From the NCBI GenBank assembly GCA_024449915.1, contig JAMZAV010001457.1, positions 62,001 through 126,000 on the forward strand: a stretch of DNA of 64,000 bases, in the 5' to 3' direction. The translations under genes were made by a program, and so were the position numbers. Positions within the stretch are counted from its first letter, which is position 1; each line of letters begins with the position of its first letter. The notes under the pieces were generated by a model, which searched no databases, was not told the DNA's origin, and saw only the letters and a list, made by a program, of their open reading frames with translations. Source of the stretch: Sweltsa coloradensis. Its lineage: Eukaryota; Arthropoda; Insecta; Plecoptera; Chloroperlidae. This document shows, one piece after another, positions 1-64,000 of this stretch.

Positions 1-857
1 AATAAATTATGCATTTGTTGTTTCTGGAGAGACACAAATTTGGAAATTTCCCAAATTTACCGTGTTAAAATATCAAATTAAAAAATTTGTAAAATTGGTA
101 TGTTATTCTTAGAATTTAAAAACAAAAAAAACAAGAAAATAAAATTAGGATAGGAAACATTTGTAGAATAGCATTTTTGCTCTATGCAGGTTTGGGGCAA
201 TGGGGTTGCCCTTTGGGCAGAATTTTCTCGTTGTAGGAGTCAGACTAAAAATCATCTGGCTTCATCTGTGCATTACCCCTCCGGGGCTGGCGGCTAGTGC
301 CATTTTTTGTATCCCGAAAATTTAAAGTGGGATAAATAGTTCCCCCTTTTCCCCCCCCCGTCCTTCCCCCCCCAAGTTTGAAAATTTCCAACTAAGTTCC
401 TACAGTGGTTACTGTTTTACCCCCCTGTATATTTCTAATTTCTCTAAAAAATAGTAATAAAAACAAAGATTATATTTTTTCATTTTAGGGAAAGGCAGAG
501 GCATATTACAATAAAAGAGTCCCAGGAATAGTTCAAAATACTTTGATAGTTACACATTTAAAAAAAATGTACTGATTCTAGTTCTTCAGTAATCAATTCA
601 AAAAATTAAATACCAAGTACAAGAAAAAAAAACGTAGGCTAGTAGTAATTGAGTCCCTTTTGACAGACTGTCAAAATATGGGGGTCCCAACGAAAGAATG
701 CAGGTGGCTCGAAATTGTTTTCCCAACAAAACCCTTTTGCACCCCCAACTCGGGGAGGAAAGGGGTCGAGTAGTAATCGCCTTTTAGCAGTCGCGTGCGC
801 TTGGCTGCGGCGAATGATGTCCCCCCTAGATAATCGCTTTTAGTTGATGCTTTTTTC
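1..857. other. No gene recognised; AT-rich with C-runs
   Basis: I see no coding signal here. The stretch is AT-rich with runs of A and T, and C-rich homopolymers near 346-372. The C-runs resemble those in the neighbouring frameshifted finger array, so base accuracy here may be poor. Confidence 0.5.
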
Positions 858-2990
858 TTGTTTTGGAAAAATCACCCCCCCGTAAAATTTTTTTTCTTTT
901 CACCCCAGAATAAGAAAAATCATTTTTTCCCGTGTCGTTCTTTTGTGTGTGGTAAGGTTTCTTTCGAAAAGTTTTTTCACAAACAAAACAAGATTTTTGC
1001 TTCTTGCCTGTGTGTGTTATCTAGGTGTGGTAGGTTTAGCTAGAAAAAACTAAAAAGGGAAAAAAGCTTCTCTTGTATGGTTCTTTTACTTTTGGTAAAT
1101 CCTGCTCGAAGAAAACATTTTTTCAGTACGAAAAAAAAAGGTTCTCGCCTGTGTGTTTTCTTTTGGGGTGGGTAAGGAGACGCCTAAATTTTTTTTTTCA
1201 TACAGAACAAGACAAGGGCTTCTCGGCTGTGTGTGTTCTCTTGTGTATGGTGAGGGAACTGATCTGAGAAAACTTTTTTTTACATACAGAACAAGAGAAT
1301 TGCTTCTTGTCTATGTGTGTTTTATTGTGCATGGTAAGGTAACTGATGTGAGAAAATTTTTTTTCACATACAAACAAGAGAAGGGTTTTTTCGCTCGTGT
1401 GTGTTCCCCTTGGTTTGGGTAGGTGACTGCTAGAGAAAACTTTTTTTACTACAGAAAAGAGAATGGCTTCTTGCCTGTGTGTGTTCTCTTGTGTGTGGTA
1501 AGGCTACTGTTATCATAAAAAGTTTTTTCACATACAGAACAAGAGGATTGCTTCTTGTCTTGTGTTTTTTTATTGGCTGGTAAGGTAACCGATTGAGAAA
1601 ACTTTTTTTCACATTCAGAACAAGAGAATGGCTTTTCGCTCTTTGTGGTTACCTTTTTTTGGTAAGGTGACTGCTATGAAAAATTTTTTTTTACATCAGA
1701 AAAAGAAAATGGCTTCCGCCCGTGTGTGTTCCTTTGGGGGTAAGGCTATTTTATAAAAAAAAGTTTTTTCACATAAGAAAAGACAATGGCTTTTGTCGTG
1801 TGTGTTACCTTGTTTTGGGAAAGGGGTGACTGCTATGAGAAAACTTTTTTTACATAAAAAACAAGAGAAGGGCTTCTCGCCCGTGTGTGTTCTCTGGAAA
1901 GGGTAAGTGACATTTTTGAGAAAAACTTTTTTTTTTTTGCATAGGGAAAAAGAGAAGGCTTTTGCCGTGTGTATTCTCTGTGGGGTAACGCTACGTTTGA
2001 AGAAAAGCTTTTTTTTAAACAGAACAAAAAAAGCTTCTCCCCTGTATGTGTTTTCTTGTGTGGGAAAGGGGTTTCGGATGAATTAAAATTTTTTTCACAT
2101 ATACACAAGAAAAAAGGGTTCTGCCCTTTATTCTCTTGTGTATGGGGGGAACTGATCTGAGAAACTTTTTTTTTTCATACAGAACAAGAGAATTTCTTTT
2201 TGTCTATGTGTTTTTATTGTCTGGTAAGGAATGATGGAGAAAAATTTTTTTCAATAAGAACAAAAGAAGGGTTTTTGCCCTGTGTGTTACCTTGTGTTTG
2301 GGAAGGGACTGCTATTAGAAAACTTTTTTTACATAAAGAACAAGAGAATGGCTTTTCGCCCGTTGTGTTCTCTGTGTGTGGTAAGGCTACTGTTATCATA
2401 AAAAGTTTTTTTACAATCAAACAAGAGAAGGGTTATTTCCTGTGTGTTTCTCTTGTGTATGGTAAGGGGGAATGTTTTGAAAAAACGTTCTTCACATTTA
2501 GTGCAAGAGAATGGCTTCCCGCCCCGGGGTGTTCTCTGGGGTGGAAAGACCCTTTTTAAAAAAAAAGCTTTTTTACAACAGACAAGAGAAAAAACTTCTG
2601 CCCAATGTATTTTCTTGTGTGTGGGATGGGTTTCTGGGTGAAGAAAATGTTTTTTACCCTACAGAACAGAGAAAGGCTTCTCGCCCGTTTGTATCTCTTG
2701 TTTGGGAAAGGTATTCGTCTGAGAAAATTTTTTTACATACAGAACAAGAGAATGGCTTCTGTCCGGTGGTTCTCATGTTCTGGTAAGGCTTGGGTATCAA
2801 AAAACTTTTTTACACATAAATCACAAATATTCGCTTCCCCCACTAGTTTTTTTTTTGGGGCAAGAAGGGTAGATCTATGAGATACCTCTGTGCATAAAGG
2901 GCCCACATCACAGGGATAGATTTCTTTTTTGTGTGCGACCTGATGTGAACGATTAACATGCCTCGTGGAAACTTGCCCCACAGCATCACA
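858..2990 (-). pseudogene. Degenerate C2H2 zinc-finger array, about 24 fingers
   Basis: Read on the minus strand, an 84-base unit repeats about 24 times. It encodes the classical finger pattern: Cys-x2-Cys-x-Lys-Ser-Phe, five residues, Leu-x2-His-x3-His, then the HTGEKPF linker. The best piece is at about 2214-2420 (TGEKPFSCSLCKKSF). The most upstream piece, at 2733-2981, has divergent, partly Cys/His-substituted fingers and probably marks the N-terminal side. Proteins of this type bind DNA in the nucleus through tandem fingers. No frame stays open for more than about 90 codons, and most breaks fall in A or T runs of 5-10 bases within each unit. It is therefore either a decayed gene or a real array with uncorrected homopolymer errors. 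The similar units suggest recent tandem expansion. It lies on the same strand as the repeat-exon gene at 23.6-29.3 kb, but a link is speculation. The family call is firm; the broken status is less so. Confidence 0.78.
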
Positions 2991-4540
2991 AAAAATATCT
3001 AGTATCTTTTCAGCATCTCTTGTGCGTCAGTAGGAGATGAGGTCACTAAAAAGTCACATCACAAACTTACAACTAAAATCTTAACGTGGACGTGGGTTTC
3101 CCGCGTCTTGCAAGACAGGGGGGACGTAAGCTCTCCTCCCGGCTCCACCCAGGATGGGGGGGCAAGTGCGTTCGCGGGGAAAAATTTTGACCGGGGTTTT
3201 TAAGGTTTCTTGAATTTAAAAGTTAGTTCTTCGAAAAGTCCTTTTTTGATGCTTAAACTTTGCCTGGTAGACGGTTTTACCGGGTGACAACGGCAATTTA
3301 TTGAAAAAAAATACACTATGTTTTACTTTATTTTAGGCCCCAACCCAAAATGATGGCCACACATTAAGTTTGACCACCCAAAATTTTAAAGTTAGGGTAT
3401 AAATACTATTGAAAAAGGTTTACATAATGGCCACTGCCACTTTATCAATTTGATCATTTTTTAAAAGTAGTCCTGCTTACCCTAGGCCATTCACATAGAA
3501 CATTACAAAGGAAATTCAACAAAATTCACATTACTTGTAGTAGGCTTTTTACCCAAATTGCAAAAAACGGGGAAGGTGGCCTAAAAGAATCCTTTGGAAA
3601 AAAAGGGCTGTAAAATAAAAATGGAACTTACGGAGGCTAGTTTTTTTTTTCAAAGCTTTCTCCATTATATTAAAAGGGTTTTTGGAGACCCCCAATTACA
3701 ATGCACGTCAAAGACTAATCAGAAGTTTTTTTTTCGTTTTCTTTTTATGTTAGGCCGTTGGAAAAAATCAACACCCTACAACTTCGAAATTCAACAACAC
3801 AAAAAACATCAAAATTATTTTGAAAAAAGTGATGGGAACCGAAGAAAAATATACTAACTTCCACATTTCGAATGCGTTATTGCGGACAATTAACAATGGT
3901 ATGAAGCCTAACAAGTTGGCATTATTTTTTTTATTTTTTATAAAAAGTCATGAAATTTTTATCTTTTGTTACTCTCAGAAATTTTATCAGACATTGAAAA
4001 GTACAGATTGCTTCAAATTATTTTGTGTTTCAGTACTTATAGGCCTAGCGGAAGAGATCCAGAAAAAGAAATTGCAACAGAAATTGTTTTGTTTTTGTAG
4101 TGGATTAAGAACCACATAACACAATTTTTTAAACTTTAACCAAGGTAATTTGATTATTGAAATCAACAGTATTTCCAAGCTTAAATTCGAGTGAGCGTAA
4201 TTGCACATCCATGTGATTTTTTTTAAATTTCAGATGTAGCAAGATGAAATTGCGCTTGTTAATATAAAAAACAAAATGGACCTAACCACACTACTTTTTA
4301 ATTTATCGCGTTTTGAAATACGCTGGATAATGCTATCTAAGGCATTGTAACTAAGCAAAAACCTATACTTTCAATCGGATAACACTGTTTAACTACTATG
4401 AAAAAACATCGGATATTAATAAATTTAGTACCAAAATGTAGGTAACTTCATGACTTACAATATTACGCTTGAAAAATCTTGCTTTACCGTGTCCATTTCC
4501 GAGATAATGGCGTTTGAATTTTGATGTAACGCATTTAATT
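2991..4540. other. No gene recognised
   Basis: A GC-richer patch at about 3090-3180 and AT-rich sequence after it. The open frames at 3594-4119 are Phe/Lys-rich translations of A/T runs and match no domain I know. Confidence 0.45.
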
Positions 4541-4619
4541 CCGTGTTTTATGCGAGATGTATGGCAACAGTGCGTGACGTCACAACATTGTTCGTCCGTC
4601 ACGTCTCTCGGAGGCGTGC

Positions 4620-5010
4620 CCTTGTCGTTGGCAGTAGGCCTAGGGCTTACTACAGTACTACACTTCTCTTTGTTTTAGAACGCCTACACAAAGCCTACAC
4701 TGCACTGCTGCAATTTGGCAACAGGCCTAGTGAAGTCCAAGTTCCAACAATAAAACATGTTTAATTCTTAGTGGCCGTGGTACGACACAAATACTGTTAT
4801 AGGAATAGGCCTAGCTACTCCTAAGCCTACAGTATTTAGCGTAGTGCTAGGCCTAGCCAGCAATCAGCTTTGGCCACTGTGGTTCTATAATCAAAGCCAA
4901 GCCTATGCCTACAGTATTTACTATGGTCCTAGGGCCTAGGCCTACCTCTAAGAGTTTAATGTTCTACATCCCGTAGGGCCTAGTTAATATTTGTAGGCCT
5001 ATGTCTCACT
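4620..5010. repeat. AGGCCTA-rich stretch
   Basis: The near-palindromic word AGGCCTA and one-base variants recur many times here (for example around 4638, 4724, 4805, 4848, 4930 and 4995), far above chance. It is not a tandem array but a dispersed word enrichment that recurs across the window. Confidence 0.6.
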
Positions 5011-5159
5011 GATCAATCAAAAGCTAGGCGTAAATTTCATATTAAAAACATAGGTACATAAGTGTTGGGCGCAGTGCCAGTCTGAAGCCGGTAAAAGCAC
5101 TACACCATAAACCCAAAGCTTATATTCTAGCCCTAGCCAAACGTTGAGGGAAGAATGTC

Positions 5160-5395
5160 TTCGGGTTCGAGTAATTACCATGAAAAGTTATAAAAATCAT
5201 ACCCGACATAGATAAGAGGTAAACAATAATGATGGGACGAGTAAAAAAAGTAAAAAAAAAATACCCGTCGGTACTCGAACCGGCGACCTCTCGTCGCTTG
5301 CAAGGAGAGTACTCTAACCTTTAGGCCAGCAGCGACTACAGTGAACGGCCGGTCCAGAGCTATACTTTTGCAACTCAGAAGACATGGGCGCTGAC
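5160..5395 (-). repeat. tRNA-derived SINE, family 2 (Ala-like head)
   Basis: On the minus strand the head at about 5345-5265 has a D-arm/A-box-like segment (TGGCCTAAAGGTTAGAG), an anticodon-like loop CTTGCAA and a B box GGTTCGAGTAC. A T-rich body follows (TTTTTTACTCGTCCCAT). The same head-plus-body order recurs on the plus strand at 7265-7445. The loop suggests tRNA-Ala(TGC) ancestry, but the stem carries extra bases. It is a retroposon, not a working tRNA. Confidence 0.65.
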
Positions 5396-5399
5396 TCAA

Positions 5400-6340
5400 A
5401 ACGAGCATAAAAGTTTTGTGATGGCAATTAGGGCACTTTTAATACTTTAAAGCCTGCTGCCAATATTTCTTGAATGTAATTGACGTCTGTACATAGCATG
5501 TGTACGCAATTACTGTTTACTTTTGGTATGAAACACTTTTGAGGTGGCAGTTCTTTTGACGCATCTACACTCGATCAGAATGAGAAGGCTGCGGCTGCCC
5601 GTGCCATGTTGCCAAGCCAAATACCAGGTTGGCCAAACTCTCAAGAAGAAGTTTCCAACCATTACGTATCGTATATTTATTGTTTATAATTACATGAAAG
5701 CCAATCATATTGAATGTTTAACGAGCATAGCATTATTTTGTCCATGGGCCCATTGGCATAATTTAGTGATTAACGTGTAATTTTGATGGGACGTTTCGAT
5801 TTCCGAGGTTGGCAAATACTTAACTAGTCAGTTAGCAACTGTATCAACAAGAGATGCAAATAAATATGTTTTCCTAAAATGTAACTATTAAAAATAAATT
5901 AATACTTGCGTAGTAAAATAAACTACAGTTGTAAGATTACCGTATCTGATAAAAAAAATATTTAGTAGGCCCTATTTTATAAGTTGTTACTGACTAATAA
6001 TATTATACTCTTGAGTCCGCTGGTACACTTGCTCGAGTCTCTTTAACGTTGGTAAATAATTAAACAATTCTGTCATTTACGTTAGTATATCCAGGTTAAT
6101 AAGTTCTGCAACAAGCAAAAAAATTCACATTAGCCTACAAATGAAATCATTGATATGTCTCGTTGATGAGAGACAGTCTAAGGTGCTACTTTACGTCTGG
6201 GCACTGACGTGTTTATGACATGACACCCATTCGAGTAAAATATATTTTTATTACTCAAAGCAGACAGAGTATGATTTTTTTCTTATTTTGCCCCAGCTTA
6301 CAATTATTATTTAATTTATAATGTTCTTTAATACGTACAT
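5400..6340. other. No gene recognised
   Basis: AT-rich sequence with no open frame of recognisable composition and no repeat family I could match within the window. Confidence 0.45.
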
Positions 6341-6344
6341 AAGA

Positions 6345-6640
6345 GGCTCGTTGGACTTGTGGTTAGCGTATCGGTTTCCAATGCAGAAGGTCCAGGGATC
6401 GATTACCACCAAATTCAGAAGATTTTAACTTCTGATTTGGACTTAAGAGTCGAAAGCAGGGCCGAGCGCTTTCAAATTTTGCGGTGACTACCTAAACTAA
6501 ATCGTCCGCTATCGGTAGCTCTGTCAATACAGTTGCGTCTTCTCCCCTAGGGTCCTAGGCTACCCGCATTACCAGCCACGTTTCAAACCACGAGATATTA
6601 TTTGGTGGCGAGTTGGATGATTTTATGCGACTGACTGCCA
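6345..6640 (+). repeat. tRNA-derived SINE (Trp-like head), variant body
   Basis: The head at about 6350-6430 matches the heads of the SINEs at 23.2 and 59.5 kb: a TGTGGTTAGCG segment, the loop TTCCAAT closed by pairing bases, and a B-box-like GGGATCGATTACC. The hairpin-like segment after it (TTCTGATTTGGACTTAAG) is also shared. The body then differs from the other copies; its 3' part (AAACCACGAGA, GCGAGTTGGA) resembles the end of the repeat at 11.8-12.1 kb. It runs up against a Helentron-like element. Confidence 0.6.
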
Positions 6641-6643
6641 CAT

Positions 6644-7103
6644 CCAGGAAAATGCGTTGTTGGATGAGCGTAATTGGAGCATTGAGCTGCCATGTGTTAT
6701 GCGGATTTTCTGTTGTTCTGAGAAAAAATCATTATTTCATTGAAGATTTTTTTAAAAATTATTTCAATTAAATAAAAAATAAACTTTAATTTTTAATTTT
6801 TATAATAATTAATCGTAATTTTAAAAATCGAAAAAAATCGTAAAATTGCGATTTTCATGAGAAATAATTTTTCGATTGCGTTAAAAAACGTGGCAGTTTT
6901 TAGTTCAGAGATTTCGAAGGTCTCCAGAAAATTTCATCGCAAATGGAGTATCGGTTTAGCCGGAATCGTGTTAACAGACACACAAAAATACAAATAGAAT
7001 AAAAAAAAGAAAAAAGAAAAGAAAGAAAAACATTCCGGATTTTTTTCTCCAGTGTAGTGAAATGGAATCTTCGCTTCGCTCGCTACGCTCGCCACGCTCA
7101 TCC
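6644..7103 (-). mobile_element. HINE-like (Helentron-associated) element
   Basis: Minus-strand copy of the family that begins GGATGAGCGTAGCGAGCG and ends with a hairpin plus CTAG. Here the 5' end is at 7103 and the 3' end near 6644, reading CCTGG instead of CCTAG. The body shares the phrases about GATTCCGGCTAAACCGATACT and the run of ATCGAAAAAT-like words with copies at 32.3, 54.1, 55.2, 59.6 and 60.5 kb. No transposase is present. Confidence 0.65.
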
Positions 7104-7264
7104 AATTATAATGTACAATCTCATGTATAGAGACGTAAATTACACTGTAGAAATATCGGCAGAAGGTTTTAAAACTATTGAAAGTGCCCTAATTGTAATG
7201 ACAAATGTTTTACGCTCGTCTCAAGTTAGCGTGCATCTGCATAGGTATCACTGGAGACCGCCCG

Positions 7265-7445
7265 CTCACCGTAGACGTGTTGGCTCACTGGTCAGCACGC
7301 TTGTTTTGAATGCGAGAGGTCGCCTTTTTTATAAAACATTTTTTACTTTTTTTACTCATCCCATTATTATTGTTCACTCGTAATTTATGACGGAAACAAT
7401 TTTTATGACTTTCCGGTGCAAATTACTCTAATGGCGAAGGCCTTC
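7265..7445 (+). repeat. SINE family 2, plus-strand copy, head truncated
   Basis: Contains the head remnant GAGAGGTCGCC followed directly by the T-rich body (TTTTTTACTCATCCCATTA) seen in reverse at 5160-5270. The B box is missing at the junction, so this copy has an internal deletion. Confidence 0.5.
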
Positions 7446-7539
7446 TCGCATTCCGCATTCCATAGTCGTGTTGAGCCCATAGATAATCACAGAAGTTGTA
7501 ACGTAGATAATTGTGTACTTCTTGTTTATTTATTTAGAT

Positions 7540-7835
7540 TAAGGACGCGTCAACCGTTAGGTCATAATGCACCACTCTAGCCTAAGGGGGGTGGGGGAGG
7601 AGGGGCCCATGCTCAGAACCAGCCTCGTGTAAGGGGAGAAATGGAGGTTTCTCACGTCGCGGTAGTCACCGTCTTTGTCATCGATTCATTGTGCATATCA
7701 TTGTCATCGTCGTCGGGGAGGTCGTCAAGGGAAGGGAAGGGGGCAAGGTCCCCGACGACGATTGCCAGAGCTCGCCTCTAGTTTCGGGGAGTAAGATACT
7801 CCGCTCTTTCTAGCTGATGTTTGCGAGGTGGACTT
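7540..7835 (+). repeat. GC-rich interspersed repeat, copy 1
   Basis: About 290 bases are shared with 11,775-12,065: GTCAGAACCAGCC-like start, GTCGTC-rich centre, CCCCGACGACGA, CAGAGCTCGCC and TAGTTTCGGGGAGT, in the same order. The sequence at the start (GGACGCGTCAACCGTTAGG) also has a relative at 24,440 inside a hAT MITE. I cannot assign a class; a SINE body is possible. Confidence 0.5.
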
Positions 7836-8189
7836 TTTCTCTTGAATCGCCTTTTACGATTAGCAGAGCCATGCTCTGGGCCAATTCTACCCCGGGCCCA
7901 GAATTAAAAATATATTTGCACCATTTGATAGCGCTAAACAAAAAGAACACTTTGGGATTACAGTTCTTTACGTCTTTCTTTGCCCAGATCATGGTATTGA
8001 GGTTTGCGGCAACTTCAGGAGCGTCTTTGTACCTAGGCCAACTAGGCACGGGTCCAGGGGCGGCACAAGAGCGAAACAAATTCAACAATGTTAGTTTTAA
8101 TTATTTTATTATTTGTTTTGTTTTTATTATATCGTATTATGTAATTTTAGATTTTAAAACGTGTTTTGGAGCTTTTAAAAATTGAAAAT
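7836..8189. other. No gene recognised
   Basis: A 122-codon plus-strand open frame at 7817-8185 overlaps a 92-codon frame on the other strand. Neither shows a domain, and the region lies between two repeats. I treat both as chance frames. Confidence 0.4.
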
Positions 8190-8352
8190 TTGCAAAAATT
8201 TCGCCTTCGGCGATCGGTCCTTTGTACAGCTATAGCATTAGTCGGGGCCTACATGGTTGGCTTGGTCGCTTTGGTTTACTGTTCCCCACTGAAAATCAGT
8301 TATATGACTGAGTGGGTAGACTCTAAATACGAATATTTATTTATTTATTAAG
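8190..8352 (+). repeat. SINE family 1, 3' tail fragment
   Basis: Carries the family tail: TCGGGGCCTACA, TTGGCTTGGTCGC, CCCACTGAAAATCAGTTAT, ACTGAGTGGGTAGACTCTAA, then an ATTT-type A/T-rich 3' repeat. The tRNA head and body are missing. Confidence 0.7.
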
Positions 8353-8882
8353 TCTTCTTATCCCGATCCCGTAATAAAAGGGTTCGTAAAGTAAGACTCT
8401 TGCGTGTTTTACTGTGGTGCTAGCTGCTGCATGCAGCATCTGAGTTAGACAACTTTGTTGCAGAATAGAAGAAAATTTAAATTTAAAACCGTTACCTAAA
8501 CCTTTTAGTAGTGAGTTGGGTGGTGGTAGTATGCGGCAAAATTTAATTGTCTAGGGGCGGCTCACTACCTAAATACGGTATATTTCTTCCGGGATGTAGC
8601 TTTACGATGATGTAATATACACAAGAACACCGAAAAAAAAATAGCAATGCAATATTATCACTAAATAAATTGGGTGCTTATGTACACAAGTATAATTTCA
8701 ATTGAAAATATTTTGCATTTATGATTTTAAATTGTGGATCATAATTATGCCAGTGCTATTCAAAGTCCAACAATGACACACAAAAACATAAGTTGCTTTC
8801 GGAGAATAATAAGTTTGGTGTTACAAAAAACAATTTTGAATACATATTTGTGGTGTACAGCACTAAACACAAATACATTAGA
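8353..8882. other. No gene recognised
   Basis: Short direct word repeats only. No coding signal seen. Confidence 0.4.
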
Positions 8883-9464
8883 CTAGGAAAACGCTAAAGT
8901 CCCGCCGCGTTGATGGATGAGCATTTTTTTGTAAGTTTTTTGTTTGCGTTTTTTGCGTTTGTTTGCACTTTTCCTTTGCAAGTGCTTTTTGAATGCATTG
9001 TAGGTGATTGTTGTCAAGTTTCTATTGTTACTTGTTAATTGTTGTTATAAACCTAAAACAACTCATATTAAAACCTTTATTTCTATGGATTCTGGATAAC
9101 TTTTTCAACTTTTTCTTTCAAAAGGTACTAAATTACCATAACCTTAATGTCCATGTGAAATATGAACGTTGTAGCCCTCCCCGTTTGGTCAGAATCGGAC
9201 CAAATGTCACGAAAATATCGCACTAAAAATAAAAAAAAATCGTAAAAGTACGATATTCATGAGAAATATTTATTCGATTGTGCCCAAAAACAATACATCT
9301 CTTAAGTTTAGAGATTTCGAAGGTCCCTTCCAATTTTCATCAAGATCGGTTATGCCGTTTGCCTGGTAGTTAGCTAACAAACAGACAGAAAAACAAACAA
9401 TAACAAACACCCGAGCTATATTTTTTGGGGGTCAGTGAAATTGAAGTCTTCACTTCGCTCATCC
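8883..9464 (-). mobile_element. HINE-like element, subfamily 2
   Basis: The minus-strand 3' end at 8883 has the short hairpin AACGC/GCGTT followed by TTCCTAG. Just inside it lies GCTCATCC, the inverted partner of the 5' end GGATGAGCG at 9464. The body is closely related to 55,921-56,476 (shared CCCGTTTGGTCAGAATCGG and TTTCGAAGGTCCC) and differs from subfamily 1. No coding capacity. Confidence 0.68.
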
Positions 9465-11170
9465 AAAAACTGATGTGACGCTCCTGAGCGATTGATGCAA
9501 GAACCAATCCCTATGCAAGAATTTTTAAAGATGTTGTATAAAGTAGCTTACATACACTGCTAGCTGTCACTACATTTACAACCAGGTGTTTAGTACTTAC
9601 ATAGTCCCACATTCCCCACTACTATTTTGTTTGTTGTTTAGGAGAAGCATAGCATAGCTAATGAAGTTTCACTCTAAACAGTGAAACAGTTTATGTTGAT
9701 TTGATAGCCATTAGCCACCAAAGGCGAAACATGCAACAAATGGTCAAAAGTATGGTAACCAAATTGAAGAATAAAACATGCCGAGTATAGATCTCATCTT
9801 GGAGTAAAAGCATGCCGAGTATAGATACATGCATGGGTAAGAATACCACAATGTTGAATGTATAAATCAGTAATCATCGTCTCGCAAAGCAACATTGACC
9901 TTGTGAGACTGACGAAAGGTCACTACTGCAGCCCGAGAAGGATGGGAGCGCACACGCAGAATCAGCTACCCAATAAAAATATACTTGTGAATATAGGGGC
10001 CTACTGAGACATTTTAAAATACAAAAACTTGCAAATCAAATTCGTATTTTTGGAATAGAGAGATCTCAAAACAGATTTGAACGTGGTTTTTCAAATCACT
10101 TTTACATTACAGTTACGTACATACATACACTACATAGTTACATTGCACATCTGCCACGTACTAAAAAATAACCCAGTGTTCTTCGTAGCCAATCAAATCA
10201 AAATAAAATAAAAAATTTCCAATGCAGCAACAAACACAACAATTGATATTTTCCACCTTTCCCACTGCATTCCACAGCCATCTAAATCAGCAAATTATCA
10301 AATGAACACTGAAAATTTGCACCGCCTTTTGTTTAACATTTTTATCTAATGACAGGAGCATTGAAAAAAAAAAAAAAAGGGTATTGTTTCCGTAAATTTT
10401 TGTATAGCCTAGGACTATCATCCCCTACTATTGTTCAACTACATTAGGCTTTCTGTAATCAAAACTAGTTATTTGTGCGGGAGTGTCAGAACACGGTCGT
10501 GCAGGCCTAGGGCTGGCTAGGAGAGGCCTAGGAGTTGTCAAACGTGATGTGTTTGTATTCATATTTCTAGTCATATAGCCTAAGGTAACTTGAAGCTTAC
10601 ACTGTTGTATTATAAATAATTTTCATCGTCTGGGCCTAGGCCCGGGATGGTTTCTGTTTTGTTTTATGAGCGTAATGACAACTTTTCTCGTTTTACGCAT
10701 AGACACAAAATTAAAAATGTCGTCCATCTGTTTACGTATTTTCTTGGGCGAGGCGTTCGTATAGCCTGAGCTGCCGTTATCGTCTTTCGTACATACGATC
10801 CTAACGCACAGACGCGGAACTCCGTGCAGCCATCAATCCCCATTTTAGGCGCAATTCCGTGCCTTTTTGTGTAGCTTTTACTGATGAAATTTAACGATTA
10901 TATCCATAATTATGGTTCAAATAAGATCACTTTCACCACAGTGTTCGAAATAGTAAAATTAATACGTCGCTGTCATGAAACATGGATATTACTTATTTCA
11001 ATGCAGTAAAGTGCATCATCAAGTTCCCAAGTTATCATTTTTTTCCGAAGCAATAACCGACCAAAGAAAAAAATAGACAAATGCGATGTGTTCAAATTTA
11101 TTTTTGAGTATAGTTGAATTTTTCCATAATTATTTGATCATAACTGTAGAGCTTGTTATTTTATTTCTAA
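9465..11170. other. No gene recognised
   Basis: AT-rich with a small local duplication (CATGCCGAGTATAGAT at about 9778 and 9812), a poly-A run near 10,366 and AGGCCTA words near 10,500-10,640. I see no exon-like frame. Confidence 0.45.
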
Positions 11171-11174
11171 CCCT

Positions 11175-11540
11175 CTGCAGCCGCGCCTGAAACCTGTCTA
11201 TGCATTAGGCTCTTAAGTCCATCAGTTCGTGTCTTAGGAGTTTGTAAACGGTGACTTTGGAGCCGTCCTAGCAACGAAGCACATAATAAATTCAGAGTTG
11301 TTCTGAATCGGCCTTGTTGATTCTGGCGTTGATCCACGGGTGTTCGCACTGTCCATACCACTGATTGCTATATTTCCTATTAAAAATATCGATCTTTGGT
11401 TGGTTATCGCTCACTCGTCGATTGCGTCGGGGCCTACAGGGTTGGCTTGGTCCCTTTGATTTACAATCCCCCACTAAAAATCAGTTATATAACTGAGTGG
11501 GTAGACTCTAAATACAATCTATTTTATTCATTTATTTAAA
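11175..11540 (+). repeat. SINE family 1, body and tail
   Basis: Matches the 22.86-23.29 kb copy in the opposite orientation from the GACTTAAG/TCCATCAG junction through the body (AATTCAGAGTTGTTCTGAA, GTTGATTCTGGCGTTGAT) to the tail and an A/T-rich 3' end. The tRNA head is lost. The 60-64-codon frames on the minus strand here come from the repeat. Confidence 0.72.
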
Positions 11541-11774
11541 GAAGACAGTGATTGTATTTATATTTATAACGATCTATCCATATTCATAGTTTTCCCATAC
11601 TACTATGAATTACATATGCCTATAATGACATTATAATTATAATAATATTAATACATAATATAATATGAAACATTGATTTGTATTACTATTAGTAGTTTTA
11701 GGGCGCTTTAACAGCAAAGATTATTTGCGCCTCCAAGATAAAACAATTTCTATAAGTGTGAGTTACCTCCATGT

Positions 11775-12065
11775 ATACTTCTTTCCAACGGGAGGAACGT
11801 AAGGGGAGACACGGGGTGGACAGGCCTGTGCTGGTCAGAACCAGCCACAAGCGTATGGGGAGGGCAGGCGTTCCCCCACGTCGTGGGCGTCTACGTCTGC
11901 GTCATCATCCGTCCGTGTTGTCATTGTCGTCGCCGTCGGGAGGTAGTCAACGGGAAGGGGAAAGTTCCCCGACGACGACCCAGAGCTCGCCATTAGTTTC
12001 AGGGAGTGAAACTCCCCTACTCACGGGCCAAACCACGAGAAAGTTGCGAGTTGGACTTTACAAAA
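11775..12065 (+). repeat. GC-rich interspersed repeat, copy 2
   Basis: Second copy of the repeat at 7540-7835, collinear across about 280 bases. A 104-codon frame covers it, but it does not stay open in the other copy, so I do not call a gene. Confidence 0.5.
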
Positions 12066-12464
12066 ATTGTGTGAAAATTTTATAGGTCTTTTCCAAGGAA
12101 GCAAGCAATTTGAAAATATGTCTACAAGTATATGTTTTACATTGAATAATCATTATTTTACGTTTATTGACCTCACGTGAACCCAAGTTCGAACCAAAAT
12201 TTTGTCTGTGGGATTATTAAATAAATAATAACATATTCTTTTAACTGCAATTTACCAAATAATTATTTGGATTTTATTTTTTGTTTTTTTAGATACCTAG
12301 GCCTAGCAATTCATTTTTTTTCCACCTGCAAATATGACTTACCACAGTCGGTAAAAAATAAAATTAATATTCAAAAAATTATATTTGATCAAAATTTAAG
12401 GCAATTTTGGATGTAAATACGATTTCAACTTGAGGCCCATTTGACCCATCAATATTTAAACTAG

Positions 12465-12520
12465 GAAACGCTCAGTTTGACGCGTTGATAAGCAAGCACG
12501 TGCTATTCGCGTTTAAAAGC
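12465..12520 (-). mobile_element. 3' end fragment of HINE-like family 3
   Basis: Reads CTAGGAAACGCTCAG, then CGCGTTGATAAGC and GCACGTGCTAT, matching the 3' terminus at 36,509. Only the last 55 bases or so remain. Confidence 0.55.
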
Positions 12521-12995
12521 AAAGTGGCTGACATATGGGGGGGGGGGGGAATAAATAATTTGTGATATAATATTATATTACATATCATATATGTCTAAGC
12601 AAAGGCCAATAATCATAAGAAATTCGCGGTATTGCCATCAAGTTAAAATTACTGAAAATACACGTCTCCAAATTACGAGATAATATTCCTTATTTGCTAG
12701 ATATTTTTCAGCTGAGGGTTACAAAATATAGTGATTGTCCTATCCCATCGTACCCAGCTACTGGAAAGTGGAAATACTTCTAGAACAGATGCTTACAATG
12801 AAAAATTATGCTTAAAGCATGAAAAACACACTTGCTCCCTATGCAGCCCGTGTTTTTATCTGCCTTCGGACGGCCATGTTGGCATACGACCGTGCTGCTA
12901 CCTGGTTAGGTTTTAAGGCTATTCCAGCAGCTAAATTGTTTTCATTTAAATGGTGTTGTTTTGTTGCAAAGTGTTTTGTAATTACATACTACACT

Positions 12996-13027
<32 letters not shown>

Positions 13028-14860
13028 CTATTTACGGGCGTACCGGCTGTTTAATTTGCATGCGGCGAGTTCAATGAAATATAAAGAACGGCTTTTCAGA
13101 TTAACCTAATTTTTTCAAATAAGTTTTGTCATCTAGTTGTTATTATGTTTATCAAGTTTGGTGAAGTTTATCAGAATGGATTAGTACTTATGACCTTTTT
13201 TTCCCGCCCATGTTTTTTGAATAAAATTTTGAGGTTTTTGTAGTGTCGTTTTGGTTGACTTTTTTACACTCAAATTTATTGACGAGATATCAACCAAATG
13301 GTGTACTCTTCTAGTTTCTAAATTCGTTTTCCGATCGTAATTCGAACGCATACTTTATTTAATTTCCTTGAAACACCAAGACCCTGTAAAAGTCTACCCG
13401 TTTCGACGCTCCACGAAAGATTTTTTACCGTCTACTGGCGCTGCGCGTCAGCACGCATAACCATCTCCACCCTCGCCTCGGCGGTCGGTAGCTCACTCGC
13501 ATTGCAATATTTTTCAAGTGGCCGCAGCTTCAACGTGAGCTCGCCAAATCGTCAGGAACATCGTTGTCGGTGTTGTGAAGTGAAGTGAATGAAGCTGAAT
13601 AGAATGCATTATTCTAAAATCTTTTATTGGTTTGGTAAAAGAACAAGATGATTTCCTAATATTATATTTATTCGCATAAGAAAATCATGCCAACATGTAT
13701 AATGTATGTATGAATCTTTGTAGATATGTTATGTATATTTTGTATTTATTATGTGATGCATTGCATATTATAGTAGCGATAGCATAGGCATACTCTAGCC
13801 ACCCTTGGAAATTTTACTTCTTGACCTTGTTGGCTTGTCCACTCTCCCTCTTGGGGTGAAACTTCAACTAGTTTACCGCCGTAGGCATAAATCTTGCGTG
13901 GACTGCATTATGCTTGATGTCCTAAAACTCGATTTCAGGCGAAATGTTGCCCTGAAAATTGTATAATTAAAAGGTATCGATGCAATGACAACTCCTTTCG
14001 GGACGCGAGTTCGATCCTCTGCCTGCGATAATTGGTCCTGCGAACTAGCGCCGCGCGGACGATCGTCTTACAGACGTACACGATCTACGAGTGTGATACT
14101 ATCTACCACCTGTCAAATTTGCTGGACTTGCGTCTATAGTTTCTCGATATATCCTTTGATCTCAAAACATATTTTATTTATTTTTTATTTTATATTGTTT
14201 ACACAATTGATTGAGTTGACTCCATTTTATTTTGCAAGATCCACTTGAAATAGAAACAGATGCCACAACATCTGCAACTTGCAATGCATGTCGCATATTG
14301 TTGCCTTTCTATCCCGAGATCGCGTACGGTTATAATAATTAAATCATTCTAATTTCTATTCATTTGCAAGTGATTTCAACAATTTCACGAGTTTGACGAT
14401 TTCATTTATGTCATCTGTAGTCAGTATCGGGCAAAATATTTTACGGAACGTAGTAAAAACAACAAATCTGTAATTAATAGTTATTCAACAGAGTTTTCTC
14501 TGCATACTCAATCTTCCTCACAAATAAAGATGACAATCGGGATGGTTTGCCTATTTCCACATTATTATGTGCCAGCCAGTCGTATGGGCTATGGGAGGGG
14601 AAGGGAAGGGGGACCTTGGACCTTCGTTCTGTGTTTCACCTGGTTTCATTCATTGGCGTGAGGGTTTGCCTGGCCTTTGGCAGGTAGCAGGTGGGGGGCT
14701 ACGACCTTGTCTTCATGTAATTGTGCGTAAGTAGTGCGCAATGACCAAAGCCACATAGGGCGGTCGCTTGAAGGAAATAACAGGACGCGGGACACAAAGC
14801 AATCGGCACCGTAAGTGTGAGTTCGTAAGCAACCATTTTTCGGCTGTCGAGAAAACCGAA
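12521..14860. other. No gene recognised; G and A homopolymers
   Basis: Contains a G-run at about 12,537-12,549 and a poly-A run at about 12,997-13,021. The 60-96-codon frames have no recognisable domain and overlap one another. A GC-rich part at 13,960-14,110 looks gene-like in base composition but gives no domain. Confidence 0.4.
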
Positions 14861-14867
14861 TTATGAA

Positions 14868-14936
14868 TTCATACATATATATATATTATATAGTATATAT
14901 AATATATATACATATATATATATTATATACACACAT
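14868..14936. repeat. (TA)n-type microsatellite
   Basis: About 70 bases of imperfect alternating TA with CA interruptions. Confidence 0.85.
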
Positions 14937-14939
14937 GAT

Positions 14940-16266
14940 AATCATATAATCAAATAACCGTAGTCTATAAATCGACTGCACAAAAACTACATTATTTTGG
15001 TATTGCATTTAGAGCACAACATTTTTCAAGGACGCATCAAACGCACTCTAAAAACCTGAAATTCTAAATTTTCGCCAGCGGCGCTATTGTTGCCCCCCCC
15101 CCAAACCCCCCGGTCTGAAAAGCCTAATTTCAACAATGTGTGTACATGTAGGCTACATACATGTATGTAGGCCTACGTATGTACGCAATAAGGCAAGTAT
15201 GCATCTGTAAATATTGAAATATGAAAGCTGTGTTTCAGTTGACACATATACTTTGCGCCAACCAATTATCATATTATCTCTACTCTTTAGAATTTAGATG
15301 CAACTAGCATTCAGAGATAGAGGTAATCAAATACAATTAATTGTAAGAACTTGTTGAAGAGTGGAACTGTAGTAGGCCCTACCTGTCTTTGCAGCTAGAT
15401 GTACGTGACACATTTCCTTCTTTCGAAGCTCAATCGGCATAATTACATAAACGACTGGATGTTTTGTTCTATTATGCTAAAAATGTGAATAACTGTTTGT
15501 AAATGGATAACAAATCACAAATGACTAAATCCAACTGGTTTTGTTATTTCTGAATCGTTATAACACTAATAATCAATTTCACCTATGGGAGTGTTTCCCG
15601 GCTAGCGGCGACAAATAATTAAATAAATTCTGTTGACATGATTTATAAAGATCAATTTATTAACAGACGTGAATGAGCAAAGTAAAATATATAAAATAGA
15701 ATTTCATTTTCCTAATCACGATAACCATGGCTCTGCTCATAATGTTTTGTTTACATTTTATTTTGAAAGGTAATTCCTAATGACCGCTTGCTCTAATCAG
15801 GGCACCATTCCATTCAACCTGCTCTCCACAGCTGGTGGAATGTATGGGCGAGTCAGGGCGCCGGCGTAGGGTTGTAGAACTTGACAGTAGGCCTACGGGT
15901 GTGTTGGTTTGGTTGTGGTCCGACAAAATAAAGGTTAAAAAAATAATGGTTATTCTATTGAAATAAATTATAACTATATGTTGAGATGCATTTGAACCAC
16001 AGATAATAGTGTACTCTGTTATCTGTGATTTGAACTAAGAACTCATTGCGAGCGAACTGCGAAAGTGGTCACCACTGTGTATGCGTCATGACGTCACTCA
16101 TTAGTCAGCATGTAATAAATAATAATGGGTAACTTTGCACATCAATGGAGATAAAACAATCACATTTATTTCTTCATCGTGCTCTCAAATCACAAATGTT
16201 TGCACTATTATTATAGCCCTAAAACCACACATCATTATACAACGCCAAAACCAAGGCAGAAGATAG
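14940..16266. other. No gene recognised
   Basis: Includes a short palindromic CATGTA/TACATG-rich patch with AGGCCTA words at 15,140-15,190 and a C-run near 15,092. No coding signal. Confidence 0.4.
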
Positions 16267-16420
16267 TAGGGTTGCCGTTCGATGCTACTTGTGACAATCG
16301 GTAATCGACATTTTAATGTAGGCCTACATTATTATCCGATTAATAATCGATGTTTGTAAAATCGAAAGATGATCAATTGAATGTAATGAATACACATCGA
16401 ATATATAGAATAATAACGTT
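16267..16420. mobile_element. Solo hAT-type terminus
   Basis: Starts TAGGGTTGCCGTTCGATGC and runs into ATCGAT-rich sequence, like the ends of the hAT element at 24,731-26,286. I find no matching opposite end, so this is a truncated or diverged copy. Confidence 0.4.
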
Positions 16421-16566
16421 AAAATAAAACGATAAAATAAAATTATCAACAAAAAATAGTTGCGATTCCAGAATCCTCCTTCTATCAACACTATTCTGAA
16501 TATAGCATGATGCAATAATAGAGTTGAGAGGCAAGGCGCAATCACTCCGCTGCCGGTCCCCACCAC

Positions 16567-17365
16567 TCGAGCGCGCGATTAAATATATAAGTTTGAAAGA
16601 AAATTAGCTAACAATACTGTGACAAATATTGTTCTGAATGTTTTGCTGTCTACCGTTTTAAAAAATAAATATTTTACAGTAATCGCATTTTAGATCGTTG
16701 ACCAATCACATGACAATGTTATATTGTTCTTATCCCGGTGATCGTTGTCACTACACACGGAATTACACATATTTCCTCATGGGTGTCAAATAATTCACGC
16801 AGTGATGGGAAGTTACGTAATATTTACTAACACTTAGCAGTCGGCATTCTAACATAAACAAGACAATTCCAAATTATGGTCTGGTTCTGGTTTATTGCGG
16901 GCCAAACACTATAAAATACATTTATGCTTTATAATATTCATATCAGACTCAGTTGAAATGATTCGGAAACACACTTGGTTCACTGGTTGTCAAACAAGCC
17001 TGTTCTCATGTAAACTTGGAAAAAAATAATCCTAATGTCTTCTGAGCTGTTGAAAGAGTCCATCGCTATTGTAGGAAATGGGGCAAGGGTGACTACCTGA
17101 ACCTGAGTTATTCTGGTCAATGGAAAGAATACCCTCCGGCCGCTCCCACTTCTTGCAACGGCCTCGACGGATCACATCACAAGATACAAGCACCAGCCAA
17201 AAACTACCCTTACCTACCGCCCGAAGGGTTTTACACTCTGCCACCTGTAGGGAAAACGGTGAACTTTTAAAGCGTAAATGCCGATAGAAAGTAACATCTG
17301 CAATGCTGGCCTACTACGCCAGCGCTGTTTTAGCTTCGTTGTGCGGTGTCTGGATAAACCTTAAC
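16567..17365. other. No gene recognised
   Basis: A minus-strand 70-codon frame at 17,032-17,244 includes a short piece with acceptor-like TTTTCCCTACAG and donor-like GTAG/GTAAGG marks about 31 bases apart. This is too little to call an exon. Confidence 0.35.
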
Positions 17366-19182
17366 CGCGAATAGCTAGACCCACATTGCACATTTTTAAA
17401 AATTTGCGACGTTCGCTGTCCACGGGGCCATGTTTCCAAAATTATTTATTATTGGCAGGGTATTTGGGTAAACCCATGGGTAAAACTTTACTTTGTGGAT
17501 AAAATCCACCGCCATCTAGACTAGAGGACCTTGACATCATTTCTTTGGGAAAACTATTTTAACTCCTTGATTACAAATAATACACTGCATCCTCGAAAGT
17601 ATTTTGATTACTTCTAGGTGGCAGTGCATAGAAACTTTGTGCAACTTTTCGTTGCCATGGTAATGTTACTTTTGTTTAGGGCTGGGCAAAGAAATCGATA
17701 TTTCGATACGATATCGATATGAGCTGATTTTTTCGATATCGATATTTGGTTGAATATCGAAAAAATATCGAAAAAGTAATTAATTTTAAAATAAAATAAA
17801 AGTCTAAAAAAGTAAAACAATAAATTTCAAAAATCAAGTTATGATTTCTAATGTTCCACATTTTTAATTGCCTGTGAAAAAATATTATTACTTTAAAACT
17901 TTTGTTCTCATCACCTTTCATCTCCTCCCCTTACCACTCGTCGCTACACTTGTACGTCCCCCCTTCACCCGCTGCGCGCGCATAACCGGCCGGCCGGCCT
18001 TGTCCGTCTTACAACAAAACATTTTGAACAATGTTAGGGCCTAGGCCTATGGTTTTTAACAGGGTAGGGCCAAGCACAAGCTCACATATGCCAACCACAG
18101 TCCACAGTTCACCAGTCTGATTCCTGGTCTTCATTGTTTTGAAGTTTACGTCGTAGCTCCTTCACAATTCCTTGCTGATTTGTAAGGCAGAGGAACCTTT
18201 CTTTTCCACGCGATCAGCAGTCTTCATTTGTTCATCTTGAGCCATTTCATCTTCTCCTTCTTCATCACTCATTATTACGTTACGTAGACTCTTAGCAACG
18301 TAGATAGACAACCCCGACGTTCAAAGTCTATGTAGGTCAAGCTAGGTCACGACATGATCAAGATGAGTAACTGTGCGACGACTAGCAGACAGCTGTCAGC
18401 TGGTCTGGTCGAGGCCGTCGGCTAGGTTCGCCCGAGTTCGGCTGGCATCGAGTGGGTGGGAGGGGCGAAGCGCAGCAGCCGATGCGTGGTAGTTGTATTG
18501 CGGGTGGCCTATGTTCAGGCGCTATTTCAAATGCAAGCGCGCGGAAATAACGCGAGTGCTGTTTTTGAGATTGTATTTTCGGAAAAAAAACATCGCGCTA
18601 TATTCGGACCAATACGGTAATAACAAAAATACCCTTCATTAAAAGTTTAATCACTTAATAACCACCCAAATATAATAAATCAATAAATACAATGGTTTAG
18701 AAAATACTTTGTTTTTCATTTCACTGCAAACTGTTATGTGGGAGGGGATATTAAAACACGTGTATTGCTTTCGATATATCGATATCGATATCGAAATTTT
18801 GACAATAATCGATATTTGAACTTTATGTCATAGCCCAGCCCTACTTTTGTTATAATGTAATTTCCATCTACACTACTTATCGGATCAAAATAAAATTAAC
18901 GTATTCGTGACCGGACGGACATTCTAAATGATTTGGCCACCTCAGATTTTGTCGCCGATTAATTTGAAAAAAAAACTTTTGATTAACTTTAATGTAACTT
19001 TTGAACGATTTTGCCACAAAACTAATGGCATTCAATTGAGAACGAAGCTTGCGGATGGTCAAAATTTCAACTCGATACGAGCCCCGTTCGAACGTTATAG
19101 CGAGACATACAAACAAAAAAAAAAAACAATTAAGTTTTTTTTCCGGCAGAGTCAAATGGAAACGCTTGCTTCGCTCGCTTAA
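17366..19182 (-). mobile_element. HINE-like family 3 element, interrupted
   Basis: Two parts, 17,366-17,676 and 18,844-19,182, match the copies at 36.5-38.2 kb collinearly. The minus-strand 5' end at 19,182 reads TTAAGCGAGCGAAGCAAGCG. The extreme 3' end with its hairpin is missing here. A hAT element sits between the two parts with target duplication CTTTTGTT, so the HINE is older. No coding capacity. Confidence 0.65.
17677..18843. mobile_element. hAT element with perfect 8-bp target duplication
   Basis: Ends are TAGGGCTGGGC and GCCCAGCCCTA, with CTTTTGTT directly repeated at 17,669-17,676 and 18,844-18,851. TIR style and 8-bp duplication are those of the hAT superfamily. Subterminal sequence is packed with ATATCGATAT-type palindromic words. 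On the minus strand an ATG frame from about 18,272 gives a Glu/Asp-rich start (MSDEEGEDEM) and stops after 32 codons. That may be a transposase remnant, but I see no DDE or dimerisation domain. Length is 1,167 bases, so it is non-autonomous. Confidence 0.85.
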
Positions 19183-19640
19183 TCAAAGGATATAGATTGC
19201 GGAGTGCAGTAGCACTGCGGTTAAAATTTGCCTTTACTCAAATCATTGAAATGGCTTTCTTCTGTACTCCTTCAAGTTTGCACGTACAATCTTGCAGAGC
19301 ACTTGGATGCCACGCTGGAATCCATATGTTAAAATAGGCCATATTATGTTGTTGTTGTTTTCCTATGCCCGCAACCACTTTATAAAGGCATCATGCGTCT
19401 AGCCGCCCAGTAGAGACATGCCTCCCTCTCATTCCTATCCATGCCCTCTGGCATTTCGTCTGTCACTTTCTTCAGTCCAGTGCATACGTGTAAGTGTCGT
19501 CTGTCTTGCACTCCGTCGTTACACAATCTGCATACCTACATCTGATTCGATTATTCTGAATCTATATTATTATTGTGTTTATTCCGTACATTCATTACAT
19601 ATTTTATAATAAACATACGGATAGATGCAAATAGAGGACC
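19183..19640. other. No gene recognised
   Basis: Unique-looking sequence between a Helentron-like element and a Harbinger element. No coding signal. Confidence 0.4.
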
Positions 19641-19643
19641 TAA

Positions 19644-20339
19644 AGGTCGGATTCCTATGCGACGACTGAAACTACTATAGCCGCGCGGCTTCAGCCACGC
19701 GATCAGAGCCACGCGATCAGAGTCGCGCGATCAGAGCCGCGCGATCAGAGCCGCGCGATCAGAGCCGCGCGATCCGAGTCGCGCGATCAGAGCCGCGCGA
19801 TCAGAGCCGCTTGTTCAAATTCCAATCCCGCGACTCTTGTTTCAGTCGCCACGTGATTAGCATGGAGGAAACACTGTTGGTAGCGTATTTTCTCGAAGAA
19901 GAGGAATATGAATAATTGATACTAAATATGCTTAATCAATTAAAAAGAAGTGACCCTAAACCAATGTACTTGGCGAGGAAGGAGGAGGGATTTCAAAGTA
20001 TTCTTTTACAGAGACATCTTTTGGACGATGCATTAGTGTTTAGGAAGTTTTTCCGCTTGAATAGTGACCAGTTCAATTACGTTTTTTCACTCAGCTTTAC
20101 GAAAACAACAATAGTTCTATTATTTTATATAGAAAAACACTTCCGATCGCGTGGCGGCTGCGGCTAGACTGCTCCATGAGCAGTCGAGTCGTCCGGCTCA
20201 AGCGTGTCATTTAGAGCCGCATCAGTCGCGCGGCTACAGACGCGTCATAGGAACGGGTTCCATTCATTTACCTATAAAGCAGTGTGACTCACAGCCGCGC
20301 GTCTACAGTCGTATCAGCCGTCGCATAGGAATCCGACCT
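19644..20339 (+). mobile_element. PIF/Harbinger element, non-autonomous
   Basis: The 21-base terminal inverted repeats start AGGTCGGATTCCTATGC and are flanked by TAA at 19,641-19,643 and 20,340-20,342. The 3-bp TWA duplication is the Harbinger signature. Inside, a plus-strand frame at about 19,862-20,100 resembles the N-terminal part of HARBI1-type transposases (RKEEGFQSILLQRHLL, then FRKFFRLNSDQF). Human HARBI1 is a domesticated relative. The catalytic DDE region is missing, so this is a deletion derivative. A 14-base minisatellite sits just inside the left end. Confidence 0.8.
19695..19808. repeat. 14-bp minisatellite, about 8 copies
   Basis: Unit CGCGCGATCAGAGC, eight near-identical copies in tandem inside the left end of the Harbinger element. 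Related CGCGCGGCT/AGCCGC words recur near its right end. Confidence 0.85.
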
Positions 20340-20342
20340 TAA

Positions 20343-20956
20343 GATCCATTTGAGACATATTATACACCCATCCTAAAAATTATATAGAACATAATAAAAT
20401 ACAATTATCAAACAAGATGGACATACATATCAAACTCTTAAAAAAACATTCATGTCTTATGACGTAAAGGAAGGCAGTTTTTTAAACTGTACGTTTTCTA
20501 TTCCAACCAATACTCCTATTTACAAACCCAAGCAAGAACCAGCTCTGTTACAAACAAAATCGGTTTGAATTTTCCATTTCCATCCAATTAAGTGGGAACG
20601 AACATTACTGAATGAAACGGTAACAGGGCGGGGGTGTGACGCGGACGATAGCAGCAAGGCTTGACTTGAGGGACCTACGAATATGACACGATAATGGTTG
20701 CACTAGGCAGAGAGAAGCCCAGCACTTAAGTTTAATTGATTTCAAATGGCAACGTGTTCATGGTTTTAGCAGAACACTTTTAAATGGTTAAGGCAATATT
20801 TGACTAACAGGACTGACATTATGGGCTGTGCATTGAGTCTATCAGTATACCTTCATTATGCTGATGAGACATTACATTATTTAATTAATTGGAAAAGATG
20901 TGGGGACGGAGAACATGTATGAGGAGCCGGAAAAAATTAACACATTTCTATTCAAG
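20343..20956. other. No gene recognised
   Basis: AT-rich between two DNA transposons. No coding signal. Confidence 0.4.
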
Positions 20957-20958
20957 TA

Positions 20959-21945
20959 GGGGAGAGGGGGGGACATTGGTACAGTTCAGAACATTTCAAT
21001 TTTTTTACATATACATGTGCAAATTTCGGAATGAGACCTTTGTCATAGTAAAATACAACCCTTAATCTATGATATGTGTACTACATCTTTCACATTTGTG
21101 ACCACTACTAATAAATAATCCACATATAGAAAATTATTACAAATGTACCAATGTACCCCATAGGCGGGGCACATTGGTACTAGTATGGGGCACATTGGTA
21201 CACACATGTTTACTGGTCAGAATTTACAAGTTTAGGCCTACAAAGAGTGTTTATTTTATGTATGTCAATAGTGGTTTACATACATGAGCTAATAAACTTG
21301 TCCACATAGACCCTAGTATTAGGTGTGTGCTTAAAATTAGCTTAACGTTAAACTACATTATTGTGGGAAAATATCTAGATCGAGGTTTGCCTACAATAGA
21401 CAGACAGCTTATATACTACACTAGAATGCTATTTTACTATGTATATATACTAAATACTAATCTAGGCCTAAGATAGACTGCAACATTAGGTCTACAGATA
21501 GATTTTTTTATTAACACTAGCTGGTGCATAGGGCCTGTAATGTACCAATGTGCCCCCAAGGCTGTGTACCAATGTGCCCCATCTGGTATTGTTTTAGAAA
21601 TTAAATTCAAAAAAATTTAGGTTAGGTGTCAGTCATAGCAATGTGCTTACAATTTAACAGATAAATTGCGGTCATCACTTAAAAAAAATAGCTTGAATTA
21701 CCTACAATAACATTATAATCAACCATTACAAAGTTTATCACAACTATTTACTTTCCACATCACTAAATACAATTTATATCATAACTTAGCCATTTATCAA
21801 TGGAAATGGCTCAGATTTTCAGAGCTGGTAGAGTTCCTCACTGCCATCTAGATCACTCATAATACACTGCTGAAAATTAAACATGGGTGGCAAAATTCAA
21901 ACTGTACCAATGTGCCCCCTGTACCAATGTTCCCCGCCTCTCCCC
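20959..21945. mobile_element. TA-flanked MITE, Tc1/mariner-pogo type
   Basis: Ends GGGGAGAGG... and ...CCTCTCCCC are inverted and flanked by TA at 20,957-20,958 and 21,946-21,947. The terminal word GGGGCACATTGGTAC recurs inside in both orientations (near 20,972, 21,148, 21,172, 21,186, 21,541, 21,566 and 21,903). No open frame encodes a transposase. It shares its architecture with the pogo-like element at 39.4-40.6 kb, which suggests the same transposition machinery. Confidence 0.75.
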
Positions 21946-21947
21946 TA

Positions 21948-22260
21948 TATGTTAGTGAGAAGTAAATAACAATTGTGGACTAATGTAACGCTCACTGGGA
22001 GGCCAGTAGGCCTAGATGTAAACATGAGGGATGCACACTGGAGGAAGTATGGAAGTATAGATATCTAGGTGTTATGATAATATTAACATCTATGAACATT
22101 TCCAGCATACATGAGGTAAAATGGCAAGGAAAGTAGAGCAGAACTAGATTACGTTTAAAATAATAGTTGCTTGAACGATTACGTTTGAATTAATAGTTGC
22201 ATCAACTATTACGTTTAAAATAATACTGGTAGTAAAATAAATAAATAAATAAACAAAATG
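21948..22260. other. No gene; short ATTACGTTT tandem repeat
   Basis: Near 22,149-22,235 a unit of about 32 bases (ATTACGTTTAAAATAATAGTT-like) occurs three times. An ATAA-type simple repeat at about 22,232-22,250 is the 3' tail of the next SINE. Confidence 0.5.
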
Positions 22261-22261
22261 G

Positions 22262-22805
22262 TGTAAAATGGAGTCTACCCACTTAGCCAAAGAACTGATT
22301 TTCAGTGAGGGACATTAAATATTAAGCCGACCAAACCAAGCCAACACTGTAGGAGCCGACACCATCGAAGAGCCGGTGTTTAATTATTAATCTTGTGCGT
22401 TTTGACCAACTTGTGGTCTTTATCACTCAGCGTGAGTGGACGTATTTAATAATCTCCGTTGGTTCAACTTAATAATAACCTCTAGTTGGTTATTAATAAG
22501 AATAAATCATTTATAAATAAGCAACCAGAGACCGGAATATTTAAGTAGGAAACACCGATAATCAAGCAGGACACGATTTCCACCCACAGATAGCGCCAGT
22601 AGCCTATCAATAAGGCAAATTCGGAACAACCTTAAAATTTGTTATATGCCTCGCTGCTAGGTCGCCTCCAATGTCACCGTTTACACATTCCTAAGCCAAG
22701 GACTGATAGACTAAAGCCCACATCAGAGGTGAAAAAGCTTCTGCCTACAGCGTGAATAGAATCCTGGACCATCTGCATTGGAAGCTGAACCTCTAACCAC
22801 AAGAC
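22262..22805 (-). repeat. SINE family 1, old copy with internal insertion
   Basis: The minus-strand head is near 22,730-22,800, the body near 22,590-22,720 and the tail at 22,268-22,380. All match the fuller copy next door but are more diverged. About 180 AT-rich bases (22,381-22,560) are inserted between body and tail. Two SINEs in tandem here share the same strand. Confidence 0.65.
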
Positions 22806-22837
22806 CAAAGATGATAGAATCCATTCTAATAAATATA

Positions 22838-23290
22838 AAATAAATAAATAAATAAATTGGATTTAGAGTCTACCCACTCTGTTATAGGCCTATAACTGAT
22901 TTCAAGTAAGGGACAGTAAATCAAAGCGACTGAGCCTACCCTGTAGGCCCCGACGCAATCGACGAAGTGAGCGATAACCAACCAAAGATTGATAATTTTA
23001 ATATGAAATTTAGCAATCAGTTGTATGGACAGTGCGAACACCCGCGAATCAACGCCAGAATCAACAAGGCCGATTCAGAACAACTCTGAATTTATTATGT
23101 GCTTCGTTGCAAGGACGGCTCCAAAGTTAGGCACCGTTTACAAACTCCTTAGACACAAACTGATGGACTTAAGTCCAAATCAGAAGTTAAAAAACTTCTG
23201 GCCTTGACGGGAATCGAACCCTGGACCTTCTGCATTGGAAGCAGATACGCTAACAACAAGACCAAAGATGATTGAATCTATTCTAATAAT
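22838..23290 (-). repeat. SINE family 1, near full-length tRNA-Trp-like SINE
   Basis: On the minus strand the head (about 23,275-23,200) has a perfect 5-bp stem TCTGC/GCAGA around the 7-base loop TTCCAAT (anticodon position CCA, Trp) and the B box GGTTCGATTCC. These are the RNA polymerase III signals of a tRNA-derived SINE. A hairpin-like linker (AGTTTTTTAACTTCTGA), a body (AATTCAGAGTTGTTCTGAA) and a conserved tail (CACTCAGT/ACTGA palindrome, GTAGACTCTAAATCC) follow, ending in (AAAT)n at 22,838-22,856. Length is about 435 bases. Other copies or parts lie at 6.35, 8.2, 11.2, 22.3, 53.9 and 59.3 kb. Confidence 0.82.
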
Positions 23291-23570
23291 ATAAGCATGC
23301 CATGCCACGACTGTGCCTCGAAAGCAGGTTTGCCCCCAAAAAAGTTTACAATCTATAACTTGGTAAAATAATGAAAGTGATAATTGGTGGCGGTATTGTG
23401 TGGTGAAAAGGTGAAAATTATTCTCAGGCAAAGTCCCTAGAGGTGGCAGGGCCGCTTATCCGAAAGCGTTATTTAAATTTTAGGGGCCTATAAATTCTCT
23501 ACTTTGTGAAGCTTAAAAAACGTTTAAAATGTAAATTGGGCTACATTTTGCATTAAAAACTATTACTCAC

Positions 23571-23741
23571 TTGTGGAAATAGAATTATCCTTGAGGTGTC
23601 GACCTTGATCTACGTCCACTTCAATAAAACCCTCGTTAGGCTGATCTTCCGTCACGTCAACCTGTTCTTGTTTCAGTAGCGGTAGTTTATGAGCAAAGTT
23701 AATTGCCGCCGAGTAGCTAGACTGCTCCAATAGTTCAATAC
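23571..23741 (-). CDS. Probable internal exon of a minus-strand gene
   Basis: A 171-base stretch is bounded on the minus strand by an acceptor-like TTGTTTGTAG before 23,741 and a strong donor ACAA/GTGAGT after 23,571. It is open throughout, with gene-like codon use. It encodes an acidic, Gln/Asp-rich peptide containing KLPLLKQEQVDVTEDQ, where LKQE fits the SUMO consensus (hydrophobic-Lys-x-Glu). Similar Leu/Ile-Lys-Gln-Glu motifs occur in the large exon at 26.9-28.3 kb on the same strand, upstream in transcript order, so the two may belong to one gene. The length is a multiple of three, which allows frame-preserving splicing. No named domain. I infer an exon from splice signals and composition only. 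Confidence 0.5.
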
Positions 23742-23962
23742 CTACAAACAACCAGTGCTTAATTAGCAATAATGGAACACAGGTGCATATGCAAATTAAG
23801 CATTTAATTAAGGAGGGGCAGCTCTCAACTATTTAGTCAACTTAAATTATGCAATATGCAGTAGGCCTATTATGATGCCCCCTTCTTGTAAATTAAATGG
23901 AGAATATGAAGGCCTAGGCCTACACTACTTGTTTACTTGTTTAGCTACATATTCTATATATC

Positions 23963-24564
23963 CAGGGCTCGAATTTAACGCTCGCCCGGTTGCCGAGGCG
24001 AGTGTATTGTTGCGCGGGCGAGTAACTTTTGGAAATCACTCGCCCGGTGGGCGAGTGATTTTTTTGGTGAGCCGTAACATAAAGTGCGTACATTACGTTT
24101 CAAACTACGCAATAAACAAATATGTGGCGGTATTAACAAGGAGTTGATAACCCAAACAAGAAACAGAAACCTAATCCTACTGCAGACAATGCAAAATATG
24201 AGAAGAATGGTGTGCGCCTTTTTTCAAGAACGCTGGCTAACAGAACACACGTGGCCACGTTTTGACCAACAACTAAATTCGATGTTTTGTTCTGTTTGAG
24301 AGATATCTAACGTAGGAGATAAACACGGTCCATTTGTAAAGGGTAGCCAAATATTACGTAATTAATTATTATCACGAATTTACGTATTTTAGTTATAGTA
24401 GTACTAGTAGTGGTTTGGAGTAGTTTTTTTTTGGTTTATTTGGATTACGGACGCCTCAACCGTTGGGTCATAGGAATACGGACTAGTGTTTTTAATTTCG
24501 GACTAGTAAATTTACAAGAGCACTCGCCCTGGCGAGTGCTAAATATTTTAAAATTCGAGCCCTG
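23963..24564. mobile_element. hAT MITE with perfect 8-bp target duplication
   Basis: Ends CAGGGCTCGAATTTAA and its complement are flanked by TATATATC at both 23,955-23,962 and 24,565-24,572. Subterminal ACTCGCCC/GGGCGAGT words repeat at both ends. Length 602 bases with no transposase. A piece near 24,430-24,480 matches the interspersed repeat at 7.54 kb. Confidence 0.85.
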
Positions 24565-24730
24565 TATATATCCAATTCAAAAATTCAAACTCATTCCAAA
24601 ACAATATTCACACTCACATCATAAGTTATCTAGGCCTAACGCAAGACATAGGACCTAAGTAAATGTGCAATACCCTCAAAATAGTATAGGCCTACACATA
24701 GACAAATCCATTGTTTATACTATTATAAAC

Positions 24731-26286
24731 TAGGGTTGCCGATTGATAATCTATAAAATCGATCAATACGATTATTTCCCGAAACGATTGATAATCGATT
24801 CAATCTTCCAGAATCGATAATCGAATAGCTCGCCCTTCCGAAATTTTGAATTAACCCCTCGCATTTTGTAATTAACCGCCTGCTCTGCAGAACTTGATCA
24901 CATATTTCCAGTCAAGACATTTATTGCTTTATTCCATGAAAAATTCGTCCACCGCGAGATCTACAACACGTGTAAAACGCAAAATCTAAAGCGCAATGCA
25001 TCACCCCTGCACAGCTGCAGTGCAGGCAACTTGCATGGCGTGCGTATGTTGCCGGGCGGCTTCACTCGCCATGGCTGCAGGCGCAGATTGCTCAACCTTG
25101 CCTCGTAACAACCGATATTGTAGTACGCCATTCAAGGTCAACACAACACACAAGCATAAATCGAAATGCATTCCTCCCCACCCGGCGACAACTCGGTATC
25201 ACTACACTTCATTCCGTAGTACTATGATAATATTATCTTATCAGTTCTCTCCGATTAACATCACATCGTCTTCCAAAATAATGTTGAATATTATTCATCT
25301 TGTCATGTAATAAATATTGGAGCATTGAATTGTTACTGATATCTCGCAAATGAATGAACGACAACCACAACAAAAGCTGAAATGAAACTTCACAGAACCA
25401 ATATTTCCGAGAAGCCCGACCTTCACAAAGACAACACACGAGCCGGGTCTAGGCAGCGCACTCTCATCGGACCGCCTGGTTACGTGTCAGTAGGGATGGG
25501 ATTTGACCGGTCAAATTCAAATTTGGTCAATTGACTAGTCAATTGACGGTCAAGTGTAAAAAATCATAAATTTTATTTTATTAAATAATTAGTATAGGCC
25601 TATTTATTTTTTAAATGTTGTGGTGACCGAAGCTTTTTTTATTTAAAAGCTTGTTTAATGCATATTAAGTGGCATATCATCATTGTCATCATCATCGTCG
25701 ATGAGCTGTCATCAGTCCCTTTCTCCGATTCAGCTTCAGCTTACCCAGAAGCTATTATATTCTATTTGCCTATTATATTTTATAATATAACTAGGCCTAC
25801 ATAATAAATAATAATTAAAATAAAATATAACCTAATTAAAACATTTTTAATTGAAAAAGAAAGAAAGAAATGTTCGTTTACATAACAATTCAAATTCAAA
25901 TATAAAAATTAAATAATTTTAAGTTTTAAATGCAATATACACATGTTATCTTTAAGTCAATTGACTGGTCAATTGACCAAAAGTATTTGACCAGTCATTT
26001 GACCGGTCAATTGACCAGGCAATTGACATTGTGCAACCCTACGCGTCAGTGTGGGCACTTTCGTGAAAGACGTTTCTAGCGAGGAAAAACCCTGTTTTGA
26101 GCAAATAGAAGGAACAAAATGATGCACTTGCAAAAGGTTCACGGTCCGCGTCGGTATGCAAACAGGTATGGGCCTAATTTTTATTTGATTATCGATTGAC
26201 TTAAAAAATATCGATATTTATCTATTGATAATCGATTGCACATGTACGATTATCGATATACAAATTCATATCGAACAGCAACCCTA
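24731..26286. mobile_element. hAT-type element, outer shell of a nest
   Basis: Ends TAGGGTTGCCGATTGAT and the complement of TAGGGTTGCTGTTCGAT, with subterminal GATAATCGAT words on both sides. Flanks TTATAAAC and TTAAATAA agree at 5 of 8 bases, so the duplication is decayed or wrong. It contains a younger hAT MITE at 25,491-26,041. The 104-codon frame at 24,996-25,310 has no recognisable domain. Confidence 0.65.
25491..26041. mobile_element. hAT MITE nested in another hAT
   Basis: Starts TAGGGATGGGATTTGACC and ends TTGTGCAACCCTA. Flanks CGTGTCAG (25,483-25,490) and CGCGTCAG (26,042-26,049) agree at 7 of 8 bases. Both ends carry repeated GGTCAATTGACC palindromes. Length 551 bases, no coding capacity. 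Confidence 0.78.
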
Positions 26287-26289
26287 TTA

Positions 26290-26900
26290 AATAACCTAAA
26301 TGGATAATACAACTATTCATATATCTTTGGGGAATGGAAAGTCAATGTGGCATCCAGCTACAAAACCAGATGGGGTAATTTACAAAACCTTTCAGAAACT
26401 TAGTGCAGGCCTACTATGTATAGATAAATATTAAACACCATGACAAATAGGCCTAAGAGAAATCTAGTCTGAACACATTTTTCAAGTTGATGTAGGTAGC
26501 CTACAGTAGTTGACAATTAACAAACGCATGAGTTTGATTTTTATATATACGGTAATTGCTTCTAACCATTGATCATACATTTCTTTAATTGTATTTATGA
26601 CTATTTAAACCTTCAAGTCAATTCTCTATCCTTTTGTGTTGATTTTTTTCTTATTGCGCTAGGAGGCCTAATGAAGACGACATTCTACATGCATGCACAT
26701 TTAACTGTAAATTACCTGTAGGAAATATAAAATGTTTTGATAGACCCAAAATATTTGGGAAATAAAAAAAGAAAGTGAAAAAAATGAAAATGATTATAGC
26801 GTAGAAGCATTGTAGAGGCCTATTAATGAAAGGATTAACAATGTTGCAGATAAATTAAGGAAAATGAATAAGTTAGTACTAGGCCTATGTAATATGTATA
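26290..26900. other. No gene; probable intron
   Basis: AT-rich, lying directly downstream (minus strand) of the donor at 26,904, so it would be intron if the neighbouring exon call is right. Confidence 0.4.
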
Positions 26901-26904
26901 TTAC

Positions 26905-28310
26905 CTTTCATCTGGGCAATCAAAACTGTGAGACCGTCTATTCTCTGCAATCCTAGGTGGTAATCTTGGAGATGGTTGTTTGACAGGCTTACGTTTCTTG
27001 GTCCTTTTTGAACGATGTAAATTGTTGTCAGTGGGTGATTGCTGATTCATGTTGCTCGGTTTTGAGGTCGACGCTCTGCCTCTGACGCTAGATAAAGTAT
27101 CATGTGACCGTGTCTTGGGAACATCTGGTTTTGAAGTCACATTCGAGGCAACACGTAGCTCACATTGATTTGGTGCAACGTTTAATCTTTCAAGACGAAC
27201 ATAACATGGTCGCATCGACAGGTTGGACAATTCAGGCTGTACAACTTGAGATAATGTATGTAGACTTTGTGAACATGACAACGATGTTACAATAGGAAGT
27301 AAAGATGACCTCACAGTGGCACTTTGTTTAGTTTGAGCACAATACCGTAGTTCACCACAAGGAGTGTCAGTAGCCACGTCCGGAAGATGTAGAGGAATGT
27401 CCAGATCAGGTTGAAACGAAGAAGGAATCATATCCAGCCTGCACACAGTAGTGTCGGCTAAAAAATGTGTACTTTCTTGTTCCTGTAAAGATTCGTCAAG
27501 GTTAGTGGGAGACAAGGCTATCATTTCACTCCTGGAAGGCAAATAGGTAGTAGCACTGGTTGTGGTGTGAAGATTAGAAATGTCACTGTCACAAGCTTCT
27601 TCAATCTTGAACAGAGATGATTCTAGTTTAAAACATTTTTGCTCTTGCTTCAGCGGGTCAGTCTCAATTTGGAAGTTTTCCGGATAATCAACTGAAATAT
27701 TAATGAAATTGTTGGGAGGTGCTTCTTGAAGTGGATCACTGGGCTCTTGCTTAATCGGAAGAAGTGGCCCGGATGTACAAGAGAGAGGTATGTCTAGATC
27801 AGGATGGGATGATGCAGAAAGCCTGCTTCCCATTCTGCACGTATTAGAGTTTGCTATGACATGTGTAGGCCTACTCTGAATGCACGCAATGTCCGATGCC
27901 CCAAGATCAGTGGAACAAACGGCCGTGAGAGTTTTCAGTTCCGCAATTGAACTGGATATATTTTGAAGATAAGAAATGTCACTGCCACAAGCTTCTTCAA
28001 TCTTAAACAGAGATGATTCTAGTTTAAAACATTTTTGCTCTTGGTTCAGCGGGTCTGTCTCAATTTGGAAGTTTTCCGGAATAAATGATTTGTCCTTTTC
28101 ATTAACAGAAACATTGATGGAATTGTTGGGAGGTGATTCTTGAAATGAATCGCGGCTCTTGTTTAATCGGAAGGAGTGGTCTGGATGGGTAAGAGAAAGG
28201 AATGTCCAGATGGGGTTTGGGAACGATGCAGGAATCATTTCCAGCGTGCACACAGACGAGTTGGCTAAAAAAATGTGTACTTTCTTGTTGCTGTAAAGCT
28301 GATTCCTCAA
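26905..28310 (-). CDS. Large repeat-containing exon, possible nuclear regulator
   Basis: Minus-strand open frame of about 468 codons that ends at a donor-like GAAAG/GTAATA (boundary 26,905); translation stops four bases into that intron. Residues 79-110 and 210-242 are near-identical copies of FQIETDPL...CFKLESSLFKIEEAC, and residues 14-33, 151-171 and 283-302 are copies of a second motif, giving a tandem repeat of about 132 residues. Residues 185-192 (PIKQEPSD) fit the SUMO consensus. Residues 432-442 (RSKRTKKRKPV) look like a nuclear localisation signal. There is no folded domain I recognise; the rest is Ser/Pro/Gln-rich and probably disordered. The first dozen codons are out of register with the repeat because of one extra base in an A-run at 28,266-28,272, so the true start lies upstream. 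An animal gene is likely; its function is unknown to me. Confidence 0.6.
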
Positions 28311-29344
28311 GGTAGTGGAGAAGAGTCTATCATTTCACTACTGGAAGGAAAATAGGTAGCAGCACTGGTTGTGGTTTGTGGAGGTTAGAAATGTCACTCT
28401 CACAAGCTTCTTCAATCTTGAATGAAGGTAATTCTAGTTTGAAAATTTTTGCTCTTGCTTCAGTGGGTCAGTCTCAATTTGGAAGTTTTCTAGACTAAAT
28501 GTGTCCGTTTCCAGATCATTAACAGAAACATTGATAAAAATTGTTGGTTACCGGTAGGTGCTTCTTGAAGTGGATCACTGGGCTCTTGCTTGATGGGAAG
28601 AAGTGGCCCGGATGTATAAGAGAAAGGTATGTCTAGATCAGGATGGGATGATGCAGAAAGCCTGTTTCTATTCTGCTCGTATTAGAGTTTGCTATGACAT
28701 GTGTAGGCCTACTCTGAATGCACGCAATGTCCGATGCCCCAAGATCAGTGGAACAAACTGCTGTGGGAGTTTTAGTTCTGCAATTGAACTGGGTAGGCCT
28801 ATATTTTTAAGATTAGAAATGTCACTGTCACAAGCTTTTCAATTTTGCATGGAGGTGATTCAAATTTGAATAATTTTTGTTCTTGTTCAGTGGGTCTGTC
28901 TGAAACTGGAAGTTCTCCGGACAAAACGATACGCCCCTTTCATGATTGTGAACAGAAACATTGATGAAAACTTTGGTAGGCACTTCGTGAATGGGATCGT
29001 ATGACTCTTGTTTAAGTGGAAGGATGGACCAGTTGTGAGAAAAAATTTTACGACGGTGGACTGAAAAGAAATTTTCCCCAAAGGGTGAGTTGACGGATGA
29101 AGGCTGCGTCGCCGGAGTTGATGCCCTCTCCAAAGGTTCAGTGGTAAACCATGGGTGGGCCTTGCTGCAGAGGATCATATACAGTAGGCGGTGGTAAGGA
29201 GCGCTTCACGCTATTGCCCTCATCTATATACTGGCTGGCCATAGCTGGTGGCCTAATTAACCATACGTTCAGGTCTGAAACGAGTACAATAAGCAAATGG
29301 TGACAATGGTACAAGTCGGCCTGAAGGACTCGCTCATCTATCAA
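28311..29344 (-). pseudogene. Upstream, frameshifted copies of the 132-residue repeat
   Basis: Two more copies of the 0.4-kb unit continue the tandem array. The shared landmark AAGCTTCTTCAATCTT occurs at about 27,593, 27,991, 28,401 and, shortened, 28,834, a spacing of 398-433 bases. Readable pieces include GPLLPIKQEPSDPLQEAP near 28,600 and a diverged version (LPLKQESYDPIHEVPT) near 29,000. Frames change several times at single-base differences relative to the intact copies. A possible N-terminal start MASQYIDEGNSVKR lies near 29,240, in another frame from the next block. This is either a decayed 5' part of the neighbouring exon or the same exon with sequencing errors. Confidence 0.5.
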
Positions 29345-29490
29345 GGGAATTAAATAGGTCTTTCTCTGCTTTTATGTGTGTTCATCATGCACCGGTGAAC
29401 TGAACCGATTTCATTGAATTTTTCTAACCACATCTGGACCAGAATTGTGGTTGCTATTACTAGGAATACGCACAAGTTATTGCTAGATGA

Positions 29491-30573
29491 GGGTCATTCC
29501 ATATCAAATCAACACATTTAAGTACAAAAAATGACCTCAACCCCTCTGATTTTGAAACCAATCGGCACATGTACTTAAAACCACAAATATTTTTTGTTTA
29601 AATTTCCGTTGTATATCTCTTACGGTTTTTGAACTGTGGGTGGCTCAAAACTCAAATTAGGGCGCACCAACCGATAACCAAAAAATTCCCAAATCTATAC
29701 CGTTGAACGTAGAAAGCAATTTTTTATGTAAATTAAAGTAAATTAAATTTAAAAGTTAAAATTTACATAAATTTATGTAAATTAAGCCTTCTCAAAAATG
29801 TATATTATCATAGGCCTACTCTTGTAAACATATGGTAGCCTACCTACCAAGATAAAAGCAATACTATTTTTCAAATTCAAATTCCTCAAAAATATATAGG
29901 CCTATATATTTTTTTTTTCAAAAAAAAGGTACATTATTGATGTTTTGTACATGTGCAAACAAAATTATAGTGGGCACTCTACAAGTTTAGGAGCTATCAT
30001 TTTATCATTGTAATGTGTAAAATATACGTGATCGTACAGTGTGTTTCTAGCTAGAAAAGCTAGAAAAACACTGTACCAGTACGTTCACACATTATACACA
30101 TTACTATTGTGATAAAATGATAACTCCTGAACTTTTAGAGTGCCCACTATAATTTTGTTTGCACACGTACATAGTTCATCATACTTTTTGTTCAAAAATT
30201 TTAAATTAAAAAAAAAATGGTTTTTGAAGAATTCAAATTTGAAAAATAGCATTGCTCTTACCTTGGTACCATATGTTTACAAGAATATGAAAATATACAA
30301 TTTTGAGAAGGCTTTTCAAAGACCTTCAATTTACAAAAAAAATAGCTTTCTACGTTCAACAGTAGGCCCTATAGATTTAGGAAATTTATGGTTATAAGTC
30401 TGTGCGCCCAAATTTGAGTTTTTAAACCACCCGCAATTCAAAAACCGTTAAGAGATAGGCCTACAACGAATTTTTTTTTTTTTGTATTTGCGGTTTTGAG
30501 TAGATGTGCCGATTTTTGTTCAAATCGGAGGGGGTAAGGTAAACTGGTGTGTTGATTTGACCTGGAATTACCC
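29491..30573. mobile_element. 1.08-kb foldback element
   Basis: An almost complete palindrome. The left arm starts GGGTCATTCCATATCAAATC and the right arm ends with its near complement. Both arms carry the same landmarks (GGCACATGTACTT, CTACGTTCAAC, TATAGTGGGCACTC), and the symmetry centre is near 30,045 (TAGCTAGAAAAGCTA). The 4-bp flank ATGA is repeated at 29,487-29,490 and 30,574-30,577. The terminus matches that of the transposase-bearing element at 44,987. Open frames inside are translations of the arms. Confidence 0.75.
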
Positions 30574-31228
30574 ATGAGCAATAGTGCCAAGAGTAATTTT
30601 AGGCATGATGCATTTGACATGACTTATGGCTGCCTTTTGTGTTCAAGAGTTGTACTCTCAGCGACAAGACAAGAGTGCAGAATCATGAATACGTCACTGT
30701 TTGGTATAAGTGTTGATTGTCGAATGTTACATTTGTTGTGCTGGTAGGCATAAGTAAAATATAATTTTAATTTATATAGACCTAAGCTATATTAGGGCCT
30801 ATAATATTCAAAATTAATTAGCTACTAGGAGCAAGTACCCAATAGCCAAACACACCCCTAAAAACGTCCAATAAGCTGAACACCCTCCCGCCTTGTGACC
30901 AGATAGTGATTTATTGAAATGTGCTACTAAAATTTGGTTTAGGCTATGTCAAATTGTTAATCACTTCTTCCTGAAAAGATATGTAGTCTCCAAATTGATA
31001 TCCGCCGGATAGAAGACGAGATAATAAGATCAGAATAGCAAGTCCGCCATTTTCTTGATTTCCTCACTTTTCAACTTTTGACAGGTAGGCCTAGGTAAAC
31101 AACTTTCTGAAAATCCACGATCTACGGAAACAAGTGTAAAACCTATTAAAATGTCAAATAAGAGGTAGACATTATCATTACTGAGTGTATTATAGCTGTG
31201 TCTATAATATTAACACAACAGTGTCATT
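30574..31228. other. No gene recognised
   Basis: Contains ACCCAATAGCCAAAC at 30,837, the inverted form of a word found at 36,119, 36,404 and 38,380. No coding signal. Confidence 0.4.
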
Positions 31229-31299
31229 TCATGTCAAATGAACAAATAGGCCTAGGTGTGAGCCTTGATTTTTATTTTATTTTTTTTATTTTTTTACAT

Positions 31300-32963
31300 G
31301 GTGGTTACCACCAATGAGCTGAGTTCAGAACACACTTACTTTTTTTTGCGATGAACCGTTCTCGAGCCACGATTTATCGAAGTTCATCTTTTTGCGAGAA
31401 ATCGACCTTCGCAGACCATAGCGATTATTGCAGCCATTTGAAAACTAAGCGAGATATTAAGATGGGAATACTAAGCAATACATTCTGTGAACAATGCTCT
31501 AGAATAATACTATGTCACATTTGAATATACTTTTAATTAAAAGGGCCCAAAATTTTATCAAATTTACTGGTCAAAATTGCATTATTTGCCATATTTAAAT
31601 CATTTTTTTACAAGGAAGGGTAAAAAATAACAGATTTTTTTAAGGACATTGAGGCCCTACTACATAATGTTTAGGCCTACAGTATCTAAATACATTCTGT
31701 TGTTGTTGTTTTTTCAACCCTTTAATGAAAAAAACATGTAAAATTGAAAATTTGCAAAACTCAAAATTTGCAATTTTGGAAGCCATTCTTCATCAAAAGC
31801 CAAAGGGCAAGTATTAAAAAATTTCAAATGGTGATTTCCGGAATCAGTGGACATTCATCTTACCCATCTCAAAGTTTTGTTTTGTTTTTTTGAGGGGTAT
31901 AGAAATGCTGAATTGTTAAATAATCAACAAATTTGTAATCGTACGATATGTCGAATTGAAGGCTAATAATAGTAGTCGGACAATCACACATATTTAGTAG
32001 GTAGGTATTTAGTTCCTCACATTTTACTCTAATGGTAGGAGTGCATATTTAACTCTGAACTGAGTTGAATCAATTGTTTATGTCTGTGTTAACTTCATCA
32101 GTTAGGCAATTCCACGGTAACAGAATTACCAATCAGACAGATTTAACACATTGTAATTATGTATACCGATTATTGTAAGTTTTTGCACATCATATAATTG
32201 CAAATAACAACTAGAAGTTGACTTTTAATTATGCAATAAAAGTTTCTTTAAAAAAACTTATATTTATTGATATATTGCTAATTGGATGAGTGTAGCAAGC
32301 GTAGCCAGCAAAGCGAAGATTCCATTTCACTACACTGGAGAAAAAAAAACGGAATGATTTTATTTTGTTTTATGTTTTTTTTTTCCTTTCTGTTTGTATT
32401 ATTGTGTGTCTGTTAGCACGATTCCGGCTAAACTGATACTCCAATTGCGATGAAATTTTATGGAGGCCTTCAAAATCTCTGAACCAAGAACTGCCACGTT
32501 TTTTAGCGCAATCAAAAAATTATTTCTCATTAAAATCGCAATTTTCAATTTTTTTCGATTAAAAAAAAATTCTTCAGCTTATCACACCTACATGCTTTAT
32601 TCGATTTTAATGATTTTTGCACAGAACCTTAATTTTATGAATTTAGGTATTAGTGTGAAATTTGAGCACAATCAAAAAAACTATTTCTCATGAAAATCAA
32701 AAATTTTTCTTAATTTTTTCTTTTTTAAAACAATTATTGACTTATAACACCTACATGCTTTATACTATTGAATTATGATTTTTTCACAGAGCTTTAATTT
32801 TATGAATTAATATATTCATATTAAATTAGGCAACAATAATCGCTATGGTCTGCGATGGTCGATTTCTCGTAAAACGATGAATTTTGATAAGCTGTGGCTC
32901 GAGAACAGTTCATCACAAAAAAAGAAAGTGTGTTCTGAGTTCAGCTCATTGGCAGTAACCACC
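31300..32963. mobile_element. Nested foldback with arms of about 140 bp
   Basis: Ends GGTGGTTAC... and ...GTAACCACC with inverted arms of about 140 bases (31,301-31,440 and 32,825-32,963), sharing AGCTGAGTTCAGAACACACTT-like and AGAAATCGACC words. Comparison of the two arms of the host palindrome shows the sequence without this insertion on the right side (TTTTACATGTAGCCCAGG), supporting insertion into the left arm. It carries a HINE-like copy at 32,283-32,822. Confidence 0.6.
32283..32822 (+). mobile_element. HINE-like element, 3' truncated
   Basis: Begins GGATGAGTGTAGCAAGCG and follows subfamily 1 through CACTACACTGGAGAAAA, ATTCCGGCTAAACTGATACT and two internal units around CACCTACATGCTTTAT. 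The 3' subterminal repeat and hairpin are absent. Confidence 0.65.
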
Positions 32964-35900
32964 ATTAGCCCAGGAGTGGAAGACTTTTACCCGGACAAAA
33001 TTCCGAACAAGCTGAAAGTTTGCACACATGTTCAGTTGATCATTCTAAACAATAGTTGAAAAGTCCCCTAAGCTCCGCCGCGTGCGTCTTGAGATATAGT
33101 GGCAAAAGGGCGTAAGTGCCGAAAATTTGTTATTTTCAATTTCAACCATTTTTTTTGTAAAAAAATTGTGTGTAAAATTGTTAAATATTTCTACGTCAGT
33201 GAAGTTAAAATCAGTCATAAGCTTCGACCCGTGCGTGGCAAAAGGGCGTAAGTGCCAAAAATATAATATTTTCAATAATTTCAATACATTTTGACATACG
33301 TATGTGCAACTGCAAATTATTATGTATTCATACAACGGAAATGTGACATTGTTCCCTTTTCTTCGACCAGTGTGTCTTGAAACATGGTGGCATAAGGGTG
33401 CAAGTGACAAAGATATGTTATTTTCAGTCTTAACAAACTTATTGACAATCATATATATGCAAATTATTAAGTATTCATACGAGATAAAAGTAAACATCTT
33501 CCCTGAGCTTCGTTGCTGACGTCTTGATAATTGGTGGAAAAAGGGCGTAACTGACATCATAATTCTATATTCAACATAAAAAGTGATTTTGACATTCAAC
33601 TACGTTCATTGTAAGTTGTAACACATGAATACCAAACACTGGACACTCAATTAAAAATCCATGCATGATGACTGACTTGCTATGGCCAGCTTGTATGTAA
33701 AGAACCATTACAAAATTGTTCTAAGTAGCAGACTGGACATAACCAAACCTATTAAATAATATTCTTCAGCATTCTCAAGCGGCTTGCACAGACGGATTTT
33801 GAAAGGGATTCGAGCATGAGCTGTGGACAACCCATCTTGGGCTTGACTATAGCATCACATCACGATAGATAGAGCATGAGCAAAGAAAGAATAAACATAT
33901 TTCAATACCGATTTGAATTTTTAAATGTCCGAGTGGGAAACAAACGCTTGCATAGTGGACTGAATTGCATGTGCTGGGATGTTCGCAGCTCCCGACTTGC
34001 TTTTGCGCTACAAAGTATGATACATCCCCTATGTTTGCCATCAAGCCTAGAGGGGATGGATGGATTGATCTATTAAATGTGCTGGTGGACTGGCAGCATA
34101 ACAAATCTAGAGCTCACAGTACGCAGTTGCAAATGATGTGCTACTGCTCAATGAAGTAAACGGAATGTACCACAGCAAAATCTATTGCAATAAAACGTAA
34201 GAAAAACATAAGGCAACTTATATCTTAAAAATTCTGCATATATTTCATTTACTAATTTACTTTTGGTAACTGCAGCTTAGTAATTCCTCCCACTTGGTAT
34301 AAGACGGTCTCCTGTGTCCGTCAAAACACAATTGAACACACTGAGCCGCATTTATTCACAATCACAACATGAAACATGTATTGAGTATAGACTTCCTAGT
34401 ATGGAAACAGGACAAGGTGGTGGCATCACTACACTACATGCAAAGTTTGACCACTATACCGGAAAATATATGTGTCGGCATGATAGTTTAATTATGGGAG
34501 ATTGAGCCCGCAACTCTGTGACAATAATATGTGATTTTGTCGTAGCTTTACAAAAGAAGACTTCGTCAGTTCGTCGAACAGTGAAAGTCGTCTTTGTGCC
34601 AAAAGCGTCCTTCAGATCACCATTATCCAAATAATGATGTTAAAATAGTGTTGATGTTGCGGATAAACTTCAATGTGAGTGATGCGCAGTTATGCTTTTT
34701 GTCAATGAGAAAGGGACATTTACTCTATCTTTATGCTTCACTATCGGTTTCATAGTATTACTTTTTAAGTACGACCAGGGTAACTGGACACCAAATTAAT
34801 GTCAGTTAAGTGCCATGTTTGGGATTTATCTTGAGGATAATGACCTTAAGTCTTCAATATGTTGCCGGCTGATAATCTGGCAAACGTACAAGCAAATATT
34901 TTAAATTATATTACTGAATTATATAGTTTGTGACTTACGCCATTTTGCCACTAGGCTATTACAGCAAGAGTCACAGCTCATGATCTGTAGTGATGTGACA
35001 CTACAGACAGCTAAGCCCAAGCTAGGTTGTCCACAGCTCCTGCTCGAATCCCTTTCAAAATCCGTTTTATTACTTTTAACATGAGATGAGTTTTTAAGCT
35101 TTGAATATGTTAAACTTTACAGCTCAAAACACACCAGATCTTCCAAAACTATGTCTATGATGCCGTTTGAGAATGTCGGGGTATATATTTTATAAATTTG
35201 GTTATGTCCAATCTGCTACTTACACCAATTTTGTAATGGTTCTTTACATACAAGCTGGCCATAGCAAGTCAGTTAGCATGCATGGATTTTACATTGAGTG
35301 TCCATTGTATGGTATTCATATGTTACAATAAACATAGTTGAATGTCAAAATCTCTTTTTATATTATATACTGAATTATGATGTCAGTTACGCCCTTTTGC
35401 CACCAATTATCAAGACGCCAGCAACGAAGCTCGGGGAAGATGTTAACTTTTGTCTCGTACGAATACTAAAATGATTTTCATATCTATGAATGTCAATAAG
35501 TTGTTGAAACTGAAAATAACATATCTTTGTCACTAAAGCCCTTATGCCACCATGTGTCAAGACACACTGGTCGAAGAAAGGGAACAATTTCACGTTTCCG
35601 TTGTATGAATACATAATAATTTGCAGTTGCACATACATATGTCAAAATGTATTGAAATTTGAAATTATTGAAAATATCATATTTTTGGCACTTACGCCCT
35701 TTTGCCACGCATGAGTTTGAAGCTTATGACTGATTTTAAACTTTACTTTCGTAGAAATATTTAATAATTTGTAGATATTCGTGTAAAAAAATGGTTGAAA
35801 ATGAAAATAACAAATTTTGGCACTTACGCCCTTTTGTCACTATATCTCAAGACGCACGCGGCGGAGCTTAGGGGACTTTTCAACTATTGTTTAGAATGAT

Positions 35901-36508
35901 CAACTGAACATGTGTGCAAATTTTCAGCTTGTTCGGAATTTTGTCCGGGTACACCATACAAAATTTTCTTCCACTCCTGGGCTACATGTAAAATTTAAAC
36001 AAAATCAAAAATCAAGGCGCAACATTTTTATTTATTATTTGCTCATTACACATGGAATGACCCAACAGAAATGTGTTTTTACTTCCAGGAAAACCTAAAA
36101 TATACCAAAACAGATGACGTTCGGCTATTGGGTCGAGTTCCATTAGCTGAACACTCCGCTCCGCCGCCATTGAAACTTCATGTTATTCGTGAAAATTCAT
36201 TTTGACTGGAATAAAATTCAATAGTAGGGCCTAATAGACTATTACACTCACATAAAAGTTAAACACATAGCCTAAATAAATAAACTGGAACCCTGTTGTA
36301 ATTTTCACACGTTGCATTTTAGCATTTATTTGTAAATTACGTAGTTTTGGCCGTGATATGCACTATGCATCTATGTCGCCATCTTGAGCAGCTCGGCTAG
36401 GATGTTCGGCTATTGGCGACATTGCTTTACCGGTACTGATATTACTTTGACTTTCGAGTTTGATTATCGACTTCACAGAGCATTTATGATTGGCCGACAT
36501 GTTTTAAA

Positions 36509-37700
36509 CTAGGAAACGCTCAGTTGGACGCGTTGATAAGCGAGCACGTGCTATAGCTAGACCCACATTGCACATTTTTTAAAATTTTAAAAATTTGCGA
36601 CGTTCGCAGTCCACGAAGCCATGTTTCCAATATTATTTATTATTGGCAAGGTATTTGGGTAAACCCGTGTGTAAACCTTTACTTTGTGGATAAAATCCAC
36701 TGCCATCTAGAGGACCTTGACATTATTTCTTTGGGAAAACTATTTTAACTATTTGGTAACAACAAATAATACACTGCTTCCTCGATAGTATTTTGATTTC
36801 TTCTAGGTGGCAGTGCATAGTGACCAGAATTCTCGTGCGAATTTTCGTTGCCATTGTAAATTTACTTTTGTTAAAATGTAATTTCCATCTACACTACTTA
36901 TCAGATCAAAATAAAATTAACATATTCGTGACCGGACGGACAATCTAAATGATTTGGCCATCTCAGATTTTGTCGCCGTTTAGTTTGAAAAAAAAACTTT
37001 CGATAAACTTTTATGTAACTTTTTAAGCGAGCGTTTCCATTTGACTCTGCCGGAAAAATTAGTCACTGGGTTTTTTTTTTTTTGTATGTCTCGCCATAAC
37101 GTTCGAACGCAGGCTCGGATCGAGTTGAAATTTTGACCATCTGCAAGCTTTGTTCTCGATTGAATGCCATTAGTTTTGTGGCAAAATCGTTCAAAAAGTT
37201 AAAAAGTTACATTAAAGTTAACCGAAAGTTTTTTTTTCAACTAAACGGCGACAAAATCTGAGATAGCCAAATCATTTAGAATGTCCGTCCGATCACGAAT
37301 ATGTTAATTTTATTTTGATCCGATAAGTAGTGTAGATGGAAATTACATTACGGTATAACAAAAGTAACGTTGCCATGGCAACGAAAAGACGCGCAAAGTT
37401 TCTAATGCACTGCCACCTAGAAGTAATCAAAATACTTTCGAGGAAGCAGTCTATTATTTGTCAACAAAGAGTTTAAATAGTTTTCCCAAGGAGTCAAGGT
37501 CCTCTAGATGGCGGTGGATTTTATCCACAAAGTAAAGGATTACACACGGGTTTACCCAAATACCTTGGCAATAATAAATAATATTGGAAACATGGCCCTG
37601 TGGACTGCGAACGTCACAAATTTTAAAATTTCAAAAAATGTGCAGTGTCTAGCTATAGCACGTGCTCGCTTATCAACGCGTCCAACTGAGCATTTCCTAG
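36509..37700. mobile_element. Inverted pair of HINE-like family 3 elements
   Basis: The left copy (36,509 to about 37,024) lies on the minus strand with its 3' end CTAGGAAACGC at 36,509, and is truncated at its 5' side. The right copy (about 37,025-37,700) is complete on the plus strand: 5' end TTAAGCGAGCGTTTCC, 3' subterminal GCTCGCTTA, hairpin ACGC/GCGT, then TTTCCTAG. The two form a 1.2-kb palindrome with their 5' sides facing each other. The 113-codon frame at 37,508-37,849 is a translation of the repeat. Confidence 0.7.
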
Positions 37701-38240
37701 TTAACTTTTTGAACGATTTTGCCACAAAACTAATGGCATTCAATTCAGATCGAAGCTTGCGGATGGTCCAAATTTCAACTCGATCCGAACTTCCGTTCGA
37801 CTGCTATCATGAGCCAAAAAATCTGCGCGACTTTCCGTTGCCATGGTAACAGTAGTTTGTTATAATGTAATTTCCATCTACACTAGGCCCTACTTATCGG
37901 ATCAAAATAAAATCAACATATTCGTGACCGGACGGAAATTCTAAATGTTTTGGCCATCTCAGATTTTGTCGCCGTTTAGTTTGAAAAAAAACTTTTGATT
38001 AACTTTAATGTAACTATTAAACTTTTTGAACGCATTTTACCACAAAACTAATGGCATTCAATCGAGAACGAAGCTTGCGGATGGTCAAAATTTCAACTCG
38101 ATCCGAGCCTCCGTTCGAACGTTATGGCGAGACAAACAAACAAACAAAAAAACAAAAAAACAAAACAAAACAAAAAAACAAAACCAGTGACTAATTTTTC
38201 CGGCAGGGTCAAATGGAAACGCTCGCTTTGCTCGCTTAAT
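37701..38240 (-). mobile_element. HINE-like family 3, rearranged copy
   Basis: Shares ACTAATGGCATTCAAT, CAAGCTTGCGGATGGTC and GTCAAATGGAAACGCTCGC with the pair just upstream. Segments are duplicated (the GAACGATTTTGCCAC block occurs near 37,712 and again, altered, near 38,026), so this copy is internally rearranged. An (AAAC)n run lies at about 38,134-38,184. Confidence 0.55.
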
Positions 38241-38575
38241 CAACCAATGACTCAATGAGGTGTAGGCCTCGCCTAGGGAAGCCAAAAACAAAACCCAGTC
38301 GCCTGACGTAATAATTGAATGTAAATAGAAGTGTTATTGCTTGTAGACACGGATGGCGGTACGATTTTTTACTAAAGGTGTTCGGCTATTGGGTAAGGCC
38401 TATAAGAGAAGAAAGGAAGAGACTGGAATGTGGTGGAAAAAGGATTGGAGGCAGAAGAGACGAAGGTGGAGAGGCCAATCTTCAATGAAGACACAGTTCA
38501 GAGATGGCTGTGGCAACAGATAACCTAATGATGATCATTGCTACGTGAACGTGCTACCTAGCCTAGGGTTACCGG
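38241..38575. other. No gene recognised
   Basis: Contains the recurrent word GTTCGGCTATTGGGT at 38,380 and a purine-rich stretch at 38,405-38,470. No coding signal. Confidence 0.4.
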
Positions 38576-39366
38576 TAGGGCTGTGCGAGTACTCGATTTC
38601 TCGAGCTTTTTCGAGCTTCAGTTTTGAGCTCGCGCCGAGCCAAGCTTGATTTTAGACTCGATTTATTCAAGCCGAGCCGAGCTTGGCTTTATGCTCCATT
38701 TATTTGAGCCGAGCCTACAAAAACACGCAGTACACACGCTTAATTTCATCAACACTCGACAGACATTCTGTCAACAAACAAAGACTTTCGCGGAAGAATG
38801 CGGCAGCCTGAGCCACCGATCAACAGTCGACTCGACGCAGTAGAATGCGATAGGCCTAAGCCTAGAATGCAAACGTGTGTCTCTCTCTCTCTCATGTGGG
38901 AAAACCTATCACACTATTGACCGCGCTGAAGCTTTCGTCGCAAAATAAGCCTAGGAAAGAAAGGAGATTTAAGCCAAGGAATAACAATCCAATGCGTCGT
39001 GATCGTAGAAACATGATCACATCGCAATAATTCTTCATCCAACTAGTTCCACACCGACCATCTTTGTTCTTGGTCAGCTGTGAGTTGAGTTGGTTGGATT
39101 GACCCGAAACGCGCACGTAGTTCGCGCAGGTGTCACGTGTTGGCTTACAACGCGATCTGTTGTCAACTCGAGTTACTCTTGAGCAGAGTCGACAAAGAAG
39201 TTTCCCCGGGTCTTCTTTATTGATTCTGCAGGCAGCGGGCACGCTCCGCGGGAAAGATCGCATCGACGTAGCGTGTAAAATAATAAACCCGTGAATTAGC
39301 CTAAAAACGGTCGCGATAAATACCCTGATCTTAAAATCGTCTCCGAGTAATTTCTAGAACCGGGTA

Positions 39367-40592
39367 GGGGAGAAGGTGGAGGAGTGGGACAGGTGGAGGT
39401 GTGGTCCACTGAGCCTCACATAAGTAGTTTTCATAATTGAGGGTTAGGAGACAAATTGTGAATTCATTTCAATGCCATCTTCACACTGGTGAAGTTTGAG
39501 TCTATTCTGACAGTTGGTAACACTGCTATTGCAGAAAGTTTAAAAACAGGGTTACAAGTGGATGATGGTGTTTTGAGTTGTATTTGTATTTGTGAAGAAA
39601 GAAGAGCTATCACAGAAAGGTGAGTTGTATTTCATATAAATTATATGTATTTAAGCTAAATGTTCAGCTATAACAATGCTAATTTCATTGTAGGATTGCA
39701 TAATAATTAAAAGATAAGTAAAACAATGCACCATGGGGAGGAGTGATCCACTTTTGTGAGGTTATGGGCTCACATTTTTAGAGCCCTGTATCATGGGGAG
39801 GAGTGGGACACTATGTTATGACACAAATACTGCCTTTATTGTTTTAGAAATGCCCCGTATTTATTTTAAAAAAGACGGAGAGAGAACCTTCCGATACAAA
39901 AACAATGGAATTGGCTGTGAAGAAAATTGTTGATGACGGTAATCATTACGCTCAACCGCTCTTGCGTACAGTTCTTCTACAGTTCAATTCCTTACTCGGA
40001 TCAGTAGGCCTAATGATTCGAGTTACAAGTTCATAATTTCAAATGAAAAGTTGTATGATGTTGATGATGATGACAATGACATAATAAGACTTTTGCTAAA
40101 TCCCAGAATCTAGAAGAATCGACGGCCTGTAATATTATGCAACTTGTTCTTGATTTCGATTTCAGACCATTTTCTATGTAGGACCTAGGCCTAATGTTCT
40201 CGTTGTAATATGCATACCGCCCTAAGGCCATTTTTCTGTTGATTGACAATCCATTAAAAGTTTACATGGTCAGAATCTGTAATTCGTTGTTAATTGCATC
40301 TCATGAATCATAACAAATTCATGCAATCCTGTTACTGTCCCACTCCTCCCTGCAGGGTGTCCCACATCTCCCCATCGCCGGGAGGTGTGGGACACTTTGC
40401 AGATGGTTTGAATTTAGATCATAGTACATTATATTGATTAGTTACCGGTAACACTTAAAACTCAACATTATTACATGAACAAAGGGTGTATACAGTACTA
40501 GAAAAAAAAATGAACCAAAATGTCACTTTTTCAGCAACATATAAAATTAAATTATTATCCAAAAAGTGTCCCACTCCTCCACCCCCCTCCCC
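39367..40592 (+). mobile_element. pogo-like element flanked by TA
   Basis: Inverted ends GGGGAGAAGG... and ...CCCTCCCC with TA at 39,365-39,366 and 40,593-40,594. The subterminal word GGAGGAGTGGGACA recurs in both orientations inside (near 39,380, 39,738, 39,796, 40,338, 40,375 and 40,567). It carries the start of a pogo/CENP-B-type transposase. Length 1,226 bases, so most of the transposase is deleted. Confidence 0.72.
39850..39950 (+). pseudogene. pogo/CENP-B-type transposase N-terminal remnant
   Basis: An ATG directly after an acceptor-like TTATTGTTTTAG starts MPRIYFKK; one frameshift later comes SDTKTMELAVKKIVDDG. This pattern (basic MPR start, then a helix-turn-helix of the psq type) is known from pogo, Tigger, jerky and CENP-B proteins, which bind DNA through it. 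Downstream sequence gives no DDE catalytic domain. It is a short broken relic within a TA-flanked element, which fits the pogo assignment. Confidence 0.6.
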
Positions 40593-41215
40593 TACCGATG
40601 ACATCCCTAGAAAATATGTAGCCTAACCATTTTTTAATTATTATTTTTTTTTTTTTAAATTTTTTTTGAAAAAGCTCAGCTCGGCTCGGCTCGAAAATCA
40701 AGCTTTTTTTAGGCCGAGTCTCGAACCACGATCGTGGCTGCTGCTGAAAACCTCAGACGCCACGGTCGTGGGATGAAGGTGTATCCCTAGATCCCACGGT
40801 GGTAATTTAACATGGTGTTTCAACATACGTGACTGCATGGTTAGTAAATGGGGTTTCTAGTTGAAATTAACCAATATCATTGTATAAATGGTGTTCAGCA
40901 CATATTTATGTATTGTATTATGTTTTATACATACGTTTTTAACAATAAAATACGTTAAAAGAAGGAAAAAACCTAGCACGATATGCATTCGCGCGCGGAT
41001 TTAAATTTTAAACGCTTACCACGTAAGTTTTAACAAAATAAACAACTTTTATAACAACCAACAATCAAAGAGAATTACGCATGTTATTATTAGAACCAAG
41101 AGGTTTTCTCATTTACACATTTAAAAACCCACAATACTCACCACTTTTACACAATCAAAGAGAATTACGCATGTTATTATTAGAACCACAACCTTTTCTC
41201 GACGAGCCCGTGGAT

Positions 41216-44003
41216 TAGGGATGGGCAAAAGCGTGTATCTAACTACACGTGTACACGCTGGCTGTCTGTTCGTGTACACGGGTACTATGAAATATTTTTT
41301 AGGATATCTATAAAAAAAAAAAAAAAAAATGCCATGTTTACTTATTTATGTATATTTGACTGGCATTCTGAAGTCTACCGAACGTAAACACGGCAACGGC
41401 GTCAGTTCAGTTTATCAGTCAGTAATGACTGGGCTGGCTGATGCAAACGCGTGGTTTGTTCTTTGGCCTTTGGAAGTGAAGGGTGACTGAGGGCGTGGTT
41501 GCGACTTGCGTGAGGAAAAGGGGGCGGGGTGAGGAGGGGGGAAGATTAAGCGGTGGCTTTGTGCGCACCAGAGCTGGCAGACAAAGGGTGCGATTTGCGA
41601 GAGGATGGGGGAGTGTTCTGTTGGTTCCTATTGTGAAAGGTTAAAAAGGACTTCCGTGACATATTAATGAACAAACATGAAACAATTATTGGTCAAGGCT
41701 CGGAGTCGGAGCAAGAAATATTATGAATAAAATGAATTTTAACACATAAATCAAAAACAAACAGCCGAGTGGGAAGCATTGACGGCACTAACGTTGTACT
41801 AGACTACTATAAAATAAGAGATAAGATAAGAAGAGAGATGATATGGGGTCGTGGTTTTGGAAAAAAATGGTAAATGCTGATTCACGACTTTTTTTCGTCA
41901 CAATCGACAGCCCGAAAACAAACGTTCAGAAGAAACAGAAGACCCCGGAGTCGCGAGGAAAGTTTTAGCCACTTTTGGAGTCGAGGGTAATCGTCCTCTG
42001 GTTTAACCACCAAATCAAGGATTTTCGTGCATTGCTAGTCGTGGCAAATGTACTAACGTTGAATCTCAGCTGGAAACTATCCATTCGTGATGTTGTTGAG
42101 TGGGGGTCTTGTGTATGACTCGCCTAGCAGGAGAGTCATAGCATCTTCGGAAGAGGCATCATCTAATCTCGGCGCTTTCCGTGTCCCGCAAGGCGGGCTC
42201 CGTGTCATTGTCTTTATCTTCGTCAGCTCGTTGCACATCATTTTTCCTTGACCATTGCTTGCACACGAAACTTTTTATCCTCTAAGGAAATAAATGGCAA
42301 ATGCTTATGCCGTTGGGTCGGGGAATGAGGCCAACGTGTGACCCGATAACATCAAGACCATTCAACAACCGTAATCAAATCTTTTTTTCAAGTCTATTGA
42401 CACTCGAATCTTGAAATTTGATACCGACTCTGAGTCATCATCTTTAGCAAGTAGGTGTTTATGAATGAGAGCATCGAAAAGCGGGCCAACGCAGATGAGG
42501 GTTGCACTTTTGTCTGCACCAAGTGCATTTGTCGTCATTTAAGAGTACGAAGCACCGCGAGCATTTGGTCCATGACGAACCAGTTTCTGTCGGACAGCTC
42601 CAGCGTGCGAGCGTCTGACACCGACGTAAATGCGCGGTCACTCAGTAATGCCGACACGGCCCAAAAGTTGCTCTACCAGGGGCCTCAAACATATCACATA
42701 CACTATTCCATCTAGTTACCACGCTCTGGGTCAGTTTGTGTTCGGGTAAGTTGAACTGCTGTTGCTTACCTGCTAGGCCTAGTGTTGCCTTCGAACTTCG
42801 TTTGATTTTGAGCCACAAGGGGGCTTGCGGCAGCAACTGTTTTTGTAAAGATTTAACATATTGAGTCCATCATTTATACTTAGCTTTTAACGTGTGGACA
42901 GCACAAGCCTGACGCTTTGTACCATATTACAGTCTTTGAGTGCAAGTAAAAATATTGCCGCGTTGTCGGAACACAGCCTAAAAACTTTTGGTTGTAGATC
43001 AAACTCACGAATAACATCTCAAGTGCGCGTCGCAAATTGTCTGCGGTGTGGTTTTCCTTCCAGAGCCCGTGTACTTAACACATGTTCTCTAACACCCAAT
43101 ACTTGTTTATGTATTGAATCGTCACTGTCATGTACGATGCCGCCGTCATGGAGGACCAACAGTCTGTTGTTAAGGACCCCGGCTTCAGCTGAGGGGTTAA
43201 GTTTTCTTTTCAATTCTCATGAGCAGCGTCGTATTTACGTTTGATTACGGCAGTTATGGTCTTCCGTGAAGGCACGACGTATTTAGGCTCAAGGAAATTG
43301 ATTAGATTTTTAAAATCATTATCTTCAACTAGTTTGAAAGGCAAAACATTACCTACGATAAGATCGGCAATCAAAGATGTAATTTTGTCAGATTTTGACT
43401 TTAAGCATGTATTTGTAGCTGCCGAAAAAAACGACGTAACTTTTGGTTGATCCGTAGCACTCGATTCACTAGTGGTGGAGCTGGAATTTGCATACTGCAT
43501 CGGATGAACATGTTTTAGATGGTTTACCATAGTTCCTGTGGTGCTAGAATTGTGCAACAGCTCCTTCGCGCACAATCGGCATTTCACCTTCTTCCCAGTG
43601 TCCAGCTTATCAAAAAACTTCCACACAAGTGACATTTTAATCAGTCATGCGTCACTCACTAACAAGTCTATAAACACGCGTAAATACAACGAAGCAACGA
43701 AGCGGGCAGCGAGCGACTGAGGGGTCTGGACTCTTGAACCGTCTGGAACATGTGGGCTGGGCGGCGTGGGAGGGGGGGGAGGGTGGGGGGGGGTAAAAGG
43801 CCACCGTGGCAAAGGGGTCGCAATCAACTTACAGTTTTGCGGGAAGGCGGCGGCGGCGGCTGACTGAAAGAGCTCATATTTCGTAATAGAATTATTGAAA
43901 TCTGAAATCTCGACCGCCTGAACAAAGTTGGTTGAAACTTTAAAGTCGACGCGTGTAATTAAAAATTTTAAAAATGTACACGTGTACACGTAACCCCTCC
44001 CTA
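41216..44003 (-). mobile_element. hAT transposon with decayed transposase
   Basis: Ends TAGGGATGGGCAAAAGCG and the complement of TAGGGAGGGGTTACGTG, with repeated GTGTACACGTGTACACG-like palindromes at both ends. Flanks CCGTGGAT and CCGTGAT differ by one indel, consistent with an 8-bp duplication. It encodes a BED-finger hAT transposase on the minus strand. Confidence 0.8.
41860..43635 (-). pseudogene. hAT transposase with BED finger (ZBED-like), frameshifted
   Basis: The minus-strand frame starts MSLVWKFFDKLDTGKK at 43,635 and gives a BED zinc finger (CRLC, then HLKHVHP) within about 50 residues; this first frame stays open for 141 codons. Then, with frameshifts, come the hAT core motifs TTDCWSSMTAASYM (about 43,175), LCSDNAANIF (about 42,965), CAVHT (about 42,900), VVTRWNS (about 42,710) and LSDARTLELSDRNW (about 42,610). 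The C-terminal dimerisation domain follows (FLATPGSSVSSERLFSG, about 41,970-41,915). hAT transposases cut and paste DNA and leave 8-bp duplications, as seen here. All domains are present in order, so this was a full-length enzyme of about 600 residues. At least five frame changes or stops make it non-functional as written. Vertebrate ZBED genes are domesticated relatives. Confidence 0.82.
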
Positions 44004-44214
44004 ACCGTGATCGGTCGTCCCGTCTATTGTCTGCTTTTTTCCCTTGACACCTTTTTGGGGTGACCGAATTTGGGAGCAAACATGGTATTTTTTTTTACCT
44101 GCCTTCGCCCATTTGTTTCCGTAAATGCATCTACTTTTAGGTCCTGAATTTTCTTATTAGCTAAAGTTAGAGTGGGAGTCATCCGCAAATAATAGAAGCT
44201 GCCCTTTGGATATA

Positions 44215-44965
44215 TTCTCGGGGATGTGTTAATATACATATGAATATTGTGGTTTAAAATGTGGGAAAAGAGGAAAACCTCGTGGTTCTAATAATATCAC
44301 GCGTAATTCTCTTTGATTGTTGTAAAAGTGGTGAGTACCGGTATTGTGGTTTTAATGTGTAAAAGAGAAAAGGTCGTAAAAGTGGCGAGTATTGTGGTTT
44401 TAAATGTGTAAATGAAGAAAAAGGGCGTGGTTCTAAATAACACGCACTAATTTCTTTGATTGTTGTAAAAGTGGTGAGTATTGTTTGGGTTTTAAATGTG
44501 TAAATGAGAAAGATCGTGTTTCTAATAATAACACGCATAATTCTCTTTGATTGTTGTAAAAGTGGTGAGTAGCCTATTGTGGTTTTAAATGTGTAAAGAG
44601 AAAAGGTCGTGGTTCTAATAATATCACGCGTTAATTTCTTTGATTGTTGTAAAAGTGGGAGTATTGTGGTTTTAAATTTTTAAATGAGAAAAAGGGTTTT
44701 GGTTCTAATAATAACACGCGTAATTTTCTTTGATTGTTTTTAAAAGTGGTGAGTATTGTGGTTTTAAATGTGTAAATGAGAAAAGGTCGTGGTTTAAAAT
44801 AACACGCGTTATTCTCTTTTATTGTTGTAAAAGTGGTGAGTATTGTGGTTTTAAATGTGTAAATGGGAAAAGGTCGTGGTTCTAATAAAAACATGCGTAA
44901 TTCTTTCATGTTGTTAAAAGTGGTGAATATTGTGTTTAAAATGTATAGGCAAAATGAGAAAACCT
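44215..44965. repeat. Tandem repeat of about 88 bp, 8-9 copies
   Basis: The unit contains TTGTTGTAAAAGTGGTGAG, TATTGTGGTTTTAAATGTG and GGTCGTGGTTCTAATAA, then an ACGCGTAATTCTC segment. Two units lie in the opposite orientation at about 41,050-41,215. Minus-strand frames across the array are translations of the repeat. Units differ mainly by small indels. Confidence 0.8.
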
Positions 44966-44986
44966 CGGGGTTCTAAAAATAACTGC

Positions 44987-47900
44987 GGGTCGTTCCATGT
45001 CAAATCAACAAACTCATTTTCGGTCACTATCTCCGATTTGAAAATTTTTGGCACATGTACTTGTGGCAATGAATCATCATCCCCTATTTTTTTATTTTTT
45101 TCGGTCGAGTAGTTTCGAGATACAGGGCTACCAATTTTTAAGTCTGCAGTCTTCGAGCGCGGGAAAATTCCACGGTTTCTTAAATAAATGTTGACTCCAT
45201 GAAGCTATAATGTTGAGTGATAGCTTGAATGAAAGGTAATTTAAATATCTATCCAACTCCCAATAAAATAATTGAGTAATTTTACACCCAAACAAAATTT
45301 TTTGTGAATAATGCATGTCTGAGGTCAAAGGTCAATATCATAAAAGCTCCATCTTGGATTTAGTTCAGATTTGGAATAAGTGTTGTTAAACATACTTTCA
45401 AGTGCCCACAAAAATTCGGGTTTGGGCCACTAACACATTTTTATGTTATAGTTGATTTAACCATGACATGCACAAGCTTATTTAAAGTAGGTAGTACTAT
45501 ATTGTTTATGCACATTTTCTTTAAATTTAAAGGTGTTGGCAAAATTTATAGGGGTGGGTAGGTATGTGTAGGATTTTTAATAGTATGAATTTAAAAATTG
45601 TCTAGATATATCAATGGCATCTGATGCCCTCCTAATTTTAAATCTGGCTACTAGAAACCCAAAATAGTGGGATTTCCGTGTGTGATATTCTAAGAAGTCT
45701 GGGATTTCCAATTCAAACTCTACAATGCCACTCTTATAATGCCTTCAGTTGAAAGTTGAATGTTGCAAGAGAAGGAAGTTCTGTGCTATGGGTTCAATGT
45801 TTGTTTGAATTTTATTACAAATTGTTTAAGCAGTCTTATTAACAATGTAAGCAGTGTGGATATGGTACAAGCCTTGACATTAAGAGAAGTGTTTTAGTGT
45901 TTCATGTTCACAACTTTTTCAATCATGTTTTTCTTTTGGAGTTCATAATCAAGAAGCTTGTGATGTCGAGACTCCTTTTAAATGTGCATCTGCCCTTGAA
46001 AAGGAGAGTTTATTGTTGCTTAATCAACGCACTAATTGTGACGATATTTTAAGTGTTTGTATGCTTCACGGAGTCAAATTTTTAAAACTTTTTTCTCTCA
46101 TCAAAATCATGTTGTGACCCCACTTTTAGTGCATCCACAAGAATCCAGACGAAAAATTTCTCAGAGAAATGCTTCTGCTGATGTAGAAAAGTTCAAAGAT
46201 ATTATTAAACTTATACCCGGAAAAAAAGTGTGTTTCATGTAGAAAAGCTCTATTAAAAAGATTGAGTGAATACGGGAACCATAAAGAATGTATTGTGCTC
46301 CTGAGAAAAGTGACCACGGTAACATCACAGATGATGACTTTGTAGTAAAAGAGTTTGAATCGAAATCATTAACAAGTCTCTTCATTGGCTTGGTGAGTCT
46401 CCAATTGATACAACTAAATTAAAAAGTACAGTGTATCCAAAGAGAAAATTCAACAAAATAAAGTCGCAAGTTAAGAAAAAGCTAAAGTTTGATTTCACCT
46501 GCCGGCTCGGGGAATACTTTGTTCATCATCATCAGAAGAGGAAAAAGTGCACAGAAGATAACAACACGAGCTTTTACAACTGAAGAAAAGTTTAATTCTG
46601 CCACAACCAAGAGTGAAAAGATAACTGTTCTTTCTGTACTTCCTAAAAACCTGGAGTGTACGAAGAGTGCAAGAAGAATTTGGAGCATCGAACTATATGG
46701 TGGGAAAACAAAGAAACTAGTAGAAGAGAAGGGCATCCTTTTTCTCCAAATCCAAAACCCGGAAAAACTTTGTCAGTTGAAGTTGCCAAGGCCATTCAAG
46801 ATTTTTATCAAGACGATGATGTGAGCAGACTAATGCCGGAATGAAAGACTATGTATCGGTAAGAATAAACGGGAAAAAAAGACACTACCAAAAAAGACTA
46901 ATTTTAGCTAATTTAAAAGAAATATACTTGGCTTATAAAACTAAGTATCCAGAGTCGAAGATAGGATTCTCTAAATTTTCCGAGCTCAGGCCCAAACATT
47001 GCACCTACCAGGAGCATCCGGTACACACGCCCTTTGTGTATGTACCGTACATCAAATGTCAAGTTGATGATGTTGGGAGGTAAATTGGCATTTATGCCCA
47101 TGCCGGAATCAGGAACAAACTTTCAAACCCTATCATCACGTCTTAGCTCAAATGATTTGTAATCCATTAAAAACTAATTGTCATCTTTGGGAATTGCTCG
47201 TTTTGTCCAGGCAAAAGAAAAAATTAAACATGACCTAGAAAACCTCTTTGAAGAACACTTAATTGATGAGTCACATACAAAAAAATGGCTGACAAGGACC
47301 CATGTGCTTTGGAAACAATTCAAAAGCCCGTAGAGGACTTTTTCGACAGTTTTGTCGAAAAAGTTGAAGCTCTTCGAAACCATGATTTTATTGCCCAAAA
47401 CAGCAAGCTGCTTTTTTGAAAGACAAAAAAGCAACATTACTGCCTGGAGAAGTGATAGTTTCTGGAGACTTTGCTGAAAATTATTCCTTCGTAATCCAAA
47501 ATGCTGCCCAGGGATTTCACTGGAATAATAGTCAGGCTACGCTGCACCCTTTTGTTTGTTATTACCTAGACGAACCATCACGGACAGACCAACGTCTTCT
47601 TCCATCCAAGCTGAACCCACTCTTAAACATCTCAGTGTTGTGTTCATTTCTGATTCTCTCATACATGACACTGCGCTGTGCACACATTCCAAAAAAAGCC
47701 TCATACCCCTACTTTGCGAGAAAATTGGAAATTTAAAGTAAAATTTTTTACTTTTCTGATGGGGCCTGCCTCCCAGTATAAGAATAAAAAGAATTTCCAA
47801 AACATTTGCCTCCATGAAATGGACTTCAAGATATCAGCAGAGTGCATTTTTTTTTCCAAAAATCTCATGGCAAAGGTCCATGCGACGGAGTGGGTGGAGC

Positions 47901-48590
47901 AGTCAAACGCTTGGCAGCCAGAGCAAGTTTGCAAAGGCCTGATAATAATCAGATTTTGACACCCCAAGATCTGTTTTGATTGGGCAAAAAAAAGTTTAAC
48001 AAGTAGCATTTTTGTATTTGTTCCAAAATGAAGAAATCGAAACTAACAGAGAAGCTCTGAATGCAAGGTTTTAGTTCCTCCAAGCTATTCCTGGAACACG
48101 CAGCCTACATGCATTTGTGCCAATCTCTGAGAACACATTACGCGTTAGGAAGTTTTCAACATCGGCTGACAGTACTGTCGAGGCAAAATCATCGAAGACC
48201 ACCATTTGCATTGAAGACATAAAAAATTTTGTTTCAGTTTTATTATGGTCAGCAATGGTGGCTTGGTTTCATTTTAAACAAAAATCCTGTACAAATGAAG
48301 TAAAAGTACGGTTTCTTCATCCACATGGACCTTCTCCATCGTTTACTTTCCCACTAAAGATGTAAATTTAAACTTTGCTGAAAGTGAATCCCACTTTGCC
48401 AAGGTGGAACTGGGAGGATCAACTGGACGTCTACAAGAAAACCCCGATAATAAAAGGGAAAAAGCAGCTACGAGAATGTTATGAAAAGGTTCCGAAGTAA
48501 TTGGTAAGCTAGCCAAAGGGAAAAAAACATACCCAGTATTTTTTTGAAAAAAAATTACGCGAATTCTTTTTTGTTTGGCAAAAGTTTTTT
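44987..48590 (+). mobile_element. Transposon with unnamed transposase, 3' truncated
   Basis: The left end GGGTCGTTCCATGTCAAATC breaks into a unit of the 88-bp tandem array. It shares its terminus and the nearby GGCACATGTACTT with the foldback at 29.5 kb. The opposite end is not found; the sequence runs into the right arm of the 8.2-kb element at about 48,605. It carries the transposase relic described separately. Confidence 0.62.
46050..48560 (+). pseudogene. Transposase-like protein of a common invertebrate repeat family
   Basis: Plus-strand pieces in all three frames form one protein order: a basic N-terminal part with CxxC-like HKEC near 46,280; DYVSV...HYQKRLILANLKE (46,845-46,925); IGFSKFSELRPKHC (about 46,960-47,000); GASGTH followed by CVCTVHQ (about 47,010-47,055); VSGDFAENYSF (about 47,458); HGKGPCDGVGGAVKRL (about 47,866); and LHPHGPSPSF near the C-terminus (about 48,315). 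I recognise this motif set from many multi-copy invertebrate proteins, but not with enough certainty to name the superfamily. The Asp in DFAEN and in the SDGA-type motif near 47,757 could be catalytic (inference). There are at least eight frame changes, many in A or T runs. It is probably a dead copy, with consensus errors possible. Confidence 0.6.
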
Positions 48591-48977
48591 TTTTTTTTTG
48601 TAAACTAGTGGTGGGCCCAAGCGTTTAAATCCCGCGCGGGAATGCATATCGTGCTAGGTTTTTCCTTCCCTATAACCCCTATTTTATTTTTTAAAAAACG
48701 TATGAATAAAACATAATACCATACAAAAAATTGGCTGAACATTTTTTTAACAATAATATGGTTTTTCCCAAACTGGAAACCCCTTAACCCATGCAGTCTT
48801 AAGTTTAAAAAATCCATGTTAAAAAAAAAATTTCCACCGGGGATAAGGGATACACCAAAATCCCACGACCCTGGCGTCTGAGGTTTTCAGCAGCAGCCAC
48901 GATCGTGGGACGAGACACTCCTTTTTTTAATATCGGCTCGGCCCATCGACTTTTAAAATTTTAGGCTCGCCGCCCTA

Positions 48978-50497
48978 GTTTCGGTAACTTACTTTTTAGT
49001 TAGGGGGGCCAACTTTTAAACACTGCAATGTTAGGGGAAAAAAGGGAGGTTAGGGAGTGTGGGTGGGGAGGGGCGCAAAACGCGGGTTTTACAATTTACC
49101 ATTTTAATTCGCGCCCCCCCCCCCCCCACCCCCTGACCCACTTTTTCCCCCAAATAGCGTTTAACAAGTTGGACCCCCCTCCAACGGGAGAGTAGGGCCC
49201 CACCCGGGGTTTCCACACCTCAAGTTTTCATGGGGCAAGACCAGCTTTAAATCTGACATTTGGGTAGGCCTATGAGTTGGGCTAGGCCAAGCTATAGGGG
49301 GCTATATCTAGGCCTACTTCAATAGGCCCTAGCAGTTACCTAGGGTAGGTAGCCAGGGTAAGCCAGGGGGCTTGGAAAAACCCCTAGGCCCTTTTTGCCT
49401 AGGCCTATGCTTGGCGGCCCCGTGTTTAGACCAGGGAAAACTGTGGGCGACGAGGACCGGGGGGCCCAAAAAATTACTTCCATGAATAGCACTTTGAGTG
49501 TCTAGAGGGCCTTTGTGTAGGACCCTAGGCCTACGGACGGCTGGGCCAGGAGGTTAGGTTGCCCCTAGCTAGGGCCTAGGTCAGGGATGCCTAGAAGCTA
49601 AGGACAGGTCGGGTTTAGCTAGGTTTACCTGTAAAAAGTTTATGCCAAAAACGCCCAACCACGTTCGCACGCGTGATTTTAAATTTAAAAACAAAGATAA
49701 CCTAGTAATCTAAATTTTTTAAATTTACTCAAAGCTGTTTGGTCAAAAACAAAAGGTACAGAACCCACAGCCAGGGAATCAAAAACGATCACGATCTTTT
49801 TAGCCCACTCCCATTAAATATTTGGGAAAAAATTAACGGTAATACAACTTTTGGGTAATAATAAAAGTGAATATTAGTTTTTAAATTTGTTAGATAAAAA
49901 GACAAAAACTGTCAGTTGACCCTGTGTTTTTATTGTATTTACTTATCGGCCTTTTCCATAGTTGCGGGGGTTTTTTGGACACATTTCACATTACAAACCC
50001 GCCAAAATGCTTTTTAAATTACAAATTGAAAAACCAGACATTGTATACATTCTTGTTGCCCCAAATGTACAAATACACCAAATTTCAATTTTTTGTGACT
50101 TAAGAAATCGGTAAAAGAAATTAAAAAAAAGGGTTGCGGGTTGCACTTTTTTCCCCGTATTTACACCCTTACATGAACATGTGCAAAAGTCTGTGAATAT
50201 AGGACCCCTTGGATAGGGAACTATTTTTTCCTAAAGCATTATAGAACACCCTTTAAAATAAAATATAAGAAATAGTGGCTCAAAATAATTTAAAAGCCGA
50301 TTTATGATGGTTTGAAGATGTTGCGGGTGTGACAAGGAAATGTTGCGGGTGTGACGTAGTGCACAAATATAACATTAAATACGAGTTTTTGTATGTAGAA
50401 TATAATTTGGTTGGCAGTTTTGTTACACGTACTTCATGAATACTCAATACTAAAATGTAAGTTAACAAATATGCATGCTAAATATTATAGTATTTAA
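48978..50497. other. No gene; low-quality-looking, AGGCCTA-rich
   Basis: Homopolymer runs (C-run near 49,117-49,132) and AGGCCTA words at 49,260-49,610. A short direct repeat ATGTTGCGGGTGTGAC occurs at about 50,318 and 50,340. An in-frame stop at 50,495 precedes the macrodomain frame. Confidence 0.45.
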
Positions 50498-51323
50498 AAA
50501 AGGCAGTCATTTCTCAATCCCCAACAAGCCACCTTCGAACCAAGACAGTCCAATAACGAATCACAGCGAATCCTCTCATTTCAAGCGACAACTAACCCAT
50601 CTCAAAAATCGCTAATCCAGGAAATTGAGAGTGACTTATTTGATGCACCAGCCCACTACGCACTGATACACTGCGTAGCTAAAGACCTAAGGCTATCAGC
50701 GGGAATTGCAGCGAAATTCAGATCCAAGTTTGGAGGAATAGGTTTTCTCAAGTCACAGAATGTTAGTGTCGGTGGCGTGGCTTACCTTCACGCACAAGAT
50801 AGATTAATCTGTAACCTAATAACTAAAGACTTGTCCAAACAAAAACCAACATACGCGGCGCTAAACGATTCGCTGCGGAGTCTCCGTTCATTCTGTGAAT
50901 TCTACAACATTAATCACTTGGCCATGCCTAGACTAGGCAGTGGCCTAGACGGCCTACAATGGAGTGAAGTGAGAAGATTAATCTACAATAACTTCTCAAG
51001 TTCTCGCATTCAGATATTAATCTGCTATAGGCCTATAAAAAATAAAACTAAAAAAACTAATGGCACTGAGACATCTGAAAGCCGACTAGGATCAGAGGCT
51101 CCAGTAACCTCTACACAGGCCGCCAAGCTTTTGTCGGATTCCAATGTATTTGACAGCCCAGCCCAGTCCAATGGTCCGGGTAAAGTCCAGGCCACAACAG
51201 GGTTGGAGATAGCCGGCTGCCCGTCCCTGCCCGAGGGTCCTGGTAACGCTGAATTATCTGCGGACGCCAAGGACACACCCGTGTTTGAGACCGCCAGCTG
51301 CCCGTCCCTGCCCGATGGTCCTG
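50498..51323 (+). CDS. TARG1/OARD1-like macrodomain protein, 5' and central part
   Basis: The frame is open from 50,498; no ATG lies before the domain, so the start is probably in an upstream exon. The macrodomain spans about 50,630-51,035: ESDLFDAPAHYALIHC, a Gly-rich AGIAAKFRSKFGG loop, LITKD, KPTYAALNDSL, MPRLGSGLDGLQW and a final ILICY strand. In human TARG1, Lys84 and Asp125 cleave ADP-ribose from acidic residues. The matching Lys (codon 50,825-50,827) and Asp (50,948-50,950) are both present, so hydrolase activity is plausible. A linker and 27-residue repeats (CPSLPEGPGNAELSADA) follow. The frame is cut at 51,323 by a 12.3-kb insertion and resumes at 63,597. TARG1-like macrodomains also occur in multi-copy invertebrate elements, so this may be an element-borne gene; the domain call is firm. 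Confidence 0.82.
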
Positions 51324-51354
51324 CCCTACTGGAAAAAAATATAGAAACATATTG

Positions 51355-52440
51355 GGCTCTATAGGTATATGTATATCTATGTATGTATGTATATGATTCT
51401 ATATGTGTTATCTCTATAGGTCTTTAAATATACCTATAGGAATCTATAGGGTGTTCTATAGGGTTTTAAATGTACCTATAGGAATCTATAGGGTTTTGCT
51501 TTAGGTTTCATATAGTGTATTTGTCACTTTTCATATAGAATCCTATACCTTGTATGAACATATATTATTCTATAGGTCACAACGAAAAAGTGAAAGCCAT
51601 ATGTATGTATAGGATTTAGAAGGTTATATATTGAGAAAGCTATAGGTAACAATAGGTATCTATGCACATATACATGTATAAGTGTTTATAGGACATTATA
51701 GGACCCTATAGTTATCGATAGGGGTTTACTCGTTTGTATATTAATTATATGTGTATGTCTATATAATATTATGTAGGTACGTATAGAAGGGAAATAAACA
51801 GGTTTCTATACATTTTTATATGCGGTTATATGTACATATGTGTCAATACACAATTCTATAGGTAAGTATACGTTCTTATATTAATTTATATGTATGTCTT
51901 TATAATATTAGTAGGTACCAAAGGGTCCTACAGGTTATATACATTTTTATAGGTTCAGGCTATAGGTTTCATATAGTGTATTTGTCACTTTTCATATAGA
52001 ATCCTATACTTTATGAATATATATATATTATTCTATAGGTATCTATAGGCCACAATGAAAATGAGAAAGCCATATATGTACCTATAGGATTATATACGGC
52101 TGTATATTGCGAAAGCTATATGTATCAAAAGGTATCTATGCACACATACATGTATAAGTGTTTTTTACGACATTACAGGACCCTGTTATCGATAGGGTTT
52201 TACGTTTGTATATTAATTTATATGTGTATGTCTATATAATATTATGTAGGTACGTATAGAAGGGATAAAACAGGTTTCTATACATTTTTATATGCGGTTA
52301 TATGTATATGTTATTATAATATTCTTAAGGTGCCTATAGAAGGGTCCTACAGTTTTCTATACATTTTATATGCAGTTATATGTATATGTTATTTAATATT
52401 TTTAAGGTACTTATAGGTACAAGCCCTACAGGTGAAAAAA
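51355..52440. repeat. Left subterminal CTATAGG-rich array
   Basis: The word CTATAGG (with ATATAGG and CCTATAG variants) recurs at intervals of about 10-40 bases. A longer segment (TTTCATATAGTGTATTTGTC) is duplicated at about 51,507 and 51,967, and another (TCTATATAATATTATGTAGG) at about 51,758 and 52,230. Such repeats near CACTA ends bind the element's own proteins in plants; the same role here is inference. Confidence 0.75.
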
Positions 52441-52469
52441 AGTTAAATAACAATGGGTAACATGGTTAC

Positions 52470-53130
52470 TAAGGCTTCTAGAATGAATCTGAAATAGTTT
52501 TGTTTGAGATTAGTCACAATAATTAATCAGGTAAAAGTAGTTTGCTCTCTCAAGGAATTTTAATTTCCATTGAATCTGAAATAAATAATCGTATTATTGA
52601 TCAGGAGTGAATCAGGATGCTCACTTTTGGCCTGTAGAATGAATCTGTAACAGTTTTATTTGAGATTAGTCACAATGGTTTACTCTCCTCAAGGCATGTT
52701 GATTTGCATTCAATCTGAAATAAATAATCGTATTATTAATTTAGGATGTTCACTCTTACTAAGGCCTGTAGAATGAATCTGGAACAGTTTTGAATGAAAA
52801 TAGTCACAATTAATCAGGTAATATGGTTTGCTCTCCTCATGCGTGATGTTAATTTGCATTCAATCTGAAATAAATAATCGTATTATTTAACAGGAGTGAA
52901 TCAGGAAGCAAACTTTTGGCCTGTAGAATGAATCTGTAACAGTTTTGTTTGAGATTAGTCACAAATCACAAATTAATGGTAATACTAGTAGTTTTTTGCT
53001 CTCCTCATGCGTGGTGTTAATTTAAATTCAATCTGAAATAAAACAATTTGTACTAATAATCAGTATGTTCACTCTTCCTTAGGCCTGTATAATGAATCTG
53101 AAAGTGAAAGTAAAATTAGATTTTTCATAA
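52470..53130. repeat. Tandem repeat of about 150 bp, 4-5 copies
   Basis: Landmarks GAATGAATCTG, GAGATTAGTCACAA, CTCTCCTCA and CAATCTGAAATAAATAATCG recur in order at about 52,482, 52,637, 52,770, 52,926 and 53,091, with decreasing similarity at the right end. Confidence 0.75.
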
Positions 53131-53910
53131 TCCGATCATTAGTGTACCGGTTTTTTACTTTCCTCAAGGCGTGTTTTCATCTAAAAACAACCAAGGGACT
53201 TTTTTGCAATCCTGTAACAATGTTCTGCTTTTTGTCAATAAACCTAAAAAACAGAATAATGAGTTCAATTAGCGACAATCACGGGAAATGTGGATCGCCC
53301 TTTCGATCATGCGATTATTTTTCGAATCTTGAAATATTGTTTTGCATGGTGTAGTACAACCTACAAGCCCTGCCTGCCTGCCCTAGCCCTGTTTGCGTTG
53401 AAAGCCAGTTTTTTACTGAGCCATCGCCTCGCCACGCATCTCTCGAGTTTGCACCTGCACGGCACCGCTTCGGAAAAGCGTCTCCCCGCCCCTGCTAGTC
53501 CTCAACTACCCCCTAGCCATCAGCCAACCTTTGTATTTGGGCTGGGTAGCCTTGAGCGGTAATTTATTCAACGGTTTTGATATTTTCAAATAACCCTTCA
53601 CAACAGAGATTTTCCGTAAGTTCAGTAAAACTGTGTGTGTTAGGGGTGGGGGTGGGGGGGGGGGGGAATTCAAATTTCTTCCTCCTTGTTGCACCTCTCC
53701 CGACAGATGTGGAAATAAATAAATTACGTCCGTGACACCTGCTAGTATTTATTCATTTTAACTGGTCTAGACAAACAAATGGCTATTAATTAATGGAAGT
53801 TTTGGGGGAATTTCCAAATCTATGCGCTTTATTATGTCAAAATTTTGGATACAAACAAGGAAATATTATGTCTCCTAAAAATATATTATTTCGTTAAAAA
53901 AAAAATTGTT
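53131..53910. other. No gene; G-run
   Basis: Poly-G near 53,645-53,668. The 70-90-codon frames have no recognisable domain. Confidence 0.4.
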
Positions 53911-53911
53911 A

Positions 53912-54093
53912 TTTAGAGTCTACCCAGTACCCACTCAGTCATATAACTGATTTTCAGTGGGGGACAGTAAACCAAAGCATTGAATAACCAGTAAAGGGAT
54001 TGGATACACAAAGACCAAAGCATCCAAGCCAACCCTGTAAGCCCCGACGCAATCGACGAAAGTGAGCGATAACCAACCAAAGATCGATATTTT
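53912..54093 (-). repeat. SINE family 1, 3' tail with small internal duplication
   Basis: Minus-strand tail (GTAGACTCTAAATA, ATCAGTTATATGACTGAGTG, TCGATTGCGTCGGGGC) with about 35 extra bases between CCAAAGCAT and CCAAGCC. The HINE-like element at 54,094 begins directly at its edge. Confidence 0.68.
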
Positions 54094-54861
54094 TGGATGA
54101 GCGTAGCGAGCGAAGCGAAGATTCCATTTAACTACATGCAGAAAAAATCCGGAATGTTTTTTTTTTGTATTTTGTGTGTTTGTTAACACGATTCGACCTA
54201 AACCCAAAACTCCAATTGCGATGAAAATTTGTGGAGGCCTTTTAAATCTCTGAACTTAGAACTGCCAAAGTTTTATGAAAATCGAAAATTTTACGATTTT
54301 TTTCGATTTAAAAAATATTTCTTCGGCTTATAACACCTACATGCTTTACCGATTGTAATGATTTTTTCACAGAACCTTTATTTCATGAATTTATATATTC
54401 GTGCGAAATTTAAGCGTAATCGAAAAATTATTCTCAAGAAAATCGCAATTTTACGATTTTTTAAATATGTTTTAAATTTATCGACTTATAAACTTAGGCC
54501 TACATGCTTTATCCGATTCAAATGATTTTTCACAGAACCTTATTTTATGAATTTTTATATTCGTGTGAAATTTGAGCGTTAATCGAAAATTATTTCTTTA
54601 TGAAAATCGCAATTTTACGATTTTTTTATAATTTTTTAAATCTCTTCGACTTTATAACACCCACTACATGCTTAATCCGATTGTAATGATTTTTTTCACA
54701 GAACGTTAATTTTATGAATTAAATAATAGTGTGAAAATTTTAGCGTAATCGAAAAATTATTTCTTATAAAAATCTCAATTTTATGCTTTTTCCGTTTTTT
54801 TTAAAAAAATTACGCTCATCCAACAACGCGCCTGAAAAAGCGCGTGCGAAGCTTTTCCTAA
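54094..54861 (+). mobile_element. HINE-like element, full length
   Basis: 5' end GGATGAGCGTAGCGAGCG. Body with three internal tandem units of about 160 bases, each with TTATAACACC, TACATGCTTTA, GATTTTTTCACAGAAC and TATATTCGTG. 3' subterminal TACGCTCATCC is the exact inverse of the 5' end. A hairpin ACGCGC/GCGCGT with 8-base loop follows, then TTTTCCTAA. Subterminal inverted repeats plus a 3' hairpin without terminal inverted repeats are the marks of Helentron-associated elements, which are moved by a rolling-circle Rep/helicase encoded elsewhere. Confidence 0.72.
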
Positions 54862-55227
54862 TAATATGAAATAAAGTAATCAGTGGTATCCCACATAAAA
54901 AAAAATCAGACAAACCTTACACAAATAAAAGCAATGAGAAACTAACAGAAATGCCAAGCTTTTGTACCCTTCACATTTTCGCAAATCTTAATACGTAAAT
55001 TCACTTTGTCCTGTGCATCCTTGCAAAGCGTACAAAAATTTTATTTGCAACTATTTTTTAAAATGGAAAAGTTTGTGCAAATTTATTTTGACAAGCTTTG
55101 CAAGGATGCAAAAGGGCAAAGTGAATTTATGTATTAAGATGCGAAAGTAGGAGGGTACATAAGCTTGGCATTTTTTTTACATCTCATTACTTTTTCAAAA
55201 ATTTCCCTTACATAAATAAATTTTTTA
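54862..55227. repeat. 366-bp palindrome joining two HINE-like elements
   Basis: The arms (54,880-55,040 and 55,060-55,215) share AATGCCAAGCTT, GTACCC, TAAATTCACTTTG and GCATCCTTGCAAAGC in inverted order. With the HINE on each side the whole 54,094-55,813 is one inverted duplication. Confidence 0.7.
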
Positions 55228-55813
55228 CTAGGGAGCTTCGCAAAAAACTTTTCAGGCGCGTTGTTGGATGAGCGTAATTGGTGCATTTAGATGCCAATTG
55301 ATATCAGATTTTCTGTTGTTCTGTGAAAAAATCATTACTAAGTCGAAGAAATTTTTTAAAAAACGAAAAAAATCGTAATTTAAAGAAAGAAAAAAATCGT
55401 TAAATTGAGATTTTCATGAGAAATACTATTTCAATTGCGCTTAATTTCACACGAATATATTAATTCATAAAATTAAGGTTCTGTGAAAAAATCATTACAA
55501 TCGGATAAAGCATTTAGGTGTTATAAGTAGAAGAATCTTTTTAAAATCGAAAACAAATCGTAAAATTGCGATTTTCAAGAGAATTAATTTTTCGGTTGCG
55601 CTCAAAAACGTAGCAGTTCTTAGTTCAGAGATTTCGAAGGCCTCCAGAAAATTTCATTTCACTTGGAGTATCGGTTTAGCCGGAATCATGTTAACAAACC
55701 AAACCCAAAAAATACAAACAGGAAAAAAAAACTAAAAAGAAAGAAAAAAAACTTTTCGGATTTTTCTCCAGTGTAGTAGAATGGAATCTTCGCTTCGCTC
55801 GCTACGCTTATCC
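55228..55813 (-). mobile_element. HINE-like element, mirror copy
   Basis: 3' end CTAGGGAGCTTCGC at 55,228 with degraded hairpin, subterminal GGATGAGCGTAAT, and 5' end GCTTATCC at 55,813. It has fewer internal units than its mirror at 54.1 kb. It is otherwise the same subfamily. Confidence 0.68.
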
Positions 55814-55920
55814 AAAAATACAATAATTTTATCAAAGTCGATTCAATGATATGGTATTCCCAAATTTAAAACAATAGAATTTAAAAATATCTAGTGGTCC
55901 AAAGACTTGTTTTTTGTAAG

Positions 55921-56476
55921 CTAGGAAAACGTTAAAGTCCCGTCGCGTTGATGGATGAGCTTTTTTGTAAGTTTTTAGTTTGCGTGGGATCTATTAACTT
56001 ATCAAGTGCCTTTTGAACGCATTGTTGGTGATTGTTGTTAAGTTTCTATTGTTACTTGAAAATTTGTTATTATAAACCTAAAAAAACTCATATTAAAACC
56101 TTTATTCTATGGAGTCTGGCTATCTTTTTCAATTTTTTCTTCCAAAAAGCAATATATCACCAATACCTTAATGTCCATGTGAAATATGAACGTTGTGCAC
56201 CACCCGTTTGGTCAGAATCGGCCCAAATGTCACGAAAATATCGCACAAAAAATCGTAAAAGTACGATATTCATAAGAAATATTTCTTCGATTGTACCCAA
56301 AAACGTGGCAAGTCTAAGTTCAGAGATTTCGAAGGTCCCCTCCAATTTTCATCAAGATCACATTTGCCGTTTGCCCGGTAGAGATCGAACAGACAGACAG
56401 AAAATCAAGCACACAAAAAAAAACGCGCTACATTTTTTGGGGGTTGGTGAAATTGAAGTCTTCGCTACGCTCATCC
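55921..56476 (-). mobile_element. HINE-like element, subfamily 2
   Basis: Minus-strand 3' end CTAGGAAAACGTTAAAGTCC, subterminal GGATGAGC, 5' end GCTACGCTCATCC at 56,476. Collinear with 8,883-9,464. The 150-codon frame at 56,032-56,484 is a translation of this repeat. Confidence 0.68.
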
Positions 56477-56791
56477 AACAATGAAGGTGATCATTCTCAG
56501 TTCAGTTCAGTTTGAGTGCAATAAGTAACATTTACTTTGCTTGTTATACAGTACCGGGTATATTTCCCCTTAAAAGTAGAATGAACATAATTCCAGAGGA
56601 GATAACGCTTTTACGCCATTATTTGGCAAAATTGAAAGAGGGGGGGCTTAGCTGTCATTCAGCTGATTTTCGCAGCAAGGAGCACGAAATACTTGACGAG
56701 AGACGGGTTCGGGAACCCAGTTCTTTGATAGGTCATCAAGGCCTCTATGGCCCATTGCGTCTTGTTGATATAAACATTTTGATGAGTGAGG

Positions 56792-58254
56792 CTATTTAGT
56801 GATAATCGGATCAGTTGACATAGCTGTGAGGGCGTCAACAAACCCGTCTATTATGGTGAAAACTGAGGCTTCCGGTGTATTTGAGGAGGCTGTTAGTTCA
56901 GGTCTGGGTTGGGCCAGGCGGCGAGCAGCTGGGGGGCGATTTAAGTTATTAACAACGTCTGCAAATGAATGTTGAGGGTTGAGTGGAATAACTGGTGGCA
57001 GGTTACTGTGGTCAGTGGACTTTTGTAGGCTCGACGAGAGGACCGAGTGCCGTGGGGAGTACGAGCAGCCAGGGCGCGGAGGTAGGTGGCGGCATTTGAG
57101 ATAGGACGCAGGATGGTCTTGTTACAATTGAAGCACTTGGCGGGTTCGGATGGAGACTTTGGGCAGTCTTTAGATGGGTGATAGTCGGCGCACTTGAAAC
57201 ACACCGGAACAACGTGCAGAAGTGTGAAGAGTGTCCAAACTGCTGGCAGTTAAAGCACTGCCGTGGGCCTTTCGGCCCACGATAGCGCTCCACGGTAACT
57301 CGGTGGTGGCACACGCGTTCCACCAGGTGAAGGGGATTACCAGGGGCGTTAACTTGCGTAGTGATGACGAACAGAGGCATTGGCTGTCTTTCTCCTCCTC
57401 CTTCTTCAGCTCGGTGTGTGAGTTGACGTACGTCCAAGACCGAGACGCCCTGGCTCTGAAAGGGCGGAGAGTATGGTAGCTGTTTCCACTGTGGCCGAAA
57501 TGCCACGGAGAACAAGCTTCTTAGTTCTCTGTTCCGTCGTTGGGAATGTGTGAAAACATAATTTCTTTTTCCCTTTTAAGTGTGTGATTAGGTCATCATA
57601 GGTTTTCCGGGAGTCCGGCTTTATTTGAAAGTGTCACTTGTTGATGATATTGTTACTTTTCCATTGGTAGATGCATTAATTATGCGAATGAGCGAATTAT
57701 ACGTCGGGACACCGTAAACTGTAATGGGGGGTGCTCGGTTCCTTGGGTTTAGGGAGGCGGTCACTGTTGCTTTCACGTATTGAGTTGTGGGTTGAGACAT
57801 CGTCGCGGAAGTATGCTGTGTTTTGGAGGAGGAGGCAGACGAAGACATCGAGTGAGCATCTCCTGCAGACTGGTCGTGATCCATTGACATGTCTCGACCT
57901 GGTTTTAATATATCAACGTTAAGTTCAGGGTAGATGGCTAACCTGAGAGAGAGGCTCGTAGCGATTTGACAAAGCTATGGGCTGGGAAGTGTTATGACTT
58001 AGCTTTGATGAAGAAGCAGATGAAGTTGATGGCTGTGAATTGCCGTCGGCGTTTGGGGCCGCCTTGAACCTCTTGTTTAAGAAACTTGGTTTATAACGAA
58101 AATCAGTGTCTCCTGGGGAGCAGAATCGTGGGGACCGTTTACTCAGCGGCAATTTGGTCCATTTGTCATTGTTTTTTATTGGTGGCTGGGTGTTGCTGTC
58201 CAACAGGGACTGTATCAGTTTCGAAGGAATCATCTTAGGTGGGTTTGTTGACAT
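56792..58254 (-). pseudogene. LINE ORF1 (Gag-like, zinc knuckles), frameshifted
   Basis: Minus-strand pieces form one protein: an N-terminal Ser/Pro/Asn-rich part from MSTNPPKMIPSKLIQ (58,254); a second block with TVYGVPTYNSLIRII (about 57,700); LVLRGISATVETAT (about 57,520); LTHRAEEGGGERQPMPLF (about 57,400); RYRGPKGPRQCFNCQQFGH (about 57,270); then CFKCADYHPSKDCP and CFNCNK. Together these give an RNA-binding region of the PRE_C2HC type followed by CCHC zinc knuckles. This layout is known from ORF1 of Jockey/I-group non-LTR retrotransposons, which packages the element RNA. The stop is near 56,792. At least three frame changes break it. ORF2 (endonuclease and reverse transcriptase) should follow but only about 300 bases remain before a HINE-like element, so the copy is 3'-deleted, unlike the usual 5' truncation. 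Confidence 0.75.
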
Positions 58255-59300
58255 TGCGTGGCTGGTGTAGGCACTGTACTATGGTAGCACTAGTATTAGG
58301 TGTGCGAGTTCGACTTTGGACTGCGCGTATACGGGACCATGACGTCTAGTGAGTGCGCAAGCACCAAGTTCGAGTTATGATTATGTGTACAGATGTTGGC
58401 ATGAAATATGCAACACTAATAAACCACTGGTTGTAGGGGGGTTTCTTCGCAGAAAGTTCAGTTTCTGGGTTGGATTTTCCTATTTTGATAATAATATGTA
58501 ACTGAATATACCCTGAAGGGGTAGACACAGGGCCTATAGCAGAGCCCTGTCTGTAGAGTCCACCTCTTCCCCGGGTGGGGGAGGGGAAGCCTTGTTCACT
58601 GGGAAATGTATGAAAATACAATATCCTACAAGATATTTAGTGCCTACGGCACAGACTTAAAAAACCTTATAGTACGTTTACGTATGCACTGAATGCACAC
58701 AACCTTACTTGTATGGTTGGCTGTCGCCTGCCTTGACAAGGTTATGCGATGCTGATAGCACAGTACACAGTAACTAACAGAACACGTCCGACTAGGTCCG
58801 TGGTCTAGATGGAACTGTGATCATTCTCAAGTAACTATAGTTACTTGTTGATTATATTCTTGTAAAAGGCTGTTATTTAAACCTTTATTTGGAAGCTTCC
58901 AGCAAACTTTTTCAACTTTCAAAAGGCACCTTATCACTGAAAAATATGAACGATTGTATAGCCCCACCCGTTTGGGCAGAACCGCTGGCCGATTGAAACT
59001 GACGAATTTGACAGTAGCAGCAAAGTGGTAGGAGCAGCAGTAGTAGTAGCAGTAGTAACATAATTAAAGTGATTTTGAGCATGTTTCAAGCCATTTTTTT
59101 CACCAAGAAGGAATGCTCGTACCTCAACCAAATTTGGCATGTGTTGTCAAGTACTTAAATCCCCTCGATTTTGATAGTTTTCAAGTTCACATCACGTTTC
59201 ATGACGGCTGGATAACACCTCGAAATCACTTTAACTCCGCTTGCTGTATAAGGTGCATGAGTGTGTAGCGCACCACGGCTTGGCTGCGGCGCCCTAACGG
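58255..59300. other. No gene; diverged HINE subfamily 2 traces
   Basis: 58,835-58,980 resembles part of the subfamily 2 HINE body (TTACTTGTTGATTAT, AACCTTTATTT, GCCCCACCCGTTTGGGCAGAA). The rest, possibly LINE 5' region, shows nothing I can name. A GTAGTAGCAG simple repeat lies near 59,035. Confidence 0.4.
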
Positions 59301-59304
59301 GCAC

Positions 59305-59540
59305 CTAGATGGACGGTGCGAACACCCGCGAATCAACGCCAGAATCAACAAGGCCGATTCAGAACAACTTTGAATTTATTATGTGCCTCGTTGCTAGGAC
59401 GTCTTTAAAGTCACCGTTTACAAACTCAACTGATGGACTGAAGTCCAAATCAAAAGTTAAAAAACTACTGACTATGGCGGGAATTGAACCCTGGACCTTC
59501 TGCATTGGAAGCAGATACGCTAACCAAAGACCAACGAGCC
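59305..59540 (-). repeat. SINE family 1, head and body
   Basis: The minus-strand head (about 59,535-59,480) keeps the loop TTCCAAT between TCTGC and GCAGA and a B box GGTTCAATTCC. Linker and body (CAAAGTTGTTCTGAATCGG) match the 22.86-kb copy. The tail is missing. Confidence 0.75.
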
Positions 59541-59643
59541 ACACAAAATTAGTTAATAACTATAACTATGTAATATATATCTGCATATTATTTACGATTA
59601 GAGATGACGCCTCCGATTCAAAAATATTAAAATCGGAAATTAT

Positions 59644-60268
59644 TGGATGAGCGTAACGAGCGAAGCGAAGATTCCATTTAACTACACTGGAGAAAAAAAT
59701 CCGGAATGTTTTTCTTTTTTTCCTGTTAATATTATTGTGTGTTTGTTAACACGATTCCGGCTAAACCGATACTCCAATTGCGATGGAATTTTATGGTGGC
59801 CTTCGAAATCTCTGAACTTAGAACTGCCACGTTTTTTGAGCGCAATCGAAAAATAATTTCTTATGAAAATCGCAATTTTACTATTTTTTTTTCGATTTTT
59901 AAAAAAATTCTTCGACTTATAACACTAACATGCTTTATCCGATTGTAATGATTTTTTCACGGAATCTTTATTTTATGAATTTATATATTCGTGTGAAATT
60001 TGAGCGCAATCGAAAATTATTTCTCATGAGTCGCAATTTTTATGATTTTTTTTCGTTTTTTTTTAATTTAAATCGACTTATAACACCTACATGATTTATT
60101 TGATTGTAACGATTTTTTCACAGAACATTATATTATGATTTAATATATTCGTGTGAATTTTGAGCGTAGTCAAAAAATTATTTCTTATAATAATCGCAAT
60201 TTTTACGCTTTTTTCGTTTTACGCTCATCCAGCAACGCGCCTGAAAAAGCGTTTGCGAAGCTTCCTAG
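59644..60268 (+). mobile_element. HINE-like element, full length
   Basis: GGATGAGCGTAACGAGCG start, two to three internal units, TACGCTCATCC subterminal inverse, hairpin-like ACGCGCC...AGCGTTTGCG, then TTCCTAG/T. Same subfamily as 54.1 kb. Confidence 0.7.
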
Positions 60269-60454
60269 TTAATTTCAAACTACATAATATCTATGCTGAT
60301 GGTGATCTCATTAAAATAGTTTATAGATTAGTCACTACGGTTTAGCGAATGTAACTTGGTACGCCCGTAGGGTCTTGTGTTAGCCTACTTTGTAGACCAA
60401 CACTTCATTATACAAAACTTGTTTTCATCCATAATAATAATTTCATACCATAAT

Positions 60455-61242
60455 TGGATGAGCGTAGCGAGCGTAGCGAGCGAAGCGAAGATTCCATTTC
60501 ACTACACTGGAGAAAAAAATCCTGAATGTTTTTTTTTCTTTCTTTCTTTCTTTCTTTCTTTTTTTTTTGTATTTTTGTCTGTCTGTTAACACGATTCCGG
60601 CTAAACCGATACTCCGATTGCGATGAAATTTTATGGATGCCTTTCGAAATCTCTGAACTAAGAACTCCCACCTTTTTGAGCGCAATCGAAAAATTTTTTC
60701 TCATGAAAATCGCAATTTTACGATTTTTTTTTTTCGATTTTTTAAAGATTTCTTCGGCTTAAACTCCTACATGCTTTATCCGATTGTAATGATATTTTTA
60801 CAGAATCTTAATTTTATGAATTGATATATTTGTGTGAAATTTGAGCGGAATCAAAAAATTATTTCTCATGATAATCGCAATTTTACGTTTTTTTTTTTAA
60901 ATTTCTTAGACTTATAACACCTACATCTTTATCCGATTTTAATGATTTTTTTCACAGAACCTTAATTTTAAAAATTAATATATTCTGTAAAATTTGTGCG
61001 CAATCGAATAATTATTTTTTTATGAAAATTTCAACATTACGATTTTTTTCCTTTTCTTAAATTACAATTAATTTAAAAAAATTAAGTTAATTTTTTTATT
61101 AATTTGATTTAATTTAAAAAAAAATTTTTCAACAAAGTTCTGATTTTTTCACAGAACAACCGAAAATCCGCATAACACATGGCAGCTCAATGCACCAATT
61201 ACGCTCATCCAACAACGCGGCGGGACTTAAGCGTTTCCCTAG
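60455..61242 (+). mobile_element. HINE-like element, full length
   Basis: Start GGATGAGCGTAGCGAGCGTA, (CTTT)n run at about 60,537-60,562, three internal units, TACGCTCATCC, hairpin AACGC...GCGTT-like, then TTCCCTAG/T. The 3' tip (CGGCGGGACTTAAGCG) is that of subfamily 2, while the body is subfamily 1, so the end may have been exchanged. Confidence 0.7.
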
Positions 61243-61259
61243 TTTTATGTAGATCTACG

Positions 61260-63380
61260 AAAAAATAAATTTCCTATACTTACAGGAAACTATATTCTCC
61301 GATAAATCATTATTCAAAAAGATACCTACTAAAACAAAATATACATATTGCTATACCTACTGAAACATATTATTCCTGAAATTGTTACAGGGACCTATAG
61401 TCTCGTTTATTTTATTATACCTATACTTGAACTTATAGGTTCCTCAAACAACAGGAACATACAGGAGTCTGTTATATCATATTTATAGATGACTACTAAA
61501 AACATACAGGTTCTTGATTCTTACTGGAACCTATAGCCTCGTATATATAATTATACATATAGATACCTACTGAAACATATAGGTTTCATGGTAGGTACAT
61601 ACAGGAACCTATAATCTCGGATATATAATTATGCATATAATACCTCTGGAACATACAGGTTCCTTATTCTACAGGGAACCCATAGGCCTCGTATATATTA
61701 TTATACATATAGATGCCTACTTAAACATATAGGTTCTTGATTTTACAGGAAACCTATAGTCTCAGGGATATATAATTATACTATAGAAAAAAACCTACTG
61801 TAAACAAAACAGTTTCCTCAAAGCATACAGGAACCTATAGGCTCGTATTTATCATTTACATATAGATACCTACTGGAACATATAGGTTTCCTTATAATTT
61901 CCCGGAACCTATAGCTCTGATAAATTTTTTACGTATAGAAACCTACTTTAAACATATAGGTTCTTGATTCTTACGGAAACCCAGGCTCGTATTTATCATT
62001 AAAAACATATATTACCTACTGAAACATACAGGTTCCCTTATAATTTCAGGAACCTATAGCCTCTGATAAATTATTTTACGTATAGAAAACCCACTGAAAA
62101 ATATAGGTTCCTTATTCTTAAGGAACCTATAGTCTCTTAAATATGATTATGCATATAATACCTCGGAAACATATGGTTCATGGTAGTACATACAGGAACC
62201 TATGTCTCGTATATATAATTATGCTATAAATACCTACTGGAACATACAGGTTCCTTATTCGTACAAGAACCTATAGTCCCCGTATATATAATTATACATA
62301 TAGATTTCCCCACTAAACCATATAGGTTCTTAATTCCCTTTCAGGAACCTAATTAAGTCTTGTATATATAAATTATACAATAGATACCTACTGTAACATA
62401 CGGTTTCTCATGCTACAGGAACCATAGGCTCTATTTATCATTTATACGTATAGAAACTTACTAAAACATATAGATTCCTTATTCTTACAGGAACCTATAG
62501 CCTCAGATAAATTATTACACGTATAGAAACCTACTGAAACATATAGGTTCCTTATTATTACAGGAACCTATAGTCTCGTATACCTACTGGTAAATACAGG
62601 TTCCTTATTCTTACAAGAACCTATAGATTCCCCATAAATATTATATGTTAAAAAAACCTACTGAAACATAAGGTTTTCCCTTTCTCTTACAGGAACCTTA
62701 TAGTCTCCGATAAATTATTATACGCGCATAGAAACCGAAATGAAACATATAGGTTCCTTATTATTACAAGAACCTATAGTCTCGTATATATAATTATGCA
62801 TATAGATCCTACTGGGAACATACAGGTTCCTCATGCATACATGAACCTATAGGCTCGTATTTATCATTATACGTATAGAAACCTACTAAAACATATAGAT
62901 TCCTTATTCTTACAGGAACCTAAAGCTTCCGATAAATTATTATACGTATAGAAACCTACTAAAACTATAGATTCCTTTTCTTACAGGAACCTTTAGCCTC
63001 AGATAAATTATTATTCGTATAGAAACCTACTGAAACTTATAGTTTCCTTATTCATACAGGAACCCATAGCCTCAGAATAAATTATTATACGTATAGAAAC
63101 CTACTGAAACTTATAGATTCCTTAATCTTTTCAGGAACCTATAGCCTCAGATAAAATTATTTTACGTATAGAACCTACTGAACTTATAGATTCCTTATTC
63201 TTACTGGAACCTACAGCTTCCGATAATTTTATAAGTATAGAAACCTACTGAAAAATATCGAGTCTTTATTCCTACAGGAGCCTATAAATTCCAACAAATT
63301 ATTATACGTCTAGAAACCTACTGAAACATATAGGTCTAACAGGAACCTATAGAATCATATTGAATTTTATTGTGTTCCGT
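61260..63380. repeat. Right subterminal tandem array of CACTA-like element
   Basis: About 25-30 copies of a unit of 70-80 bases: CATATAGGTTCCTTATTCTT, ACAGGAACCTATAG, CTCGTATATATAATTATACA, TATAGATACCTACTGAAA. Each unit contains the inverted pair AGGTTCCT/AGGAACCT, so single strands can form repeated hairpins. The longer right array and shorter left array share the CCTATAG word. Confidence 0.82.
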
Positions 63381-63596
63381 AGGATTTTTTTCACCTAGCA
63401 TTTCAGTGTCTTATGTTTTTCCTTTTCAGTCCTATTAATACTATACCCCAGGAAAAATATAACCCTGTATTTTTTATAAGTTACAAATTACACCTATAGG
63501 ATTCCATTCATCATATACACACCTATGCAAAACCCACAGGGAAAACATAAAATTCTATAGGGTGTCTAAGGTTTTCTATAGTTTTTTCCAGTAGGG

Positions 63597-64000
63597 TGGT
63601 AACGCTGAAGTATCGGCAGACGCCAAGGACACACCCGTGTCTGAGACCGCCAGCTGCCCGTCCCTGCCCATGGGTCCTGGTATTGCTGAACTAATATCGG
63701 ACGCCCAGGACACACCTATGTTGGAGACTGCCAGCTGCCCGTCCCTGCCCGAGGGTCCTGGTAACGCAGAACTATCGACGATCGCCCTGGCCACACTGGT
63801 ATCGGCGACCGCCGGCTGCCCATCCGGTCCCGAGGTGTCGGAGACTGCCTGCTGCTTGTCCATGCCCGAGGGTCCTGGGAGCACTGAATTATTGACGGAC
63901 GCCTTGGCCATACCGGTGTCGGAGACTGCCGGTTGCCAGTCCCTGTTAGGGGCTCCGGGTAACGAAGATCTATCGACGGACGCCCAGGCCGCACCGGCAT
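63597..64000 (+). CDS. Continuation of macrodomain protein: 27-residue repeats
   Basis: Continues in frame from 51,323 once the CACTA-like insertion and one TG are removed. It is open to the window end and encodes about five repeats of 27 residues: GNAELSADAQDTPV, then SETASCPSLPEGP, with substitutions. Composition is Ser/Pro/Ala/Asp-rich with one Cys per repeat; no known fold. The repeats look like a long flexible tail on the macrodomain. The minus-strand frame over the same bases is an antisense shadow. The 3' end lies outside the window. Confidence 0.72.

What the first reader, a model, noticed from the sequence alone, without database searches (positions are those of the whole stretch)
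50498..64000. Macrodomain ORF split in frame by a 12.3-kb transposon
Seen: host repeat GGTCCTGGTAACG is interrupted as ...GGTCCTG / CCCTACTGG ... CCAGTAGGG / TGGTAACG..., a 2-bp TG duplication, and both sides read the same 27-residue repeat in one frame. Known: the domain matches TARG1-type macrodomains with catalytic Lys and Asp kept. Inference: the insertion is recent relative to the ORF, because repeats on both sides are still open. If the element excises precisely, or an empty allele exists, the full protein would be restored.
Basis: partly seen in the sequence, partly recalled or inferred. Interest (0 to 1): 0.82.

Follow-up and report, generated by a model that had tools for sequence, protein, structure and literature searches.

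The report
Jumping gene carrying an ADP-ribose eraser
The split gene is not a host gene but a decayed copy of a LINE jumping gene whose first protein carries a domain like the human ADP-ribose-removing enzyme TARG1, with its catalytic residues kept; we did not find such a domain described in LINEs, and the break is simply another transposon that landed in this dead copy.

Summary
The junctions are as described: a 12,273-bp insert (51,324-63,596) with 24-bp inverted ends and a TG duplication interrupts an 81-bp (27-residue) repeat in frame. The ORF is not a host gene. It is ORF1 of a multi-copy LINE: copies 98-99% identical run into endonuclease and reverse transcriptase, and one has an SGNH esterase domain upstream. 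Two copies (C4003, C142) carry the uninterrupted repeat. The window copy starts at 50,506, has a second insertion and lacks most of its reverse transcriptase, so losing the insert would restore no protein. The surprise is the LINE: a TARG1-type macrodomain in ORF1. All 140 scored of 726 candidates match; the 30 best keep Lys84 and Asp125, and dN/dS is low. ORF1 modules have been exchanged between families. Six paper searches pairing the domain with retrotransposons found no report. I propose that it removes host ADP-ribose during retrotransposition; activity is untested. The inserted transposon shows no transposase and stays unclassified.

The parts
50506..51323 (+). 5' half of the truncated LINE copy: ORF1 from just before the macrodomain to the start of the repeat array
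   Evidence: 98.8% to C4003 (L010) and 98.0% to C142 (L012); homology to both begins at 50,506
50600..51022 (+). TARG1/OARD1-type macrodomain
   Evidence: phmmer to 2lgr_A, query residues 35-175, E 2.6e-28
50825..50827 (+). codon of the Lys equivalent to TARG1 Lys84
   Evidence: alignment with human TARG1; K79 of the first row of A1
50948..50950 (+). codon of the Asp equivalent to TARG1 Asp125
   Evidence: alignment with human TARG1; D120 of the first row of A1
51243..51323 (+). 81-bp (27-residue) repeat unit left of the insert
   Evidence: identical to L010 6708-6788 (C4003)
51322..51323 (+). left copy of the TG target-site duplication
   Evidence: paralogs read GGTCCTGGTAACG
51324..63596 (.). 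TIR DNA transposon, 12,273 bp, no transposase recognised
   Evidence: TIR and TG duplication; frames listed, two of them scanned with Pfam
51324..51347 (+). left 24-bp TIR
   Evidence: 23 of 24 identical to the reverse complement of the right end
63573..63596 (-). right 24-bp TIR
61484..63333 (.). subterminal arrays of a 73-bp unit rich in CCTATAG
   Evidence: Tandem Repeats Finder; counts
57015..57575 (-). gag-like frame with PRE_C2HC and a weak zinc knuckle, remnant of another retroelement inside the insert
   Evidence: Pfam PRE_C2HC E 5.6e-07, 30 bits
63597..63598 (+). right copy of the TG target-site duplication
63597..64000 (+). rest of the LINE ORF1 repeat array, running on past the window into ORF2
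   Evidence: 97.7% to C4003 over 63,597-65,226 in extended coordinates; endonuclease frame L009 2171-3025

Best explanation
The interrupted ORF is ORF1 of a LINE lineage (endonuclease plus reverse transcriptase in ORF2) that has a TARG1-type macrodomain built into ORF1, between an SGNH esterase domain and a repeat tail. Shown: architecture, copy number, conservation of the catalytic residues, purifying selection, unequal domain relationships between LINE families. Inferred: the macrodomain is an active ADP-ribosyl hydrolase that strips ADP-ribose put by host PARPs on the element's RNP, on target DNA or on repair proteins around target-primed reverse transcription, as viral macrodomains do against PARPs (recalled). 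The window copy is dead: 5'-truncated, hit by a TIR transposon with a TG duplication and by another retroelement fragment.
For: Paralogs. 140 of 140 scored places (726 candidates) match at E 1.7e-23 or better; 110 of the 140 rows have no stop inside the match, by my count of the listing. Of the 30 best, fetched as loci, 27 have SGNH upstream and 19 endonuclease downstream on the same strand within about 1.5 kb (three of the query domains come from these same loci). The 1038-aa frame of L030 hits human TARG1 (E 2.5e-35) and, weakly, the LINE ORF1 esterase 4c1b (E 0.0094); L045 likewise (1.7e-33, 0.0091). Pfam: Lipase_GDSL_2 in L030, L037 and L012, endonuclease, RVT_1. Profile of 7 LINE macrodomains: OARD1 E 5.3e-46, next class 8.1e-09. 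Lys84 and Asp125 equivalents in 30 of 30 rows. dN/dS 0.13-0.18 in the five divergent pairs with finite dS. PARP1 is found with nuclear L1 ORF2p complexes and less so with endonuclease or RT mutants (PMC5821459, passages).
Against: No activity, expression or transposition was shown. Macro scores lie below Pfam's cut-off (14.7-19.8 against 22 bits); Lipase_GDSL_2 also falls short (31.7 at best against 32.9) and is not listed for L045. The 30 rows were gathered by similarity to the window's domain and many are near-identical (25 different rows of 31 with human). Most between-family dS values are saturated; close pairs give 0.19-0.44 on few changes. The PARP link is borrowed from human L1, and ZAP/PARP13, which restricts L1, acts mainly through its zinc fingers with a PARP domain called likely inactive (PMC4441479, passages). 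The 110 lower-scoring places were not inspected.
Confidence: 0.45

Rival explanations
1. Same LINE, but the macrodomain is a reader, not an eraser: it binds ADP-ribose at nicked or PARP-marked chromatin and guides the RNP to target sites.
For: Macrodomains are ADP-ribose binders in general (abstract of PMC5087735 in the listing); PARP1 sits in nuclear L1 complexes (PMC5821459, passages).
Against: A reader does not need both catalytic residues, yet Lys and Asp are kept in 30 of 30 fetched copies.
Confidence: 0.3
2. Same LINE, but macrodomain and esterase act on O-acetyl-ADP-ribose or a related small molecule, a metabolic rather than an anti-PARP role.
For: Human TARG1 is also named O-acetyl-ADP-ribose deacetylase 1 and the neighbouring SGNH domain is an esterase relative.
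Against: Nothing in the sequences points to a small-molecule substrate; two SGNH classes that hardly align occur with one macrodomain type.
Confidence: 0.12
3. The left and right flanks come from two LINE copies joined by an assembly error, each with its own transposon end.
For: The left unit is identical to C4003, the first right unit only 91% to C4003 and C142, and the flank alignments overlap by 83 bp in both paralogs, 81 plus the 2-bp duplication, so the window array has one unit more.
Against: Matching TIRs and a TG duplication in register with the empty sites; the units differ between copies in any case.
Confidence: 0.07
4. The ORF is a host macrodomain gene cut by the transposon.
For: Open frames on both sides and strong similarity to TARG1.
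Against: Paralogs at 98-99% with endonuclease and reverse transcriptase downstream and esterase upstream; homology starts abruptly at 50,506 as in 5'-truncated LINEs.
Confidence: 0.02

Closest known systems
Type IV LINE ORF1 (esterase, in CR1 subgroup 7 with zinc finger/leucine zipper; also L2 subgroup 9); ZfL2-1 esterase, PDB 4c1a/4c1b
   Same: SGNH/GDSL esterase domain in ORF1, endonuclease and RT in ORF2; 4c1b is the LINE esterase matched weakly by L030 and L045
   Different: A TARG1-type macrodomain and a repeat tail follow the esterase. A word search of both papers' main texts found no macrodomain: 'macro' 0 times in PMC4120745, once, as 'macromolecular' in a reference, in PMC3905857.
TARG1 / OARD1 / C6orf130
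   Same: Nearest macrodomain by sequence; Lys84 and Asp125 kept
   Different: Human TARG1 chains in the PDB are 146-160 aa; here it is one module of a retrotransposon protein of about 1000 aa (L030)
Viral macrodomains that counter host PARPs (coronavirus, alphavirus; recalled)
   Same: Proposed task: removing host ADP-ribosylation from a mobile genome's machinery
   Different: Analogy, not homology; not compared here
TIR DNA transposons with 2-bp target duplications
   Same: 24-bp TIRs and TG duplication
   Different: Superfamily unknown: no transposase seen, and other genomic copies could not be searched

Membership tests
LINE (APE type) | Endonuclease and reverse transcriptase in ORF2 downstream of ORF1 | tested here: met
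   Exo_endo_phos 29 bits (cut-off 24.5) in L009, RVT_1 E 6.2e-27 in L010, 9.9e-31 in P0001
LINE (APE type) | Many dispersed copies, some 5'-truncated | tested here: met
   140 scored matches of 726 candidates; window copy starts at 50,506
LINE (APE type) | Target-site duplication and 3' tail | not tested
   homology of the window copy stops at extended 67,679 in the RT region; complete ends of other copies were not analysed
LINE (APE type) | Named clade (CR1, L2, Jockey ...) | tested here: inconclusive
   P0001: 2379 matches of 7989 scored, best 55%; none of the 120 listed bears a clade name
Type IV LINE ORF1 | SGNH/GDSL esterase domain | tested here: met
   Lipase_GDSL_2 E 2.7e-07 in L037 (31.7 bits, cut-off 32.9), 4c1b E 0.0094 for L030; upstream in 27 of 30 loci
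TARG1-type macrodomain | Sequence nearest to TARG1 among solved macrodomains | tested here: met
   OARD1 E 5.3e-46, next class 8.1e-09
TARG1-type macrodomain | Catalytic Lys84 and Asp125 | tested here: met
   30 of 30 LINE rows; residue roles from PMC9411070 (passages)
TARG1-type macrodomain | ADP-ribosyl hydrolase activity | not testable with these tools
   needs purified protein
TIR DNA transposon (the insert) | Inverted termini and target-site duplication | tested here: met
   24-bp TIR, TG
TIR DNA transposon (the insert) | Own transposase | tested here: inconclusive
   longest stop-free frames 187 and 150 aa; these two scanned with Pfam, one is a gag remnant; shorter frames not scanned
TIR DNA transposon (the insert) | Other copies with the same termini | tested here: inconclusive
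   none in 308,354 other held, partly overlapping bases apart from the element's own right end; whole-genome search did not complete

The most novel reading that the evidence does not exclude
A LINE lineage has made a TARG1-type hydrolase a standing part of its ORF1 protein, shuffles ORF1 modules around it between families, and uses it to erase host ADP-ribosylation during integration or against PARP-based defence: a retrotransposon counterpart of viral macrodomains.
Probability: 0.37. Interest if true: 0.86.

Novelty: new variant of a known kind. Interest (0 to 1): 0.72.

Why it matters
LINE ORF1 proteins are known to carry RNA-binding, zinc-knuckle, PHD and esterase modules (PMC4120745, passages), but I found no record of an ADP-ribose eraser. 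If active, it would tie animal retrotransposition directly to ADP-ribosylation, give a clean point mutant to test whether PARP-type modification limits or guides LINE integration, and show the same answer to PARPs arising in retrotransposons and in viruses.

Tried and rejected
Host gene split by a transposon: rejected. Precise excision restoring a protein: rejected for this copy. Structure prediction of the macrodomain from one sequence: mean pLDDT 39, so no fold search was run. Homologous proteins for ORF1: 0 of 1475 candidates and 0 of 2944 at E 0.001, whereas ORF2 gave 2379 of 7989 scored: the database holds LINE relatives, best 55%, but no macrodomain ORF1 was reached; length and word limits of that tool may explain part of this. 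Viral contigs: 1 of 95 pattern stretches, 24% identity (L055), not followed. Prokaryote contigs: 0 of 44. A host TARG1 gene for comparison and other copies of the transposon could not be sought because the genome search did not complete. The tree of 30 macrodomains with human TARG1 cannot root the LINE group: human and L053 are long branches that meet. The organism and the LINE clade were not identified.

Papers: ten searches in an open library without most subscription journals and without preprints. Six paired the domain with retrotransposons or transposable elements; of the 5 papers they listed (2, 1, 0, 0, 1, 1), none is about a macrodomain in a LINE by title and abstract start, and I opened none of them. 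The other four were on ORF1 types, PARP and TARG1 residues. Read only as passages: PMC4120745, PMC3905857, PMC9411070, PMC5821459, PMC4441479.
Full report
What was checked. The window is part of contig C1457 of an unnamed 1.45-Gb genome in 16,871 contigs. The ends are 24-bp inverted repeats with one mismatch; beyond that the two ends share almost nothing. The stop-to-stop ORFs 50,498-51,364 and 63,595-end read the same 27-residue repeat. The macrodomain is a clear TARG1 relative (2lgr_A, E 2.6e-28), although Pfam's Macro model scores it below its cut-off (15.6 against 22 bits).

What the ORF is. The repeat word GGTCCTGGTAACG occurs 20 times in the genome, against 3 for the pattern read backwards. 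Around some of these places lie near-copies of the ORF. C4003 is 99% and C142 96% identical in protein over the parts matched, and C4003 matches the window flanks in DNA at 98.8% (50,506-51,323), 97.7% (63,597-65,226) and 99.2% (66,951-67,679), in coordinates extended past the window end with locus L009. After the repeats the sequence runs into an endonuclease frame (Exo_endo_phos in L009) and a reverse transcriptase (RVT_1 in L010). Upstream, C142 has an SGNH/GDSL domain (Lipase_GDSL_2 E 5.6e-06). The ORF is therefore ORF1 of a LINE. Homology to both paralogs starts at 50,506, and the 1.5 kb upstream of that point in C142 is not in the window apart from a 40-bp repeat, so the window copy is 5'-truncated. 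Its ORF2 is broken by a 1.7-kb insertion at 65,227-66,950 that overlaps an antisense reverse-transcriptase frame, and homology stops at 67,679 in the reverse transcriptase region and does not resume in the 4.2 kb held beyond. No protein would be restored if the 12.3-kb insert left.

Empty site. C4003 and C142 carry GGTCCTGGTAACG without an insert at the equivalent repeats, which fits insertion with duplication of TG. The arrays differ: the flank alignments overlap by 83 bp in both paralogs, one 81-bp unit plus the 2-bp duplication. The left unit is identical to C4003, while the first right unit is 91% to C4003 and to C142. Array variation between LINE copies is the simplest reading; an assembly join of two copies is not excluded. 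No second individual was available.

The LINE lineage. A genome search with the ORF scored 140 of 726 candidates; all 140 match, at E 1.7e-23 or better. By my count of the listing 30 of the 140 rows contain in-frame stops, and one copy (C142) appears as two rows. The 30 best became loci L024-L053. On the same strand and within about 1.5 kb, 27 of 30 have an SGNH domain upstream and 19 of 30 an endonuclease downstream; L024 (the window copy) and L027 show neither in that range. Long open frames exist: 1038 aa in L030, at least 1125 aa in L037 (it runs off the locus), and 1055 aa in L045, where ORF1 and endonuclease share one frame. L030 and L045 match human TARG1 (E 2.5e-35, 1.7e-33) and, weakly, the crystallised LINE ORF1 esterase 4c1b (E 0.0094, 0.0091); Pfam lists the esterase in L030, L037 and L012, below its cut-off, and not in L045. 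The 110 lower-scoring places were not inspected.

Is the macrodomain active? The residues of the TARG1 catalytic dyad, Lys84 and Asp125 (PMC9411070, passages), are Lys and Asp in 30 of 30 LINE rows, though many rows are near-identical (25 different of 31 with human). Among 13 representatives of the 30, most between-family dS values are saturated. The five divergent pairs with a finite dS (0.89-2.18) give dN/dS 0.13-0.18; four very close pairs give 0.19-0.44 on few changes. This is purifying selection on a sequence that is catalytically complete on paper. No biochemical test was possible.

Modules that move. L031 and L032 share 73-74% of macrodomain residues with L033 and L037, but the endonucleases of L031 and L033 share only 43% (L033 partial and damaged), and the SGNH domains of L031 and L037 do not align. 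L031's SGNH and endonuclease are nearest to L045 (43%, 59%), whose macrodomain is only 54% identical. Against a simple transfer of the macrodomain alone: L030 has the SGNH class of L037 and L012 but an endonuclease nearer to L045 (62%) and L031 (57%) than to the window family (49%). So modules of ORF1 have been exchanged between families, and it is open whether the macrodomain, the SGNH domain or both moved. The macrodomain tree groups L031/L032 with L033-L037, L039 and L040 at moderate support (82/93).

How it may work. In human cells PARP1 is found with nuclear L1 ORF2p complexes, less so with endonuclease or RT mutants (PMC5821459, passages). ZAP/PARP13 restricts L1, but its zinc fingers suffice and its own PARP domain is called likely inactive (PMC4441479, passages). 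The nick made in target-primed reverse transcription is the kind of lesion that activates PARP (recalled). I therefore propose that the ORF1 macrodomain removes ADP-ribose from ORF proteins, target DNA or repair factors; a reader role is the main rival. ORF2 may be reached by a -1 frameshift: in 10 of 16 copies examined ORF2 opens in the -1 frame of an ORF1-like frame, and in the 15 copies other than L045 no Met lies between the opening of the ORF2 frame and the endonuclease. Of the 10, six (L030, L031, L042, L046, L049, L052) have a slippery heptamer in phase in the overlap; in L009 and L010 of the window family CCCAAAC is out of phase, and L012 and L047 have none. Such heptamers are common in A/T-rich DNA, no chance level was computed, and related ORF2 proteins from other sources are given with a Met before the endonuclease (P0002, P0004, P0005, P0007, P0008), so this is only a lead.

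The insert. The 12,273 bp contain no stop-free frame longer than 187 aa. That frame is a gag-like remnant with PRE_C2HC (E 5.6e-07); only it and one other frame of the insert were scanned. Both ends hold CCTATAG-rich subterminal repeats, and nine stretches of the interior match repeats elsewhere in the window, the eight longest matches at 76-92% identity. It is most likely a non-autonomous TIR element with nested insertions; its superfamily is open, because the genome-wide search for its ends did not complete.

Novelty. Six searches of the open library that paired the domain with retrotransposons or transposable elements listed no paper on a macrodomain in a LINE ORF1, judged by title and abstract start. 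In the survey of 448 Jockey-superfamily elements the word start 'macro' does not occur in the main text (PMC4120745); in the esterase paper its single hit is 'macromolecular' in a reference (PMC3905857). Protein searches with ORF1 found no relative (0 of 1475; 0 of 2944), though ORF2 found 2379 of 7989 scored. Repbase and subscription papers were not searched, so a previous mention is possible. I rate it a new variant of a known kind: an esterase-type LINE ORF1 with an added, catalytically conserved TARG1 macrodomain.

Noticed in passing
L030 (reverse strand) 3153-3282, L042 2439-2508, L049 2454-2523 and others: ORF2 opens in the -1 frame overlapping ORF1 by 70-130 nt without a Met before the endonuclease; 6 of 10 such copies have an in-phase slippery heptamer, a hint of -1 frameshifting. 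The window family has none in phase.
   Followed up: partly
L045 265-3429 (-): A copy in which ORF1 (SGNH, macrodomain) and the endonuclease lie in one 1055-aa frame.
   Followed up: no
L031, L032 against L030, L033, L037, L045: Mosaic relationships of SGNH, macrodomain and endonuclease point to exchange of ORF1 modules between LINE families; two SGNH classes (SDSMF and SDSHGR types).
   Followed up: partly
L009 3228-4951 (beyond the window, extended 65,227-66,950): A second retroelement fragment with an antisense reverse transcriptase frame, bordered by a TGTAT repeat, interrupts ORF2 of the same LINE copy.
   Followed up: partly
window 57015-58278 (-): Neighbouring short frames, one with PRE_C2HC and a weak zinc knuckle (57,015-57,575); the rest (to 58,278) were not scanned but look like the same broken gag.
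   Followed up: no
window 1186-2788: About 20 degenerate copies of an 81-84-bp unit; frames there read like decayed C2H2 zinc fingers to my eye, not tested.
   Followed up: no
window 19693-19810: Tandem array of a 14-bp G+C-rich unit, 8.4 copies, 93% matches.
   Followed up: no
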